Source of the DNA: Paludibacteraceae bacterium | Lineage (GTDB): Bacteria; Bacteroidota; Bacteroidia; Bacteroidales; Paludibacteraceae | Assembly (NCBI GenBank): GCA_017546705.1 | Contig: JAFYSB010000003.1 | Span: 1 to 43,993 of the forward strand | Direction: 5' to 3' | Length of the DNA: 43,993 nt | Shown: positions 1-43,993 of the stretch, piece by piece | How the letters are laid out: each line of letters begins with the position of its first letter | Position numbering within the stretch: the stretch's first letter is position 1 | Position numbers and translations under genes: made by a program | Notes under the pieces: model-generated | The model's input: only the letters and a program-made list of their open reading frames with translations | The model's database searches: none | What the model was told of the DNA's origin: nothing

Positions 1-118
1 AAACCCACCAGAGGTTGTTAGCGATCTCTTGAAGTTTGCTGAGGTTCTTTGGCAGATTTGCATGAACATTCAAATCTGTCCAATTAGGTTGATTGGTGTT
101 ACTTACTTTAATAACCAT
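1..118 (-). CDS. glgP: Alpha-glucan (glycogen) phosphorylase, N-terminal fragment cut by the window edge
   Basis: Reading the minus strand from the ATG at 118-116 gives 39 open codons that run off the window: MVIKVSNTNQPNW, then a segment ending KLQEIANNLWWV. This matches my recollection of the start of Bacteroidota alpha-glucan phosphorylases (DUF3417 domain), whose opening has the pattern (M)xIKVSNxNxPxW...LxEIAxNLWW. The family releases glucose-1-phosphate from glycogen or maltodextrin in the cytoplasm. The ATG is 74 nt below a good TACCTTTG promoter at 199-192 on the same strand. Only about 5% of the expected protein of more than 800 residues is present, so no catalytic residue can be checked. 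The identification rests on this short motif alone. Confidence 0.8.
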   Translation of the reverse strand, partial: MVIKVSNTNQPNWTDLNVHANLPKNLSKLQEIANNLWWV

Positions 119-165
119 AATTGTAATTTTTATTCTTTTTTTGTACTTAGTATTCAAAAAAAACA

Positions 166-179
166 TGCGCACGTGCGCA
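166..179. repeat. 14-bp perfect palindrome in the glgP leader
   Basis: TGCGCACGTGCGCA is perfectly self-complementary. It lies between the predicted glgP transcription start and its ATG. It could be an operator or an mRNA hairpin; the sequence does not decide. Confidence 0.6.
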
Positions 180-191
180 CAAAAAGCGCTG

Positions 192-199
192 CAAAGGTA
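192..199 (-). promoter_or_regulatory. Bacteroidota promoter -7 box for glgP
   Basis: CAAAGGTA on the plus strand is TACCTTTG on the minus strand. It points at the phosphorylase start at 118 and predicts a 5' leader of roughly 65-70 nt. Confidence 0.75.
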
Positions 200-383
200 C
201 AACATTTTTTTGACATATGCAATACTCTTGCGATTTTTCAGTTCAATCCTGCCATATAAATCTCCGCAATCGGTTGCAAACTCTCCTAACCAACCACTTT
301 TTTACTCCATTTTTCCTACCCCTTATGTGTTTTGTATTTCTCCCATTATCCCTATTTCTTCACTTGCCTTTTCCTTATCAATT

Positions 384-438
384 ACGTACCATATACGTAG
401 GATATACGTAACATATACGTAGGATACACGTATGATAA
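384..438 (+). repeat. Array A: five 11-bp units, ACGTAnnATAy
   Basis: Five consecutive units start at 384, 395, 406, 417 and 428. Each begins ACGTA, continues with a dinucleotide (CC, GG, AA, GG, TG), then ATA, then a final base (T, T, T, C, A). The period is exactly 11 bp with no slippage. The same five units in the same order occur on the minus strand at 25213-25159. Confidence 0.95.
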
Positions 439-530
439 TCGGGTTGTTGACCTAAGAATGCCCCATCTCCCTCCTATCTTCCTCTTACCTTCATCCTGCC
501 TTCTATATGCTTCTTTCCCGCTATCTTTCT

Positions 531-585
531 CGAAACCACCTCGTTACCACTCCGATACCACTCTGTTACCACTGTATCACCATCC
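531..585 (+). repeat. Array B: five degenerate 11-bp units around ACCA
   Basis: Units start at 531, 542, 553, 564 and 575. Each carries ACCA at positions 5-8, with C following in the first four and T in the last; the first four positions vary. The array is more degenerate than array A but has the same period and the same length of 55 bp. Confidence 0.8.
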
Positions 586-676
586 AATACTTTCCCCGTA
601 CCATGCTCCCTATCCTCCGCTCGACGGATTCCCGTCTCGCGAGTCCCAACTCCCAATACCCGCCACTTGTCTTGTG

Positions 677-696
677 CTCGGCGATAACCCGCCGAG
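677..696. repeat. GC-rich stem-loop CTCGGCG-N6-CGCCGAG, copy 1
   Basis: A perfect 7-bp stem with a 6-nt loop, preceded by GTG and followed by TAAA. The same stem with a different loop occurs at 22482-22501, so this is a dispersed element. Confidence 0.8.
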
Positions 697-697
697 T

Positions 698-725
698 AAA
701 AAATCGCACTAAAATGCGATTTTTC
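698..725. terminator. Hairpin flanked by A and T runs
   Basis: AAAAATCGCA at about 699-708 pairs with TGCGATTTTT at 715-724. The A and T tracts would let it terminate in either direction. No obvious gene ends here, so it may simply insulate the RNA promoter at 749. Confidence 0.55.
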
Positions 726-748
726 TTGCAAATCCGCAAATTTTGTTG

Positions 749-756
749 TACCTTTG
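749..756 (+). promoter_or_regulatory. Promoter -7 box of structured RNA A
   Basis: TACCTTTG, followed by GCAGCCG. It predicts a transcript start near 762. Confidence 0.75.
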
Positions 757-761
757 CAGCC

Positions 762-1079
762 GAATCCTACGCTGGAGGGAAATATGTCCTGCGAAAAGCG
801 TTTCGCAATGGGTCTTTCTAAGGGTAGGTTTCTGACATATTTAAATAGCGTTTATTGACGCTTTGCGTTTGACAATCAGAAAACTTCGCAACTTTTCAAA
901 CACAGTCAAAATCAAAGTAATCAGTAGATGCCTATGGGTATGATTATATCCATGCTACATCTCGTTTGGGTGTAGTGTGTTTTCATACCAGCGTAGGTTT
1001 CCTGTTGTTTATTTGACTGTGTGGGCAATGCGAAGGCCTCTGATTGTGAGTGAGCAACGGAGGTCTGCGCTTTTTTTTT
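762..1079 (+). ncRNA. Structured RNA A, about 318 nt (leader or independent RNA)
   Basis: The segment runs from a consensus promoter to a GC hairpin (1030-1070) followed by nine T residues (1071-1079). A perfect 10-bp long-range helix joins 766-775 (CCTACGCTGG) with 988-997. Inside it, 780-788 (AAATATGTC) pairs with 834-842, enclosing a GCGAAA/TTTCGC hairpin. AGCGT at 847-851 pairs with ACGCT at 858-862. The second RNA at 37730-38074 keeps the same order of elements with different bases in the helices, which is the mark of a conserved fold. It could be a free RNA ending at the terminator or an attenuating leader for the lipoprotein gene whose ATG is 70 nt downstream. I cannot assign it to a named family; Bacteroidales-1 and 6S-type RNAs are the first to compare. 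It is not RNase P RNA by motif. Confidence 0.7.
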
Positions 1080-1149
1080 GCATCCTATTGTCTATAAATA
1101 ACATTTGGTCAACATTATAACAGTAAAACTTATCAAAAAAAAGAAGATT

Positions 1150-1605
1150 ATGAAAACAATTAAATTTTTAGTAAGTGCATTGCTCGTAAGTGCAATGGTA
1201 GTATTAGTTGGTTGTCAGCCACAAAATCAACCAACTCCAGACACCCCTAACACCGACGAAACCCCTTCTACTTCAAAGGCTTCTATCGTAGGAGTATGGC
1301 AAGGTGACATGGCATCTTTTTATGAATATGGAGAATTTCAAGGACAAAGCAGCATTTCTGACATGTATTGGGAATTTGATAACAAAGGCAGATGGATTAT
1401 GACAGAAGGAGGTCAAGATTATACATATCAATATAAATTAATTAAAAATAACACAAAACTTCAACTTATTGAGGACTATGAAGTTATTGATGAATACATT
1501 GTTAAATCAATAACTTCTAAAAAACTTGAGGTAGAATGGGTATATCTTGATGATGAAGATGACGAGGAAGAAAAATATATTTATACCTTTAAACGCATAG
1601 AATAA
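1150..1605 (+). CDS. AT-rich lipoprotein with a lipocalin-like domain
   Basis: The product has 151 residues. The start is set at the ATG of MKTIKF, because this gives a clean lipoprotein signal (lysine, hydrophobic stretch, LVGC lipobox); an upstream in-frame ATG at 1105 would add an AT-rich non-signal extension. After a proline/threonine linker (QPTPDTPNTDETPSTS) comes IVGVWQGDM...WEFDNKGRW, then a run of beta strands, an acidic DDEDDEEE stretch and a final YTFKRIE. GVW near the start and alternating short strands resemble the lipocalin-like lipoproteins common in Bacteroidales. The acceptor is probably the envelope; the ligand is unknown. It lies directly after structured RNA A and is visibly more AT-rich than the neighbouring housekeeping genes. 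Confidence 0.75.
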   Translation: MKTIKFLVSALLVSAMVVLVGCQPQNQPTPDTPNTDETPSTSKASIVGVWQGDMASFYEYGEFQGQSSISDMYWEFDNKGRWIMTEGGQDYTYQYKLIKNNTKLQLIEDYEVIDEYIVKSITSKKLEVEWVYLDDEDDEEEKYIYTFKRIE

Positions 1606-1637
1606 TCCATCTCTATTTATAGACCAAATGTAATATG

Positions 1638-1662
1638 CGTACCGCATCCGCGGTACGTTTTT
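1638..1662 (+). terminator. Intrinsic terminator after the lipoprotein gene
   Basis: CGTACCGC (1638-1645), loop ATCC, GCGGTACG (1650-1657), then a run of T. The 8-bp stem is perfect. Confidence 0.85.
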
Positions 1663-1680
1663 ATTTATTTAAATTGGCAA

Positions 1681-1797
1681 ATGAATATTAAGATTGGCAG
1701 CAGAAAAGATTACAGCAAACGAAGTGCCACCGATCTCCCACAAATCTCCTATGGTGGTCCCGAAACTTGCAGGCAACTTGCAGATAGTCACAAATGA
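1681..1797 (+). other. Possible 38-codon small ORF or gene remnant
   Basis: An ATG at 1681 opens 38 codons ending at TGA 1795-1797, with a composition that looks coding (MNIKIGSRKDYSKRSATD...GGPETCRQLADSHK). I see no promoter box, and it sits between convergent genes. I do not recognise the peptide. It may be a small protein, a fragment of a decayed gene, or chance. Confidence 0.25.
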
Positions 1798-1819
1798 CTT
1801 TTGTCGTGCATGTGATTCA

Positions 1820-2440
1820 TCAGCTATAAATCACATACCCTGCCACACCCGCTAAAACTATCAATAAAATCGGGTGAGAGAGCAGGTTGATAAACTTCTT
1901 AAACACCTCAGCACTTTTTTTAGAAACCCCTGCTGTGTTCTTCAAAAACATAGGCAAGATAGTAAACAAACAAACGACCCCGAAGATAACCCAACTCTTC
2001 CAATCTATAAAGCTGACAGAAGGCTGATTGACTGGCTGAATGAGCAACAAAGCAGCCGCAGCAATCATTCCCAATACCGAAAGACGCAACATCTGCATGG
2101 TACGAGTGAAATAAATATTATGCTGAAAACGCGTACTGATAACGAAATACACCTTACAAAGCGACAGCATAATAATTAAACTAGGAATAACTATCGCTAC
2201 CGTAGCCAGCAAACTACCCCACACGCTGCCCGTAGCTGTATAACCCACATATGTGGCACAGTTGATACCTATCGGACCAGGAGTCACTTGGCTGATAGCC
2301 AAGATATCAACAAACTCCTCTTGCGTCATCCAACCATGCACCTCTATTTCGTGTTGGATCAGCGAGAATATTGCCAAACCACCACCAAAACCGAACAATC
2401 CGATTTTCAAGAAGCTCAAAAATAGTTGCAGGTATATCAT
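1820..2440 (-). CDS. chrA: Chromate transporter family protein, short CHR type (second of a pair)
   Basis: The 206-residue membrane protein consists of one CHR domain. Family motifs are seen near the N-terminus (FGFGGGLAIFSLIQHE, then GWMTQEEF) and around residue 55 (SQVTPGPIGINCATYVGY). About six hydrophobic segments follow. Classical ChrA proteins carry two CHR domains in about 400 residues; here the halves are encoded as two adjacent genes, as is usual for short-chain CHR pairs, which probably assemble as a heterodimer with opposite topology. It lies 36 bp after its partner and shares the uridine kinase transcript. Known members export chromate, but many bacterial homologues have no tested substrate, so chromate is a family label and not a demonstrated role here. 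Confidence 0.88.
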   Translation of the reverse strand: MIYLQLFLSFLKIGLFGFGGGLAIFSLIQHEIEVHGWMTQEEFVDILAISQVTPGPIGINCATYVGYTATGSVWGSLLATVAIVIPSLIIMLSLCKVYFVISTRFQHNIYFTRTMQMLRLSVLGMIAAAALLLIQPVNQPSVSFIDWKSWVIFGVVCLFTILPMFLKNTAGVSKKSAEVFKKFINLLSHPILLIVLAGVAGYVIYS

Positions 2441-2442
2441 TT

Positions 2443-2491
2443 TGTTTAGTGTTTAGAGGACGGCTGCGCCTACTGTTTAGTGTTTAGAGGA
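2443..2491. repeat. 18-bp direct repeat spanning the gap between the CHR genes
   Basis: TGTTTAGTGTTTAGAGGA occurs perfectly at 2443-2460 and 2474-2491. The second copy contains the stop codon of the upstream CHR gene and encodes its last residues (SSKH). Confidence 0.9.
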
Positions 2492-3025
2492 TTTTCGTTC
2501 TTTGAGGTAGGTGTATAGTAGGGTTGCTACGACGGTAACGAAGATTATCCATACAGGCGACAACCCACCCAACCAAATTAGCAACGCACCCGCAATAGGG
2601 ATGATAGCCGTTACCCAAGTAATCTTGGCGCTGTGCGCCATCTTGCAGAGCGGAGCAGCAATTAGAGCCACTACCGCAGGGCGAATACCTTTAAACACTG
2701 CCTCTACAGCAGGCAAGTCCTTATAATCCTGAAACACCAGCGCTATCCCCAAGATTATCAAGAACGAAGGCAATACCGCACCCAATACGGTGGCTATCAC
2801 ACCACGCCATCCGCCAATACGCCAACCAATGAATATTGCCGAATTCACCGCTATCAACCCAGGCGCAGCTTGTGCCAAAGCAATCATATTCAGGAACTCC
2901 TCACGGTCAATCCAACCCTTGCGCTCCACCACCTCATGCTCAATCATAGACAACATCACATACCCTCCACCTATCGTGAAGGTACCAATCTTGAGGTATG
3001 TCCAAAAGAGCTGGAGATAAAGCAT
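2477..3025 (-). CDS. chrA: Chromate transporter family protein, short CHR type (first of a pair)
   Basis: The product has 182 residues with one CHR domain. The N-terminal motif is GTFTIGGGYVMLSMIEHE, followed by KGWIDREEFLNMIALAQAAPGLIAVNSAIFIG, which parallels the FGGG...PGPIG pattern of its partner. Several membrane helices follow, and the protein ends in a basic tail. It is the middle gene of udk-chr-chr. About 140 bp of inverted-repeat sequence (3027-3166) separates it from udk. No promoter box lies in that gap, so it probably depends on the udk promoter. The tail KERKSSKH is encoded partly by the 18-bp direct repeat, so the original C-terminus may have been replaced. Confidence 0.88.
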   Translation of the reverse strand: MLYLQLFWTYLKIGTFTIGGGYVMLSMIEHEVVERKGWIDREEFLNMIALAQAAPGLIAVNSAIFIGWRIGGWRGVIATVLGAVLPSFLIILGIALVFQDYKDLPAVEAVFKGIRPAVVALIAAPLCKMAHSAKITWVTAIIPIAGALLIWLGGLSPVWIIFVTVVATLLYTYLKERKSSKH

Positions 3026-3026
3026 A

Positions 3027-3166
3027 TTAGACCGCTTTGCTATTAGATATTAGACCGTTACACTGTTAGACCGCGACTTTGTCGCTGTTAGATTATAGAA
3101 GTCTAACTTCTCTCAGCCCGAAGGGCGGTCTAACAACGAAGTGGTCTAACAGCCGAAGGCGGTCTT
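3027..3166. repeat. TTAGACCG inverted-repeat mosaic, copy R1
   Basis: TTAGACCG occurs at 3027-3034, 3050-3057 and 3066-3073. The inverse (CGGTCTAA and close variants) occurs at 3101-3107, 3126-3133, 3143-3149 and 3160-3166. The whole forms an imperfect large palindrome with short GC arms such as GCGACTTTGTCGC. The last module contains the udk stop codon. Relatives lie at 11357-11494, 21226-21262 and 28291-28435. Confidence 0.85.
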
Positions 3167-3782
3167 ATTTCTTCTCCTTGAGCTCCTGCTTGATGAATTT
3201 CACCAGCATATTGATAGCAGCATTGTTGTGTCCGCCTTGAGGAATAATCACGTCCGCATAACGTTTACACGTCTCAATAAACTGCTCATGCATAGGTTTG
3301 AGTACACGCTGATAACGCTCCATCACAGCCTCTACAGTACGTCCACGCTCCACAATATCGCGTTGCACAACACGAATCAGACGATCGTCTGCATCCGCAT
3401 CCACAAAAATCTTCAAATCCATCTGCTGGCGAAGATGATAATCACGCAACGCCATAATGCCCTCAACGATAATGATTTCGCGAGGCTCAACATGGACAGT
3501 CTCCTTCTGACGCGAAGAGGTAATGTAGTCATAGATTGGTTGCTCTACGGCGTGACCTTGCTTCAGTTGCTCAATATGCTTTGCAAGCAATGGCCACTCA
3601 AACGCATCAGGGTGATCGAAATTGATGTTTTGGCGCTCCTCCGCAGGCACATCACTACTATCCTTGTAATAGGAATCCTGAGGAATAACCACTACTTCGC
3701 CTTTAGGAAGGCGCTCTATCAGTTTTTTGACTACCGTTGTTTTACCCGAGCCAGTACCGCCCGCTATGCCAATGATAAACAT
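3165..3782 (-). CDS. udk: Uridine kinase
   Basis: Uridine (cytidine) kinase phosphorylates uridine to UMP in pyrimidine salvage. The 205-residue length is normal for the family. The Walker A motif GGTGSGKT is at residues 7-14 (FIIGIAGGTGSGKTTV). NFDHPDAFEW and the YDY stretch (QPIYDYITSSR) form the nucleoside-binding region. VDADADDRLIRVVQRDIVERGR is the conserved lid region. The start is set at the ATG of MFIIGIAG: the upstream in-frame ATG at 3827 overlaps the -7 box (3832-3825) and so would lie upstream of the transcript start. It is the first gene of udk-chr-chr and diverges from the nucleosidase-like gene, with back-to-back promoters. Confidence 0.95.
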   Translation of the reverse strand: MFIIGIAGGTGSGKTTVVKKLIERLPKGEVVVIPQDSYYKDSSDVPAEERQNINFDHPDAFEWPLLAKHIEQLKQGHAVEQPIYDYITSSRQKETVHVEPREIIIVEGIMALRDYHLRQQMDLKIFVDADADDRLIRVVQRDIVERGRTVEAVMERYQRVLKPMHEQFIETCKRYADVIIPQGGHNNAAINMLVKFIKQELKEKK

Positions 3783-3824
3783 GGGACAAAATGAATTTTG
3801 GATGATAAATAAGATTTTTCGCTG

Positions 3825-3832
3825 CAAAGTTA
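3825..3832 (-). promoter_or_regulatory. Promoter -7 box of udk
   Basis: TAACTTTG on the minus strand. Its position excludes the longer udk reading frame start at 3827. Confidence 0.75.
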
Positions 3833-3864
3833 CTACATTTTTCGCAAATATGCAAATTTTTTCG

Positions 3865-3872
3865 TACCTTTG
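3865..3872 (+). promoter_or_regulatory. Promoter -7 box of the nucleosidase-like gene
   Basis: TACCTTTG 24 bp before the ATG at 3896; it predicts a leader of about 18 nt. Confidence 0.75.
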
Positions 3873-3895
3873 CAGCCCAAAACATTTTCAACAAC

Positions 3896-4435
3896 ATGAA
3901 CAATCATTTTATCGTTATCGCAGAAGCTGGTGATTTTATTGGTGAACAAAAACTTATCGCACAGCACCTACAAGGAGAAATGCTTGATGGTCAATGGCAT
4001 ATGACCGACGGCACCGTATGGGACATCATCGTCACAGGCGTTGGAGCAATCAATGTATTACATACCTTGCGCGAATTGCCTCGCGATGCCCAAATTATCA
4101 ATATCGGCTATGCTGGCAGCGCGAATTATGCCATTGGTTCAATCGTGAGCGTAACAGAGGTGCGTTTGAATCACCCTTGCGTCACATACCCCGAGCCTGA
4201 GTTGCACCTATCACCTATCGCCGATAACTATTTGCGAAAGCCACAAGATTGCCTACACTCCGTTTGCTACAGCAACACCGATTTTGTCTTGCAATCCGAC
4301 TACCAAGATTGTGTCTTCGATATGGAGCTGGCATATATTGCAGCCATGGGATTCACACATCTATCTTCGCTCAAAGTTGTTAGCGACAATCTCAGTCTGC
4401 ATGCCTATCGCGAGGTGGCTGCAGGTGTAGAATAA
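3896..4435 (+). CDS. Nucleoside phosphorylase / nucleosidase family protein
   Basis: The product has 179 residues with the fold signature of the PNP/UDP phosphorylase superfamily (MTA/SAH nucleosidases and relatives). An N-terminal strand (FIVIAEAGDF) is followed by WDIIVTGVGAINV and INIGYAGS, then FDMELAYIAAMGF near residue 142, where DME matches the substrate-binding Met-Glu motif. KVVSDNLS supplies the late Ser-Asp of the base-binding site. It is shorter than the usual 230 residues, mainly at the N-terminal part, so it is a compact member. Likely substrates are nucleosides, but which one cannot be read from the sequence. Its position opposite uridine kinase fits a nucleoside-salvage neighbourhood. 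Confidence 0.75.
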   Translation: MNNHFIVIAEAGDFIGEQKLIAQHLQGEMLDGQWHMTDGTVWDIIVTGVGAINVLHTLRELPRDAQIINIGYAGSANYAIGSIVSVTEVRLNHPCVTYPEPELHLSPIADNYLRKPQDCLHSVCYSNTDFVLQSDYQDCVFDMELAYIAAMGFTHLSSLKVVSDNLSLHAYREVAAGVE

Positions 4436-4535
4436 TCTACACTTCCGTATGCTCTCTGCAAGGGGGAAACCTGCTATTTTCAGTTAAAAAAGTAAAAAAA
4501 GTACGAAAATATTTGGTCATTCCAAAAAAAAGCAG

Positions 4536-4543
4536 TACCTTTG
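4536..4543 (+). promoter_or_regulatory. Promoter of the initiator tRNA
   Basis: TACCTTTG with TTTG 20 bp upstream (4512-4515), a good match to the -33/-7 pair of Bacteroidota. Confidence 0.8.
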
Positions 4544-4569
4544 CACCCGATTTCGAAAGAGATATGTAT

Positions 4570-4641
<72 letters not shown>

Positions 4642-4650
4642 CAAGACGAA

Positions 4651-4675
4651 AGCCATCCAGTAGGGTGGCTTTTTT
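4651..4675 (+). terminator. Terminator after tRNA-fMet
   Basis: AGCCATCC, loop, GGGTGGCT, then six T residues. The pairing includes one G-U. Confidence 0.85.
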
Positions 4676-4718
4676 GCATAAAATGCCATAGATGGTTGCA
4701 TATTCCAGAAAAATATAC

Positions 4719-4726
4719 TACCTTTG
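4719..4726 (+). promoter_or_regulatory. Promoter -7 box of the DUF4294 gene
   Basis: TACCTTTG ends only 7 bp before the ATG at 4734, so the message should be almost leaderless. Confidence 0.75.
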
Positions 4727-4733
4727 CGCAGAA

Positions 4734-5345
4734 ATGCGAAAGGTTTGGATACTCATAATGCTGTTGGTGCCCACAGTCACATGGGGAGAAGTTCTGCCCG
4801 ACTTTGTCATGCCGTCACATGAGATGGATTATGTGGATTCGGTACAGTTGCAAGTGAGCAACAACGATACCTTCTACCTCGCACATATGCACGAGATTTG
4901 GGTGTACCCAAAGATGGTATTCAAAAACAAACAACAGGAACGTTTCTACTGGAAAACAGTCCGCGATGTTAAGAAAACCCTACCCTTTGCCAAGCTTCTA
5001 ACCAAAGAGATGGAGTATGCCGACGAACAGCTTGCCAAGATTCCTGATATAAAACTGCGAAAAAAATGGTGGCGACAACATGAGAAGTACCTCTTTAAGA
5101 AATATGAACAGCATTTCCGAAAGATGACTGCCTCGCAAGGACAAATGCTCATGAAACTCATGGATCGAGAAAGCGACCGAACCAGCTACGATATCATCAA
5201 GCACTATCGAGGAAAAGCAAGCGCAAATTTCTGGCAGTTCATCGCCAAACTTTTTAAGAACGACCTCAAAGAAGAATACGATGCCTTGGACAAAGATAGA
5301 ATCGTAGAACGGGTGATAAACCTCGTAGAAGCAGGTCAGTTGTAG
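4734..5345 (+). CDS. DUF4294 family exported protein
   Basis: The product has 203 residues. The start at 4734 gives a signal peptide (MRKVWILIMLLVPTVTWG); the in-frame ATG at 4692 lies upstream of the -7 box and is excluded. The mature part matches the DUF4294 pattern of Bacteroidota: VYPKMVFKNKQQERFYWKT followed by VRDVKKTLPFAK, then a charged helical segment, KMTASQGQMLMKLMDRE, SSYDIIK-like SYDIIKHYRG, ANFWQFIAKLF, and a C-terminal ERVINLVEAGQL. The family is conserved across the phylum, its function is unknown, and it is expected in the periplasm or envelope. The message appears nearly leaderless. Confidence 0.88.
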   Translation: MRKVWILIMLLVPTVTWGEVLPDFVMPSHEMDYVDSVQLQVSNNDTFYLAHMHEIWVYPKMVFKNKQQERFYWKTVRDVKKTLPFAKLLTKEMEYADEQLAKIPDIKLRKKWWRQHEKYLFKKYEQHFRKMTASQGQMLMKLMDRESDRTSYDIIKHYRGKASANFWQFIAKLFKNDLKEEYDALDKDRIVERVINLVEAGQL

Positions 5346-5427
5346 TAGTTTTAGTATATTTTTTATGCTTTTCATGCGAAAAATGCAAATTGTACATCGT
5401 AAATTTTGTAAATTGTAAATATTTTTG

Positions 5428-5435
5428 TACCTTTG
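5428..5435 (+). promoter_or_regulatory. Promoter -7 box of secG
   Basis: TACCTTTG 88 bp before the secG ATG. The leader of about 80 nt is A-rich close to the start codon. Confidence 0.75.
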
Positions 5436-5522
5436 CAAACTCATTGGGTTTTTGCGACTCGAGAACAAGCGCACAACGCTTAAAACATTTAGAACCTTTA
5501 AAAACTTTTAAAACAATAAATT

Positions 5523-5861
5523 ATGTACGTACTATTAACTATTTTGATTGTAATTGCAGCAGTATTGCTCACCCTTTTGGTGTTGGTTCAAAACAGCAAG
5601 GGCGGCGGTTTGGCTGCTGGTTTCTCTAGCGGAAACCAAGTGATGGGTGCTCCTAAGACTGCTGACTTCTTGGAGAAAGCAAGTTGGACTTTGGCTGCTA
5701 TTATCATCGCATTGAGCATTCTCGCAGTTGGTTTCAACAAGAGCCAAAATGCGACTACAGAAGAAGGTAGTGCTATCACCGAGCAAGTGCAAGAAGCTTA
5801 CGAAGCTGAGCAAGCTGCTCAAGCAGTACCTGAGTTTGAGACTGAGGAAGTAGCAGAGTAA
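5523..5861 (+). CDS. secG: Protein translocase subunit SecG
   Basis: SecG is the small non-essential partner of SecY and SecE in the inner-membrane protein channel. The 112-residue protein has two membrane helices (about residues 2-22 and 54-74). Between them is the family segment LLVLVQNSKGGGLAAGFSSGNQVMGA, followed by TADFLEKASWTLA. The C-terminal tail is acidic and alanine-rich (EEGSAITEQVQEAYEAEQAAQA), typical of Bacteroidota SecG. It is monocistronic, with its own promoter and a strong terminator. Confidence 0.95.
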   Translation: MYVLLTILIVIAAVLLTLLVLVQNSKGGGLAAGFSSGNQVMGAPKTADFLEKASWTLAAIIIALSILAVGFNKSQNATTEEGSAITEQVQEAYEAEQAAQAVPEFETEEVAE

Positions 5862-5892
5862 TTCATTACTTTACAAACTACAAGAATCGAGA

Positions 5893-5925
5893 AAGGGCTA
5901 TGACGAATTTGTCATAGCCCTTTTC
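5893..5925 (+). terminator. Terminator of secG
   Basis: AAGGGCTATGAC, loop GAATTT, GTCATAGCCCTT, T-rich tail. The 12-bp stem is perfect. Confidence 0.9.
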
Positions 5926-5954
5926 TTATATCGTTGGGTTATGCCATAAACATA

Positions 5955-6004
5955 CAAAAAATCGCACATTTGCAAGTTTTACTTATGCAATGTGCGATTT
6001 TTCA
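5955..6004 (-). terminator. Terminator of the rnf operon
   Basis: AAAATCGCACATTTGCA at about 5958-5975 pairs with TGCAATGTGCGATTTT at 5986-6001. It lies just past the rnfA stop and, read on the minus strand, ends in a T run. Confidence 0.85.
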
Positions 6005-6023
6005 TTTAGTTAAGCGGAGAGGA

Positions 6024-6617
6024 TTATACCACGCCGCTGAAGCCCATGAATGCCATAGCCAAGAGGCCGGCGGTGAGGAGGGCAATAGGAGTACCTTGCA
6101 GCGCCTTAGGCACTTTAGCCAATGCCAATTGCTCGCGCATACCAGCGAACAATACCAATGCCAATGCAAAACCAATAGCTGTAGCGATAGCGAAAAGCAT
6201 ACCAGTCAATAAGCCAGGCTCTGCGCCCATAGGCAACTTATATGTACCACTAGCTACCATGATAGCCACACCCAACAAACAGCAGTTGGTCGTGATCAAT
6301 GGCAAGAACACACCCAAAGCTTGGTACAAGGATGGAGAGATTTTCTTGAGGATAATCTCAATCATCTGCACGAGGGCAGCAATCACCAAGATAAACAGGA
6401 TAGTTTGCAAGAAGCCCAAGCCCCATGCGTTCAAGAGTTGTTGCAAGAGGTAGGTCACCAATGTTGCCAATGTCATGACAAACAACACGGCAGCACCCAT
6501 ACCCAGCGCAGTATTGATTTTCTTACTTACGCCCAAGAATGGACAGATACCCAAGAACTGGCTCAATACGATATTATTTACGAATATCGCAGAGATAAAT
6601 ATCAGAAAATATACCAT
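6024..6617 (-). CDS. rnfA: Rnf complex subunit RnfA
   Basis: RnfA is an integral membrane subunit of the ferredoxin:NAD oxidoreductase, homologous to NqrE, and with RnfE it holds a buried iron-sulfur centre. The 197-residue length is normal. Family motifs are NNIVLSQFLGICPFLGVS at residues 14-31, where the cysteine is the conserved cluster ligand, and TNCCLLGVA near residue 109 with the second conserved cysteine. Six membrane helices alternate as expected. It is the last gene of the operon, 4 bp after rnfE, and is followed by a terminator. Confidence 0.96.
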   Translation of the reverse strand: MVYFLIFISAIFVNNIVLSQFLGICPFLGVSKKINTALGMGAAVLFVMTLATLVTYLLQQLLNAWGLGFLQTILFILVIAALVQMIEIILKKISPSLYQALGVFLPLITTNCCLLGVAIMVASGTYKLPMGAEPGLLTGMLFAIATAIGFALALVLFAGMREQLALAKVPKALQGTPIALLTAGLLAMAFMGFSGVV

Positions 6618-6621
6618 AATC

Positions 6622-7212
6622 TTATTTCTTCAAAAGTTTTTGTACCAATGCCATCAAGTAGCCCAATACGATGAACGCACCAGGAGCGAGCACGAAAATC
6701 AACATACCATAGGTCTCACTGTAGAGGTTCATGCCGAACAAGCTACCTGTACCAAGCAACTCACGCACTGCACCAATCAAAGTCAATGCCAATGAGAAGC
6801 CAAGACCCATACCCATACCGTCCAAAGCAGACAAGCCAACGGTGTTCTTAGCAGCGAATGCCTCAGCACGACCGAGTACGATACAGTTCACCACAATCAG
6901 TGGGATAAACAAACCAAGTACTTCATAAATAGCAGGCAGATAAGCTTGCATCAGGAGTTGTACCATAGTCACGAAAGTAGCAATCACCACGATAAACGCA
7001 GGGATACGCACTTTGTCTGGAATCAAATTCTTCAAGAGCGAAATCACCACATTCGAGCAGATAAGCACGAAAGTAGTAGCGAGTCCCATGGACATACCAT
7101 TGATAGCAGAAGTGGTAGTCGCCAAGGTAGGACACATACCCAACACGAGAGCGAATACTGGGTTCTCGCGCAAGATACCGTTCAATACGGTGTTTAATGC
7201 TTTATTTTTCAT
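6622..7212 (-). CDS. rnfE: Rnf complex subunit RnfE
   Basis: RnfE is an integral membrane subunit homologous to NqrD. The 196 residues include NPVFALVLGMCPTLATTTSAINGM near the N-terminus, with the conserved Cys, and VNCIVLGRAEAFA around residue 108, with the second Cys. Its ATG overlaps the rnfG stop codon (ATGA at 7212-7209). A near-perfect Shine-Dalgarno sequence (AAGGAGG, minus strand 7225-7219) lies six bases before the ATG, which is unusual in this genome. Confidence 0.96.
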   Translation of the reverse strand: MKNKALNTVLNGILRENPVFALVLGMCPTLATTTSAINGMSMGLATTFVLICSNVVISLLKNLIPDKVRIPAFIVVIATFVTMVQLLMQAYLPAIYEVLGLFIPLIVVNCIVLGRAEAFAAKNTVGLSALDGMGMGLGFSLALTLIGAVRELLGTGSLFGMNLYSETYGMLIFVLAPGAFIVLGYLMALVQKLLKK

Positions 7213-7931
7213 TGTTGGCCTCCTTCCTGAACATTATTGTTTTTACAACGACCACGTTCTTTGCAGTTTTTTCTACCAGTAGTATCTTCTTCAACTACCA
7301 CGTTTTCCTCATGTAATTGTGTTGCACTACTCAATGAATCGATTGGCATTGGTTGTTGTGCAATACCGTTATATGCTTTTACTACTACTTCAAGGAACGC
7401 GCGCGAGGTGATGGTTGATGCAGTGATAGCATCCACATCGCCGCCGTCTTTGCTAACGCTGAAGTTGGTAGTAGCAGGGTTCTTACCAAGGATGTTGGAT
7501 TTTGGTTTGTCAGGGTTGCAGAACCATGTGCTCATCAGTGCACCCAGACCTGGGGTCTCGGCTTGCTCCAATACCACATAGCGAACCACATCGCCTACAT
7601 TATTGAAACCTACCATCAAGCGGAAGGTGCCGCCGAATGGCATGTTTTGGTTGCCCTCGGTGCTTGCCTCTACGGCAGTACCGATCCACTCTTCGCCTAC
7701 ATATGCTTTGTAGAGAGTCACACCATTGCTCTGTTCTGCCTCAGCGATGCGGATGTCGCCTTCTACCTCTGGGAGCACTTGCATGATAGCGCTTTGTTGC
7801 TTCTCAGTCATTGCTGCAGCGATAGGGTCTTTGGTCAGCATATATACGCCAGCCAAAGCAGCCGCAGCCACCAACGCGATGAGCGTCAGCGATAGCAACA
7901 TATTCTTAAATGAACTTTGTAATTTTGCCAT
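7209..7931 (-). CDS. rnfG: Rnf complex subunit RnfG (flavinylated)
   Basis: RnfG carries covalent FMN on the periplasmic side and passes electrons in the Rnf chain. The 240-residue protein has an N-terminal membrane anchor (about residues 10-30) and an FMN-binding domain. The flavinylation site is VDAITASTITSRAF, a variant of the (S/T)GATxTS consensus, with the Thr before ITS as the likely FMN acceptor. The start is placed at MAKLQSSF (ATG 7931), because AAGGAGGA lies 7 nt before it; the longer frame from 7967 would overlap rnfD. The last 40 residues are acidic, then basic and Cys/Asn-rich, a lineage-specific tail. Its stop overlaps the rnfE start. Confidence 0.95.
   Translation of the reverse strand: MAKLQSSFKNMLLSLTLIALVAAAALAGVYMLTKDPIAAAMTEKQQSAIMQVLPEVEGDIRIAEAEQSNGVTLYKAYVGEEWIGTAVEASTEGNQNMPFGGTFRLMVGFNNVGDVVRYVVLEQAETPGLGALMSTWFCNPDKPKSNILGKNPATTNFSVSKDGGDVDAITASTITSRAFLEVVVKAYNGIAQQPMPIDSLSSATQLHEENVVVEEDTTGRKNCKERGRCKNNNVQEGGQQ
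7219..7225 (-). promoter_or_regulatory. Shine-Dalgarno site of rnfE
   Basis: AAGGAGG followed by a 6-nt spacer and ATG. It lies within the 3' end of rnfG. Confidence 0.75.
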
Positions 7932-7938
7932 AGTCTTG

Positions 7939-7946
7939 TCCTCCTT
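7939..7946 (-). promoter_or_regulatory. Shine-Dalgarno site of rnfG
   Basis: AAGGAGGA 7 nt before the ATG at 7931. It overlaps the rnfD stop codon (TAAGGAGGA), implying coupled translation. Confidence 0.8.
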
Positions 7947-8943
7947 ATGCTTTCTTTTTCTCGCCAAAGCGTTTTGGGCGAATGAGGTTCAACAATGGTG
8001 CACAGGCATTCATGATGAGGATAGCGAATGACATACCTTCTGGGTAAGCACCCCAAGTACGGATCACCATCACAATCACACCGATACCCACACCGAAGAT
8101 CAGTTTACCGCAGTTGCTCATAGGTGAGGTCACATAGTCAGTTGCCATGAACCATGCACCCAGCATCATACCACCGGTGCAGAGGCTGAGCATTACATAC
8201 TCACCTGTAGCCACGCTCTCAGGCAATAGACCAGCCCAGCCTGTTACCGCAGCAAAGAGTGCCACAGTAGCCATGATGCTCACAGGGATATGCCATGTAA
8301 TCACGCGAGTAGCAATGAGGAAGATACCGCCTGCGAGCAAGAGCAATGCGCTCACCTCGCCAAGACTGCCACCCATCTTACCGATGAGAATATCCCACAT
8401 CTCTGGCACTGCACTCATCATACTGTCGCTGCCCGTGAGAGCCACTTTCATGGCTGCAAGAGGAGTAGCACCAGTAGCGGCATCTACATAAGAAGTAGCA
8501 AAACCTTGTGGCACTGGCCATGTGGTCATCTGAGCAGGGAAAGAGATCAAGAGGAACACACGACCCACAAGAGCAGGGTTGAAGATGTTTTGTCCCAAGC
8601 CACCGAAACTCATTTTCGCTACGCCGATAGCCACCAAGGCACCGATAATAACAATCCACCAAGGCAAGTTGCTTGGCAAGTTGAATGCCAACAACAAACC
8701 GGTCAATACGGCAGAGAGGTCGCCGATAGTAGATTTTTGTTTCAAGATATATTTCGCAATCAGCCACTCAAACAGCACGCATGCCGCTACGCTGATAGCG
8801 GTGGTGATCAATGCACCCCAACCAAATTGCCATACGCTGACTGCGTAAGCTGGCAACAGGGCGATAATCACCAACAGCATATTTTTCCGCACGCTATCAC
8901 CGCTATGGAAGTGTGGTGCGGGAGATACTATAAATTGTTTCAT
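7945..8943 (-). CDS. rnfD: Rnf complex subunit RnfD (flavinylated)
   Basis: RnfD is an integral membrane subunit homologous to NqrB, with covalent FMN. The product has 332 residues. The N-terminus SPAPHFHSGDSVRKNML is typical. The FMN attachment motif is AATGATPLAAM near residue 155 with Thr as acceptor. About eight to ten membrane helices are seen, and GGLGQNIFNPALVGR is a strongly conserved loop. It lies between rnfC, separated by about 110 bp of repeat, and rnfG, which begins 13 bp after its stop. Confidence 0.96.
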   Translation of the reverse strand: MKQFIVSPAPHFHSGDSVRKNMLLVIIALLPAYAVSVWQFGWGALITTAISVAACVLFEWLIAKYILKQKSTIGDLSAVLTGLLLAFNLPSNLPWWIVIIGALVAIGVAKMSFGGLGQNIFNPALVGRVFLLISFPAQMTTWPVPQGFATSYVDAATGATPLAAMKVALTGSDSMMSAVPEMWDILIGKMGGSLGEVSALLLLAGGIFLIATRVITWHIPVSIMATVALFAAVTGWAGLLPESVATGEYVMLSLCTGGMMLGAWFMATDYVTSPMSNCGKLIFGVGIGVIVMVIRTWGAYPEGMSFAILIMNACAPLLNLIRPKRFGEKKKA

Positions 8944-8957
8944 AATCGTTTTATTTT

Positions 8958-9053
8958 TGAGTCAGGAATCAGGAGTCAGGAATAAAGACTTATTACTTTC
9001 ATCTGATCAGGCGTTGCTGATTTGTCTTGGCTCTTGGTTCCTTGTTCTTTATT
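8958..9053. repeat. CAGGAATC/TTGGTTCC inverted repeat between rnfC and rnfD
   Basis: The left part is built of GAGTCAGGAATC-type words ending AATAAAGAC; the right part runs GTCTTGGCTCTTGGTTCC then TTGTTCTTTATTC. The two halves are complementary in blocks. The right end abuts the rnfC stop codon at 9054. Relatives lie at 31636-31705, at 18016-18112 within a gene and at 33072-33102 within priA. Confidence 0.75.
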
Positions 9054-10391
9054 CTATTTAGCAGCTCTGCTGCGGATGATTCCTCCTACTTTCGCTTTAC
9101 CCATGCGTACATAGTCGAGCAATGGCAAGTGACTTGGGCAGGTGAATTGGCAGCAACCGCACTCGATACAGTCCATGATGTTGTGATCCTCCATCTCGTC
9201 CCACATGCTGTGCCATGCTTGTTTGCTGAGGAGCCATGGTTCGAGACCCATTGGACAAGCGCCTACGCACTTACCGCAGCGAACGCAGTTAGTAATCTCC
9301 TCACGCATACTCTCTGCCTCTGGCAAGAACAGCAGACCGCTCACACGCTTGTTGCTAGGCATATCAATATTGCTCATTGCGCGACCCATCATAGGGCCAC
9401 CGCCAATGACTTTACCTGTATCTTCAGGCACGCCACCTGCCAATGCTACCACCTCAGTCAATGGGGTACCGAAGCGCACATCGTAGTTGCCTGGCTTAGC
9501 CAAACTCTTACCTGTGACGGTCATCACGCGAGAGATAAGTGGTTTGTTCTTTTGAACGGCCTCATATACGGCATAGATAGTTGCCACGTTATCCACCACA
9601 GCGCCTACCTCGATTGGCAGTGCACCACTTGGTACTTGGCGACGGATACATGCGTCAATGAGTTGTTTCTCACCACCTTGTGGGTACTTCAGCTTCAATG
9701 CTTTCACCTCGATGCCAAGCACCTTGCTTGCAAGGGCAGTCATGTGCTGGATAGCGTCAGGTTTGTTGGCCTCGATACCGATAATCGCTTTTGGGATATT
9801 GAGCGCACGCATCAGCAGTTGAATACCGATGATGATCTCCTCGCCCTTCTCCAGCATCAACTGGTGGTCGCAAGTGAGATATGGCTCGCACTCTACACCG
9901 TTCACGATCAGCACCTCTGCGGTCTTGCCTGGAGGAGGCATGAGTTTTACGTGGGTTGGGAAACATGCGCCACCTAAACCTACGATACCTGCCTCTTGCA
10001 CCTTGTCAATGATGGCTTTTGGTTCGTAGTCTAATTTGCGAACGATGTCATTGCTGCGATCAATAGTCTCAAGCCACTCATCGCCCTCCACATCCATGAA
10101 GATGGCAGGCATTTTCATACCCCATGCATCGATGGTAGTGTCAATCTTGGTGATGGTACCGCTAAAAGGCGCGTGAATATTCGCACTTACAAAGCCACCT
10201 GCCTTGGCGATCAACTCACCTACTTTCACTTTCTGTCCTTTCTCTACAACTGCTTGTGCAGGCGCACCGATGTGTTGCACCAAAGGAATGATTGCCTTCG
10301 CTGGCAATGGGCACTCGGTGATAGGTTGATGAACAGAATATTGCTTATTATCATGTGGATGTACTCCACCTATACGGAATGTCGATTTCAT
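9054..10391 (-). CDS. rnfC: Rnf complex subunit RnfC
   Basis: RnfC is the peripheral NADH-binding subunit with FMN and two [4Fe-4S] clusters. The 445 residues contain an N-terminal RnfC barrel-sandwich domain (residues 1-110), a Complex I 51-kDa-like nucleotide and FMN domain with GIVGLGGACFPTHVKL near residue 131 and GVECEPYLTCDHQL, an SLBB domain near 250-330, and two ferredoxin motifs CVRCGKCVGACPMGLEP and CIECGCCQFTCPSHLPL. It lacks the long C-terminal repeat tail of the enterobacterial protein. Its ATG overlaps the rnfB stop (ATGA), and AGGAGG lies 7 nt upstream. Confidence 0.97.
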   Translation of the reverse strand: MKSTFRIGGVHPHDNKQYSVHQPITECPLPAKAIIPLVQHIGAPAQAVVEKGQKVKVGELIAKAGGFVSANIHAPFSGTITKIDTTIDAWGMKMPAIFMDVEGDEWLETIDRSNDIVRKLDYEPKAIIDKVQEAGIVGLGGACFPTHVKLMPPPGKTAEVLIVNGVECEPYLTCDHQLMLEKGEEIIIGIQLLMRALNIPKAIIGIEANKPDAIQHMTALASKVLGIEVKALKLKYPQGGEKQLIDACIRRQVPSGALPIEVGAVVDNVATIYAVYEAVQKNKPLISRVMTVTGKSLAKPGNYDVRFGTPLTEVVALAGGVPEDTGKVIGGGPMMGRAMSNIDMPSNKRVSGLLFLPEAESMREEITNCVRCGKCVGACPMGLEPWLLSKQAWHSMWDEMEDHNIMDCIECGCCQFTCPSHLPLLDYVRMGKAKVGGIIRSRAAK

Positions 10392-11317
10392 GCCTTTGCC
10401 TCCTCTCCTTCAACCTTTGAAACTTTTAAAACTTCTGAAACCTTTTCAACTGGTTGCTCTGCAACCTTTGGTGCTGCTGGCGCTTCTGCCTTTGGTTTGC
10501 GTGGAGGGAAGTTCACAGCATGGATCGCTCCTGTTGGACACGCATCCTCGCACTTGCGGCACAGACGGCACTTGTTGTAGTCGATGTATGCCAAGTTGTT
10601 CTCAATGGTGATTGCATCAAACTCGCAAACTTTTTGGCACTTGCTACAACCGATACAAGCATTCGTACATGCCTTGCGTGCTACAGCGCCTTTGTCTTTG
10701 TTGACGCACATCACTACCATGCGACGGCTCTTAGGACCTTTCTTGCGCAGCTCAATGATGTTGCGTGGACATGCGCTAACGCACTTGCCGCAGCTAGTAC
10801 ATTTCTCGTCATCCACCTCTGGCAAACCTGTCTCAGGGTTCATGTGGATAGCGTCGAACTCGCAAGCTGCCACACAGTCGCCACAACCCAAACAACCGAA
10901 CGGACAAGCCGACTCACCTACATAGCAGTTATGCAGGATTTGGCAGCTCTTAGCACCGTCGTAGATGCTTGTTTTTGGTCGTGCTTCACACGTACCGTTG
11001 CAGCGAACTACTGCTACTTTGGGGTCGATGTTTCCGACCGCCATTCCTAGGATCTCACCTACAGTCTTCATCGTAGGTGCACCGCCTACAGGGCAGAGAA
11101 GTCCATCGAGTGAGTCTGCTTTGACGCAGCCTTCGGCAAAAGCGCGACAACCAGCAAAACCGCAACCACCGCAGTTAGCGCCAGGCAATGCCTCTTGCAC
11201 TTCATCGATGCGTGGATCTTCTTCTACCTTGAACTTTTGGGCAACCAGGTATAGTAGCACCGCTGCCACCAATCCCGTCACGCCCAAAACGGCTAAAGAA
11301 ATCAGAATTAAATTCAT
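10388..11317 (-). CDS. rnfB: Rnf complex subunit RnfB (ferredoxin-type electron entry)
   Basis: RnfB takes electrons from reduced ferredoxin. The 309-residue protein has an N-terminal membrane anchor (residues 1-25), then the four-cysteine cluster motif CGGCGFAGCRAFAEGC with a later LLCPVGG. Cys-rich segments follow: CEARPKTSIYDGAKSC; CPFGCLGCGDCVAACEF; CTSCGKCVSACP; CIGCSKCQKVCEF; and CRLCRKCEDACPTGAIH. These suggest several [4Fe-4S] clusters. The tail (residues 272-309) is Lys/Pro/Ala/Glu-rich and low in complexity. About 180 bp of inverted-repeat sequence separates it from rseC, with no promoter box seen, so it is likely read from the rseC promoter. Confidence 0.97.
   Translation of the reverse strand: MNLILISLAVLGVTGLVAAVLLYLVAQKFKVEEDPRIDEVQEALPGANCGGCGFAGCRAFAEGCVKADSLDGLLCPVGGAPTMKTVGEILGMAVGNIDPKVAVVRCNGTCEARPKTSIYDGAKSCQILHNCYVGESACPFGCLGCGDCVAACEFDAIHMNPETGLPEVDDEKCTSCGKCVSACPRNIIELRKKGPKSRRMVVMCVNKDKGAVARKACTNACIGCSKCQKVCEFDAITIENNLAYIDYNKCRLCRKCEDACPTGAIHAVNFPPRKPKAEAPAAPKVAEQPVEKVSEVLKVSKVEGEEAKA
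10399..10404 (-). promoter_or_regulatory. Shine-Dalgarno site of rnfC
   Basis: AGGAGG with a 7-nt spacer to the ATG at 10391, inside the 3' end of rnfB. A second AAGGAG lies a few bases further upstream. Confidence 0.75.
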
Positions 11318-11356
11318 TGTGTTTTTATAATTTAGTTTTTATTGATCGTTTCACTC

Positions 11357-11494
11357 TTAGATCACTGCGTTGTTAGACCATTTCATTGTTAGATCGTTCG
11401 CTTTGCTCCTGTTAGATTTCTTAGTCCAACAGCCGCCTCGCGGCGGTCTAACAGGCGAAGCCGGTCTAACTTCTAACAGCCCATAGGGCGGTCT
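11357..11494. repeat. TTAGACCG inverted-repeat mosaic, copy R2
   Basis: Forward modules (TTAGATCAC, GTTAGACCA, GTTAGATCG, GTTAGATTT) occupy 11357-11420. Inverse modules (GCGGTCTAAC, CCGGTCTAAC, TCTAACAGC, GCGGTCT) occupy 11440-11494. The element fills the rseC-rnfB spacer and ends two bases before the rseC stop codon. Confidence 0.85.
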
Positions 11495-11496
11495 CT

Positions 11497-11913
11497 TTAC
11501 GCTCGCTTGCGAGCCGTAAAAGAAAACTCTTTTTGCAGCTTATCTTTGAACATGCCTAGCACGAGGTAGTAGAGTGCCATGGCGCAGAGTGCTACTGTAC
11601 CGAGTATCTCCTCGCGTATAGCCCAGATTGCATTGCCTACCAGCATTACCGCCAGCATCACAAAGAATGGCAGCAAGTACGCGAGTACCACGGCTTTCCA
11701 TCCCATCTTCTGCTGTACCATCACTTCCACTTCATTGCCCACAGCCCATTGCTCATCGTCTAAAAGAACAACGGTCATCTCTTTCTCCGCGCTTTCTGCG
11801 CTGGCGCACATGGCTTTGGCTTTGCATGCTGCACATGCACTTGTTTGCACGATGCGCACGAGTGCGGTGCCATCCTCATTCAACCCGATTATTATGCCGT
11901 CATGTTTGATCAT
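11497..11913 (-). CDS. rseC: RseC/MucC family positive regulator, head of the rnf operon
   Basis: The product has 138 residues. The N-terminal domain (MIKHDGIIIGLNEDGTALVRIVQTSACAACKAKAMC) has the conserved Cys cluster C-x2-C-x5-C, two membrane helices follow at about 78-100 and 106-126, and the tail is basic. RseC/RsxC-type proteins are linked to SoxR reduction and Rnf function, and an rseC gene at the head of rnf operons is the usual Bacteroidota arrangement. The start at 11913 is chosen because the longer frame (to 11970) begins upstream of the -7 box at 11947-11940. Confidence 0.88.
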   Translation of the reverse strand: MIKHDGIIIGLNEDGTALVRIVQTSACAACKAKAMCASAESAEKEMTVVLLDDEQWAVGNEVEVMVQQKMGWKAVVLAYLLPFFVMLAVMLVGNAIWAIREEILGTVALCAMALYYLVLGMFKDKLQKEFSFTARKRA

Positions 11914-11939
11914 TTTCCTTTTGCTCTGCAAAAAACGCG

Positions 11940-11947
11940 CAAAGGTA
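11940..11947 (-). promoter_or_regulatory. Promoter of rseC-rnfBCDGEA
   Basis: TACCTTTG on the minus strand, 26 bp before the rseC ATG. It is the only clear promoter box found for the seven-gene run. Confidence 0.75.
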
Positions 11948-12056
11948 GTGATTTTTTTACATATGTGCAAATAAAATCAGAGATTTTTCTTAGGAGTTAT
12001 ATCAAACTTTGTAATTAGGGATAAGTTGGAGAGTATTAATAATCTGGTTATATGAC

Positions 12057-12090
12057 AAAAAAAGCCATCTATGATGTAAATATAGATGGC
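12057..12090 (-). terminator. Terminator of the small membrane protein gene
   Basis: GCCATCTAT (12064-12072) pairs with ATAGATGGC (12082-12090). The A run 12057-12063 is a T run on the minus strand. Confidence 0.85.
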
Positions 12091-12116
12091 AATTAGCTAT
12101 TTAGCGAGATAGGTAA

Positions 12117-12515
12117 TTATTTCTTATTTATAAGTTTGCAACCTAAAAAGCCAGCGATTAAACTAATGAGGCATAATGCGATGCAGGAAATCATAATCAT
12201 TATAGCTGCGCCAGGAAAAAGCAATCCGCGGAATAAAAGTCCAATAGCAAATAGAATAACAAAAACCAATGCACTTATTTCTGTGTGTAGCAAGTGCTTA
12301 GCAACACAATTTCCATTACCTTTCAATGCTCCGTATTTAGGAACATAGCAGAGCATCAAAATGGACTGAATTACAAGTAGGATAGGAGTGACAATTGTAC
12401 TCAACAAATCACCTACAGGCCAATGTAGTGCTTTAAACATAAATGCTATAAAACCAATAGCAACTACAATGCTCGCAGTAATGCAAAGCAATCTAAGAAA
12501 TGATTCTTTTTTCAT
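12117..12515 (-). CDS. Small four-helix membrane protein, GldL-like motif
   Basis: The 132-residue protein has four hydrophobic helices (about 9-30, 38-58, 74-95 and 100-125) and a basic end (CKLINKK). The sequence FMFKALHWPVGDLL at the end of helix 1 resembles the K-x-x-HWPG motif found at the N-terminus of GldL and in many small Bacteroidota membrane proteins. Nothing points to a reaction. The gene is AT-rich compared with the rnf genes and has a leader of about 220 nt containing a motif shared with the structured RNAs in this window. Confidence 0.6.
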   Translation of the reverse strand: MKKESFLRLLCITASIVVAIGFIAFMFKALHWPVGDLLSTIVTPILLVIQSILMLCYVPKYGALKGNGNCVAKHLLHTEISALVFVILFAIGLLFRGLLFPGAAIMIMISCIALCLISLIAGFLGCKLINKK

Positions 12516-12740
12516 TGTTGTTTGTTATTAAATTGAATTCGCCTACTCTTTGTCGGATTTTCGGCTTACTCCGTTGGTTAATTATTTTGATTTTTATTTT
12601 GTTGTTTTAACTTCGTATATATGTATAAAAAGGTTTATAACGCTATATTAAATATGTCGAGCAACGGTATCGTTGCGGGTTAGTTACGCTTCTATCTGTT
12701 CGATTAAAAAAGCTTGTAGGTGTTTGTTTATTTCATGCTG
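12516..12740 (-). other. Long leader C with the GACATATTTAA motif
   Basis: The segment from the promoter (12748-12741) to the ATG at 12515 has no ORF of note. Read on the minus strand it has a GCAACG-ATAC-CGTTGC hairpin immediately followed by GACATATTTAATATAGCGTT (12658 downward). This closely resembles 834-853 of RNA A (GACATATTTAAATAGCGTTT) and 37774-37793 of RNA B. The rest is AT-rich and not obviously alignable. Confidence 0.45.
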
Positions 12741-12748
12741 CAAAGATA
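12741..12748 (-). promoter_or_regulatory. Promoter of the small membrane protein gene
   Basis: TATCTTTG on the minus strand, followed by GCAGC as in RNA A. Confidence 0.7.
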
Positions 12749-12811
12749 CAACATTTTCTCAATATACGCAAGTAAATACGTACAAAACTTGCATATTCAA
12801 AAAAAATAAAG

Positions 12812-12819
12812 TACTTTTG
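12812..12819 (+). promoter_or_regulatory. Promoter of the winged-helix gene
   Basis: TACTTTTG, 23 bp before the ATG at 12843. Confidence 0.65.
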
Positions 12820-12842
12820 TCCCGTCAAATTACCCATCTTTG

Positions 12843-13172
12843 ATGAAATATCGTTTTGCTGACATAGTCATAGACACGTCTTCGCATTGTGTGATGCGTC
12901 GTGCGCAGGTTGTGCGGCTGACCAATATCGAGTTTCGTTTGCTCGAATACTTGGCGCAAAACGCCGACCATATCTGCTCGCGCGAGGATGTCTTGAATAG
13001 TGTTTGGGGACAGCAATTTCAGTACGACACGGGCACGATAGATGTGCATCTCCATTCCTTGCGTCGTAAGTTGGGTTTTGCTTTCTCTAGTTTCTGGTCT
13101 ATCCTCGAATTATTCCAACAGGAGAAGCGTGTAGAGCGTGGTTGGTTTCCCAAAAATCCCAAACGGAAATAG
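12843..13172 (+). CDS. Stand-alone OmpR-type winged-helix protein
   Basis: The product has 109 residues from the ATG at 12843. YRFADIVIDTSSHCVMR and VVRLTNIEFRLLEYLAQNADHICSREDVLNSVWG are the N-terminal sheet and first helices of the OmpR/PhoB DNA-binding domain. DTGTIDVHLHSLRRKLG is the recognition helix. The receiver domain that normally precedes it is absent. The usual wing (TVRGVGYRL) is replaced by a divergent FSSFWSILELFQQEKRVERGWFPKNPKRK. It is probably a DNA-binding regulator without its own phosphorylation input; it could also be a truncated response regulator. Its target is unknown. Confidence 0.7.
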   Translation: MKYRFADIVIDTSSHCVMRRAQVVRLTNIEFRLLEYLAQNADHICSREDVLNSVWGQQFQYDTGTIDVHLHSLRRKLGFAFSSFWSILELFQQEKRVERGWFPKNPKRK

Positions 13173-13205
13173 GTTTTGATTGGTAATTTTTATACGGATG
13201 ATCTC

Positions 13206-13298
13206 TCGGTGATTATGGCTTGAAGTATCGGTAATTATTCGACGAGGTTCCAATGAGGTTCCAATGAGGTTCCAATCAGGTTCCAATGAGGTTCCAAT
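13206..13298 (+). repeat. Array C: five GAGGTTCCAAT units plus an in-phase upstream extension
   Basis: Units at 13244, 13255, 13266, 13277 and 13288 are identical except for C as the first base of the fourth. Upstream, TCGGTGATTAT (13206) and TCGGTAATTAT (13228) stand 22 bp apart, and the next TCG is at 13239, 11 bp further, so the 11-bp register continues for about 40 bp beyond the perfect repeats. Confidence 0.95.
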
Positions 13299-13388
13299 GC
13301 GAGAAAGAGGCATGTAAGGGGCGAACAATAGGCAAGTTTTGGGTAAAAATATACTCACCTGCTTGCGTATGTGCGGACTTCGTCCTAA

Positions 13389-13468
13389 CGTAGAGTGGCA
13401 AGGTTGTACCTTCGAGGGCACCGACATTGCCTAGGGCAATCCCACCTCGAAGCTACTGCCACCCTACG
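13389..13468. repeat. 80-bp nested palindrome with three stems
   Basis: CGTAGAGTGGCA (13389-13400) pairs with TGCCACCCTACG (13457-13468) with one G-U. CTTCGAGG (13410-13417) pairs with CCTCGAAG (13445-13452). The centre ATTGCCTAGGGCAAT (13426-13440) is itself palindromic. It may be an RNA hairpin or a small mobile palindromic element. Confidence 0.8.
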
Positions 13469-13484
13469 CAGCCCAAATACAGAG

Positions 13485-13523
13485 AAAACGAGCCTAAAAA
13501 TAAACTTTTGCTCGTTTTTTTTT
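13485..13523 (+). terminator. Terminator-like hairpin
   Basis: AAAACGAGC (13485-13493) pairs with GCTCGTTTT starting at 13510, and T residues continue. It would end transcripts from the winged-helix gene or from the palindrome. Confidence 0.75.
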
Positions 13524-13543
13524 GTATTTGTGCATTTTTTTTG

Positions 13544-13551
13544 TACCTTTG
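13544..13551 (+). promoter_or_regulatory. Promoter of the glycosyltransferase gene
   Basis: TACCTTTG, 28 bp before the ATG at 13580. Confidence 0.75.
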
Positions 13552-13579
13552 CAAACGGAATTACCATTAAACTTTCTTG

Positions 13580-14380
13580 ATGGGCAAGCAAATGGCATCT
13601 ACTCATACGCATATCAGCATTGTCATTCCGCAGCGGGGGATTAACGATGAAGGCAAAGGCAAGAAGCATGCCCTATATCGGCTCATCACGGCTGCCCAAA
13701 CGGAATATGTGTGGATGCAAGATGATGATGTTGCGTTGCCTAGTTTAGAGGACGCCCTGAAGGGCTATAGTTTAGCGTTTAAAGGCGAGGATTTGGTGAT
13801 ATTGCCGCTGCGGATGGAGTCGGAGCGTGAGAAGCCATCGCTGTTGGAGCGGTTGCAAATAGCGGAGTATGCAGCGATTCAGCAACTGACTATTGAGACG
13901 GCGAAGCGGGGGCATGCGGTGATGTGCAGCGGGGCGAATCTGATAGCCAAGCGCGATAGGTGGCTGGAGTCTTATGCAGATTTGCACCCAGAGATACCGA
14001 GCGGAGATGATATGTTTCTGTTGGAATCGTTTAAGCGCCGTGGATTGAAAATAGGGGTGCTTGATGACCCTCGCTATGAGGCGATTGTTCGTCCGCATAC
14101 CTCGTGGAGTGCCTTTGTGAAACAGCGTATGCGTTGGGCGGGAAAAGCGCCGAAATACACAGATCGCGATATACTCAAGTGTGGCGCTATTGTATTGTTG
14201 GTCAATTTGTTGCAGTTGGTATGCCCTGTGGTGGTATTGGTGAAATTTCCGATCGAATATGGTATGATTAAACGCCGCGATAAGCGTGTAGGTTGGTGGG
14301 ATGCGCTGCTTTTGGAATTGTTGTACCCCTTCTATATTCTCCTGTCTCTTTTTGGAGGTCTTATTCGTCGAAAGTGGTAA
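13580..14380 (+). CDS. Family 2-type glycosyltransferase, membrane-associated
   Basis: The product has 266 residues with the order of GT2 motifs: an N-terminal ISIVIPQRG strand, YVWMQDDDVALP at about 49-60 (the DxD metal and nucleotide-sugar site), SGDDMFLLE near 150 (the ED catalytic region), and KQRMRWAGK near 193 (a QxxRW motif typical of processive or membrane GT2 enzymes). Two C-terminal membrane segments (about 205-222 and 240-258) end in RRKW. The N-terminal nucleotide-binding part is shorter than usual, so the donor site may be compact. Sugar and acceptor cannot be read. It stands alone and is followed by ssrA. Confidence 0.82.
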   Translation: MGKQMASTHTHISIVIPQRGINDEGKGKKHALYRLITAAQTEYVWMQDDDVALPSLEDALKGYSLAFKGEDLVILPLRMESEREKPSLLERLQIAEYAAIQQLTIETAKRGHAVMCSGANLIAKRDRWLESYADLHPEIPSGDDMFLLESFKRRGLKIGVLDDPRYEAIVRPHTSWSAFVKQRMRWAGKAPKYTDRDILKCGAIVLLVNLLQLVCPVVVLVKFPIEYGMIKRRDKRVGWWDALLLELLYPFYILLSLFGGLIRRKW

Positions 14381-14470
14381 GAAAAGGAATATCAAGGCAA
14401 AAAAAGAAGAAAAAACATGGTAAATGGGTGTTTTTTGTGCCAAATTCTTGCGCAATTCACAAAAAAGCAC

Positions 14471-14478
14471 TACTTTTG
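14471..14478 (+). promoter_or_regulatory. Promoter of ssrA
   Basis: TACTTTTG, about 22 bp before the mature 5' end, leaving a short precursor leader. Confidence 0.7.
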
Positions 14479-14499
14479 CAGACGCAATCTGTTTTGTAA

Positions 14500-14888
14500 G
14501 GGGATATTTGGTTTTGACAGCAGGTAGAACAGGTATGTAAGCACGCCGAGCATGAACACCGCTCGTTAATCGGGTTCGCCATTATAACTGGCAACAATAC
14601 TGTAGCTCTCGCTGCGTAATCGAAGTATAGTAGATTCGCCTAGTTTCGGCACAAGGTGCTGAACCGAGACATCGCTCCAAGCCAATGTCCAGAGGCTGAA
14701 TGGGTTAAGCGGTGCGGAAATATCGGGACTGGTTGTTGCAGGCTGCGATGCAAGAATGAGATAAAAGCAGATAAGGCAATGGTTGGTGGCTTGGGTCTTG
14801 CCATTGCTCGAAAATTAAGGCCAAGATAAGCGTGTAGAAAGCATATTGGTTCCTTGTTTGGACGCGGGTTCGAATCCCGCTATCTCCA
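14500..14888 (+). ncRNA. ssrA: Transfer-messenger RNA (tmRNA)
   Basis: tmRNA rescues stalled ribosomes and tags the peptide for degradation. The 5' end GGGGATATTTGGTTTTGACAG and the 3' T arm with GCGGGTTCGAATCCCGC and TATCTCCA form the tRNA-like domain. Acceptor strands 14500-14506 and 14881-14887 pair with one G-U. The tag frame at 14590-14619 reads GNNTVALAA then TAA. The length of 389 nt is usual. CCA is not encoded. The tag differs from the GE(T/N)NYALAA type I recall from Bacteroides and Porphyromonas but keeps ALAA. Confidence 0.96.
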
Positions 14889-14895
14889 CTTGAGG

Positions 14896-14931
14896 CGATA
14901 ATGAAGGTGTTTCGTTATCGTTTCTTTTTTT
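14896..14931 (+). terminator. Terminator of ssrA
   Basis: CGATAATGAA pairs with TTTCGTTATCG, followed by a run of T. Confidence 0.85.
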
Positions 14932-14960
14932 AATGGATTTGCATGCTGCAACAAACCATC

Positions 14961-15989
14961 TTATTTATCCCAATAGATGTACTGGGTATTGCTCACTTTT
15001 TTGGCAGCAGGTTCGACCACGAAAGTAGGTGTTTCTTTGTTCCACCCCTGATAGTCGCCATTGACTGAGTCTTGCACGAAATGCTGCACATGTTCCGCCC
15101 ATTGCAGCCAATGCCGCATATCGGAACATTGTGTGTCGATTGTCGTGAACTCATCATAGCGCGTTTGGCGACCAATGATATTGTTGTGCAAGTCCATATA
15201 GTGATCGCACGGCGCATTAGGGCTTTTCCATTCCCAAAAAATATCCATGATGGCGTGCGACAGCCATTCACCGACATATGTTCGCAATAGGACATTGACA
15301 TAAATATGCTTGAAGGCATCGCCAGGACGGCCATTGTTGGTAGCTTCGCCATAGTAATAGCGCGCCAGTTTCTCGGCACGAGCTTTGCTTTGTAGCACAC
15401 GATAGAACAACCTTGGACCGCGCCACAAAAGCAATGTCAGCAGCACCTCTTCCTCCTCGAAAAATGCGAGATTCAACGTGTCGAACGCCTCACGCGTAAG
15501 GGGCTGTTCGCTATGTACGAGGGATTGCAAGGCGTTCCAATCCGCCTGCTCTTCAGGCGTCAATTCGAGCACCTCTATCTCTTCTGTCAACGAAAGTGAG
15601 TCTAATGCCGCAGCAAAATCGGTACGCAGCGATGCGGCAGAAGAAAATTGGATCTCTTGTCTGCGTGGATTGAACAAAATCGGCTTTCGTTGGGAGGACA
15701 CCAACAATCTGTCGGTCAATGCACATAATCGATTGATATATCCAGCATAGGCTTTCTCTGGGTAGAGGCGTATCAACTCCTGCTCGATGTACTCGGCTAT
15801 CGTATGGTCTTGCAAAGCAGTATCAGCTTCCCATCGTGCGCCCAACACGTAAAATAGCTCTGCGGGGAAAGTGGGAATCACGGTGGTATCAGGTTGTGCT
15901 GTAATGGATAGCTGCGCCACTTGCTGAGTGCGGCAACTCGCAAACAGCAGACTGGTCAATCCTATCAAAAATACGAAAAACTTGCGCAT
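14961..15989 (-). CDS. DUF6973-like lipoprotein
   Basis: The product has 342 residues from the ATG at 15989 (MRKFFVFLIGLTSLLFASC, a lipobox ending at Cys 19). The longer frame from 16040 starts upstream of the promoter box and is rejected. Residues 40-230 are helical and Glu-rich without a known motif. Around residues 232-290, GDAFKHIYVNVLLRTYVGEW...HYMDLHNNIIGRQ matches the DUF6973 pattern (D-A-F-x-H...DLxNNxxGR), found in secreted proteins and in some polymorphic toxin C-termini. Histidines and the DLHNN stretch could form a metal or hydrolytic site, but no activity is known. It is convergent with ssrA and divergent from the nuclease gene. Confidence 0.7.
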   Translation of the reverse strand: MRKFFVFLIGLTSLLFASCRTQQVAQLSITAQPDTTVIPTFPAELFYVLGARWEADTALQDHTIAEYIEQELIRLYPEKAYAGYINRLCALTDRLLVSSQRKPILFNPRRQEIQFSSAASLRTDFAAALDSLSLTEEIEVLELTPEEQADWNALQSLVHSEQPLTREAFDTLNLAFFEEEEVLLTLLLWRGPRLFYRVLQSKARAEKLARYYYGEATNNGRPGDAFKHIYVNVLLRTYVGEWLSHAIMDIFWEWKSPNAPCDHYMDLHNNIIGRQTRYDEFTTIDTQCSDMRHWLQWAEHVQHFVQDSVNGDYQGWNKETPTFVVEPAAKKVSNTQYIYWDK

Positions 15990-16009
15990 AGATGTACCTA
16001 AATTTTGTG

Positions 16010-16017
16010 CAAAAGTA
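16010..16017 (-). promoter_or_regulatory. Promoter of the DUF6973-like gene
   Basis: TACTTTTG on the minus strand, about 20 bp before the ATG at 15989. Confidence 0.7.
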
Positions 16018-16100
16018 CTACAAAAAATGCATATACACAAATAAAAGTCAAGAATTAAGGCTAATTCGCTAGAATTGTTGTATATCTCGCAAAAAAGTAG

Positions 16101-16108
16101 TACCTTTG
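16101..16108 (+). promoter_or_regulatory. Promoter of the nuclease gene
   Basis: TACCTTTG, 26 bp before the ATG at 16135. Confidence 0.75.
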
Positions 16109-16134
16109 TGGCATATTTGTAAAATCAGAGTCTT

Positions 16135-17421
16135 ATGCGCAAAATCGTTTTATTGTTAGCTATCTTTTTCACCTCCTCGCTACTTGCCGTGGAGAAAGTG
16201 CAATTTCCAGCATCATTTGCCAATGGTTGGGAGCCATATATAGGCAAAATGGTGCAAATCACCACTCCACTTTATGTGTGTGGCAACTACTATGACTCGC
16301 TGATACTAGCCCCCGAGCGGTTGTATGTTCCAGAGGAGCGCGCCACGGGCTTGGCTGATGGAGACAGCACCGAATATTGGGCTATCAAACAGGCAAATAG
16401 GGCACAGATCATTAGTTTGACATGCAATATCCGCAACTATGAAGTGCGCACGGGTGCTGTATTGAAGAATCTGACCGCGCGTGTGGTTGCACCAGGAAAA
16501 CTAGTGACTGGCGCTACGCCAAAGTTCCAAAATAACAAGCCCGAGCCAAAGCCCAAGATGCCCAAGGGTCTGCTGGTATGTGCAGCCAATATCCAAAACT
16601 ATTTCTACGATTTGGGCGGCTATGCACATCGCAAGACCACCAAAGAGCAACAAGCTATTCAAACAGAGAAAATCAGCAAGGCGCTCACGCATATCAATGC
16701 CGATATCTACGCTATTTGCGAGATACAAAAAGGCGATAGTGCAGCTGAGATGCTCGTGCGAGCGATGAATGAAAGAGCCAAAAAAGCGCGCTATGCATAT
16801 GTATCGCAGGGCTGGAGCAATGGTGACACCATCTCCTGCGGGTATATCTATCGCACCGACCGCGTGCGTCCATATGGCGACCTACAATATGGGTATCACG
16901 ACCCAAGTAGCCACTACCACTATCGCATGGTGGCGTGCGGATTTGAGGAAATTAAGAGCGGTGAGCGCTTTGTACTGAATATCAACCATTTGCGTTCGAA
17001 GCGGGGTACGGGTGATGCGTCTAATAGCAAAAGAATGGTGAATGTGGACAGTCTGTTGGTGATGCTGGATAAGATTGAGAAAGAGCAGTTGTTTGGCGAC
17101 AAGGATATCTTGCTCGTAGGTGACTATAACTGTTATAGCCAAGAGCAGCCTATTCAAACACTCGTACAAGCCGGTTATGAAGATGTACTCATGCAATATG
17201 ATTCAACGGGGTATTCCTATGTGTATCATAGCGAGGCGGGGTATCTGGACCGTGCATTTGCTTCTCCAACAATGGCTGCACAAGTAAAGGCAGTGCACCC
17301 CTATCACCTGAATACTGACTATTTCTACTCGCGTGGTTACAAGCGTCGGCTTGACAATACGATGTTCCGCTATGCGGACCACGACCCTATACTGATTAGC
17401 ATACAATTAGGCGATAAATAA
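16135..17421 (+). CDS. Secreted endonuclease/exonuclease/phosphatase family nuclease
   Basis: The product has 428 residues. A signal peptide (MRKIVLLLAIFFTSSLLA) is followed by an OB-like N-terminal region to about residue 140, as in extracellular ExeM-type nucleases. The EEP domain follows: VCAANIQNYF near 148 (metal-site Asn), AICEIQ near 198 (catalytic Glu), NINHLRSKRG near 282, VGDYNCYS near 325 (Asp and Asn) and YADHDPILI near the end (Asp-His). The FADHD-like ending is the general base pair of the family. The likely role is breakdown of extracellular DNA or RNA for nutrients. No T9SS domain is seen, so it may stay in the periplasm or be exported otherwise. Confidence 0.85.
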   Translation: MRKIVLLLAIFFTSSLLAVEKVQFPASFANGWEPYIGKMVQITTPLYVCGNYYDSLILAPERLYVPEERATGLADGDSTEYWAIKQANRAQIISLTCNIRNYEVRTGAVLKNLTARVVAPGKLVTGATPKFQNNKPEPKPKMPKGLLVCAANIQNYFYDLGGYAHRKTTKEQQAIQTEKISKALTHINADIYAICEIQKGDSAAEMLVRAMNERAKKARYAYVSQGWSNGDTISCGYIYRTDRVRPYGDLQYGYHDPSSHYHYRMVACGFEEIKSGERFVLNINHLRSKRGTGDASNSKRMVNVDSLLVMLDKIEKEQLFGDKDILLVGDYNCYSQEQPIQTLVQAGYEDVLMQYDSTGYSYVYHSEAGYLDRAFASPTMAAQVKAVHPYHLNTDYFYSRGYKRRLDNTMFRYADHDPILISIQLGDK

Positions 17422-17463
17422 ACAAAAATACCGTTTTTTCTTGTATATATGCAAAAAAAACAG

Positions 17464-17471
17464 TAACTTTG
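17464..17471 (+). promoter_or_regulatory. Promoter of the 17499-21228 gene run
   Basis: TAACTTTG, 27 bp before the ATG at 17499. It is the only clear box before the four closely spaced genes that end with tkt. Confidence 0.7.
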
Positions 17472-17498
17472 CACGATAATTTGGATAATTTTGTGATT

Positions 17499-18011
17499 AT
17501 GGTAGAGATTTTGAGATATTGTATTCCTGCCCTTTGCGTGCTTTTGGCGACATGGTTTGTGATGCATAAGTTTTATAAAAACGAGGAAGAAAAGCGTCTT
17601 TGGGAATTAAAAAGACTATCACAAAAAGAGATTTCTCCCATTCGTGTGCGCGCATATGAGCGCTTGTCATTGTTGCTGGAGCGTACTACGCCAGAGCATA
17701 TGCTCATTGATCTCAATCTGGCGGAAATGACCTCCTTGCAAGTGCAAGCACATCTGATGCAGACCATCCGCCAAGAGTATGACCATAACCTCAGCCAACA
17801 GATTTATGTAAGTGACGAGGTGTGGGGCTTGATTGACAATGCCAAGCAACAGACAGTGGCTTTTGTGAATAGTATCGCACAACAGATGCCAGTTGGGAGC
17901 AGCGCTTTGGACTACGCTAAAACGCTCATCACAGCCTATCGCACTAATGGTGATACGCCCAATGATATTGCGCTGCAAGCACTCAAAAACGAGGCGAAGA
18001 CATTATTGTGA
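17499..18011 (+). CDS. Conserved Bacteroidota membrane-anchored protein (DUF7935-like)
   Basis: The product has 170 residues from the ATG at 17499. The in-frame ATG at 17469 lies inside the promoter box and is rejected. One N-terminal membrane helix (VEILRYCIPALCVLLATWFVM) is followed by a charged linker and a helical cytoplasmic domain: ISPIRVRAYERLSLLLERTTPEHML, LQVQAHLMQTIRQEYDHNLSQQIYVSDEVWGLI and a C-terminal TPNDIALQALKNEAK. I recognise this as a protein conserved widely in Bacteroidota with no known function; the DUF number is from memory. It is 3 bp from the next gene. Confidence 0.75.
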   Translation: MVEILRYCIPALCVLLATWFVMHKFYKNEEEKRLWELKRLSQKEISPIRVRAYERLSLLLERTTPEHMLIDLNLAEMTSLQVQAHLMQTIRQEYDHNLSQQIYVSDEVWGLIDNAKQQTVAFVNSIAQQMPVGSSALDYAKTLITAYRTNGDTPNDIALQALKNEAKTLL

Positions 18012-18014
18012 GTT

Positions 18015-18539
18015 ATGAACCAAGAGCAAAGAATCAAGATATATCAGTTCCTCTTACGACAGACGAAGCATATTCGTCTTTGCTCTTTATTCCTTATTCT
18101 TTGTTCCCTATTAACTGCTTGCGAACCTGACACCACTTGCCACCAAGAGTTGGACTCAGCGGTACAAATTACCTTGTCAGCAGATTCTATCACTTCGGCA
18201 GGCGATACCGCACACTATGCCCAATGGGATAGTATAACCGTGGTTGGCATCGGTAGCGACATTGGTATGCAAGGCAAGGGTGTCAAAGTCATGGGATTAG
18301 AGTTGCGACCTGATACCAGTCTGACTGCCTACCTGATGCTCTATCACAATCAAATAGATACACTCTATATTCAGCACACCCCTCGTCAGCAGTTTATCAG
18401 CATGGCTTGCGGTTGTGCGGTATATCACACCATTACCGCAGCGTGGTCAACCGACCCACGCGTGGATAGTGTTAGTATCCTCAACGCGAGTGTAGAAACT
18501 GTTGCACAAGACAATCTGTGTATTTACCTGCATGAATAG
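18015..18539 (+). CDS. DUF6452-like lipoprotein with a repeat-derived signal peptide
   Basis: The product has 174 residues. The N-terminus is unusually long and basic for a lipoprotein signal (MNQEQRIKIYQFLLRQTKHI, then a leucine stretch and LTAC at 33-36). The mature part has the DUF6452 pattern: Cys-rich start (CEPDTTC), D-S-I-T-V-V-G-I-G-S-D, TAYLMLYHNQIDTLYIQH, QQFISMACGCAVYHTI, and a final SVSILNASVETV. The family consists of envelope lipoproteins of unknown function and usually sits next to a DUF6048 gene, as here. The first 33 codons coincide with a dispersed inverted repeat (18016-18112). It overlaps the next gene by 8 bp. Confidence 0.75.
   Translation: MNQEQRIKIYQFLLRQTKHIRLCSLFLILCSLLTACEPDTTCHQELDSAVQITLSADSITSAGDTAHYAQWDSITVVGIGSDIGMQGKGVKVMGLELRPDTSLTAYLMLYHNQIDTLYIQHTPRQQFISMACGCAVYHTITAAWSTDPRVDSVSILNASVETVAQDNLCIYLHE
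18016..18112. repeat. TTGGTTCC-family inverted repeat inside a coding sequence
   Basis: GAACCAAGAGCAAAGAATC at the left and CTTTGCTCTTTATTCC then TTATTCTTTGTTCC at the right are inverted blocks around an AGACGAA/TTCGTCT hairpin (18061-18067 with 18073-18079). The words match the intergenic elements at 8958-9053 and 31636-31705. Confidence 0.7.
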
Positions 18540-19176
18540 ACTATTGCTCATAGTATCCCTCTGCTGTCTCGCATTATGCGCGAGCGCACGCGAGTATGCA
18601 GACACCGCTGTGTATCAGGGTATGAGCGTGAAGTTGGATATTGGAAACTCTGTTCTCGAGTTGGCACGTTCGGCAGGAAAGATACAAAGCTATGAAGCAG
18701 CCATCAATGTGCGCCTTGCAAAACGCTTCTACCCTACCCTTGAAGCAGGATATGCCATGGCGGAGCGTGGCGCAGATGGTGGAATGCACAAAGGACAAGG
18801 TGTTTTTGGTCGGTTGGGTATGGATCTAGCAGTAGTGAAGAAAGGTGCGTCGGAGAATAATATGCTGGTTGGTTTGCGGTTTGGTGGTGCATACCAAAAC
18901 TACGACCTTACGAATGTCAAACTGCATAGTGATTATTGGGGAGAGCAACGACTGAACTTCTACGACCAGCAACGTTTTGACTGTTGGGGAGAGATAGTAG
19001 CGGGTTGTCAGGTGCAAGTATACAAGGGTTTTCAGATGGGATGGTATATTCGTATGAAACTCCTATTCACACGCAATGCCAAAGCGGGTGAAGTGATGCC
19101 ATACTATATTCCCGGTTTGGGCTTCCGCAAGGATTTTAATTGGGGATTCAACTACTACCTCGCATATAAATTTTAA
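18532..19176 (+). CDS. DUF6048-like outer-membrane beta-barrel protein
   Basis: The product has 214 residues from the ATG at 18532, which gives a signal peptide (MNRLLLIVSLCCLALCASA). The rest alternates polar and hydrophobic residues as in a small beta barrel, with aromatic strand ends: INVRLAKRFYPTLEAGYAMAE, MLVGLRFGGAYQNYDL, GEIVAGCQVQVYKGFQMGWYIRMKLLF, YYIPGLGFRKDFNWGFNYYLAYKF. The terminal phenylalanine is the usual signal for barrel assembly. Its pairing with the DUF6452-like gene supports the family name. The function is unknown. Confidence 0.75.
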   Translation: MNRLLLIVSLCCLALCASAREYADTAVYQGMSVKLDIGNSVLELARSAGKIQSYEAAINVRLAKRFYPTLEAGYAMAERGADGGMHKGQGVFGRLGMDLAVVKKGASENNMLVGLRFGGAYQNYDLTNVKLHSDYWGEQRLNFYDQQRFDCWGEIVAGCQVQVYKGFQMGWYIRMKLLFTRNAKAGEVMPYYIPGLGFRKDFNWGFNYYLAYKF

Positions 19177-19206
19177 CGATGCTAATAATAAACTAACGAT
19201 ACAATC

Positions 19207-21228
19207 ATGAATTCAAAACAATTAATGACAAAAGCGGCAGATAACATCCGTATCCTTGCTGCCGCTATGGTAGAAAAAGCCAAGAGTGGACACCCAGGTG
19301 GCTCAATGAGTGGAGCAGACTTCGTACAAGTGCTTTATTCTGAGTTCCTTATCCACGATCCTGAGAACCCATGTTGGGAGGCGCGCGACCGCTTCTTCCT
19401 TGATCCTGGTCACATGTCACCCATGCTCTATGCACAACTCTGCATGACTGGTCACTTCACTATGGACGAACTCAAGCAACTTCGCCAATGGGGTAGCGTT
19501 ACTCCGGGTCACCCTGAGCGCAATGTAGAGCGCGGCATTGAGAATACTTCTGGTCCTCTCGGCCAAGGTCACACTTTCGCAGTGGGTGCAGCTATCGCAG
19601 CTAAGTGGTTCAACGCTCGTTATGGCGAGATTCACAACCCAACTATATATGCTTTCATCTCTGACGGTGGTATCCAAGAGGAGATTAGCCAAGGTGCTGG
19701 CCGTATGGCAGGCCACCTCAAGCTCGACAACCTCATCATGTACTACGACTCCAACGAGATTCAGCTCTCCACTTCTTGCAACGAGGTATCTTCCGAGAAC
19801 GTAGCCATGAAATACGAGGCGTGGGGTTGGTATGTACAAGACATCGATGGCCATGATCCTGACGCTATTCGCCAAGCCATCATCAACGCACAAAACGAAA
19901 AGAATCGTCCTTCGCTCATCATTGGTCATACTTCTATGGGTAAGGGTTGCGTGAATGCGGAAGGCGCAAGTTGGGAGGGCAAAACTTCTACCCACGGTCA
20001 GCCACTCAGCAAGTCTGGCGCAAGTTTCGAGGCAACCGTCAAGAACCTCGGCGGCGACCCTGAGAACCCATTCCAAATCTTCCCTGACGTACAAGCACTC
20101 TTCGATAAACGTGCTGAGGAGCTTCGCGAGATAACCAACCAACGCTATGCTGCTTACCATGAGTGGAAAGAGGCTAACCCATTGGCTGCAAACGAGTACG
20201 AGACCTTCATGAGTGGCGAGACCCCTTGCCTTGATTGGAGCCTTCTCCAACAAAAAGATAATGTGGCTACTCGTACTGCTTCTGCTTCTGCTCTCGCGTT
20301 CCTCTCTGAGCATGTAGGCAACATGATTGTATCTTCTGCTGACCTCTGCAACTCTGATAAAACTGATGGTTTCCTCAAACATACTCACGTCATCACAGCC
20401 GATGACTTCACAGGTCGCTTCCTCCAATCAGGTGTGAGCGAGCTCACTATGGCTTGCGTCTGCATCGGTATGGCATTGCATGGTGGTATTATACCTGCTT
20501 GCGGAACCTTCTTCGTATTCTCTGACTATATGAAACCAGCTATCCGTATGGCAGCACTGATGGAGATCCAGATGATGTTCGTTTGGAGCCACGATGCTTT
20601 CCGTGTAGGTGAGGATGGTCCTACCCACGAACCAGTAGAGCAAGAGGCACAAATCCGCCTTATGGAGAAGCTGCACAACCACTCTGGCCGTCCAAGCGTG
20701 ATGGTACTCCGTCCTGCTGATGCAGAAGAGACTACCGCAGCATGGAAGATGGCAATGGAGAATATCTATACTCCTACCGCTCTTATCCTTTCTCGCCAAG
20801 ATGTAACAAGTGTACCTAATACCTCTGAGGCTGGCGTGAAGAAGGGTGCATATATCGTTAGCAAAGATGAGAACCCACAAGTAGTGATGATCGCTTCTGG
20901 TAGTGAAGTTTCTACTCTTATGGCAGGTGCAGAGCTCCTTCGTGCTGAGGGCATTCGCCTTCAAATCGTAAGCGTTCCTTCTGAGGCAATCTTCCGTCAA
21001 CAAGACAAGGCTTACCAAGCAGAGGTATTGCCACAAGGCGTTGCACGCTTTGGTCTTACCGCAGGTCTTCCTTGTAACCTCGAAGGTCTTGTAGGTGAGC
21101 ATGGTACCGTATGGGGACTCAACTCCTTCGGCTTCTCCGCACCATACAAAGTGCTCGACGAGAAACTCGGCTTCACCGCAGAGAATGTATATAACCAGGT
21201 TAAGAATCTCCTTGCGTCTAACATTTAA
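19207..21228 (+). CDS. tkt: Transketolase
   Basis: Transketolase moves two-carbon units between sugar phosphates in the non-oxidative pentose phosphate pathway, using thiamine diphosphate. The 673 residues are full length. Seen in order: KSGHPGGSMSGAD near 27 (conserved His), GPLGQGHTFAVG near 117, SDGGIQEE with YYDSNEIQLS near 152-182 (ThDP/Mg region in the Bacteroidota form, SDG in place of GDG), the pyrimidine domain with GRFLQSGVSELTMA near 400, HDAFRVGEDGPTHEPVEQ near 463, RPADAEET, and the C-terminal domain to LLASNI. It begins 30 bp after the barrel gene and may share its transcript. Codon use is noticeably biased (CTC, TTC, ATC), as in a highly expressed gene. Confidence 0.97.
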   Translation: MNSKQLMTKAADNIRILAAAMVEKAKSGHPGGSMSGADFVQVLYSEFLIHDPENPCWEARDRFFLDPGHMSPMLYAQLCMTGHFTMDELKQLRQWGSVTPGHPERNVERGIENTSGPLGQGHTFAVGAAIAAKWFNARYGEIHNPTIYAFISDGGIQEEISQGAGRMAGHLKLDNLIMYYDSNEIQLSTSCNEVSSENVAMKYEAWGWYVQDIDGHDPDAIRQAIINAQNEKNRPSLIIGHTSMGKGCVNAEGASWEGKTSTHGQPLSKSGASFEATVKNLGGDPENPFQIFPDVQALFDKRAEELREITNQRYAAYHEWKEANPLAANEYETFMSGETPCLDWSLLQQKDNVATRTASASALAFLSEHVGNMIVSSADLCNSDKTDGFLKHTHVITADDFTGRFLQSGVSELTMACVCIGMALHGGIIPACGTFFVFSDYMKPAIRMAALMEIQMMFVWSHDAFRVGEDGPTHEPVEQEAQIRLMEKLHNHSGRPSVMVLRPADAEETTAAWKMAMENIYTPTALILSRQDVTSVPNTSEAGVKKGAYIVSKDENPQVVMIASGSEVSTLMAGAELLRAEGIRLQIVSVPSEAIFRQQDKAYQAEVLPQGVARFGLTAGLPCNLEGLVGEHGTVWGLNSFGFSAPYKVLDEKLGFTAENVYNQVKNLLASNI

Positions 21229-21262
21229 CAGCGTAAGCGGTCTAATATCTAACTTCTAATTA
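21226..21262. repeat. TTAGACCG mosaic, short copy R4 at the tkt stop
   Basis: TAACAGCGTAAGCGGTCTAA starts at the tkt stop codon and is followed by TATCTAACTTCTAA. It matches the right-hand modules of R1 to R3. Confidence 0.75.
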
Positions 21263-21538
21263 TCGCCTATGGTAAAATAACACGCGAAACAGACATAATA
21301 TAAATAAGCATTTGCTTTATTAAGGATTCTCTCAATCTTCGACAAATTGTAATATGTGTCCGAAATATAGCGAATGTTCGCATTACGGTGTGAACTTTCT
21401 GCGTATATTGGCACATATGGGAGTCGAAGCCCGAGAGAACTAATATAACCAAATGGAAGTTCGCACTTTTTGTATATTCATTCACAATATTAATCATAAA
21501 ACCGATGAGGCGATGGGATATAACCGCTAATTAGAACA
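21263..21538 (+). other. Leader D with a long multi-segment hairpin
   Basis: No gene is present. GACATAATATAAATAAGC with a following TTTGCTT (21292-21317) resembles the core motif of RNAs A and B. Downstream, four stem segments nest: TTCTCTC 21327-21333 with 21433-21439, CTTCGAC 21337-21343 with 21423-21429, ATATGTG 21352-21358 with 21412-21418, and AATATA 21364-21369 with 21404-21409. That is 27 paired positions in 113 nt. No TAnnTTTG box was found, so the transcript may come from tkt readthrough. Confidence 0.5.
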
Positions 21539-22312
21539 ATGAGAAAAGTTATCTTTATTTTTGCTACTCTCTTTGCAGCCACATTTGCCAACGCGCAGAT
21601 TATTAAGGAATGGTCAGGCTACATCGTTAATTTTGGAATGGGAATGCAAATGATAAGTTTTCATCCTATTATTCAACAAGGTAGTATTATCGGTAATTAT
21701 TTTGTATCAGAACGACTGATAGGTAATGATAAGGTTTATTATGACATTATTGATGCTTCTTCTATGACAACTGTTAAATCCGTGCTTTTAGATGATTCAG
21801 GCTATCATATTGCAGGGCTAAATATGGGACACGAAGAAAGATTCATCATTTCCAAGAATATTTTCTCAATAGATGGAAAATGGGCATGCATAGTGGCATT
21901 CCCTTCATCACAAGTTACGGGTATTGAGGCTGGCGAATATCGCGACTATAACATCTATACAGAGTTTGAGATTAGAAATGAAGCTGGTACGATATTGGCA
22001 ACAATACCTTATTATTACGATGAAAGAGATAGGTATTTAGATAATTATGTAAATTCTGAAATAAAACTTGTTAAAGCAGGAAATACACTCAAATTGTTTG
22101 TTCCTAAATACAGCAAGTATGATGATTGTGATCGTTGTGGTGGTTATTTTGGTGAATATGATATATATTCTCTTCCTGGTAGTGATGAACTGCTTGATAT
22201 TCAGTCGATTTCTGCTCCGCATAATAATGCGCGCAAGTTTTTGCATAATAACCATGTGCTGATTGAGAGCAATAAAAATACCTATAACATGCAAGGTCAG
22301 CAAGTTCGCTAA
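21539..22312 (+). CDS. AT-rich secreted protein of unknown function
   Basis: The product has 257 residues with a cleavable signal peptide (MRKVIFIFATLFAATFANA, then QIIKEW). The body is strand-rich and shows no enzyme motif; CDRCGGYFGEYDIY near 200 holds a Cys pair. The last 30 residues (SAPHNNARKFLHNNHVLIESNKNTYNMQGQQVR) have the form K-x-L-x-N-x-x-x-x-I-x-x-x-x-x-x-Y-x-x-x-G-Q-x-x-R, seen at the end of many secreted Bacteroidales proteins and related to type IX secretion sorting domains. I infer cell-surface export. Its stop codon is the first base group of 11-bp array D. AT-rich relative to tkt and htpG. Confidence 0.65.
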   Translation: MRKVIFIFATLFAATFANAQIIKEWSGYIVNFGMGMQMISFHPIIQQGSIIGNYFVSERLIGNDKVYYDIIDASSMTTVKSVLLDDSGYHIAGLNMGHEERFIISKNIFSIDGKWACIVAFPSSQVTGIEAGEYRDYNIYTEFEIRNEAGTILATIPYYYDERDRYLDNYVNSEIKLVKAGNTLKLFVPKYSKYDDCDRCGGYFGEYDIYSLPGSDELLDIQSISAPHNNARKFLHNNHVLIESNKNTYNMQGQQVR

Positions 22313-22355
22313 CCCCATACCAAAGGTATAGCAAGGGTATACGAAAAGCAAGTGG
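22312..22355 (+). repeat. Array D: 11-bp units with GGTATA core
   Basis: Units start at 22312, 22323, 22334 and 22345. The second and third read AAGGTATA-GC-A and AGGGTATA-CG-A; the first ends ATACCA; the fourth is degenerate and forms the left arm of the terminator. The same units in the same order are found at 41760-41803. Confidence 0.75.
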
Positions 22356-22374
22356 CAGAAATGTCACTTGCTTT
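22345..22374 (+). terminator. Terminator of the secreted protein gene
   Basis: AAAGCAAGTG (22345-22354) pairs perfectly with CACTTGCTTT (22365-22374), then CATTT. Confidence 0.75.
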
Positions 22375-22481
22375 CATTTGGTAGAGATAAAAACTAATAA
22401 TCGGTAATGATTATGAGTTCGTAAAATAGCCACCATCGTCTGCCATTGCTCGGCTATTTCTTTCCCTCCACAGGTTTAGTG

Positions 22482-22501
22482 CTCGGCGTTTTCCCGCCGA
22501 G
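22482..22501. repeat. GC-rich stem-loop CTCGGCG-N6-CGCCGAG, copy 2
   Basis: Stem identical to 677-696, again preceded by G(T)G and followed by TAAA; the loop differs. Confidence 0.8.
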
Positions 22502-22710
22502 TAAATATTCTTCTTTTGTCCCGACTTTAGTCGGGTATTCTTGTCGATTGTGCATTTCGCGCTCACGGCGTGAGCCGCTACCGCAGCACCGCTGCCACCA
22601 CTTCGCCTTTTGGCGACACTACACCAGAAAGCGCCCCCCCTGCACTTAGCGCAAAAAATACTTTTCTTACGCAAGAAATTAGTGGCAAATAGGTTAATTA
22701 TTATTCAGTA

Positions 22711-22718
22711 TAGTTTTG
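22711..22718 (+). promoter_or_regulatory. Possible promoter of htpG
   Basis: TAGTTTTG fits TAnnTTTG, but no clear -33 box is seen and the leader would be about 148 nt. Confidence 0.35.
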
Positions 22719-22872
22719 TGTCGAAATGACAAAATGGCAGTTTTGTGAGAGGTAAAATGCTTTGGCAAGGTTTTTGATAATTATGAATTAAGAATTATGA
22801 ATTATGAAAATTTGCTTGCGAAGAATCGTTTGAGCGAATGCGAAATAAGAATTAACAAAATAAATATAGTAT

Positions 22873-24957
22873 ATGAGCAAAAAAGGTAATATTGGGGTAA
22901 CGTCAGATAATATCTTCCCCGTCATTAAGAAGTTTCTCTACTCAGATCACGAGATTTTTCTCCGTGAGTTGATCAGTAATGCAGTAGATGCGACACAAAA
23001 ATTGAAAACCCTCGCCAGTGTTGGCGAAGCCAAAGGCGAATTGGGAGACACCCGCGTACGTGTACTTATTGATAAACAGAAAAAAACTCTCACCGTGCAA
23101 GATCATGGTATCGGTATGACTGCAGAGGAGGTGGATAAATACATCAACCAAATCGCTTTCTCTGGTGCAGAAGAGTTCGTGAATAAGTACAAAGATAATG
23201 CTCAAGCGATTATTGGTCACTTTGGTCTAGGTTTCTACTCTGCGTTTATGGTAGCAGATAAAGTGGAGATTTTCTCCCTCAGTTACCAGGATGATGCGAA
23301 GGCTGTGCATTGGTCATGCGATGGTTCGCCAGAATACACGATGGAAGAAACAATCAAAGCCGAGCGCGGAACGGATATCGTGTTGCATATCAACGAGGAA
23401 TATACACAGTATTTGGAGGATAGCACCGTGGAAGGTTTGCTGACCAAGTACTGCAAGTTCTTGCCTGTGGAGATTGCTTTTGGCATGAAAAAGGAGTGGA
23501 AGGACGGCAAGCAAGTGGAGACTGGCGAGGAGAATATCATTAACGATATCAACCCTGCTTGGACACGCAAACCTGCGGATTTGACCGAAGAGGACTACAA
23601 GAAGTTCTACCACCAACTCTATCCTCATCAGATGGATGAGCCACTCTTCCATATCCACCTGAACGTGGATTATCCATTCAATTTGACGGGTATCCTGTAT
23701 TTCCCTCGCATTAAGAATAATATTGATATTCAGCGCAATAAGATTCAATTGTATTGTAACCAAGTGTTCGTGACTGACGAAGTGGAGAATATCGTGCCAC
23801 AATACTTGACATTGCTTCATGGTGTGATTGACTCGCCAGATATTCCGTTGAACGTGAGCCGTTCGTACTTGCAGAGCGATAACAATGTGAAGAAGATCTC
23901 CAGCCATATCACCAAGAAAGTGGCTGACAAATTGGCAGAGATATTCAAGAATGACCGTGAGGATTTTGAGAAGAAATGGGATGATATCAAGCTCTTTATC
24001 CAATATGGTATGCTGAGCGATGAGAAGTTCTATGATCGTGCTGTGGGCTTCGCCCTCTTGAAGAACTTGGATAGCAAGTATTTCACTTTTGAGGAGTACA
24101 AGGAGCATGTTAAAGAAGCTCAAACGGATAAGAATGGTGATCTGATTATCCTGTACGCACAAGACGCGGATGCAAGTTATGCCTATATCCAACGCGCGAA
24201 GGAGAAGGGGTATGATGTGCTGTTGATGGACGGCGAGCTGGATGTACATGCGATGTCGCAATTCGAGCAAAAGAGCTACGGCGATGGTTCGGATGACAAG
24301 AAACAGATGATTCGTTTCGTGCGTGTGGACTCGGATGTGATTGAGAATATCATCCAAAAAGAAGACAAGGCGAAAGTGGAACTTACCGAGAATGAGGAGA
24401 ATGCACTCCGCTATAGTTTCGAGACTCTGTTGCCAAAAACCGATAAAACCCGCTATGATGTAAGTTTGGAAGCCGTTTCTGCGGACGCTCTGCCTGTATT
24501 CTTGACCCAAAACGAGTTTATGCGCCGCATGAAGGAGATGTCGGTGCATCAGCAAGGTATGTCGTTCTACGGCAATATGCCAGATCAATACAACTTGGTA
24601 ATCAATACTGCGAACGACAAGGTAAAGGCGTTGCTGGAGGAGATTACTACCGCTTGTAGCGAGCAAGTGAACCCAATCGTGGAGCAGCTGGCAGCTAAAC
24701 AGGCGGAGGAGAAGGCGTTGCAAGAGGCGCAAAAGGGCAAGAAGGAGGCAGATTTGACCCAAGAGGAGAAGGATGCGGTGACCAATATCACCAAGGAATT
24801 GGCTGCATTGAAGCAACAATTGAAGGAGCAATATGGTGCGTATGCTGCTAGTAGTGATAAACTTCATCAACTCATTGACATCGCCATGTTGGCTGCAGGT
24901 CAGTTGAAGGGCGAGGCCTTGGCGAAGTTTGTTAATCGTTCGGTGGAATTGCTATAA
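22873..24957 (+). CDS. htpG: Hsp90-type chaperone HtpG
   Basis: HtpG is the bacterial Hsp90, an ATP-driven cytoplasmic chaperone. The 694 residues begin MSKKGNIGVTSDNIFPVIKKFLYSDHEIFLRELISNAVDA, the N-terminal ATPase domain with the conserved Glu and Asn; QDHGIGMTAEEV near 77 supplies the nucleotide-binding Asp; GHFGLGFYSAFMVA near 116 is the glycine-rich lid. The middle domain has RIKNNIDIQRNKIQLYCNQVFV and the catalytic arginine region PLNVSRSYLQ near 333. The C-terminal dimer domain contains a charged insertion (AQKGKKEADLTQEEKD near 625-645) typical of Bacteroidota HtpG. A strong terminator follows. Confidence 0.97.
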   Translation: MSKKGNIGVTSDNIFPVIKKFLYSDHEIFLRELISNAVDATQKLKTLASVGEAKGELGDTRVRVLIDKQKKTLTVQDHGIGMTAEEVDKYINQIAFSGAEEFVNKYKDNAQAIIGHFGLGFYSAFMVADKVEIFSLSYQDDAKAVHWSCDGSPEYTMEETIKAERGTDIVLHINEEYTQYLEDSTVEGLLTKYCKFLPVEIAFGMKKEWKDGKQVETGEENIINDINPAWTRKPADLTEEDYKKFYHQLYPHQMDEPLFHIHLNVDYPFNLTGILYFPRIKNNIDIQRNKIQLYCNQVFVTDEVENIVPQYLTLLHGVIDSPDIPLNVSRSYLQSDNNVKKISSHITKKVADKLAEIFKNDREDFEKKWDDIKLFIQYGMLSDEKFYDRAVGFALLKNLDSKYFTFEEYKEHVKEAQTDKNGDLIILYAQDADASYAYIQRAKEKGYDVLLMDGELDVHAMSQFEQKSYGDGSDDKKQMIRFVRVDSDVIENIIQKEDKAKVELTENEENALRYSFETLLPKTDKTRYDVSLEAVSADALPVFLTQNEFMRRMKEMSVHQQGMSFYGNMPDQYNLVINTANDKVKALLEEITTACSEQVNPIVEQLAAKQAEEKALQEAQKGKKEADLTQEEKDAVTNITKELAALKQQLKEQYGAYAASSDKLHQLIDIAMLAAGQLKGEALAKFVNRSVELL

Positions 24958-24979
24958 GCATTTAACGAAAAAGAAAGAA

Positions 24980-25012
24980 ATCCTCAATGACTGGTGCATT
25001 GGGGATTTTTTT
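24980..25012 (+). terminator. Terminator of htpG
   Basis: ATCCTCAATG pairs with CATTGGGGAT, then eight T residues. Confidence 0.85.
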
Positions 25013-25089
25013 TGTGCTAATTTTGCAACTTGGAAACTACAAAAGTGTTAAAGTTTCCTAAAATGTTTGGTTGTTTCGTAGAAAAGTAG

Positions 25090-25097
25090 TACCTTTG
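25090..25097 (+). promoter_or_regulatory. Promoter of the TetR-RND efflux operon
   Basis: TACCTTTG, 146 bp before the tetR-type ATG. The leader contains array E. Confidence 0.75.
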
Positions 25098-25158
25098 CAC
25101 GGTTTTTGCGATAGAGGTGTTGCATTATACTAAGGTTGAACTTAGCATATCGACAGCT

Positions 25159-25213
25159 TTATCTTACGTGTATGTTACGTATATGTTACGTATATCCTAC
25201 GTATATGGTACGT
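25159..25213 (-). repeat. Array E: five 11-bp units, ACGTAnnATAy, in the efflux operon leader
   Basis: Read on the minus strand from 25213, the five units have dinucleotides CC, GG, AA, AA, AG and final bases T, T, T, C, A. Array A has CC, GG, AA, GG, TG and T, T, T, C, A. That is 52 of 55 identical positions, and all three differences fall in the dinucleotide. Both are preceded by CAATT; other flanks differ. Confidence 0.95.
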
Positions 25214-25242
25214 AATTGAAAGCGGAAAGACATAGAAAAACA

Positions 25243-25860
25243 ATGAATGACGTAAGGGAAAATATATTGCAAGTGGCAATTGAACGAATGCAACAAGTGG
25301 GCATTCGTAGTGTGTCTGTGGATGACATATGTCATGAGTTGGGGATGTCGAAGAAGACGTTCTATGTTTATTTTGCTTCGAAAGATGACTTGGTACAGGC
25401 TATCCTGCATAAGCATGAGCAGAAAGTGGCACATGATCTGGACAATGCCCTATCTAAACGCACCATCACACAGGTGATTGTGGAATGGGCGAAGATAGCG
25501 CAATCCACTCAGAAGAAGGATCTGAAGACACCTGCGATGATGTATGATCTGGAGAAGTACTATCCGCAACTGTTCGCAGCACACAAAAAAGTGATGCGCC
25601 AAACGGCAGAGAAGATTTTGGTACGGTTTTTGGAGAAAGGCGTGAGCGAGGGAATCTTCCGAGCCGAGATTGATGTGGATGTGGTGGCGATGATGTTTTT
25701 GGACATGCAGTACCGATTGCTGGATTTGATAACAGGCGGGCAAATGACCAAAGAGGAAGTGCACCGCATAGGACATCAAAGAATGGACATTTTGATGCGG
25801 GGCATATTGAGTGAAAGCGGTTTGGTGCGGTTGAGAGAGAAAATGAAAAATAACATATAA
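25243..25860 (+). CDS. TetR/AcrR family transcriptional regulator
   Basis: The product has 205 residues from the ATG at 25243; an upstream TTG would add nine basic residues. The N-terminal helix-turn-helix (ILQVAIERMQQVGIRSVSVDDICHELGMSKKTFYVYFASKDDLVQAIL) is a clear TetR domain with the recognition helix around MSKKTFYVYF. The C-terminal helical ligand domain ends with RLREKMKNNI. It is the first gene of an RND efflux operon, so it probably represses its own operon and responds to a pump substrate. The 11-bp array just upstream, downstream of the promoter, is a candidate operator but is also present elsewhere. Confidence 0.92.
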   Translation: MNDVRENILQVAIERMQQVGIRSVSVDDICHELGMSKKTFYVYFASKDDLVQAILHKHEQKVAHDLDNALSKRTITQVIVEWAKIAQSTQKKDLKTPAMMYDLEKYYPQLFAAHKKVMRQTAEKILVRFLEKGVSEGIFRAEIDVDVVAMMFLDMQYRLLDLITGGQMTKEEVHRIGHQRMDILMRGILSESGLVRLREKMKNNI

Positions 25861-25877
25861 TATATAAGGTATAAAAG

Positions 25878-27221
25878 ATGATGAAAAAAATTGTTTTAGC
25901 CATTGGCATGTTCGCATTTTTAGCGAACGGCATGCAGGCAGCAGATCATGTGATGGCAGCTACGAAGAAGGCTGAGGTGCGTGAGGTGCCTGCGACATTA
26001 AACCTAAGCCTCACCGAGGCGCAAGACTATGCGGTGGAGACCAACCGCAGTTTGAAGAATGCTAGTTTAGCGGTACAAAAAGTGTATGCACAACGTTGGC
26101 AGACGATAGCGAGTATGTTGCCATCGTTGGATGGAAGTGTTGGCAAGACGCTGATGTTAAATGAGGATTTTAAGGAGCACAAAATCAATTTCATGGGGCA
26201 AGAGGGCTCCATGTCGCCTTGGACATATTCTCTTACTGCTGCAGTTGGTATCAATGGTCAAGCAATCGTGGGTGCGCTATTGAATAACGTGGCGATTGAC
26301 ATGCAAAAGTTGAATCTTCAACAATCAGAGGATAACTTGCGTGCGAATGTGAAGACTAGTTATGCAAGTGTATTGGTCCTGCAAAATGTAGTAACATTGT
26401 TGGAAACATCATTGGCTAATATTGAGCAGATGGCGGAGATGACTCAGCGTAGCGTGGATGTGGGTGCCGCAGAGCAGACAACAGCCGACCTTATTAAGGT
26501 GCGTGTGAATACGTTGAAAAATAATATCAATGCAAATCTGCGTAGCACCCAATTGGCGTTGAATGCGTTGAAGGTGCTGCTGGATGTGCCAGCTAATACA
26601 GAATTGGTGTTGACTTCTACGTTGGAGGATTTTCTTTCTGCTGAGGCGGTGTTGAAATTGCTGGGTTATGATTTTGCTTTGGAGAATAATCTCAATTATC
26701 AATTGTTGGAGAAGAACGTGGAGTTGGCAAAGAAGAATGTGCATATGGCAGGTTGGGCGTATGGTCCAACGGTGTCATTAGCATTGCAATCTTCACGTAG
26801 AGATTATGGAGATAGCGAGGGATTTACAATGATGCAATCTCCTCATACTGTTGCATTTTCAGTTTCTATGCCATTGTGGTCATCGGGTAAGCGTGCTGCA
26901 GGTGTAGTAGAAAAGAAGATTGCACTGGAAGAAGCGCGCAATACATTTGCGGAGACAGCCAATAACCTCGGAATTCAAAACGAGCAATTGCGCTACAACC
27001 TGCAAAACGGTTATGAGACCTACATGAACGAGAAGGACAATATGGAGGTAACGCAACGCGTGTTTGAATCAACGACTAACAAGTTCAACCAAGGTGCGGC
27101 TTCGAATCTTGACCTCGTGAATGCGAGCAACGACCTCATCACCGCGCAAAGCAGCTACGTGCAAGCGGTATTGACATTGGTGAATGCACAAGTGGAGCTG
27201 GAGAAGTTCTTGAATTTGTAG
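25878..27221 (+). CDS. TolC family outer-membrane efflux protein
   Basis: The product has 447 residues with a signal peptide (MMKKIVLAIGMFAFLANGMQAA). It has the internal two-fold repeat of TolC proteins: LNLSLTEAQDYAVETNRSLKNASLAVQ near 42 opens the first half, and long alpha-hairpins follow (VYAQRWQTIASMLPSLDG; LVLQNVVTLLETSLANIEQMAEMTQRSVDVGAAEQ). The second half contains LLEKNVELAKKNVHMAGWAYGPTVSLAL and FNQGAASNLDLVNASNDLITAQSSYVQAVLTLVNAQVELEKFL, the classic C-terminal helix. It forms the outer-membrane channel of the efflux system and lies 17 bp after the regulator. Its stop codon is the first base group of a GC-rich repeat. Confidence 0.94.
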   Translation: MMKKIVLAIGMFAFLANGMQAADHVMAATKKAEVREVPATLNLSLTEAQDYAVETNRSLKNASLAVQKVYAQRWQTIASMLPSLDGSVGKTLMLNEDFKEHKINFMGQEGSMSPWTYSLTAAVGINGQAIVGALLNNVAIDMQKLNLQQSEDNLRANVKTSYASVLVLQNVVTLLETSLANIEQMAEMTQRSVDVGAAEQTTADLIKVRVNTLKNNINANLRSTQLALNALKVLLDVPANTELVLTSTLEDFLSAEAVLKLLGYDFALENNLNYQLLEKNVELAKKNVHMAGWAYGPTVSLALQSSRRDYGDSEGFTMMQSPHTVAFSVSMPLWSSGKRAAGVVEKKIALEEARNTFAETANNLGIQNEQLRYNLQNGYETYMNEKDNMEVTQRVFESTTNKFNQGAASNLDLVNASNDLITAQSSYVQAVLTLVNAQVELEKFLNL

Positions 27222-27253
27222 ACCCCTCCCAACCTCCCCTTCGAGGGGAGGAG
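27221..27253. repeat. GACCCCTCCC / GGGGAGG inverted repeat after tolC
   Basis: GACCCCTCCC, AACCTCCCC, TTCG, AGGGGAGGAG: the CCTCCCC and GGGGAGG arms pair. A closely related copy lies within the 5' part of priA (32221-32251). Elements of this kind are common in Bacteroidota operons. Confidence 0.8.
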
Positions 27254-27288
27254 TTTAAAACAGAGTATATAAGAAAATAAAAAAGATA

Positions 27289-28293
27289 ATGAAAAAGATT
27301 GTATTAATGATGGCGGCAGCTGTATGTCTGATTGGCTGCGGCAAGAAAGATGCTCAGGCAAAGCAAGAGGCTGAGCGCGTGGAAGTGGTAGGTACCATGA
27401 TCCTCGAAAATCATGAGATTGAGCGTGTACTCAATGTTAGTACCAACCTTCAAGGTTATTTGACACAAAACGTTGCACCTTCGTTGACAGGTAAGATTGA
27501 GCATATCTTCGTGGAGGTAGGCGATCGTGTGAAAGAGGGTGATATGCTGGTGCGTATGGATCAGAACCAATACCTCACCAGCAAGATTCAATTGGCGAAC
27601 TTGGAGGTGGAGATGAGCCGTTTGGAGGCATTGCTCGCCACAGGTAGTGTAAGCCAACAGACCTATGACCAAACCAAGGTGAGTTATGACCAATTGAAGC
27701 AAAACCTCTCATTCTTGGAGAAGAATACCTATGTGAAAGCTCCTTTTGAAGGTGTTATTTCAGCAAAGACATACGAGGACGGCGAGTTGTATGGAGGTCA
27801 ACCAATCGTTGTACTCACTCAAGTGAAGAAGTTAAAAGCACTGATTGCAGTGCCAGAGACATATTATCCTTTGATCAAGGAGGGTATGAAACTCACCGTG
27901 AAGAGCGATATTTATCCAGAGCAAACTTTCCCTGCTACTATCGAGGTGGTATATCCAACTATTGATGCTGCGAGCCACACTTTCCAATGCAAAGTGGTGA
28001 TTCCTAATGCGAGCGAGAAATTGCGCCCAGGTATGTATGTAACTACTACTCTGGGACTTGGCAAGGAGAACACTATTGTAGTACCTTATCAATCTGTAGA
28101 GAAACTGATTGGTTCGAACGAGCGTTTTGTATTCATCAACGAGAACGGCTATGCCAAGCGTGTGAGCGTGAAATTGGGTCAACGCTTTGACGAGCAAATC
28201 GAGATCATCGCTCCAGAAATCCAACCAGGTGTAGAGTATATCCACAAAGGTCAAAGCAAATTGGTGGATGGTGTGAAGATTGAAGTGAAGTAA
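27289..28293 (+). CDS. RND efflux periplasmic adaptor (membrane fusion protein)
   Basis: The product has 334 residues with a lipoprotein signal (LMMAAAVCLIGC). Membrane-fusion domains appear in order: the barrel-sandwich first half TGKIEHIFVEVGDRVKEGDMLVRMD near 68, a short coiled hairpin (QLANLEVEMSRLEALLATGSVSQQTYDQTKVSYDQLKQNL), the second half YVKAPFEGVISAKTYEDGELYGGQPIVVL near 145, then beta-barrel and membrane-proximal domains with KLRPGMYVTTTL. It bridges the RND pump and TolC. About 150 bp of inverted repeat, which starts at its stop codon, separates it from the pump gene. Confidence 0.94.
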   Translation: MKKIVLMMAAAVCLIGCGKKDAQAKQEAERVEVVGTMILENHEIERVLNVSTNLQGYLTQNVAPSLTGKIEHIFVEVGDRVKEGDMLVRMDQNQYLTSKIQLANLEVEMSRLEALLATGSVSQQTYDQTKVSYDQLKQNLSFLEKNTYVKAPFEGVISAKTYEDGELYGGQPIVVLTQVKKLKALIAVPETYYPLIKEGMKLTVKSDIYPEQTFPATIEVVYPTIDAASHTFQCKVVIPNASEKLRPGMYVTTTLGLGKENTIVVPYQSVEKLIGSNERFVFINENGYAKRVSVKLGQRFDEQIEIIAPEIQPGVEYIHKGQSKLVDGVKIEVK

Positions 28294-28435
28294 GACCGCG
28301 CTGAAGCGCTGAAAGAAGTCAGACCGTCTTCCAGACTGTTAGACCGCCACTTCGTGGCTGAGAGATTTCCAGGAATCTAACAGCGAAGCGATCTAACAAC
28401 GCAGTGGTCTAATTTCTGACAGCGAAGCGCTCTAA
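28291..28435. repeat. TTAGACCG inverted-repeat mosaic, copy R3
   Basis: TAAGACCGCGC begins at the adaptor stop codon. GTCAGACCGTC, GTTAGACCGCC, then inverse modules TCTAACAGCGAAGCGATC, TAACAACGCAGTGGTCTAA and GACAGCGAAGCGCTCTAAA follow. The element fills the entire adaptor-pump spacer. Confidence 0.85.
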
Positions 28436-28446
28436 ATAAAAGAACT

Positions 28447-31400
28447 ATGGCAATTTATAAAACCGCGATTAAAAACCCCGTAACGACCATGCTGGTGTTC
28501 GTTGCGGTGATGATCATAGGTCTGTTCTGCTTTGTGCAACTGCCTGTGGATCAGTTTCCAGAGATGGATCCTCCATACGTGATGGTGATGACCACCTATC
28601 CTGGAGCATCTGCCTCGGAGATAGAAACGAACGTCTCCAAGATTATGGAGAACAGTTTGACTTCGGTGGACAACCTGAAGTATATCAACTCGACCAGCAA
28701 GGATAACGTATCACTCGTTGTATTGGAATTAGAGTGGGGATGTGATATCACGGAAGCCGTCAACGACGTGCGGTCGTTCTGTGATATGGCGAAGAACCAG
28801 TTGCCAGACGGTTGTTCGTCGCCAATGGTGTTTAAGTTCTCCTCAAGCACCATGCCTATCTGCCAATACTCTATTACGGCAGACGAGTCGTATGCTGCGC
28901 TCGACAAAATCCTCAATGATGAGGTGATTCCACAGCTGAATAAGATCAACGGTATCGGTAACCTGTCTGTATCCGGTGCGCCTGACCGCTATGTGTATGT
29001 GGATATCGACCAACAGAAGTTGGATGCATACGGTATCTCCTTGGAGCAAGTGGGTCAAGTGATCTCCGCCAACAACCTCAACCTATCTTCGGGTACTGTC
29101 AAGATGGAGAAGGAGCAATACCAAATGCAGGTGCGCTCGGAGTTTATCGAGAGTAGCGAGATCAACGATCTGATGGTGACTATCACCCCACAAGGACAAC
29201 AAGTGTTTGTGCGCGATATTGCTACAGTGCGCGATACTATTAAGGACCTCTCATTGGACGAAAAGACCAATGGTCGTGAGGCTGCACGTCTGATTGTAGC
29301 GAAGCAATCGGGTTCTAATACCGTACAAGTCTGCGAGGACGTGCAAGAGGAATTGGCAAAGATTCAAAAGCAATTGCCTACCGACGTAAAGATCCAAGAG
29401 ATCTACAACTCGGCTGACAATATCCGCAATAGTATCAACTCATTGGAAGAGTCTGTGTTGTACGCGCTCTTGTTTGTAGTGTTGGTGGTGTTGTTCTTCC
29501 TGGGTAAATGGCGTGCGACGATTATCATCTCGCTCACTATTCCAATCTCGTTGATTGTAGCGTTTATCTACCTAAAGATGGCTGACTCAAGTATCAACAT
29601 TATCTCGCTCTGTTCGCTGAGTATCGCGATTGGTATGGTGGTGGACGATGCGATTGTGGTGTTGGAGAATATCACCCGCCATATCGAGCGTGGTGAAGCC
29701 CCTCGTGAGGCAGCTATCTACGCCACTAACGAGGTGTGGGTCAGCGTTATTGCGACTACCCTTGTGCTCGTAGCTGTGTTCGTGCCACTGACCATGATGG
29801 ATGGTATGGCAGGTATTATGTTCGAGTCGTTGGGATGGATCGTGACGGTGGTTTGCTGTACATCAACCGTGATCGCTATCACCTTGACCCCTATGCTTTG
29901 CTCGAAGCTGCTCAAAGCTCGCAAAGTACGTATTGAGAATGGTAAACTGATTGACGAAGAGGCTACTACCAAGACATGGTATGACCGTACTGTGGTAGCG
30001 TTCTTGGATAAGGTGGATGCTGCTTACGCTAAATCTCTGGGCTGGTGCTTGCGCCATAAGGCATTAACAATCATTGCTTTGTTCGTGTTCTTTGCCGCTT
30101 CGCTCTTACCATTTATCATGGGCAAAGTGGGTACCGACTTTATGGCACAACAAGATAATGCCCGCCTGAGCGTGACGGTAGAATTGCAACGTGGTACACG
30201 TATCGAAGAGACCGTTAAGACGGCTCGCCAATTGGAGGAGCGTTTCATGCTGCTAGTGCCAGAGATTCAGATGATCTCTACATCTGCGGGTAGCAACGAC
30301 GACGATGGTACAGGTGCGATCTTCTCTAGTACGATGAATAACACGATCTCAATGACAATCCGTTTGAATAAGAAATGGGAGCGTGAGCGCACAATTTGGC
30401 AAATTGCCGAAGTATTGCGCAATGAGTTGGCTCAATATCCTGAAATCATCGAGTATCAAGCCGCATTGAGCAGCATGGGCCCAGGTGGTGGTAATACCGT
30501 GAATGTAGAAATCTATGGTTATGACTTTGATATCACCAACCAAATGGCGCAACAAATCATCGCCCTCACCAAAGAACTTCCTGGAGCACGCGACGTGTTC
30601 TCAGATCGTGATGACGACCGTCCTGAGATCAAGATCATCGTGGACAAAGAGAAAGCATCTCGCCACGGATTGACCTCTGCCACCATCTCTACTTATCTGC
30701 GCAACCGCGTCAATGGTATGGCTGTGGGCTTCCTGAAGGAGGACGGTGATGAGTACGATATTCTGGTGCGTCTCAAGGAGGAGAATCGCAATTCTATATC
30801 CGATGTGCTCGACTTCTCTATCCCAACACCAATGGGACAAACGATCAAACTCTCTGAGATTTGCTCGGTGGACGAGTACTGGGCACCACCAAAAATTGTG
30901 CGTAAGTCACGCCAACGTATTGTAACTGTGAAAGTTACTCCATACGAAACTTCACTTGGTGAGTTGGCAGAAGCTATCAACACGCAAGTGCTACCTCAGA
31001 TCGACAAACCTGCTGGTTACTCCATCCGTTTGGCCGGTTCGTACGAAGACCAACAAGAGTCTTTTGGCAAGTTAGGTATGTTAGGTGCATTGATTCTTAT
31101 CCTTGTTTACATCGTGATGGCTTCGCAGTTTGAGTCATTTAGTAACCCTGCTATCATCATGTTTACAGTGCCATTTGCGCTCTCGGGTGTGATTCTTGCG
31201 TTGTGGATAACAGGTGTATCATTGGATATGATTGGTGCATTAGGTATTGTCTTGTTAGTGGGTATCGTGGTGAAGAACGGTATTGTGCTTGTGGACTATA
31301 TCAACCTCATGCGCGAGCGTGGATATGAGTTGAATGAGGCTATCCAAATGTCTGGTCAAAGCCGTATGCGTCCTGTCTTGATGACTGCGTTTACAACTAT

Positions 31401-31635
31401 CCTCGGTATGGTGCCAATGGCTGTGAGCCAAGGTGAAGGTGCCGAGATGTGGCGTCCATTGGGTATTGTCGTAATCGGTGGTTTGACTGTGGCTACTTTC
31501 TTGACATTGTATATCGTCCCAGTTATCTATGGTGCCATGTCGAAGAAAGGTGAGCGCGACAAACTCAAGAAAGTGCGTGAGAACTTCATTTTCATGGACA
31601 TTGATGTGAAGGACTGCGAAGAGAACGAGAAATAA
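28447..31635 (+). CDS. RND family multidrug efflux transporter
   Basis: The product has 1062 residues, the full length of an inner-membrane RND pump. The first helix KNPVTTMLVFVAVMIIGLFCFVQLPVDQFPEMDPP is typical. The fourth helix contains SIAIGMVVDDAIVVLENITRHIERG with the paired Asp of the proton relay, which places it with the HAE-1 drug pumps rather than the metal pumps. Periplasmic porter and docking loops occupy about 40-330 and 560-860. The second membrane block has GIVVKNGIVLVDYINLMRERG and SRMRPVLMTAFTTILGMVPMA. The proton gradient drives export of toxic compounds or bile-like molecules; the substrate is unknown. Confidence 0.96.
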   Translation: MAIYKTAIKNPVTTMLVFVAVMIIGLFCFVQLPVDQFPEMDPPYVMVMTTYPGASASEIETNVSKIMENSLTSVDNLKYINSTSKDNVSLVVLELEWGCDITEAVNDVRSFCDMAKNQLPDGCSSPMVFKFSSSTMPICQYSITADESYAALDKILNDEVIPQLNKINGIGNLSVSGAPDRYVYVDIDQQKLDAYGISLEQVGQVISANNLNLSSGTVKMEKEQYQMQVRSEFIESSEINDLMVTITPQGQQVFVRDIATVRDTIKDLSLDEKTNGREAARLIVAKQSGSNTVQVCEDVQEELAKIQKQLPTDVKIQEIYNSADNIRNSINSLEESVLYALLFVVLVVLFFLGKWRATIIISLTIPISLIVAFIYLKMADSSINIISLCSLSIAIGMVVDDAIVVLENITRHIERGEAPREAAIYATNEVWVSVIATTLVLVAVFVPLTMMDGMAGIMFESLGWIVTVVCCTSTVIAITLTPMLCSKLLKARKVRIENGKLIDEEATTKTWYDRTVVAFLDKVDAAYAKSLGWCLRHKALTIIALFVFFAASLLPFIMGKVGTDFMAQQDNARLSVTVELQRGTRIEETVKTARQLEERFMLLVPEIQMISTSAGSNDDDGTGAIFSSTMNNTISMTIRLNKKWERERTIWQIAEVLRNELAQYPEIIEYQAALSSMGPGGGNTVNVEIYGYDFDITNQMAQQIIALTKELPGARDVFSDRDDDRPEIKIIVDKEKASRHGLTSATISTYLRNRVNGMAVGFLKEDGDEYDILVRLKEENRNSISDVLDFSIPTPMGQTIKLSEICSVDEYWAPPKIVRKSRQRIVTVKVTPYETSLGELAEAINTQVLPQIDKPAGYSIRLAGSYEDQQESFGKLGMLGALILILVYIVMASQFESFSNPAIIMFTVPFALSGVILALWITGVSLDMIGALGIVLLVGIVVKNGIVLVDYINLMRERGYELNEAIQMSGQSRMRPVLMTAFTTILGMVPMAVSQGEGAEMWRPLGIVVIGGLTVATFLTLYIVPVIYGAMSKKGERDKLKKVRENFIFMDIDVKDCEENEK

Positions 31636-31705
31636 GAATCAGGAATCAGGAGTCAATAGCCAAGACTAATTTGTCTTGATTCTGGTTCCTTGCTCCTTAA
31701 TCCAA
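31636..31705. repeat. CAGGAATC/TTGGTTCC inverted repeat after the RND gene
   Basis: GAATCAGGAATCAGGAGTC, AATAGCCAAGAC, TAATTT, GTCTTGATTCTGGTTCC, TTGCTCC: two halves pair in blocks around AAGAC/GTCTT. It begins one base group after the RND stop codon. Same family as 8958-9053. Confidence 0.75.
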
Positions 31706-31713
31706 ATGTAATT

Positions 31714-32007
31714 ATGAAAAGTATAATGATCATATTCAATCAAGCCAACACCGAGCGTGTGGAGTATATGCTTGATATGTTAGAGATACGAGGCTTCACC
31801 TTCTTTGAAGATGTGCAAGGCCGTGGAAGCAAGAATGGCGAACCACGCCGTGGTACCCACGCATGGCCAGAAATGAACTCATGTGTTATTACCATTGTAC
31901 CTGATGAGAAAGCTCCTATGCTACTCGAAGCCGTAAAGAAACTCGACAAACGAAACGAAGAAGTCGGTGTCCGTGCCTTTATGTGGAATGTTGAAGCGAC
32001 GGTGTAA
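31714..32007 (+). CDS. PII-like protein linked to the RND operon
   Basis: The product has 97 residues from MKSIMIIFNQANTERVEYMLDMLEIRGFTFFEDVQGRGSKNGEPRRGTHAWPEMNSCVITIVPDEKAPMLLEAVKKL. The beta-alpha-beta start, the QGRG...G..RRGTH loop in the place of the T-loop, and the second beta-alpha-beta unit resemble the PII (GlnB-like) fold of small proteins encoded with RND pumps. The upstream in-frame ATG at 31690 lies in the repeat and is rejected. It is the last gene of the operon and is followed by a strong terminator. I infer a trimeric cytoplasmic sensor that modulates the pump; the ligand is unknown. Confidence 0.7.
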   Translation: MKSIMIIFNQANTERVEYMLDMLEIRGFTFFEDVQGRGSKNGEPRRGTHAWPEMNSCVITIVPDEKAPMLLEAVKKLDKRNEEVGVRAFMWNVEATV

Positions 32008-32035
32008 ATAAGTATTTCTTGATATAACAATAAGG

Positions 32036-32073
32036 AAAGAGGGTGGGTTAGGCTCTAACACACCCTCTTTTAT
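32036..32073 (+). terminator. Terminator of the efflux operon
   Basis: AAAGAGGGTG and CACCCTCTTT form the outer stem; GTTAG/CTAAC with loop GCT forms the inner stem; T follows. Confidence 0.85.
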
Positions 32074-32139
32074 ATATACAACGATAGTTATCTTTTTTCA
32101 AAAAGTGTTCGTTTTCTTGCGTATGTGCGTATTTTTCTG

Positions 32140-32147
32140 TACCTTTG
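32140..32147 (+). promoter_or_regulatory. Promoter of priA
   Basis: TACCTTTG ends 8 bp before the ATG at 32156, so the message is nearly leaderless. Confidence 0.75.
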
Positions 32148-32155
32148 CGCCATAA

Positions 32156-34417
32156 ATGGGCAACGAATCTTTATATGATATTATTCTTCCTCTAGCTATT
32201 GCGGATGTGTATACCTATAGGACCCCCTCAATCCCCCTTCAAGGGGGAAGAGATGTGATTGGTTGTAGGGTATTGGTACCTCTGGGGAAGAAGAGTATCA
32301 TTGGTATCATCTATCGCAAGCACGAAGGGGAGTTGCCTGCAAGCGTGAAAGTGAGGGACGTGTTGCAAATAGTGGACGAATCACCTATCATCACGGCAGA
32401 GCAACTGAAGTTATGGGAGTGGTTATCTAGTTATTACATGTGTACCTTGGGCGAGGTCATGGCGGCTGCCCTACCCTCAGAAATCATTGACGACAATTAC
32501 TCCGCAGCCACTACCCAATACATACAACTATCTCCTGCTTACCTAGCCAAAGAAGCACAAGAGCAGTTGCTCGGGGAACTGAAGCGCGCCAAAAAACAAG
32601 AACAATTGGTTCGCGATTTCCTTCGATTGGCGCAGAATTATCAGGTGGAGAGGCGTATACTCTTAGAGCAAAGTGGCGTGAGCGGCGCTATTCTGCGGAC
32701 ATTGATTGACAAAGGAATTTTCATTGAAGAGGAGCGCTCTATCTCGCGCTTGCGACAATACATAGGCGAAATACAAATGCCACATGCGCTTGACAATCAG
32801 CAGAGTAGAGCAATTGCGGAGATTCGAGAGAGTTGGCAAGAAAAGAATGTCTCCCTGCTACACGGCGTGACCTCTAGCGGAAAAACAGAGGTATATATTC
32901 ACCTCATAGAAGAAGTACTGCAACAAGGCAAACAGGTATTGTATCTAGTACCAGAGATTGCTTTGACTACCCAATTGACTGACCGACTACAGGCGGTATT
33001 TGGGGATAGATTGGTAGTGTATCATTCGAAGTTTAGCAACGCGGAGCGGGTGGAGATTTATAACAATATTCGAGCCAAGAACCAGGAACCAAGAACCAAG
33101 ACAGGCAAAGTGATATTGGGTGCACGGTCAGCGATCTTCTTGCCATTCAGCGATTTGGGATTGATTATTGTGGACGAAGAGCACGAGCCAAGTTACAAGC
33201 AGCAAGACCCTGCACCACGTTATCATGCCCGAAGCGCAGCCATCATGATGGCACAGTGGTATGGTGCGAAAGTGCTGCTGGGTACGGCTACTCCATCCAT
33301 TGAGAGTTATCACAACGCCTTGAACGGGAAATATGGTTTGGTGGAGATGACGGAACGTTTTCAGGGTTTGCAACTGCCACACATCACACTCATCGACCTG
33401 CAACGCCAATACCACCGCAAAGAAATGTACGGGCATTTTGCAGACCCATTGGTAGATAGAATACGCGAGGAACTCGCTAAGGGGAAGCAAGTGATATTAT
33501 TCCAAAATCGCCGTGGCTATGCACCCTTCTTACAATGTCCAAGTTGCGGTGAAGTGCCCAAATGTCCGAACTGCGATGTGAGTATGACCTACCACAAAGC
33601 CAATCGCACATTGGTGTGCCACTGCTGTGGACATAGCACCAGCGCCCCTAAGCATTGCCCAAAATGCAAAACGGAATACCGCACGCAGGGATTTGGTACG
33701 GAGCGATTGGAGGAGGAGATACAAGGATTATTCCCCGAGGCACGCGTGCTGCGCATGGACTTGGATTCTACACGGAAGAAAGATGCCTATCAAACCATCA
33801 TTGACCGTTTTGCCAAGCATGAAGTCGATATACTAATTGGTACTCAGATGGTTACTAAAGGATTGCATTTCAACGATGTGAGTTTGGTAGCGGTATTACA
33901 AGCAGACTCGCTATTGAATCAACCAGATTTTCGCAGCTATGAGCACGCTTTCCAGATGTTGGAGCAAGTGAGTGGCCGTGCCGGTAGAACGGGTAGTCAG
34001 GGCGAAGTGATGATTCAGACGTTTGACCCAAAGAATAGTTTGTATCAACACTTGATAGAGCACGATTATCAGGGACTTTACGCAGAGCAGATAGCAGAAC
34101 GCAAGGCATTTGGTTTTCCGCCTTTCCATAGGATGATTATGTTGACACTGAAGCATCGCGACATAGGTCGCTTAGACATAGCAAGCAGTTTGTTGCAACA
34201 GCGATTGCAGCAGGCGTTCGGTAGCCGCGTATCAGGAGTCTTAGTGCCAAGTGTGGCTCGCACCCAGAATATGTATGTGCGTCAGATTCGTTTGACGATT
34301 GAGGTAACAGCTAACATCGCCCGTGCCAAAGAGGTGGTGCGTGAGCAGAGTAGGTGGGTGCAACAACAAACTCAATGCAAGGGAGTTGTCATTCTACCTG
34401 ATGTGGATCCGATGTAG
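32156..34417 (+). CDS. priA: Primosomal helicase PriA with two repeat-derived insertions
   Basis: PriA restarts collapsed replication forks and loads DnaB. The 753 residues include the N-terminal DNA-binding domain (YDIILPLAIADVYTY...IGCRVLVPLGKKSIIGII), helicase motif I GVTSSGKTEVYIHL near 240, motif II IVDEEHEPSYKQQDPAPRYHAR near 338, motif III LGTATPSIES, the zinc-binding block CPSCGEVPKCPNCDVSMTYHK...LVCHCCGHS...CPKCKTEY near 460-505, and GTQMVTKGLHFNDVSLVAVLQAD with QVSGRAGR. Two stretches look foreign: RTPSIPLQGGRDV near 22-34 and NQEPRTKT near 306-313. Both are encoded by intergenic repeat sequence and lie in loops, so function may be kept. Confidence 0.95.
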   Translation: MGNESLYDIILPLAIADVYTYRTPSIPLQGGRDVIGCRVLVPLGKKSIIGIIYRKHEGELPASVKVRDVLQIVDESPIITAEQLKLWEWLSSYYMCTLGEVMAAALPSEIIDDNYSAATTQYIQLSPAYLAKEAQEQLLGELKRAKKQEQLVRDFLRLAQNYQVERRILLEQSGVSGAILRTLIDKGIFIEEERSISRLRQYIGEIQMPHALDNQQSRAIAEIRESWQEKNVSLLHGVTSSGKTEVYIHLIEEVLQQGKQVLYLVPEIALTTQLTDRLQAVFGDRLVVYHSKFSNAERVEIYNNIRAKNQEPRTKTGKVILGARSAIFLPFSDLGLIIVDEEHEPSYKQQDPAPRYHARSAAIMMAQWYGAKVLLGTATPSIESYHNALNGKYGLVEMTERFQGLQLPHITLIDLQRQYHRKEMYGHFADPLVDRIREELAKGKQVILFQNRRGYAPFLQCPSCGEVPKCPNCDVSMTYHKANRTLVCHCCGHSTSAPKHCPKCKTEYRTQGFGTERLEEEIQGLFPEARVLRMDLDSTRKKDAYQTIIDRFAKHEVDILIGTQMVTKGLHFNDVSLVAVLQADSLLNQPDFRSYEHAFQMLEQVSGRAGRTGSQGEVMIQTFDPKNSLYQHLIEHDYQGLYAEQIAERKAFGFPPFHRMIMLTLKHRDIGRLDIASSLLQQRLQQAFGSRVSGVLVPSVARTQNMYVRQIRLTIEVTANIARAKEVVREQSRWVQQQTQCKGVVILPDVDPM
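32221..32251. repeat. GACCCC / GGGGG inverted repeat within priA codons
   Basis: GACCCCCTCAATCCCCC, TTCAA, GGGGGAAG: the CCCCC/GGGGG arms pair. It aligns with 27221-27253, which is intergenic. It encodes the loop PSIPLQGGR of PriA in frame. Confidence 0.75.
33072..33102. repeat. TTGGTTCC-family words within priA codons
   Basis: GAGCCAAGAACCAGGAACC and AAGAACCAAGAC are the complement of the TTGGTTCC words in the intergenic elements at 8958-9053 and 31636-31705. They encode AKNQEPRTKT in frame. Confidence 0.7.
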
Positions 34418-34420
34418 GGA

Positions 34421-35347
34421 TTACCAAGAGCCATCTAGGCTTTGAGCAGGAGTTAGATAAAGATTGGTGCTATCACCATGCCAGGTAAAGCGATAGATAT
34501 TGTAGATATGCCTTGGCAATGGGAATACTAGTGGAGCATCCAAAGCTGCCATACCCGTGTAATAAGTCACACCTTCTTGGAAATAAGTAGAAGAAGTTCC
34601 ATCACCTACACCATCGTTATTGTGTGCATAGATACCATATAAAATACGCTCATAATCTTCGTAATACACATCCTTAAAGCGGCTAAAGAAATATTCTCCT
34701 GGTACGCGCCAACCACCTTCACGAATAGTAATGCTATCAATCGTCTCGCAAACCCAAGGAATCGTAGAGACGACTTCTCCAGTCGAATCAACGGGATAAA
34801 TATAATCCCAATAGCCATCTACTCGATATTCAAATTGCAAAGGGATGGTACTTGTGCTATCGGTGGTAATTGTTTCTAAGAATAGTTTTCCTGCGGGTTT
34901 ATTGGTGTTAGGGTCCACCACAAAGGCATAAATCCAATACTCGGTGCCAGGTTGTAGCAAGGTGAAGAAATGTTTAATATCACCATACTGCAACGAATGT
35001 GAAGAAAAGTCTGCCACGAAAGGAATATGCTGCTGCAACTGTTTGTTGCGCCAATACAGATAATCTGCATATGCGCTATCTAGCGACAATAGCATAAATG
35101 TTTTGGCTATTTTTTGTGGATCTACACCTTCTTGTGTGGGTTGGATGCTTATTAGATAAAACGCTTCCTTATTGGTAGAGAAACGTACCTGCGCAAAACC
35201 AGCCGATACTTGTTCCACATCAATTGTAATTTCTACGTCTTTGGTATGCGCTACTACTTCGGGATTACATGCGGAAAAACTAATAATCCACACACCCATA
35301 ACTAATGCTAAGACACCAAGATTACCGCGATTGCGTAACCATGTCAT
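34421..35347 (-). CDS. Bacteroidales lipoprotein of unknown function
   Basis: The product has 308 residues from MTWLRNRGNLGVLALVMGVWIISFSAC, a lipoprotein signal. The ATG at 35347 is preferred because the longer frame from 35383 overlaps the preceding gene. Residues 47-150 (VEITIDVEQVSAGFAQVRFSTNKEAFYLISI...LLQPGTEYWIYAFVVDPNTNKPAGKLFLETITT) resemble fibronectin-type III-like modules of cell-surface lipoproteins. The C-terminal half (DGYWDYIYPVDSTGEV...YFQEGVTYYTGMAALDAP) is strand-rich and aromatic. It is probably exposed on the envelope. It is the last of three minus-strand envelope genes that share one promoter. Confidence 0.65.
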   Translation of the reverse strand: MTWLRNRGNLGVLALVMGVWIISFSACNPEVVAHTKDVEITIDVEQVSAGFAQVRFSTNKEAFYLISIQPTQEGVDPQKIAKTFMLLSLDSAYADYLYWRNKQLQQHIPFVADFSSHSLQYGDIKHFFTLLQPGTEYWIYAFVVDPNTNKPAGKLFLETITTDSTSTIPLQFEYRVDGYWDYIYPVDSTGEVVSTIPWVCETIDSITIREGGWRVPGEYFFSRFKDVYYEDYERILYGIYAHNNDGVGDGTSSTYFQEGVTYYTGMAALDAPLVFPLPRHIYNIYRFTWHGDSTNLYLTPAQSLDGSW

Positions 35348-35363
35348 GAAGCAAGACTTTATA

Positions 35364-36680
35364 TTAGAAACTGAAATTGCCATTTTCTTCTTTTTCGTCG
35401 TTCTTTAATAGTGTTTGTACCGTATAAATAAATCGAACACATCCAAGCTGATGGTTGCCATAGTGACCAAAACTATATTGGATATTCGCATTTTTCCATT
35501 TACTTTTAGCACGCATTGCATTCTCAAATGGTACCACATCATCATCCATGGAGTGGAACATGAATACAGGAGCTTTTGGAGACCATGAATAAGTGAGAAT
35601 AGAATTCTCGGTCATGGCTTTATAGAGTTCCGATACCTCTTTGCTTTGGCGATTCATACCTATAGGAGTTAGCAAGTCGCTTGTCACTTTTGTGCCAATC
35701 AATGCGTTAATTTGATTGGTAGTATAGAGTTTGCCATTTACCCAATGATCTAAGTTTTCGTAGATATTGCTTGCCATCATTTTGCTCATGTCCAAGTTGA
35801 GTTTGTTGCCCACCACCATACCTTGCATCATGATAGGCACTGCACAAGGGTAAGAAGCAAAATTGGTTTCTACGAACTGGTCATAGGTATATTTGATATC
35901 ATATGGTCCTCCACCTGCGAATACGCGACGAATCTTGATGGGTTCATCATGATGCTCAATCATATGCTGTATAGCCATGGTGGTAGCACCTCCTTGCGAA
36001 TAGCCCATTAGGTAAATATCTTCGTGCTCGGGTGCGCAACCTGCTTTTTCCATGAATGGCACCACCGCGTAGTACATATCTAATACATTGCGTGCTGTGA
36101 GTTCCATGACCAAATAGGGGTGCACTTTATCAGCGGTGACACCATATCCTATGTAATCAGGAATAATCAACGCATAACCCAATTTCACCAGTAGTCCTTC
36201 TAATGAAAATATATTACTTGGAGCTTCTCTGTTGCTAGCAATGGTATAGTGTGATACCAATATGTATCGCTTGATTGGTCCCTTGGCAGGCAGGATGACT
36301 TTTCCTGATAATAGAATAGGTTGGTCATTGATGTCCACCGATTTATACAAGCCACTCACCTCTACGGCGACAGCTGATTTGCTAAAATCCAACAACTCTT
36401 GCATGATGCCCGCTACGGATGTGGAAGTTGCTCGTTGCGGAGATGTTATCCCTGCCACATTCGCTTGAGGTGTGGTGGTAGTATCTATGATACCGACTAA
36501 TTCCAACCATTCTGGATTGTTGCTCAAATCTTGCAGGTTGGTGGTCTTTTGCGCTGTTACACGGAAGGTAGTATTCTCCGCCATATTTAAATCGGAGAAA
36601 TCTACATATCTCACTTCGCCTTTATAGCATCCTGTCAGCAAAAGAAGAGACAATTGTACAATAATAATATTACGCTTCAT
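35364..36680 (-). CDS. Alpha/beta-hydrolase lipoprotein, secretory-lipase type
   Basis: The product has 438 residues with a lipobox (LSLLLLTGC). After a 110-residue N-terminal region comes SGKVILPAKGPIKRYILVSHYTIASN, then ALIIPDYIGYGVT, the nucleophile elbow LMGYSQGGATTMA (Ser near 229), VFMFHSMDDDVVPFENA near 390 (acid), and SFGHYGNHQLG (His near 417). The arrangement fits the LIP secretory lipase or peptidase-like hydrolases of the Bacteroidota envelope. The substrate is likely an ester or acylated glycan, which is inference. It lies 14 bp after the barrel gene and 16 bp before the next lipoprotein gene. Confidence 0.82.
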   Translation of the reverse strand: MKRNIIIVQLSLLLLTGCYKGEVRYVDFSDLNMAENTTFRVTAQKTTNLQDLSNNPEWLELVGIIDTTTTPQANVAGITSPQRATSTSVAGIMQELLDFSKSAVAVEVSGLYKSVDINDQPILLSGKVILPAKGPIKRYILVSHYTIASNREAPSNIFSLEGLLVKLGYALIIPDYIGYGVTADKVHPYLVMELTARNVLDMYYAVVPFMEKAGCAPEHEDIYLMGYSQGGATTMAIQHMIEHHDEPIKIRRVFAGGGPYDIKYTYDQFVETNFASYPCAVPIMMQGMVVGNKLNLDMSKMMASNIYENLDHWVNGKLYTTNQINALIGTKVTSDLLTPIGMNRQSKEVSELYKAMTENSILTYSWSPKAPVFMFHSMDDDVVPFENAMRAKSKWKNANIQYSFGHYGNHQLGCVRFIYTVQTLLKNDEKEENGNFSF

Positions 36681-36694
36681 ATTCTCTCTATTAT

Positions 36695-37453
36695 CTAAAA
36701 TCTACAACCTACCGATAGGGTAAACATCCGTGAGCCCGCCAAATAGACTTCGTGGATATTCATTAGCGAATATAATCCACCAAACTCAACTGCGCCGAAC
36801 CACTTTTCGTTGCCTACACTCATTCCGAGAACAGTAAGATTCAATGCAGGAGCCAATGCTGTCTTGCGACCGCGGTAATCTATTTCAGACCCCGTATTGA
36901 TATTCAATCCCACTCCTAATCCAGAATGCAGTGACACATATTTGGTGTGCATGTATGTGAACCGCGCAGTGGCCATGATGGCTATGTTGTGGAAATTGCA
37001 ATTCTTATCGCGACTCACTTCTTTGCCTAATCCATTGCGGTTCACCTTATCCCATACTACGCCACTATAATCAATCATTCCGCCGACATTAAACCAATAG
37101 CGAACACGATATTGATATTCTGCGAACCAATGTTGCGCATAACGATATCGTTCTTCGTATTGTCCGATATAGGATTCAGGATAAAGTGTGGAGTGGGGTT
37201 GGTCATACCACGCCAATGTTTCAAATAATTGATCTCCCCAACCTATTCGAATCTCATGTGGGTTCTCTCTGCATTTTTGACCACGCACTACTCGTATCGA
37301 ATCGCGATAATCACGTATCTCTTGTCGCACCGATTGGCGATACTCGCGCACTGCATAATGCATCGAATCAATGGCTGCACGTGACTGCTGAGCCTTTGCG
37401 AGCAAGGGCACTAAGACAAGAAAAGATACTATTAGATATTTTTTGATGGACAT
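36695..37453 (-). CDS. Outer-membrane beta-barrel protein
   Basis: The product has 252 residues. A signal peptide (MSIKKYLIVSFLVLVPLLAKA) is followed by a charged helical segment with repeated arginines (VREYRQSVRQEIRDYRDSIRVVRGQK) and then alternating strands: EIRIGWGDQLFETLAWYD, YRVRYWFNVGGMIDYSGVVWDK, IAIMATARFTYMHTKYVSLHSGLGVGLNINTG, ALNLTVLGMSVGNEKWFGAVEFGGL, RMFTLSVGCRF. The final Phe and the strand pattern mark an eight-stranded OmpX/OmpA-like barrel. It is the first gene of the three-gene minus-strand operon. Confidence 0.78.
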   Translation of the reverse strand: MSIKKYLIVSFLVLVPLLAKAQQSRAAIDSMHYAVREYRQSVRQEIRDYRDSIRVVRGQKCRENPHEIRIGWGDQLFETLAWYDQPHSTLYPESYIGQYEERYRYAQHWFAEYQYRVRYWFNVGGMIDYSGVVWDKVNRNGLGKEVSRDKNCNFHNIAIMATARFTYMHTKYVSLHSGLGVGLNINTGSEIDYRGRKTALAPALNLTVLGMSVGNEKWFGAVEFGGLYSLMNIHEVYLAGSRMFTLSVGCRF

Positions 37454-37477
37454 AAGGTAATGAAATATAATTTAGTG

Positions 37478-37485
37478 CAAAGGTA
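37478..37485 (-). promoter_or_regulatory. Promoter of the envelope operon 37453-34421
   Basis: TACCTTTG on the minus strand, about 25 bp before the barrel ATG. Confidence 0.75.
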
Positions 37486-37710
37486 CGATATTTTTTTAAA
37501 TTCTGCAAGAAAAGCAATAAAAAATCACTTAAAAGACTTTAGAAGCAACAAGGAAGTGCCTATAAACACACAAAAAGTTGCAAATACATAGAAATAGCTT
37601 TTTATAAAGATTGCCTAACATCTCTACATTCTAAACCGTAACACCAAAGGAGTGTCCACTAAACTGAAAATATCGAAAAAGTCGCGATTCTCTTGCTCAA
37701 TTCAAAAAAA
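37486..37710. other. Spacer without recognised features
   Basis: AT-rich sequence between divergent promoters. I see no gene, repeat or strong hairpin in it. Confidence 0.6.
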
Positions 37711-37715
37711 TGTTG

Positions 37716-37723
37716 TAACTTTG
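37716..37723 (+). promoter_or_regulatory. Promoter of structured RNA B
   Basis: TAACTTTG followed by GCAGTCG, as in RNA A (GCAGCCG). Confidence 0.75.
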
Positions 37724-37729
37724 CAGTCG

Positions 37730-38074
37730 CAATTCCACGCCGGGGTGTCTGACATCATTGGCGGAGGGTAGCAGACATATTAAAAAGGCGTTTATTACGC
37801 TTCGTTCTGACGTATTGAAATGTCGCAACCTTCAATCCTGATAAGAACTTAGCAACGGTAGATGTCCTACGGGGTATAGAGTTATCCCTCTTGTGCCAAT
37901 TGTGGTACGTTTTTTGCGTATAAGCCTATGCGCACACGCGTACCTTAACTAGTGATATAGCACGAGAGTATATTTTATATTCGGCGTGGGCTTCGCGTTG
38001 TCGTTTTATCAGGAAAGGCAATGCGACAGCCTCAATACGTGGAACGACAATAGTCGGAATCCACGCTTTTTTTG
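37730..38074 (+). ncRNA. Structured RNA B, about 345 nt (homologue of RNA A)
   Basis: CCACGCCG (37735-37742) pairs with CGGCGTGG (37982-37989), the equivalent of the long-range helix of RNA A but with different bases. TGTCTG (37746-37751) pairs with CAGACA (37772-37777). GCGT (37788-37791) pairs with ACGC (37797-37800). A core with GTAGATG, CCTA and GGGTAT resembles RNA A near 926-945. GGCAATGCGA occurs in both just before the 3' hairpin. The 3' hairpin CGTGGA...TCCACG (about 38038-38067) is followed by seven T residues. The strand CGGCGTGG could pair either with the 5' end or with CCACG of the terminator, an arrangement that could switch termination. The next ATG is 43 nt beyond. Confidence 0.7.
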
Positions 38075-38116
38075 TGTACCTAATTGAATATAAAATAACT
38101 AATAACTTTATAAATT

Positions 38117-38686
38117 ATGAAACTTAAAACTATTATTTTTACAGCGATTGGGCTGTGTTCTTTCTCAACTCTTTCTGTTAATGCTCAGAGTGCAAAACCA
38201 AAAGAGAGTACTGATTCTATCAAAATAGGTTACATTGATAAAGAACTGTTGGTCATGCAACTACCAGATATGCTTTGGGTTCAAGACTCATTGATAAAAG
38301 TTGAGAACAGTTATGCAAGTCTATATCAGCAAATGGAAGCAGAAAGAAGTCGTAAAATAGAAGAGTTAATCAAGACAAAGGATAATTTAACTGAGAATAT
38401 GTTAATGCTTAAGCAAAAAGAAATCAATGATTTGTCTCAAAATATGCAATTCTTAGAAAAAATAGCCATGCAAGATTACCAAACAATACGCCAAAATTTA
38501 GAAGCACCTTTGCATCAAAAGGTAGATTCTGTATTGGAGTTAATAGGTAAGGAGTATAAATTTACTTACATTACAAAAGTTCGTTGGATTGATCCTATGA
38601 CAAATAAACCTATTGAAATCATGGTTCCAGCGGGCGAGAATGTTATGCCCATTGCTCAAAAAAAGTTGGGATTGATAATTCGATAA
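38117..38686 (+). CDS. OmpH/Skp-like periplasmic protein
   Basis: The product has 189 residues with a signal peptide (MKLKTIIFTAIGLCSFSTLSVNAQ). KIGYIDKELLVMQLPDML near 36-53 is the strand-helix start of OmpH/Skp proteins, and a long coiled coil follows (residues about 57-125, VENSYASLYQQMEAERSRKIEELIKTKDNL...). The C-terminal part ITKVRWIDPMTNKPIEIMVPAGENVMPIAQKKLGL closes the body domain. Skp-type proteins hold unfolded outer-membrane proteins in the periplasm; whether this variant does so is inference. It is AT-rich, follows structured RNA B and precedes the MORN/protease gene by 20 bp. Confidence 0.7.
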   Translation: MKLKTIIFTAIGLCSFSTLSVNAQSAKPKESTDSIKIGYIDKELLVMQLPDMLWVQDSLIKVENSYASLYQQMEAERSRKIEELIKTKDNLTENMLMLKQKEINDLSQNMQFLEKIAMQDYQTIRQNLEAPLHQKVDSVLELIGKEYKFTYITKVRWIDPMTNKPIEIMVPAGENVMPIAQKKLGLIIR

Positions 38687-38706
38687 CTAGTTACTTTATC
38701 CGTATT

Positions 38707-40977
38707 ATGAAGAAAATACTATTATTCATGTGTTTACTGCCTATTGTGGTATGTGCACGAACTTTAGAGGAGAAATGGCTTCTCTGTTCTAATGTAAACT
38801 GCCAAATCCTTGATTCTTATTACGAGGATGGTGTGTCCTTTACATGGGATGGCGAAGTGCTAAACAATAAAGCACACGGTCATGGTAAAGCAGTTCGTTA
38901 CATTAACAACGAATTACATTCTACTTTCGTAGGTAACTATGAAAACGGTATTCGTGTTGGAAAAGGAAAACTATCATGGGTAGATGGTCGTGAATTGGAA
39001 TGTGAGTTTATGAATAATCAAGCCACAGGACAAGGAAGACAAACATATCCTAATGGCGATATTTATACAGGACAATTTATCAACTATATTCCTCATGGCA
39101 ATGGTAAGTTAGAGAAAGCCAATGGTGTGGTCATTGAAGGCTCATTTGTTTTGGGTAATATATATACAGGAAAAAGTACAAGCATAACAGGTGCCATAAC
39201 TTATTACTATAAAGGGGGTATTAGCCAAACGCAACAATTTGACAAAACTTCTAATTATAGCCCAGTTATAGGTCAAACTATTACTGAGTTTTTCGATGCA
39301 AGTTGGCAACGCTGTGAAGCGAAAGATGCACTATATTATCGTCGTATAAAATATAAAGCACCAAATATTCCTGATGGAGAAGTAAAAGATTATTATATAG
39401 ACGGTCAACTGCAATCTGTATTTACTCCTATTTATATTGATCATGGAGATAGCGAAAAGGATTTCTTTGAAGGTAAGTTTGTTTCATATTACAAAAATGG
39501 CAACAAACAGAAGGAACATGATTATTACAATAGTCATACCGACGGCAAAGCTATACAATATTACGAAAATGGACAAGTAGAAATTATTGCAGATTTTCTT
39601 AATGGAGTTTTACATGGTGAGTATTACGAATACTATAAAACAGGCAAACTACATAGATATTATCTATTTGAAAACGGAGAGATGGTGGACGGAAAATATG
39701 TTGAATTAGATGAAAATGGTATAGGCTATATTGTCTATAATGAATTTTTTGGAGATCATCCAGAATCTTGGGTAATTAATGGAGGAGATAACACATCTTC
39801 ATTCGGTAGCTATGGAATGAGTGTTACTCTCAACCACCAATCACCAAAATCATGGGTTAAAAGATCTTGTTATATTCCTTTTGATCAATCTCAAGATTAT
39901 ATGATTTCTACTACTGTTAATGCTGCAGCCGGAAATAAAAATGCTCAATATGGTTTAATCTTTGGATTTAAAGATTGGGAAAATTACTATTGTTTTGTTA
40001 TTTCGAATGAAGGAAAATTTGCGGTTTTCGGAAAATATGAAGGTGTTGGACAATGGTTGCGTAATTGGTCATATACGAATGCGATTAATACAACTAAAAA
40101 CAATCTCTTGAAAGTATATAGAATTAATGACCGCTTTACATTCATGATTAATGGTTCGAATGTAGCACAGCTTCCTGCTAAAACATTGAGAGGGAATCAC
40201 TATGGACTGATAGCTTGGACTCCTGGGACATATTCAATAAATTCGTTATCTGTTAATGAGTTCGCGCAATTGTCTCGTCCACAAGATGCTTATCCAACAG
40301 CAAATATTCCAACTGGAAAACAAACTACGCAACCTGCAAATCAAGCAACAGATTGGCTTTGGTCTGGAACTGGCTTCTTTATTAGCGAGAAGGGGTATAT
40401 TGCAACAAACCATCATGTGGTAGATGGAGCAAAACAAATGCAAGTTACTTACAAACAAAATGGTCAAACTAAGACCTATAAAGCAGAAGTTGTTGTTACT
40501 GACCCCACTAATGATTTGGCTATTATTAAAATTGTAGATAATTCATTCGTTGAGTTGCCTAAGATTCCGTATGTATTTACAGCAAAGACAGAAGATGTCG
40601 GTACGAGCGTCTTTGCATTAGGTTATCCTAAAACTCAAAAATTAGGAGAGGAAATTAAATTTACAGACGGAACAATTAGTGCAAAAACTGGTGCGCAAGG
40701 AGATATTCGTTTATACCAAATATCTGTGCCTATCACACATGGTAATAGTGGAGGTCCGCTCTTTGATAAACAAGGTAATCTCGTTGGAATTACCTCTTCG
40801 GGTTGGGACAACGAAGATAATATTAATTATGCAATCAAGTCTATCTATTTGAAGAATCTAATTGAGGTACTGCCTGAGACGATTACCCTGCCCAATAACA
40901 CCTCTATAAGAGACAAATCATTAGTTGATAAGATCAAGGTACTTTCTGACTATGTCCCATTTATCGAAGCAAAGTAA
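38707..40977 (+). CDS. MORN-repeat / laminin-G-like / trypsin-like protease fusion
   Basis: The product has 756 residues with a signal peptide (MKKILLFMCLLPIVVCA). MORN repeats lie at about 50-155 (GEVLNNKAHGHGKAVRYI, GNYENGIRVGKGKLSW, TYPNGDIYTGQF). MORN_2-like repeats at about 225-340 read FVSYYKNGNKQKEHDYYN, IQYYENGQVEIIADFLNGVLHGEYYEYYKTGK. A beta-sandwich of the laminin-G or DUF1080 type spans about 350-520 (YGLIFGFKDWENYYCFVISNEG). A DegP/trypsin-like domain spans about 550-725: GTGFFISEKGYIATNHHVV (His), DPTNDLAIIKI (Asp), THGNSGGPLF (Ser). The catalytic triad is intact. I infer a secreted or periplasmic protease with glycan- or lipid-binding modules. AT-rich, possibly acquired. Confidence 0.85.
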   Translation: MKKILLFMCLLPIVVCARTLEEKWLLCSNVNCQILDSYYEDGVSFTWDGEVLNNKAHGHGKAVRYINNELHSTFVGNYENGIRVGKGKLSWVDGRELECEFMNNQATGQGRQTYPNGDIYTGQFINYIPHGNGKLEKANGVVIEGSFVLGNIYTGKSTSITGAITYYYKGGISQTQQFDKTSNYSPVIGQTITEFFDASWQRCEAKDALYYRRIKYKAPNIPDGEVKDYYIDGQLQSVFTPIYIDHGDSEKDFFEGKFVSYYKNGNKQKEHDYYNSHTDGKAIQYYENGQVEIIADFLNGVLHGEYYEYYKTGKLHRYYLFENGEMVDGKYVELDENGIGYIVYNEFFGDHPESWVINGGDNTSSFGSYGMSVTLNHQSPKSWVKRSCYIPFDQSQDYMISTTVNAAAGNKNAQYGLIFGFKDWENYYCFVISNEGKFAVFGKYEGVGQWLRNWSYTNAINTTKNNLLKVYRINDRFTFMINGSNVAQLPAKTLRGNHYGLIAWTPGTYSINSLSVNEFAQLSRPQDAYPTANIPTGKQTTQPANQATDWLWSGTGFFISEKGYIATNHHVVDGAKQMQVTYKQNGQTKTYKAEVVVTDPTNDLAIIKIVDNSFVELPKIPYVFTAKTEDVGTSVFALGYPKTQKLGEEIKFTDGTISAKTGAQGDIRLYQISVPITHGNSGGPLFDKQGNLVGITSSGWDNEDNINYAIKSIYLKNLIEVLPETITLPNNTSIRDKSLVDKIKVLSDYVPFIEAK

Positions 40978-41029
40978 ATCATTAACACACAATATAAAAC
41001 CATTTATTAACTACTCAAACTTAAACAAA

Positions 41030-41644
41030 ATGAAAACAATTAAATTTTTATTACTCATGTTGGTAGGTGTTACAATGACCTCATGTTGGACTTATCATTC
41101 GGTTACAGTTACTGATATTCCTGAGCAGTATCTTGGTAACAAGTATGATGCTTTAGTCGGGATGTCAAAATCACAAGTGTTAGCAGAGATGTCTGTTCCT
41201 GATCGAACAATGGATGATGGATTAGGCGGAGAAGTTCTTATCTACGAGAAAAAAGAACAAGTTTCTAAAACTACAGGTTATTCTGCTGCCTCTGCTACAA
41301 CTAAGCCAGTAACAAACTATTGGACAGGGCAAACATCTTTGCAAAGTTCAGGATACAATAGCATGCACTCTTCTACAGTTACTCAAGAGAATAAAGAATA
41401 TGTCAATGTTTTTATCAATGCAGATAACATCTGTTATAAAATTGATGCTAATATTGGAGATATTTACGAACCCGCAGTAACACATCAAGAATGTTATAAG
41501 GAACCTAATCCTATTTTATTAGCTATATCAATTCCTTATTCTCTAGTATTGGTAGGTTTACCCCATGCAATTTGGTATGGTGTTCAAAAAGCTAAAATAA
41601 AGAAAGAAGGAAGAATAGTCGTTGATTGTGAAAATCGAAAATAA
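41030..41644 (+). CDS. AT-rich lipoprotein, possible BamE/SmpA-like start
   Basis: The product has 204 residues from the ATG at 41030, which gives a lipoprotein signal (MKTIKFLLLMLVGVTMTSC); an upstream ATG at 40925 overlaps the protease gene and is rejected. YDALVGMSKSQVLAEMSVPDRTMDDGLGGEVLIYEKK has the shape of the short alpha-beta unit of BamE/SmpA lipoproteins (G-x-s-k-x-x-V...G-x-P). A Ser/Thr-rich region follows, then a hydrophobic segment near 170-188 (PILLAISIPYSLVLVGLPHA) and a basic tail. The signal MKTIKFL is the same as in the lipoprotein at 1150. It is the last gene of the cluster behind RNA B. Confidence 0.6.
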   Translation: MKTIKFLLLMLVGVTMTSCWTYHSVTVTDIPEQYLGNKYDALVGMSKSQVLAEMSVPDRTMDDGLGGEVLIYEKKEQVSKTTGYSAASATTKPVTNYWTGQTSLQSSGYNSMHSSTVTQENKEYVNVFINADNICYKIDANIGDIYEPAVTHQECYKEPNPILLAISIPYSLVLVGLPHAIWYGVQKAKIKKEGRIVVDCENRK

Positions 41645-41706
41645 AGAAGGAGAAATAGCAGTTGATTGTGACTAAGTATAACATATTAAATCAATAATTG
41701 TCACTC

Positions 41707-41745
41707 CGCTACCCTTGCGCTACTTTTGCGCAAGGGTAGCGTTTC
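41707..41745 (+). terminator. Terminator of the MORN/protease cluster
   Basis: CGCTACCCTTGCGC (41707-41720) pairs perfectly with GCGCAAGGGTAGCG (41728-41741), then TTT. A 14-bp stem. Confidence 0.9.
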
Positions 41746-41759
41746 ATTTATGGAGACTT

Positions 41760-41814
41760 ATCCTATACCAAAGGTATACTAAGGGTATAGAAAAGGTAGG
41801 TAAATCATCGGTAC
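41760..41814 (+). repeat. Array F: 11-bp units with GGTATA core
   Basis: Units start at 41760, 41771, 41782, 41793 and 41804. The first ends TATACCA; the second and third read AAGGTATA-CT-A and AGGGTATA-GA-A; the last two are degenerate. Array D has the same second and third units except for the dinucleotides (GC and CG). Confidence 0.75.
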
Positions 41815-42110
41815 AAAAACACTAAAACGCTGAGTATTCAGTACCACTATAATATGCAGAGGTGTAAAGAAAACGGAAAGGTGAAAACACAAAGCCACCG
41901 CTATGATACAACTAGGCAATAGATATGCTACAGTGGTCGCGAAGTGGTCACGTAGCCTACAGAGAACTTGAAAGCCACCGAAAGCCCAAGGGAAGTTCTA
42001 ATTTAGTTCTATGTATTGCGCTTAATCTTAAGAGTGGGGACTCTTCGGGCGCAATACTCGGAGTGCGTTCCGTCGCACTCCTTCACCCAAAACATACCAG
42101 CAAAATATTA
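41815..42110. other. Gene-free segment with a chain of five hairpins
   Basis: Hairpins are GCTAC(A)GTG 41927-41935 with CACGTAGC 41949-41956; AGAACTT 41963-41969 with 41993-41999; TATTGCGC 42014-42021 with 42049-42056, enclosing AAGAGT 42030-42035 with ACTCTT 42040-42045; and GGAGTGCG 42060-42067 with CGCACTCC 42074-42081. An open frame of 81 codons runs through it but follows the hairpins and looks non-coding. No promoter box was found, so the strand is unknown. Confidence 0.5.
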
Positions 42111-42145
42111 AAACCGCCCCTCTGCGATGCAGGGAGGCGGTTTTT
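42111..42145 (-). terminator. Terminator of rpoC
   Basis: AAACCGCCCCTCTGC (42111-42125), loop GAT, GCAGGGAGGCGGTTT. On the minus strand the hairpin is followed by T residues. It is nearly symmetric and could act in both directions. Confidence 0.85.
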
Positions 42146-42166
42146 GAATATCATCTTAGTGCGAGA

Positions 42167-43993
42167 TTAGAATTCGTTGAGTTCCTCTTGGCGGAGTTGT
42201 GCTTCAGCAGCAGCTGCTGCACGTGCTGCTTGGATGGCAGCATACTCCTCAGCGTTGTGTACGCTGATGTGTTGGAAGTCACGAAGACCAGTACCAGCAG
42301 GAATCAAGTTACCGCAGATAACGTTCTCCTTCATACCATCGAGGTAGTCCACCTTGCCTTGGATAGCTGCTTCGTTGAGTACCTTGGTGGTCTCTTGGAA
42401 GGACGCTGCTGACATAAAGGACTTGGTAGCAAGCGCAGCACGAGTGATACCTTGGAGCACTTGGCTTGCAGTAGCACACATTGCATCACGAGCAACCACG
42501 AGCTTCTTATCCTTACGACGGAGAGAAGAGTTCTCATCGTGGAGGCGACGTGAGGTAACGATTTGACCTGCTTTCAAGGTCTCGCTGTCGCCAGCATCAG
42601 TTACCACTTTCTTACCCCATATACGATCGTTCTCCTCCAAGAAGTCGATCTTATCTACGATTTGTTTCTCGAGGTAGCGTGTATCACCACCATCTTGAAT
42701 CTCAACCTTACGCATCATTTGGCGAACGATGATCTCGAAGTGCTTATCGTTGATCTCCACACCTTGCATACGGTAAACTGATTGTGCCTCGTTGACGATA
42801 TAATCTTGTACCGCGGTAGGACCTTGGATAGCCAAGATATCGTCTGGAGTGATAGCACCGTCAGAGAGTGCTACACCAGCGCGTACATAATCGCCCTCCT
42901 GTACGAGGATTTGCTTACCAAGTGGTACGAGGTAAGACTTAACCTCACCCAACTTAGAGGTGATAGTAAGCTCACGGTTACCACGTTTGATACGTCCGAA
43001 GGTTACCTCACCATCGATCTCGGCAACGATAGCAGGGTTAGATGGGTTGCGTGCCTCGAAGAGCTCAGTAACACGTGGGAGACCACCGGTGATATCGCCT
43101 GCAGTACCGAAGGAACGTGTTTGAGTAAAGAGCGAATCACCCACTTTCACCTCAGCACCATCCTCGTGAACGAGCAATGCCTTCACTGGGAGGTTGTAGG
43201 TACGCAAGATATTACCCTCAGCATCCACGATGTGAGCAGATGGCATCTTGGTCTTATCCTTGGTCTCGGTAATAGTAACCTCTTTCTTACCTGTTTGGTC
43301 ATCAATCTCGGTCTTAGCGGTAACATTTTCAATAACATCTTCGTATTGGAGGCGACCGGCTTGCTCGATAATCAATGCTGCCTTATATGGATCCCATTCG
43401 CAAACTTGTTGACCCTTCTCGTAAGACTCGCCTGGAGTGATGAAGAGTTTAGAAGCGTAAGGGATATTGAAGGTTGTCAATACAACGCCTGTGTTCTCGT
43501 CTACGAGGCGCATCTCGTTCAGACGGCTAACCACGATAACCTCACCCGCTTCGGTGGTGATAGTACGCAGGTCGTCGATCTCGATACGACCCTTAGCAGG
43601 GATAGCATAGGTATTTTGAGTAGCTGCGTTACCAGCGACACCACCAGAGTGGAAAGTACGAAGTGTAAGCTGTGTACCAGGCTCACCGATGGCTTGTGCA
43701 GCGATCACACCAACAGCCTCACCCTTTTGAACCATCTTACGGGTAGCAAGGTTGCGACCGTAGCACTTAGCGCAGACACCGTGCTTAGCCTCGCAAGTGA
43801 GCACTGAGCGGATCTCTACTGCCTCAATACCAGCAGCTTCGATAGCCTCGCAAGCTGCCTCGCGAATCTCCTCGCCAGAAGCTACGATGAGGTTACCCTC
43901 GAGGTCATAGATATCGTGAACGCTGACACGACCCAAGATACGTTGGGTGAGTGTAGCAACTACTACGTCGTTTTGTTTTACCGCACGAGCAGT
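42167..43993 (-). CDS. rpoC: RNA polymerase beta' subunit, C-terminal part (cut by the window edge)
   Basis: The frame is open from the window end at 43993 to the stop at 42167, about 608 residues of a protein usually above 1400. CEAKHGVCAKCYGRNLATRKMVQKGEAVGVIAAQAIGEPGTQLTLRTFHSGGVAG is the second zinc site and the start of the conserved trigger-loop region. Bacteroidota-type inserted sandwich modules follow (RIEIDDLRTI; DYVRAGVALSDG), then VYRMQGVEINDKHFEIIVRQMMRKVEI and RAALATKSFMSAASFQETTKVLNEAAI...GLKENVICGNLIPAGTG-like sequence near the end. The tail is Ala/Glu-rich. Codon use indicates high expression. It is the last gene of its operon, as a strong terminator follows. Confidence 0.97.
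   Translation of the reverse strand, partial: TARAVKQNDVVVATLTQRILGRVSVHDIYDLEGNLIVASGEEIREAACEAIEAAGIEAVEIRSVLTCEAKHGVCAKCYGRNLATRKMVQKGEAVGVIAAQAIGEPGTQLTLRTFHSGGVAGNAATQNTYAIPAKGRIEIDDLRTITTEAGEVIVVSRLNEMRLVDENTGVVLTTFNIPYASKLFITPGESYEKGQQVCEWDPYKAALIIEQAGRLQYEDVIENVTAKTEIDDQTGKKEVTITETKDKTKMPSAHIVDAEGNILRTYNLPVKALLVHEDGAEVKVGDSLFTQTRSFGTAGDITGGLPRVTELFEARNPSNPAIVAEIDGEVTFGRIKRGNRELTITSKLGEVKSYLVPLGKQILVQEGDYVRAGVALSDGAITPDDILAIQGPTAVQDYIVNEAQSVYRMQGVEINDKHFEIIVRQMMRKVEIQDGGDTRYLEKQIVDKIDFLEENDRIWGKKVVTDAGDSETLKAGQIVTSRRLHDENSSLRRKDKKLVVARDAMCATASQVLQGITRAALATKSFMSAASFQETTKVLNEAAIQGKVDYLDGMKENVICGNLIPAGTGLRDFQHISVHNAEEYAAIQAARAAAAAEAQLRQEELNEF

Follow-up and report, generated by a model that had tools for sequence, protein, structure and literature searches.

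Introduction

Several described systems pair short repeats with a protein or a mobile element and can be set beside the repeat arrays reported here. In plasmid R1, ParR binds the 11-bp repeats of parC, which form two sets of five; the repeats of pB171 are 10 bp long (PMC4949242, PMC9426499). In REP/RAYT systems, the gene lies next to its own repeat, cognate copies of the repeat are dispersed, and repeat and protein co-vary (PMC2817692). The insertion sequence ISPpu9 enters dispersed REP repeats at a single position (PMC8450116). BrickBuilt, a minisatellite MITE of Porphyromonas gingivalis (Bacteroidales), is intergenic and consists of tandem units with a leader and a tail (PMC4596501), and direct repeats of the heptamer TAACTGA lie between genes in some Bacteroidetes (PMC4679880).

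The window analysed here is a stretch of 43,993 nucleotides from a Paludibacteraceae bacterium (contig JAFYSB010000003.1 of assembly GCA_017546705.1), which is contig C33 of a draft assembly of 2.1 Mb in 82 contigs (hereafter G000). Its arrays resemble parC in that a small protein, putatively DNA-binding in our case, is paired with 10-11-bp direct repeats that precede its own gene or operon, and the array and protein may work as in ParMRC. ParMRC, however, as described in the sources cited above, has one centromere and an actin-like partner per plasmid, whereas 24 dispersed chromosomal arrays are found here. Like the REP/RAYT pairs, our gene lies beside its repeat, cognate repeats are dispersed in the same genome, and repeat and protein co-vary; but the REPs of the cited account are palindromes flanking the gene on both sides and its RAYTs carry a His-hydrophobic-His motif and a catalytic Tyr, whereas our arrays are direct repeats on one side of genes whose products have no conserved His or acid. 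ISPpu9, in the cited description, belongs to the IS110 family and enters palindromes; the transposon found here is of the ISL3 family and lies some distance from arrays of direct repeats with several sequences. Like our arrays, BrickBuilt is found in Bacteroidales and consists of tandem units between genes, framed by a leader and a tail, but it has IS5-like terminal repeats, a variable copy number and, in the cited part of that report, no paired gene; membership was rejected on unit size (23 bp against 11 bp). The TAACTGA repeats are likewise short intergenic direct repeats, differing in their 7-bp unit, their single sequence and, as far as the cited text goes, the absence of a paired gene family. 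For each of ParMRC, REP/RAYT and BrickBuilt, at least one of the defining features tested was absent here, and the arrays were therefore assigned to none of the three. Searches of open-access literature listed no publication that links 11-bp arrays to the protein family described below.

Arrays A and E in the window

Array A (384..438, plus strand) consists of five 11-bp units of the form ACGTA-nn-ATA-y, with nn = CC, GG, AC, GG and TG. It is preceded by a pyrimidine-rich leader ending in TCAATT (369..383) and followed by a tail of two degenerate 11-bp steps that is common to many other copies (439..463) and by a right-hand extension of more 11-bp-periodic, pyrimidine-rich blocks (464..600), all on the plus strand; the extension is shared with some copies, e.g. 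those of L011, L013, L014, L016, L018, L022 and L026. Array E (25159..25213, minus strand) also has five units (nn = CC, GG, AC, AC and AG), with its leader, CTTTCCGCTTTCAATT, at 25214..25229 and its tail at 25134..25158, both on the minus strand. Plus-strand ORFs lie on either side of array E, which is antisense to both. The two arrays are real and exceed chance expectation: the two-unit pattern, allowing up to 2 mismatches, has 8 matches in the window, compared with a mean of 0.03 and a maximum of 1 in 100 dinucleotide shuffles.

The original prediction had described five consecutive units in A and E that agree at 52 of 55 positions, with all three differences in nn and identical final unit bases (T, T, T, C, A), and each of these statements is confirmed. 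Of the two dinucleotide changes that it listed from A to E, TG to AG in unit 5 is right, but unit 4 changes from GG to AC and not to AA. The assertion that the flanks beyond CAATT are unrelated holds in part, the qualification being that the leader (ending in TTTCCnnTnTCAATT) and the tail with its degenerate 11-bp steps recur in many copies in the genome.

RNA folding of A and E on both strands gave nothing unusual (z from 0.07 to -0.95). The three Rfam matches in the window, a DUF805b cis-regulatory RNA (12540-12574, minus strand), a tmRNA (14500-14891, plus strand) and a tRNA (4570-4641, plus strand), lie elsewhere, and an RNA-structured element was rejected. Another five-unit 11-bp array, GAGGTTCCAAT on the plus strand, is located at 13244-13298, right after an ORF (12840-13172) whose product looks by eye like a DNA-binding domain of OmpR type. 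Three places in the genome carry short arrays of an 11-bp TATACCAAAGG-like unit, two of them in the window (22317-22346 and 41764-41798) and one at L172 (3240).

Array copies across the draft genome

The two-unit pattern has 89 matches in G000 with at most 1 mismatch, against none for the reversed control. They belong to 24 dispersed arrays, of which 1, 6, 16 and 1 contain 3, 4, 5 and 6 units, respectively; with 3-6 units in the draft genome and 3-13 in relatives, a strictly constant five units is not supported. In the 113 units of the 24 arrays, the eight frame positions carry the consensus base in 901 of 904 cases, a conservation that is partly built in, as the pattern used for extraction leaves five of these positions invariant and limits the choice at three. 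The predicted defined site with a protected frame is upheld by this count. A protein reading one face of the helix is not, since 8 of the 11 unit positions are fixed, which is most of a turn; for one that reads a unit at each turn, the small basic protein described below is a concrete candidate. The nn dinucleotide is not free to vary: GG occurs in 48 units, AC in 26, AG in 23, CC in 13, TG in 2 and CA in 1. When up to 3 mismatches were allowed, 138 matches were obtained in G000 and 56 for the control. Among the matches listed, 86 are exact, 3 have one mismatch and 11 have two, the last mostly belonging to another 11-bp family, ACGSACAATAn. Copies with one mismatch are few and decayed copies are therefore rare.

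No ORF of over 120 aa contains any of the 24 arrays. Many copies have the same anatomy, in which a pyrimidine-rich leader ending in TCAATT is followed by the array and then by a degenerate tail that keeps the 11-bp step, and some, including A, extend into more 11-bp blocks of different sequence. The spacers containing arrays are of all types (divergent, codirectional and convergent), and the adjoining genes, read by eye, are unrelated; gene names such as htpG, tetR, mlaE, aspT, panC and pdxB were likewise assigned by eye. A regulon defined by gene function was rejected on these unrelated neighbours and a purely 5'-leader element on counter-examples among the array positions, and the provision of stop codons in three frames was considered as the purpose of the arrays but is not supported. 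Around 4000-4340 of L016, two copies of the leader, about 220 bp from each other, enclose another repeated sequence.

Conservation between species

Fifteen pairs of arrays from related metagenome-assembled genomes (MAGs) were aligned, and three (L029/L138, L027/L085 and L027/L127) were excluded because their orientation differs relative to the flanks. In the 12 orientation-checked pairs, which represent 7 loci, share sequences among themselves and were found by the array pattern, the frame is identical at 437/440 positions, nn at 86/110 and position 11 at 44/55, and the far flanks at 734/1104 on the left and 739/996 on the right (about 0.66-0.74). Neighbouring bases in one unit thus behave differently, and homogenisation of the whole tract does not explain the pattern. 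The arrays keep their spacer and orientation at all 7 loci. An array is also present at L210, L211, L241 and L307, loci reached through their genes at which gene order is kept; most other loci reached in this way have a different neighbour or were not resolved. Two spacers carry the array in opposite orientations, with respect to the flanks, in different species (L029/L138; L027 against L085 and L127), which fits either a site that works bidirectionally or independent gain. The ACGTA arrays are patchily distributed, with a match in 17 of 150 genomes of the family; besides G000, more than two matches are present only in G101 (44) and G032 (231).

A family of small basic proteins encoded beside the arrays

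Among the matches listed, ACGTARGATAn arrays occur in Daejeonella (Sphingobacteriia), Flavihumibacter (Chitinophagia), Pedobacter, Mariniphaga and a lake MAG. In L044, L104, L350 and L351, such an array lies 24-80 bp upstream of the start codon of proteins of one family, and at L021 a TAnnTTTG promoter motif is followed by the array and then by a gene of the same small basic protein family. The pairing of array and gene thus recurs in distant Bacteroidota (Sphingobacteriia and Chitinophagia). In G000, the gene matching the ACGTA unit (C55:38270-38605, 112 aa) is on a contig other than the window and carries an ACGTA array of its own in the leader.

The protein family is undescribed. The L209 protein has no match to any Pfam, NCBIfam or PHROGs family. 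The 33 aligned members (alignment A1) gave best E-values of 0.017 in Pfam and 0.0091 in NCBIfam, to families of unrelated names and from one or few members, and a PDB search, with a best E-value of only 5.7, found no sequence relative. Duplicates (L064, L106 and L211) and a protein with an extended start (L225) were left out of A1, and L237 was missed by the motif. Members are basic, with a median pI of 10.2, and R26, R28 and K31 are conserved in A1; at 85% this alignment has no acid or His column, and a Tyr/aromatic column exists.

An 11-bp array, called at a score of at least 25/33, is present within 750 bp upstream of 24 of the 25 core genes fetched by protein, compared with 30 of 452 background genes for the same span and 10 of 467 for one of 230 bp, in a background set not purged of family genes. 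The upstream span was widened from 200-230 to 750 bp after distant arrays had been seen at L215, L389, L390 and L393, and the background was recomputed at both widths. At core genes the arrays are confined to the upstream side: in the 36 with 400 bp on each side (all loci), an array is found upstream in 35 and downstream in none. When 64 family genes were scanned for periods of 6-17 bp, the upstream period was 11 in 41, 7 in 3 and 14 in 2, and no other period was found. The 24/25 count refers to protein-fetched core genes, whereas the counts over 36, 64 and 138 genes (the last given below) mix protein-fetched and array-fetched loci, and the array-fetched copy was retained where a protein had been obtained both ways.

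One core gene, at L222, has no array, and in Pedobacter L400 the array lies downstream of the family gene, from its stop codon onwards. Family genes without arrays fall mostly into other subfamilies. In G000, upstream DNA is available for 19 family genes, only 2 of which are preceded by an array; 12 of 30 loci of a further set have an 11-bp array within 230 bp, and in another set of 52 rows the 13 rows with an array represent 12 genes. The G000 paralogues at L371, L374-L376, L378-L379, L382-L385 and L387-L388 occur as neighbouring pairs without 11-bp arrays, and some of them have CGGTCTAACAG-like repeats of irregular spacing upstream. In Flavihumibacter (L406, G320), a ACGTAGGATA-type array with a 10-bp period, about one turn, precedes the gene for a relative of 201 aa.

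Searches of phages and plasmids with a 96-base element gave no match; one family protein had no match in phages and another none in plasmids. The scan of viral contigs with A1 gave no confirmed member, and none of four viral stretches with the array pattern has a match to the family protein. On these searches, phage or plasmid cargo is not supported.

Unit type and protein subfamily

The type of unit goes with the protein subfamily. Among 138 unique family genes, an array is present in 37 of the 38 genes of the RTRNGKTH group (34 of type ACGnnnnAT), in all 12 of the RQKKFR group (11 with GTGATT or GTTATT), in 3 of 4 of the RRKCYG group and in 14 of 84 in the remaining subfamilies, the gene of L396 giving a second row under 'other'. 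Core and remaining genes differ by unit class (Fisher p = 2.8e-9), and Mantel tests of protein against unit distance in 28 pairs gave 0.40 over all positions (p = 0.0002) and 0.20 at unit positions 4-5 (p = 0.01), all three values including whatever shared descent contributes. The nn dinucleotide (positions 6-7) does not track protein distance (0.12, p = 0.11). Within the MARTTLSHP group, close proteins have different units, ACGGTA in L215 and L216 and ACGATA or ACGTTA in L217, L389 and L390.

Dispersed units also match the leader of a paralogue in the same genome, namely ACGTA and TTTAGTGATT in G000, CCGTAGAGTTC in G138, ACGGCAAAAGn in G101 and ACGTAGGATAC in G032. Paralogues pair with other unit types, so that a single genome probably has several protein/array pairs working in parallel.

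An ISL3 transposon beside the arrays

An element whose transposase contains DDE_Tnp_ISL3 (E = 1.4e-24) and Zn_ribbon_ISL3 (E = 2.4e-09) domains has 21 ends in G000, 10 of which face an array, in every case from the left; eight of these arrays are of the ACGTA type and two of the TTTAGTGATT/TTAGGTGATT type. The distance from array start to element end is 17-19 bp in nine of the ten, with the unit phase chosen, and 7 bp in one. No array is found at the other 11 ends, where period-11 scores are 11-19/33 versus 26-31 for the ten, and eight ends pair by eye with array-side ends through duplications of 7-9 bp. Other genomes of the genus gave eight matches to the ends, of which four (L271, L273, L275 and L276) face arrays with differing units; the array abuts the end in L273 and begins at 21 bp in L275. 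A leader-like sequence is found at L274, and the matches at L269, L270 and L272 (3 mismatches each) face no array.

Proposed function and alternatives

Our preferred reading, to which we give a probability of about 0.6, is that the arrays are dispersed binding sites for a small basic protein of this undescribed Bacteroidota family, which would act both on its own gene and at scattered sites through cognate arrays. Protomers would bind double-stranded DNA next to one another, each occupying an 11-bp unit and thus one helical turn. Binding to the upstream array would control the protein's own gene, and the protein may mark or regulate the other intergenic sites that carry arrays, including A and E.

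The gene beside a repeat whose cognate copies are dispersed is also the pattern of REP/RAYT, as far as it is set out in the cited source (PMC2817692), and the small protein could accordingly copy and spread units of leader, array and tail, the arrays being its mobile offspring. Leader and tail do travel with the arrays, the distribution among the genomes of the family is patchy (17/150), and the inversions at two spacers are what independent gain would produce. We nevertheless consider such mobility unlikely, since the protein alignment has no conserved acid or His column and hence no sign of a nuclease, the arrays are not hairpins, they stand on one side only of core genes, and their position and orientation are kept at 7 loci. 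A separate, unseen regulator that binds the arrays and counts the small-protein genes among its targets appears slightly less plausible still. Binding by the small protein itself is proposed here from sequence comparison, and the arrays do lie at promoters or leaders of its genes, where another regulator could act, but unit type follows the downstream protein subfamily and several unit types occur per genome, each with its own paralogue, so that one extra regulator would be needed for each pair.

Whether the array is read as DNA or RNA bears on the same proposal. The sense orientation of many gene-linked arrays between the TAnnTTTG promoter motif and the start codon, together with dispersed arrays that abut start codons within operons, would suit a protein that binds 11-nt repeats in mRNA leaders. 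DNA is preferred, and reading in RNA is judged decidedly improbable, because in one subgroup (L215, L216, L217, L389 and L390) and in L212 the promoter motif follows the array at a distance of about 105-135 bp, because the L232 array and array E are antisense and the array on the mlaE side is flanked by divergent promoter motifs, and because RNA folding gave nothing conspicuous. An ordinary minisatellite, arising by slippage or as a decayed mobile repeat and having no partner protein, would account for intergenic arrays, some of them beside an insertion sequence, and for the other 11-bp and 7-bp arrays of related genomes. The pairing with a gene family, far above background, largely refutes this explanation, which is also opposed by the rarity of one-mismatch copies and by the different behaviour of frame and nn at neighbouring bases; its chance of being correct is very small.

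Binding of dispersed cognate arrays by the small protein, if true, would provide the first function-bearing context for this unnamed Bacteroidota protein family and one for intergenic minisatellites otherwise attributed to slippage. The natural pairs of protein and unit (ACGTA, ACGATAG, ACGGACG, GTGATT and others) form a series for a recognition code, and the position of the transposon beside the arrays makes targeted insertion directly testable. A more far-reaching version, which we regard as speculative and rather doubtful, is that array-binding proteins of this family, spread across several Bacteroidota classes and each with its own undecamer code, may cover dispersed chromosomal arrays in short helical filaments, that several such pairs, independent of one another, would serve within one cell as addresses for marking the chromosome or for regulation, and that the ISL3 element might recognise coated arrays and land at a fixed distance from them.

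Other unit families

Other short 11-bp arrays are present in sampled stretches of related genomes, and no one motif common to all 11-bp arrays was seen by eye. The TTTAGTGATT and ACGCACAATA families of G000 have similar leaders. Of the 178 genomes of the genus, 32 contain the two-unit TTTAGTGATT pattern, in some cases just once. In three genomes (L337, L339 and L346), TTTAGTGATT-type arrays of 5, 3 and 5 units, respectively, lie between codirectional genes read by eye as panC and pdxB and stop 4 bp short of the start codon. ACGCAC arrays are found at seven loci in G000, two of them with identical flanks as printed, and match the leader of a gene in G281 (L419); this gene resembles one on contig C68 of G000, in front of which the ISL3 element now lies. 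The upstream ORFs of two G000 loci (L331 and L334) terminate within the first unit of an ACGCAC array. Arrays with a 7-bp period dominate over 11-bp arrays in the stretches sampled from G087 (L187 and L188) and G134 (L185 and L186).
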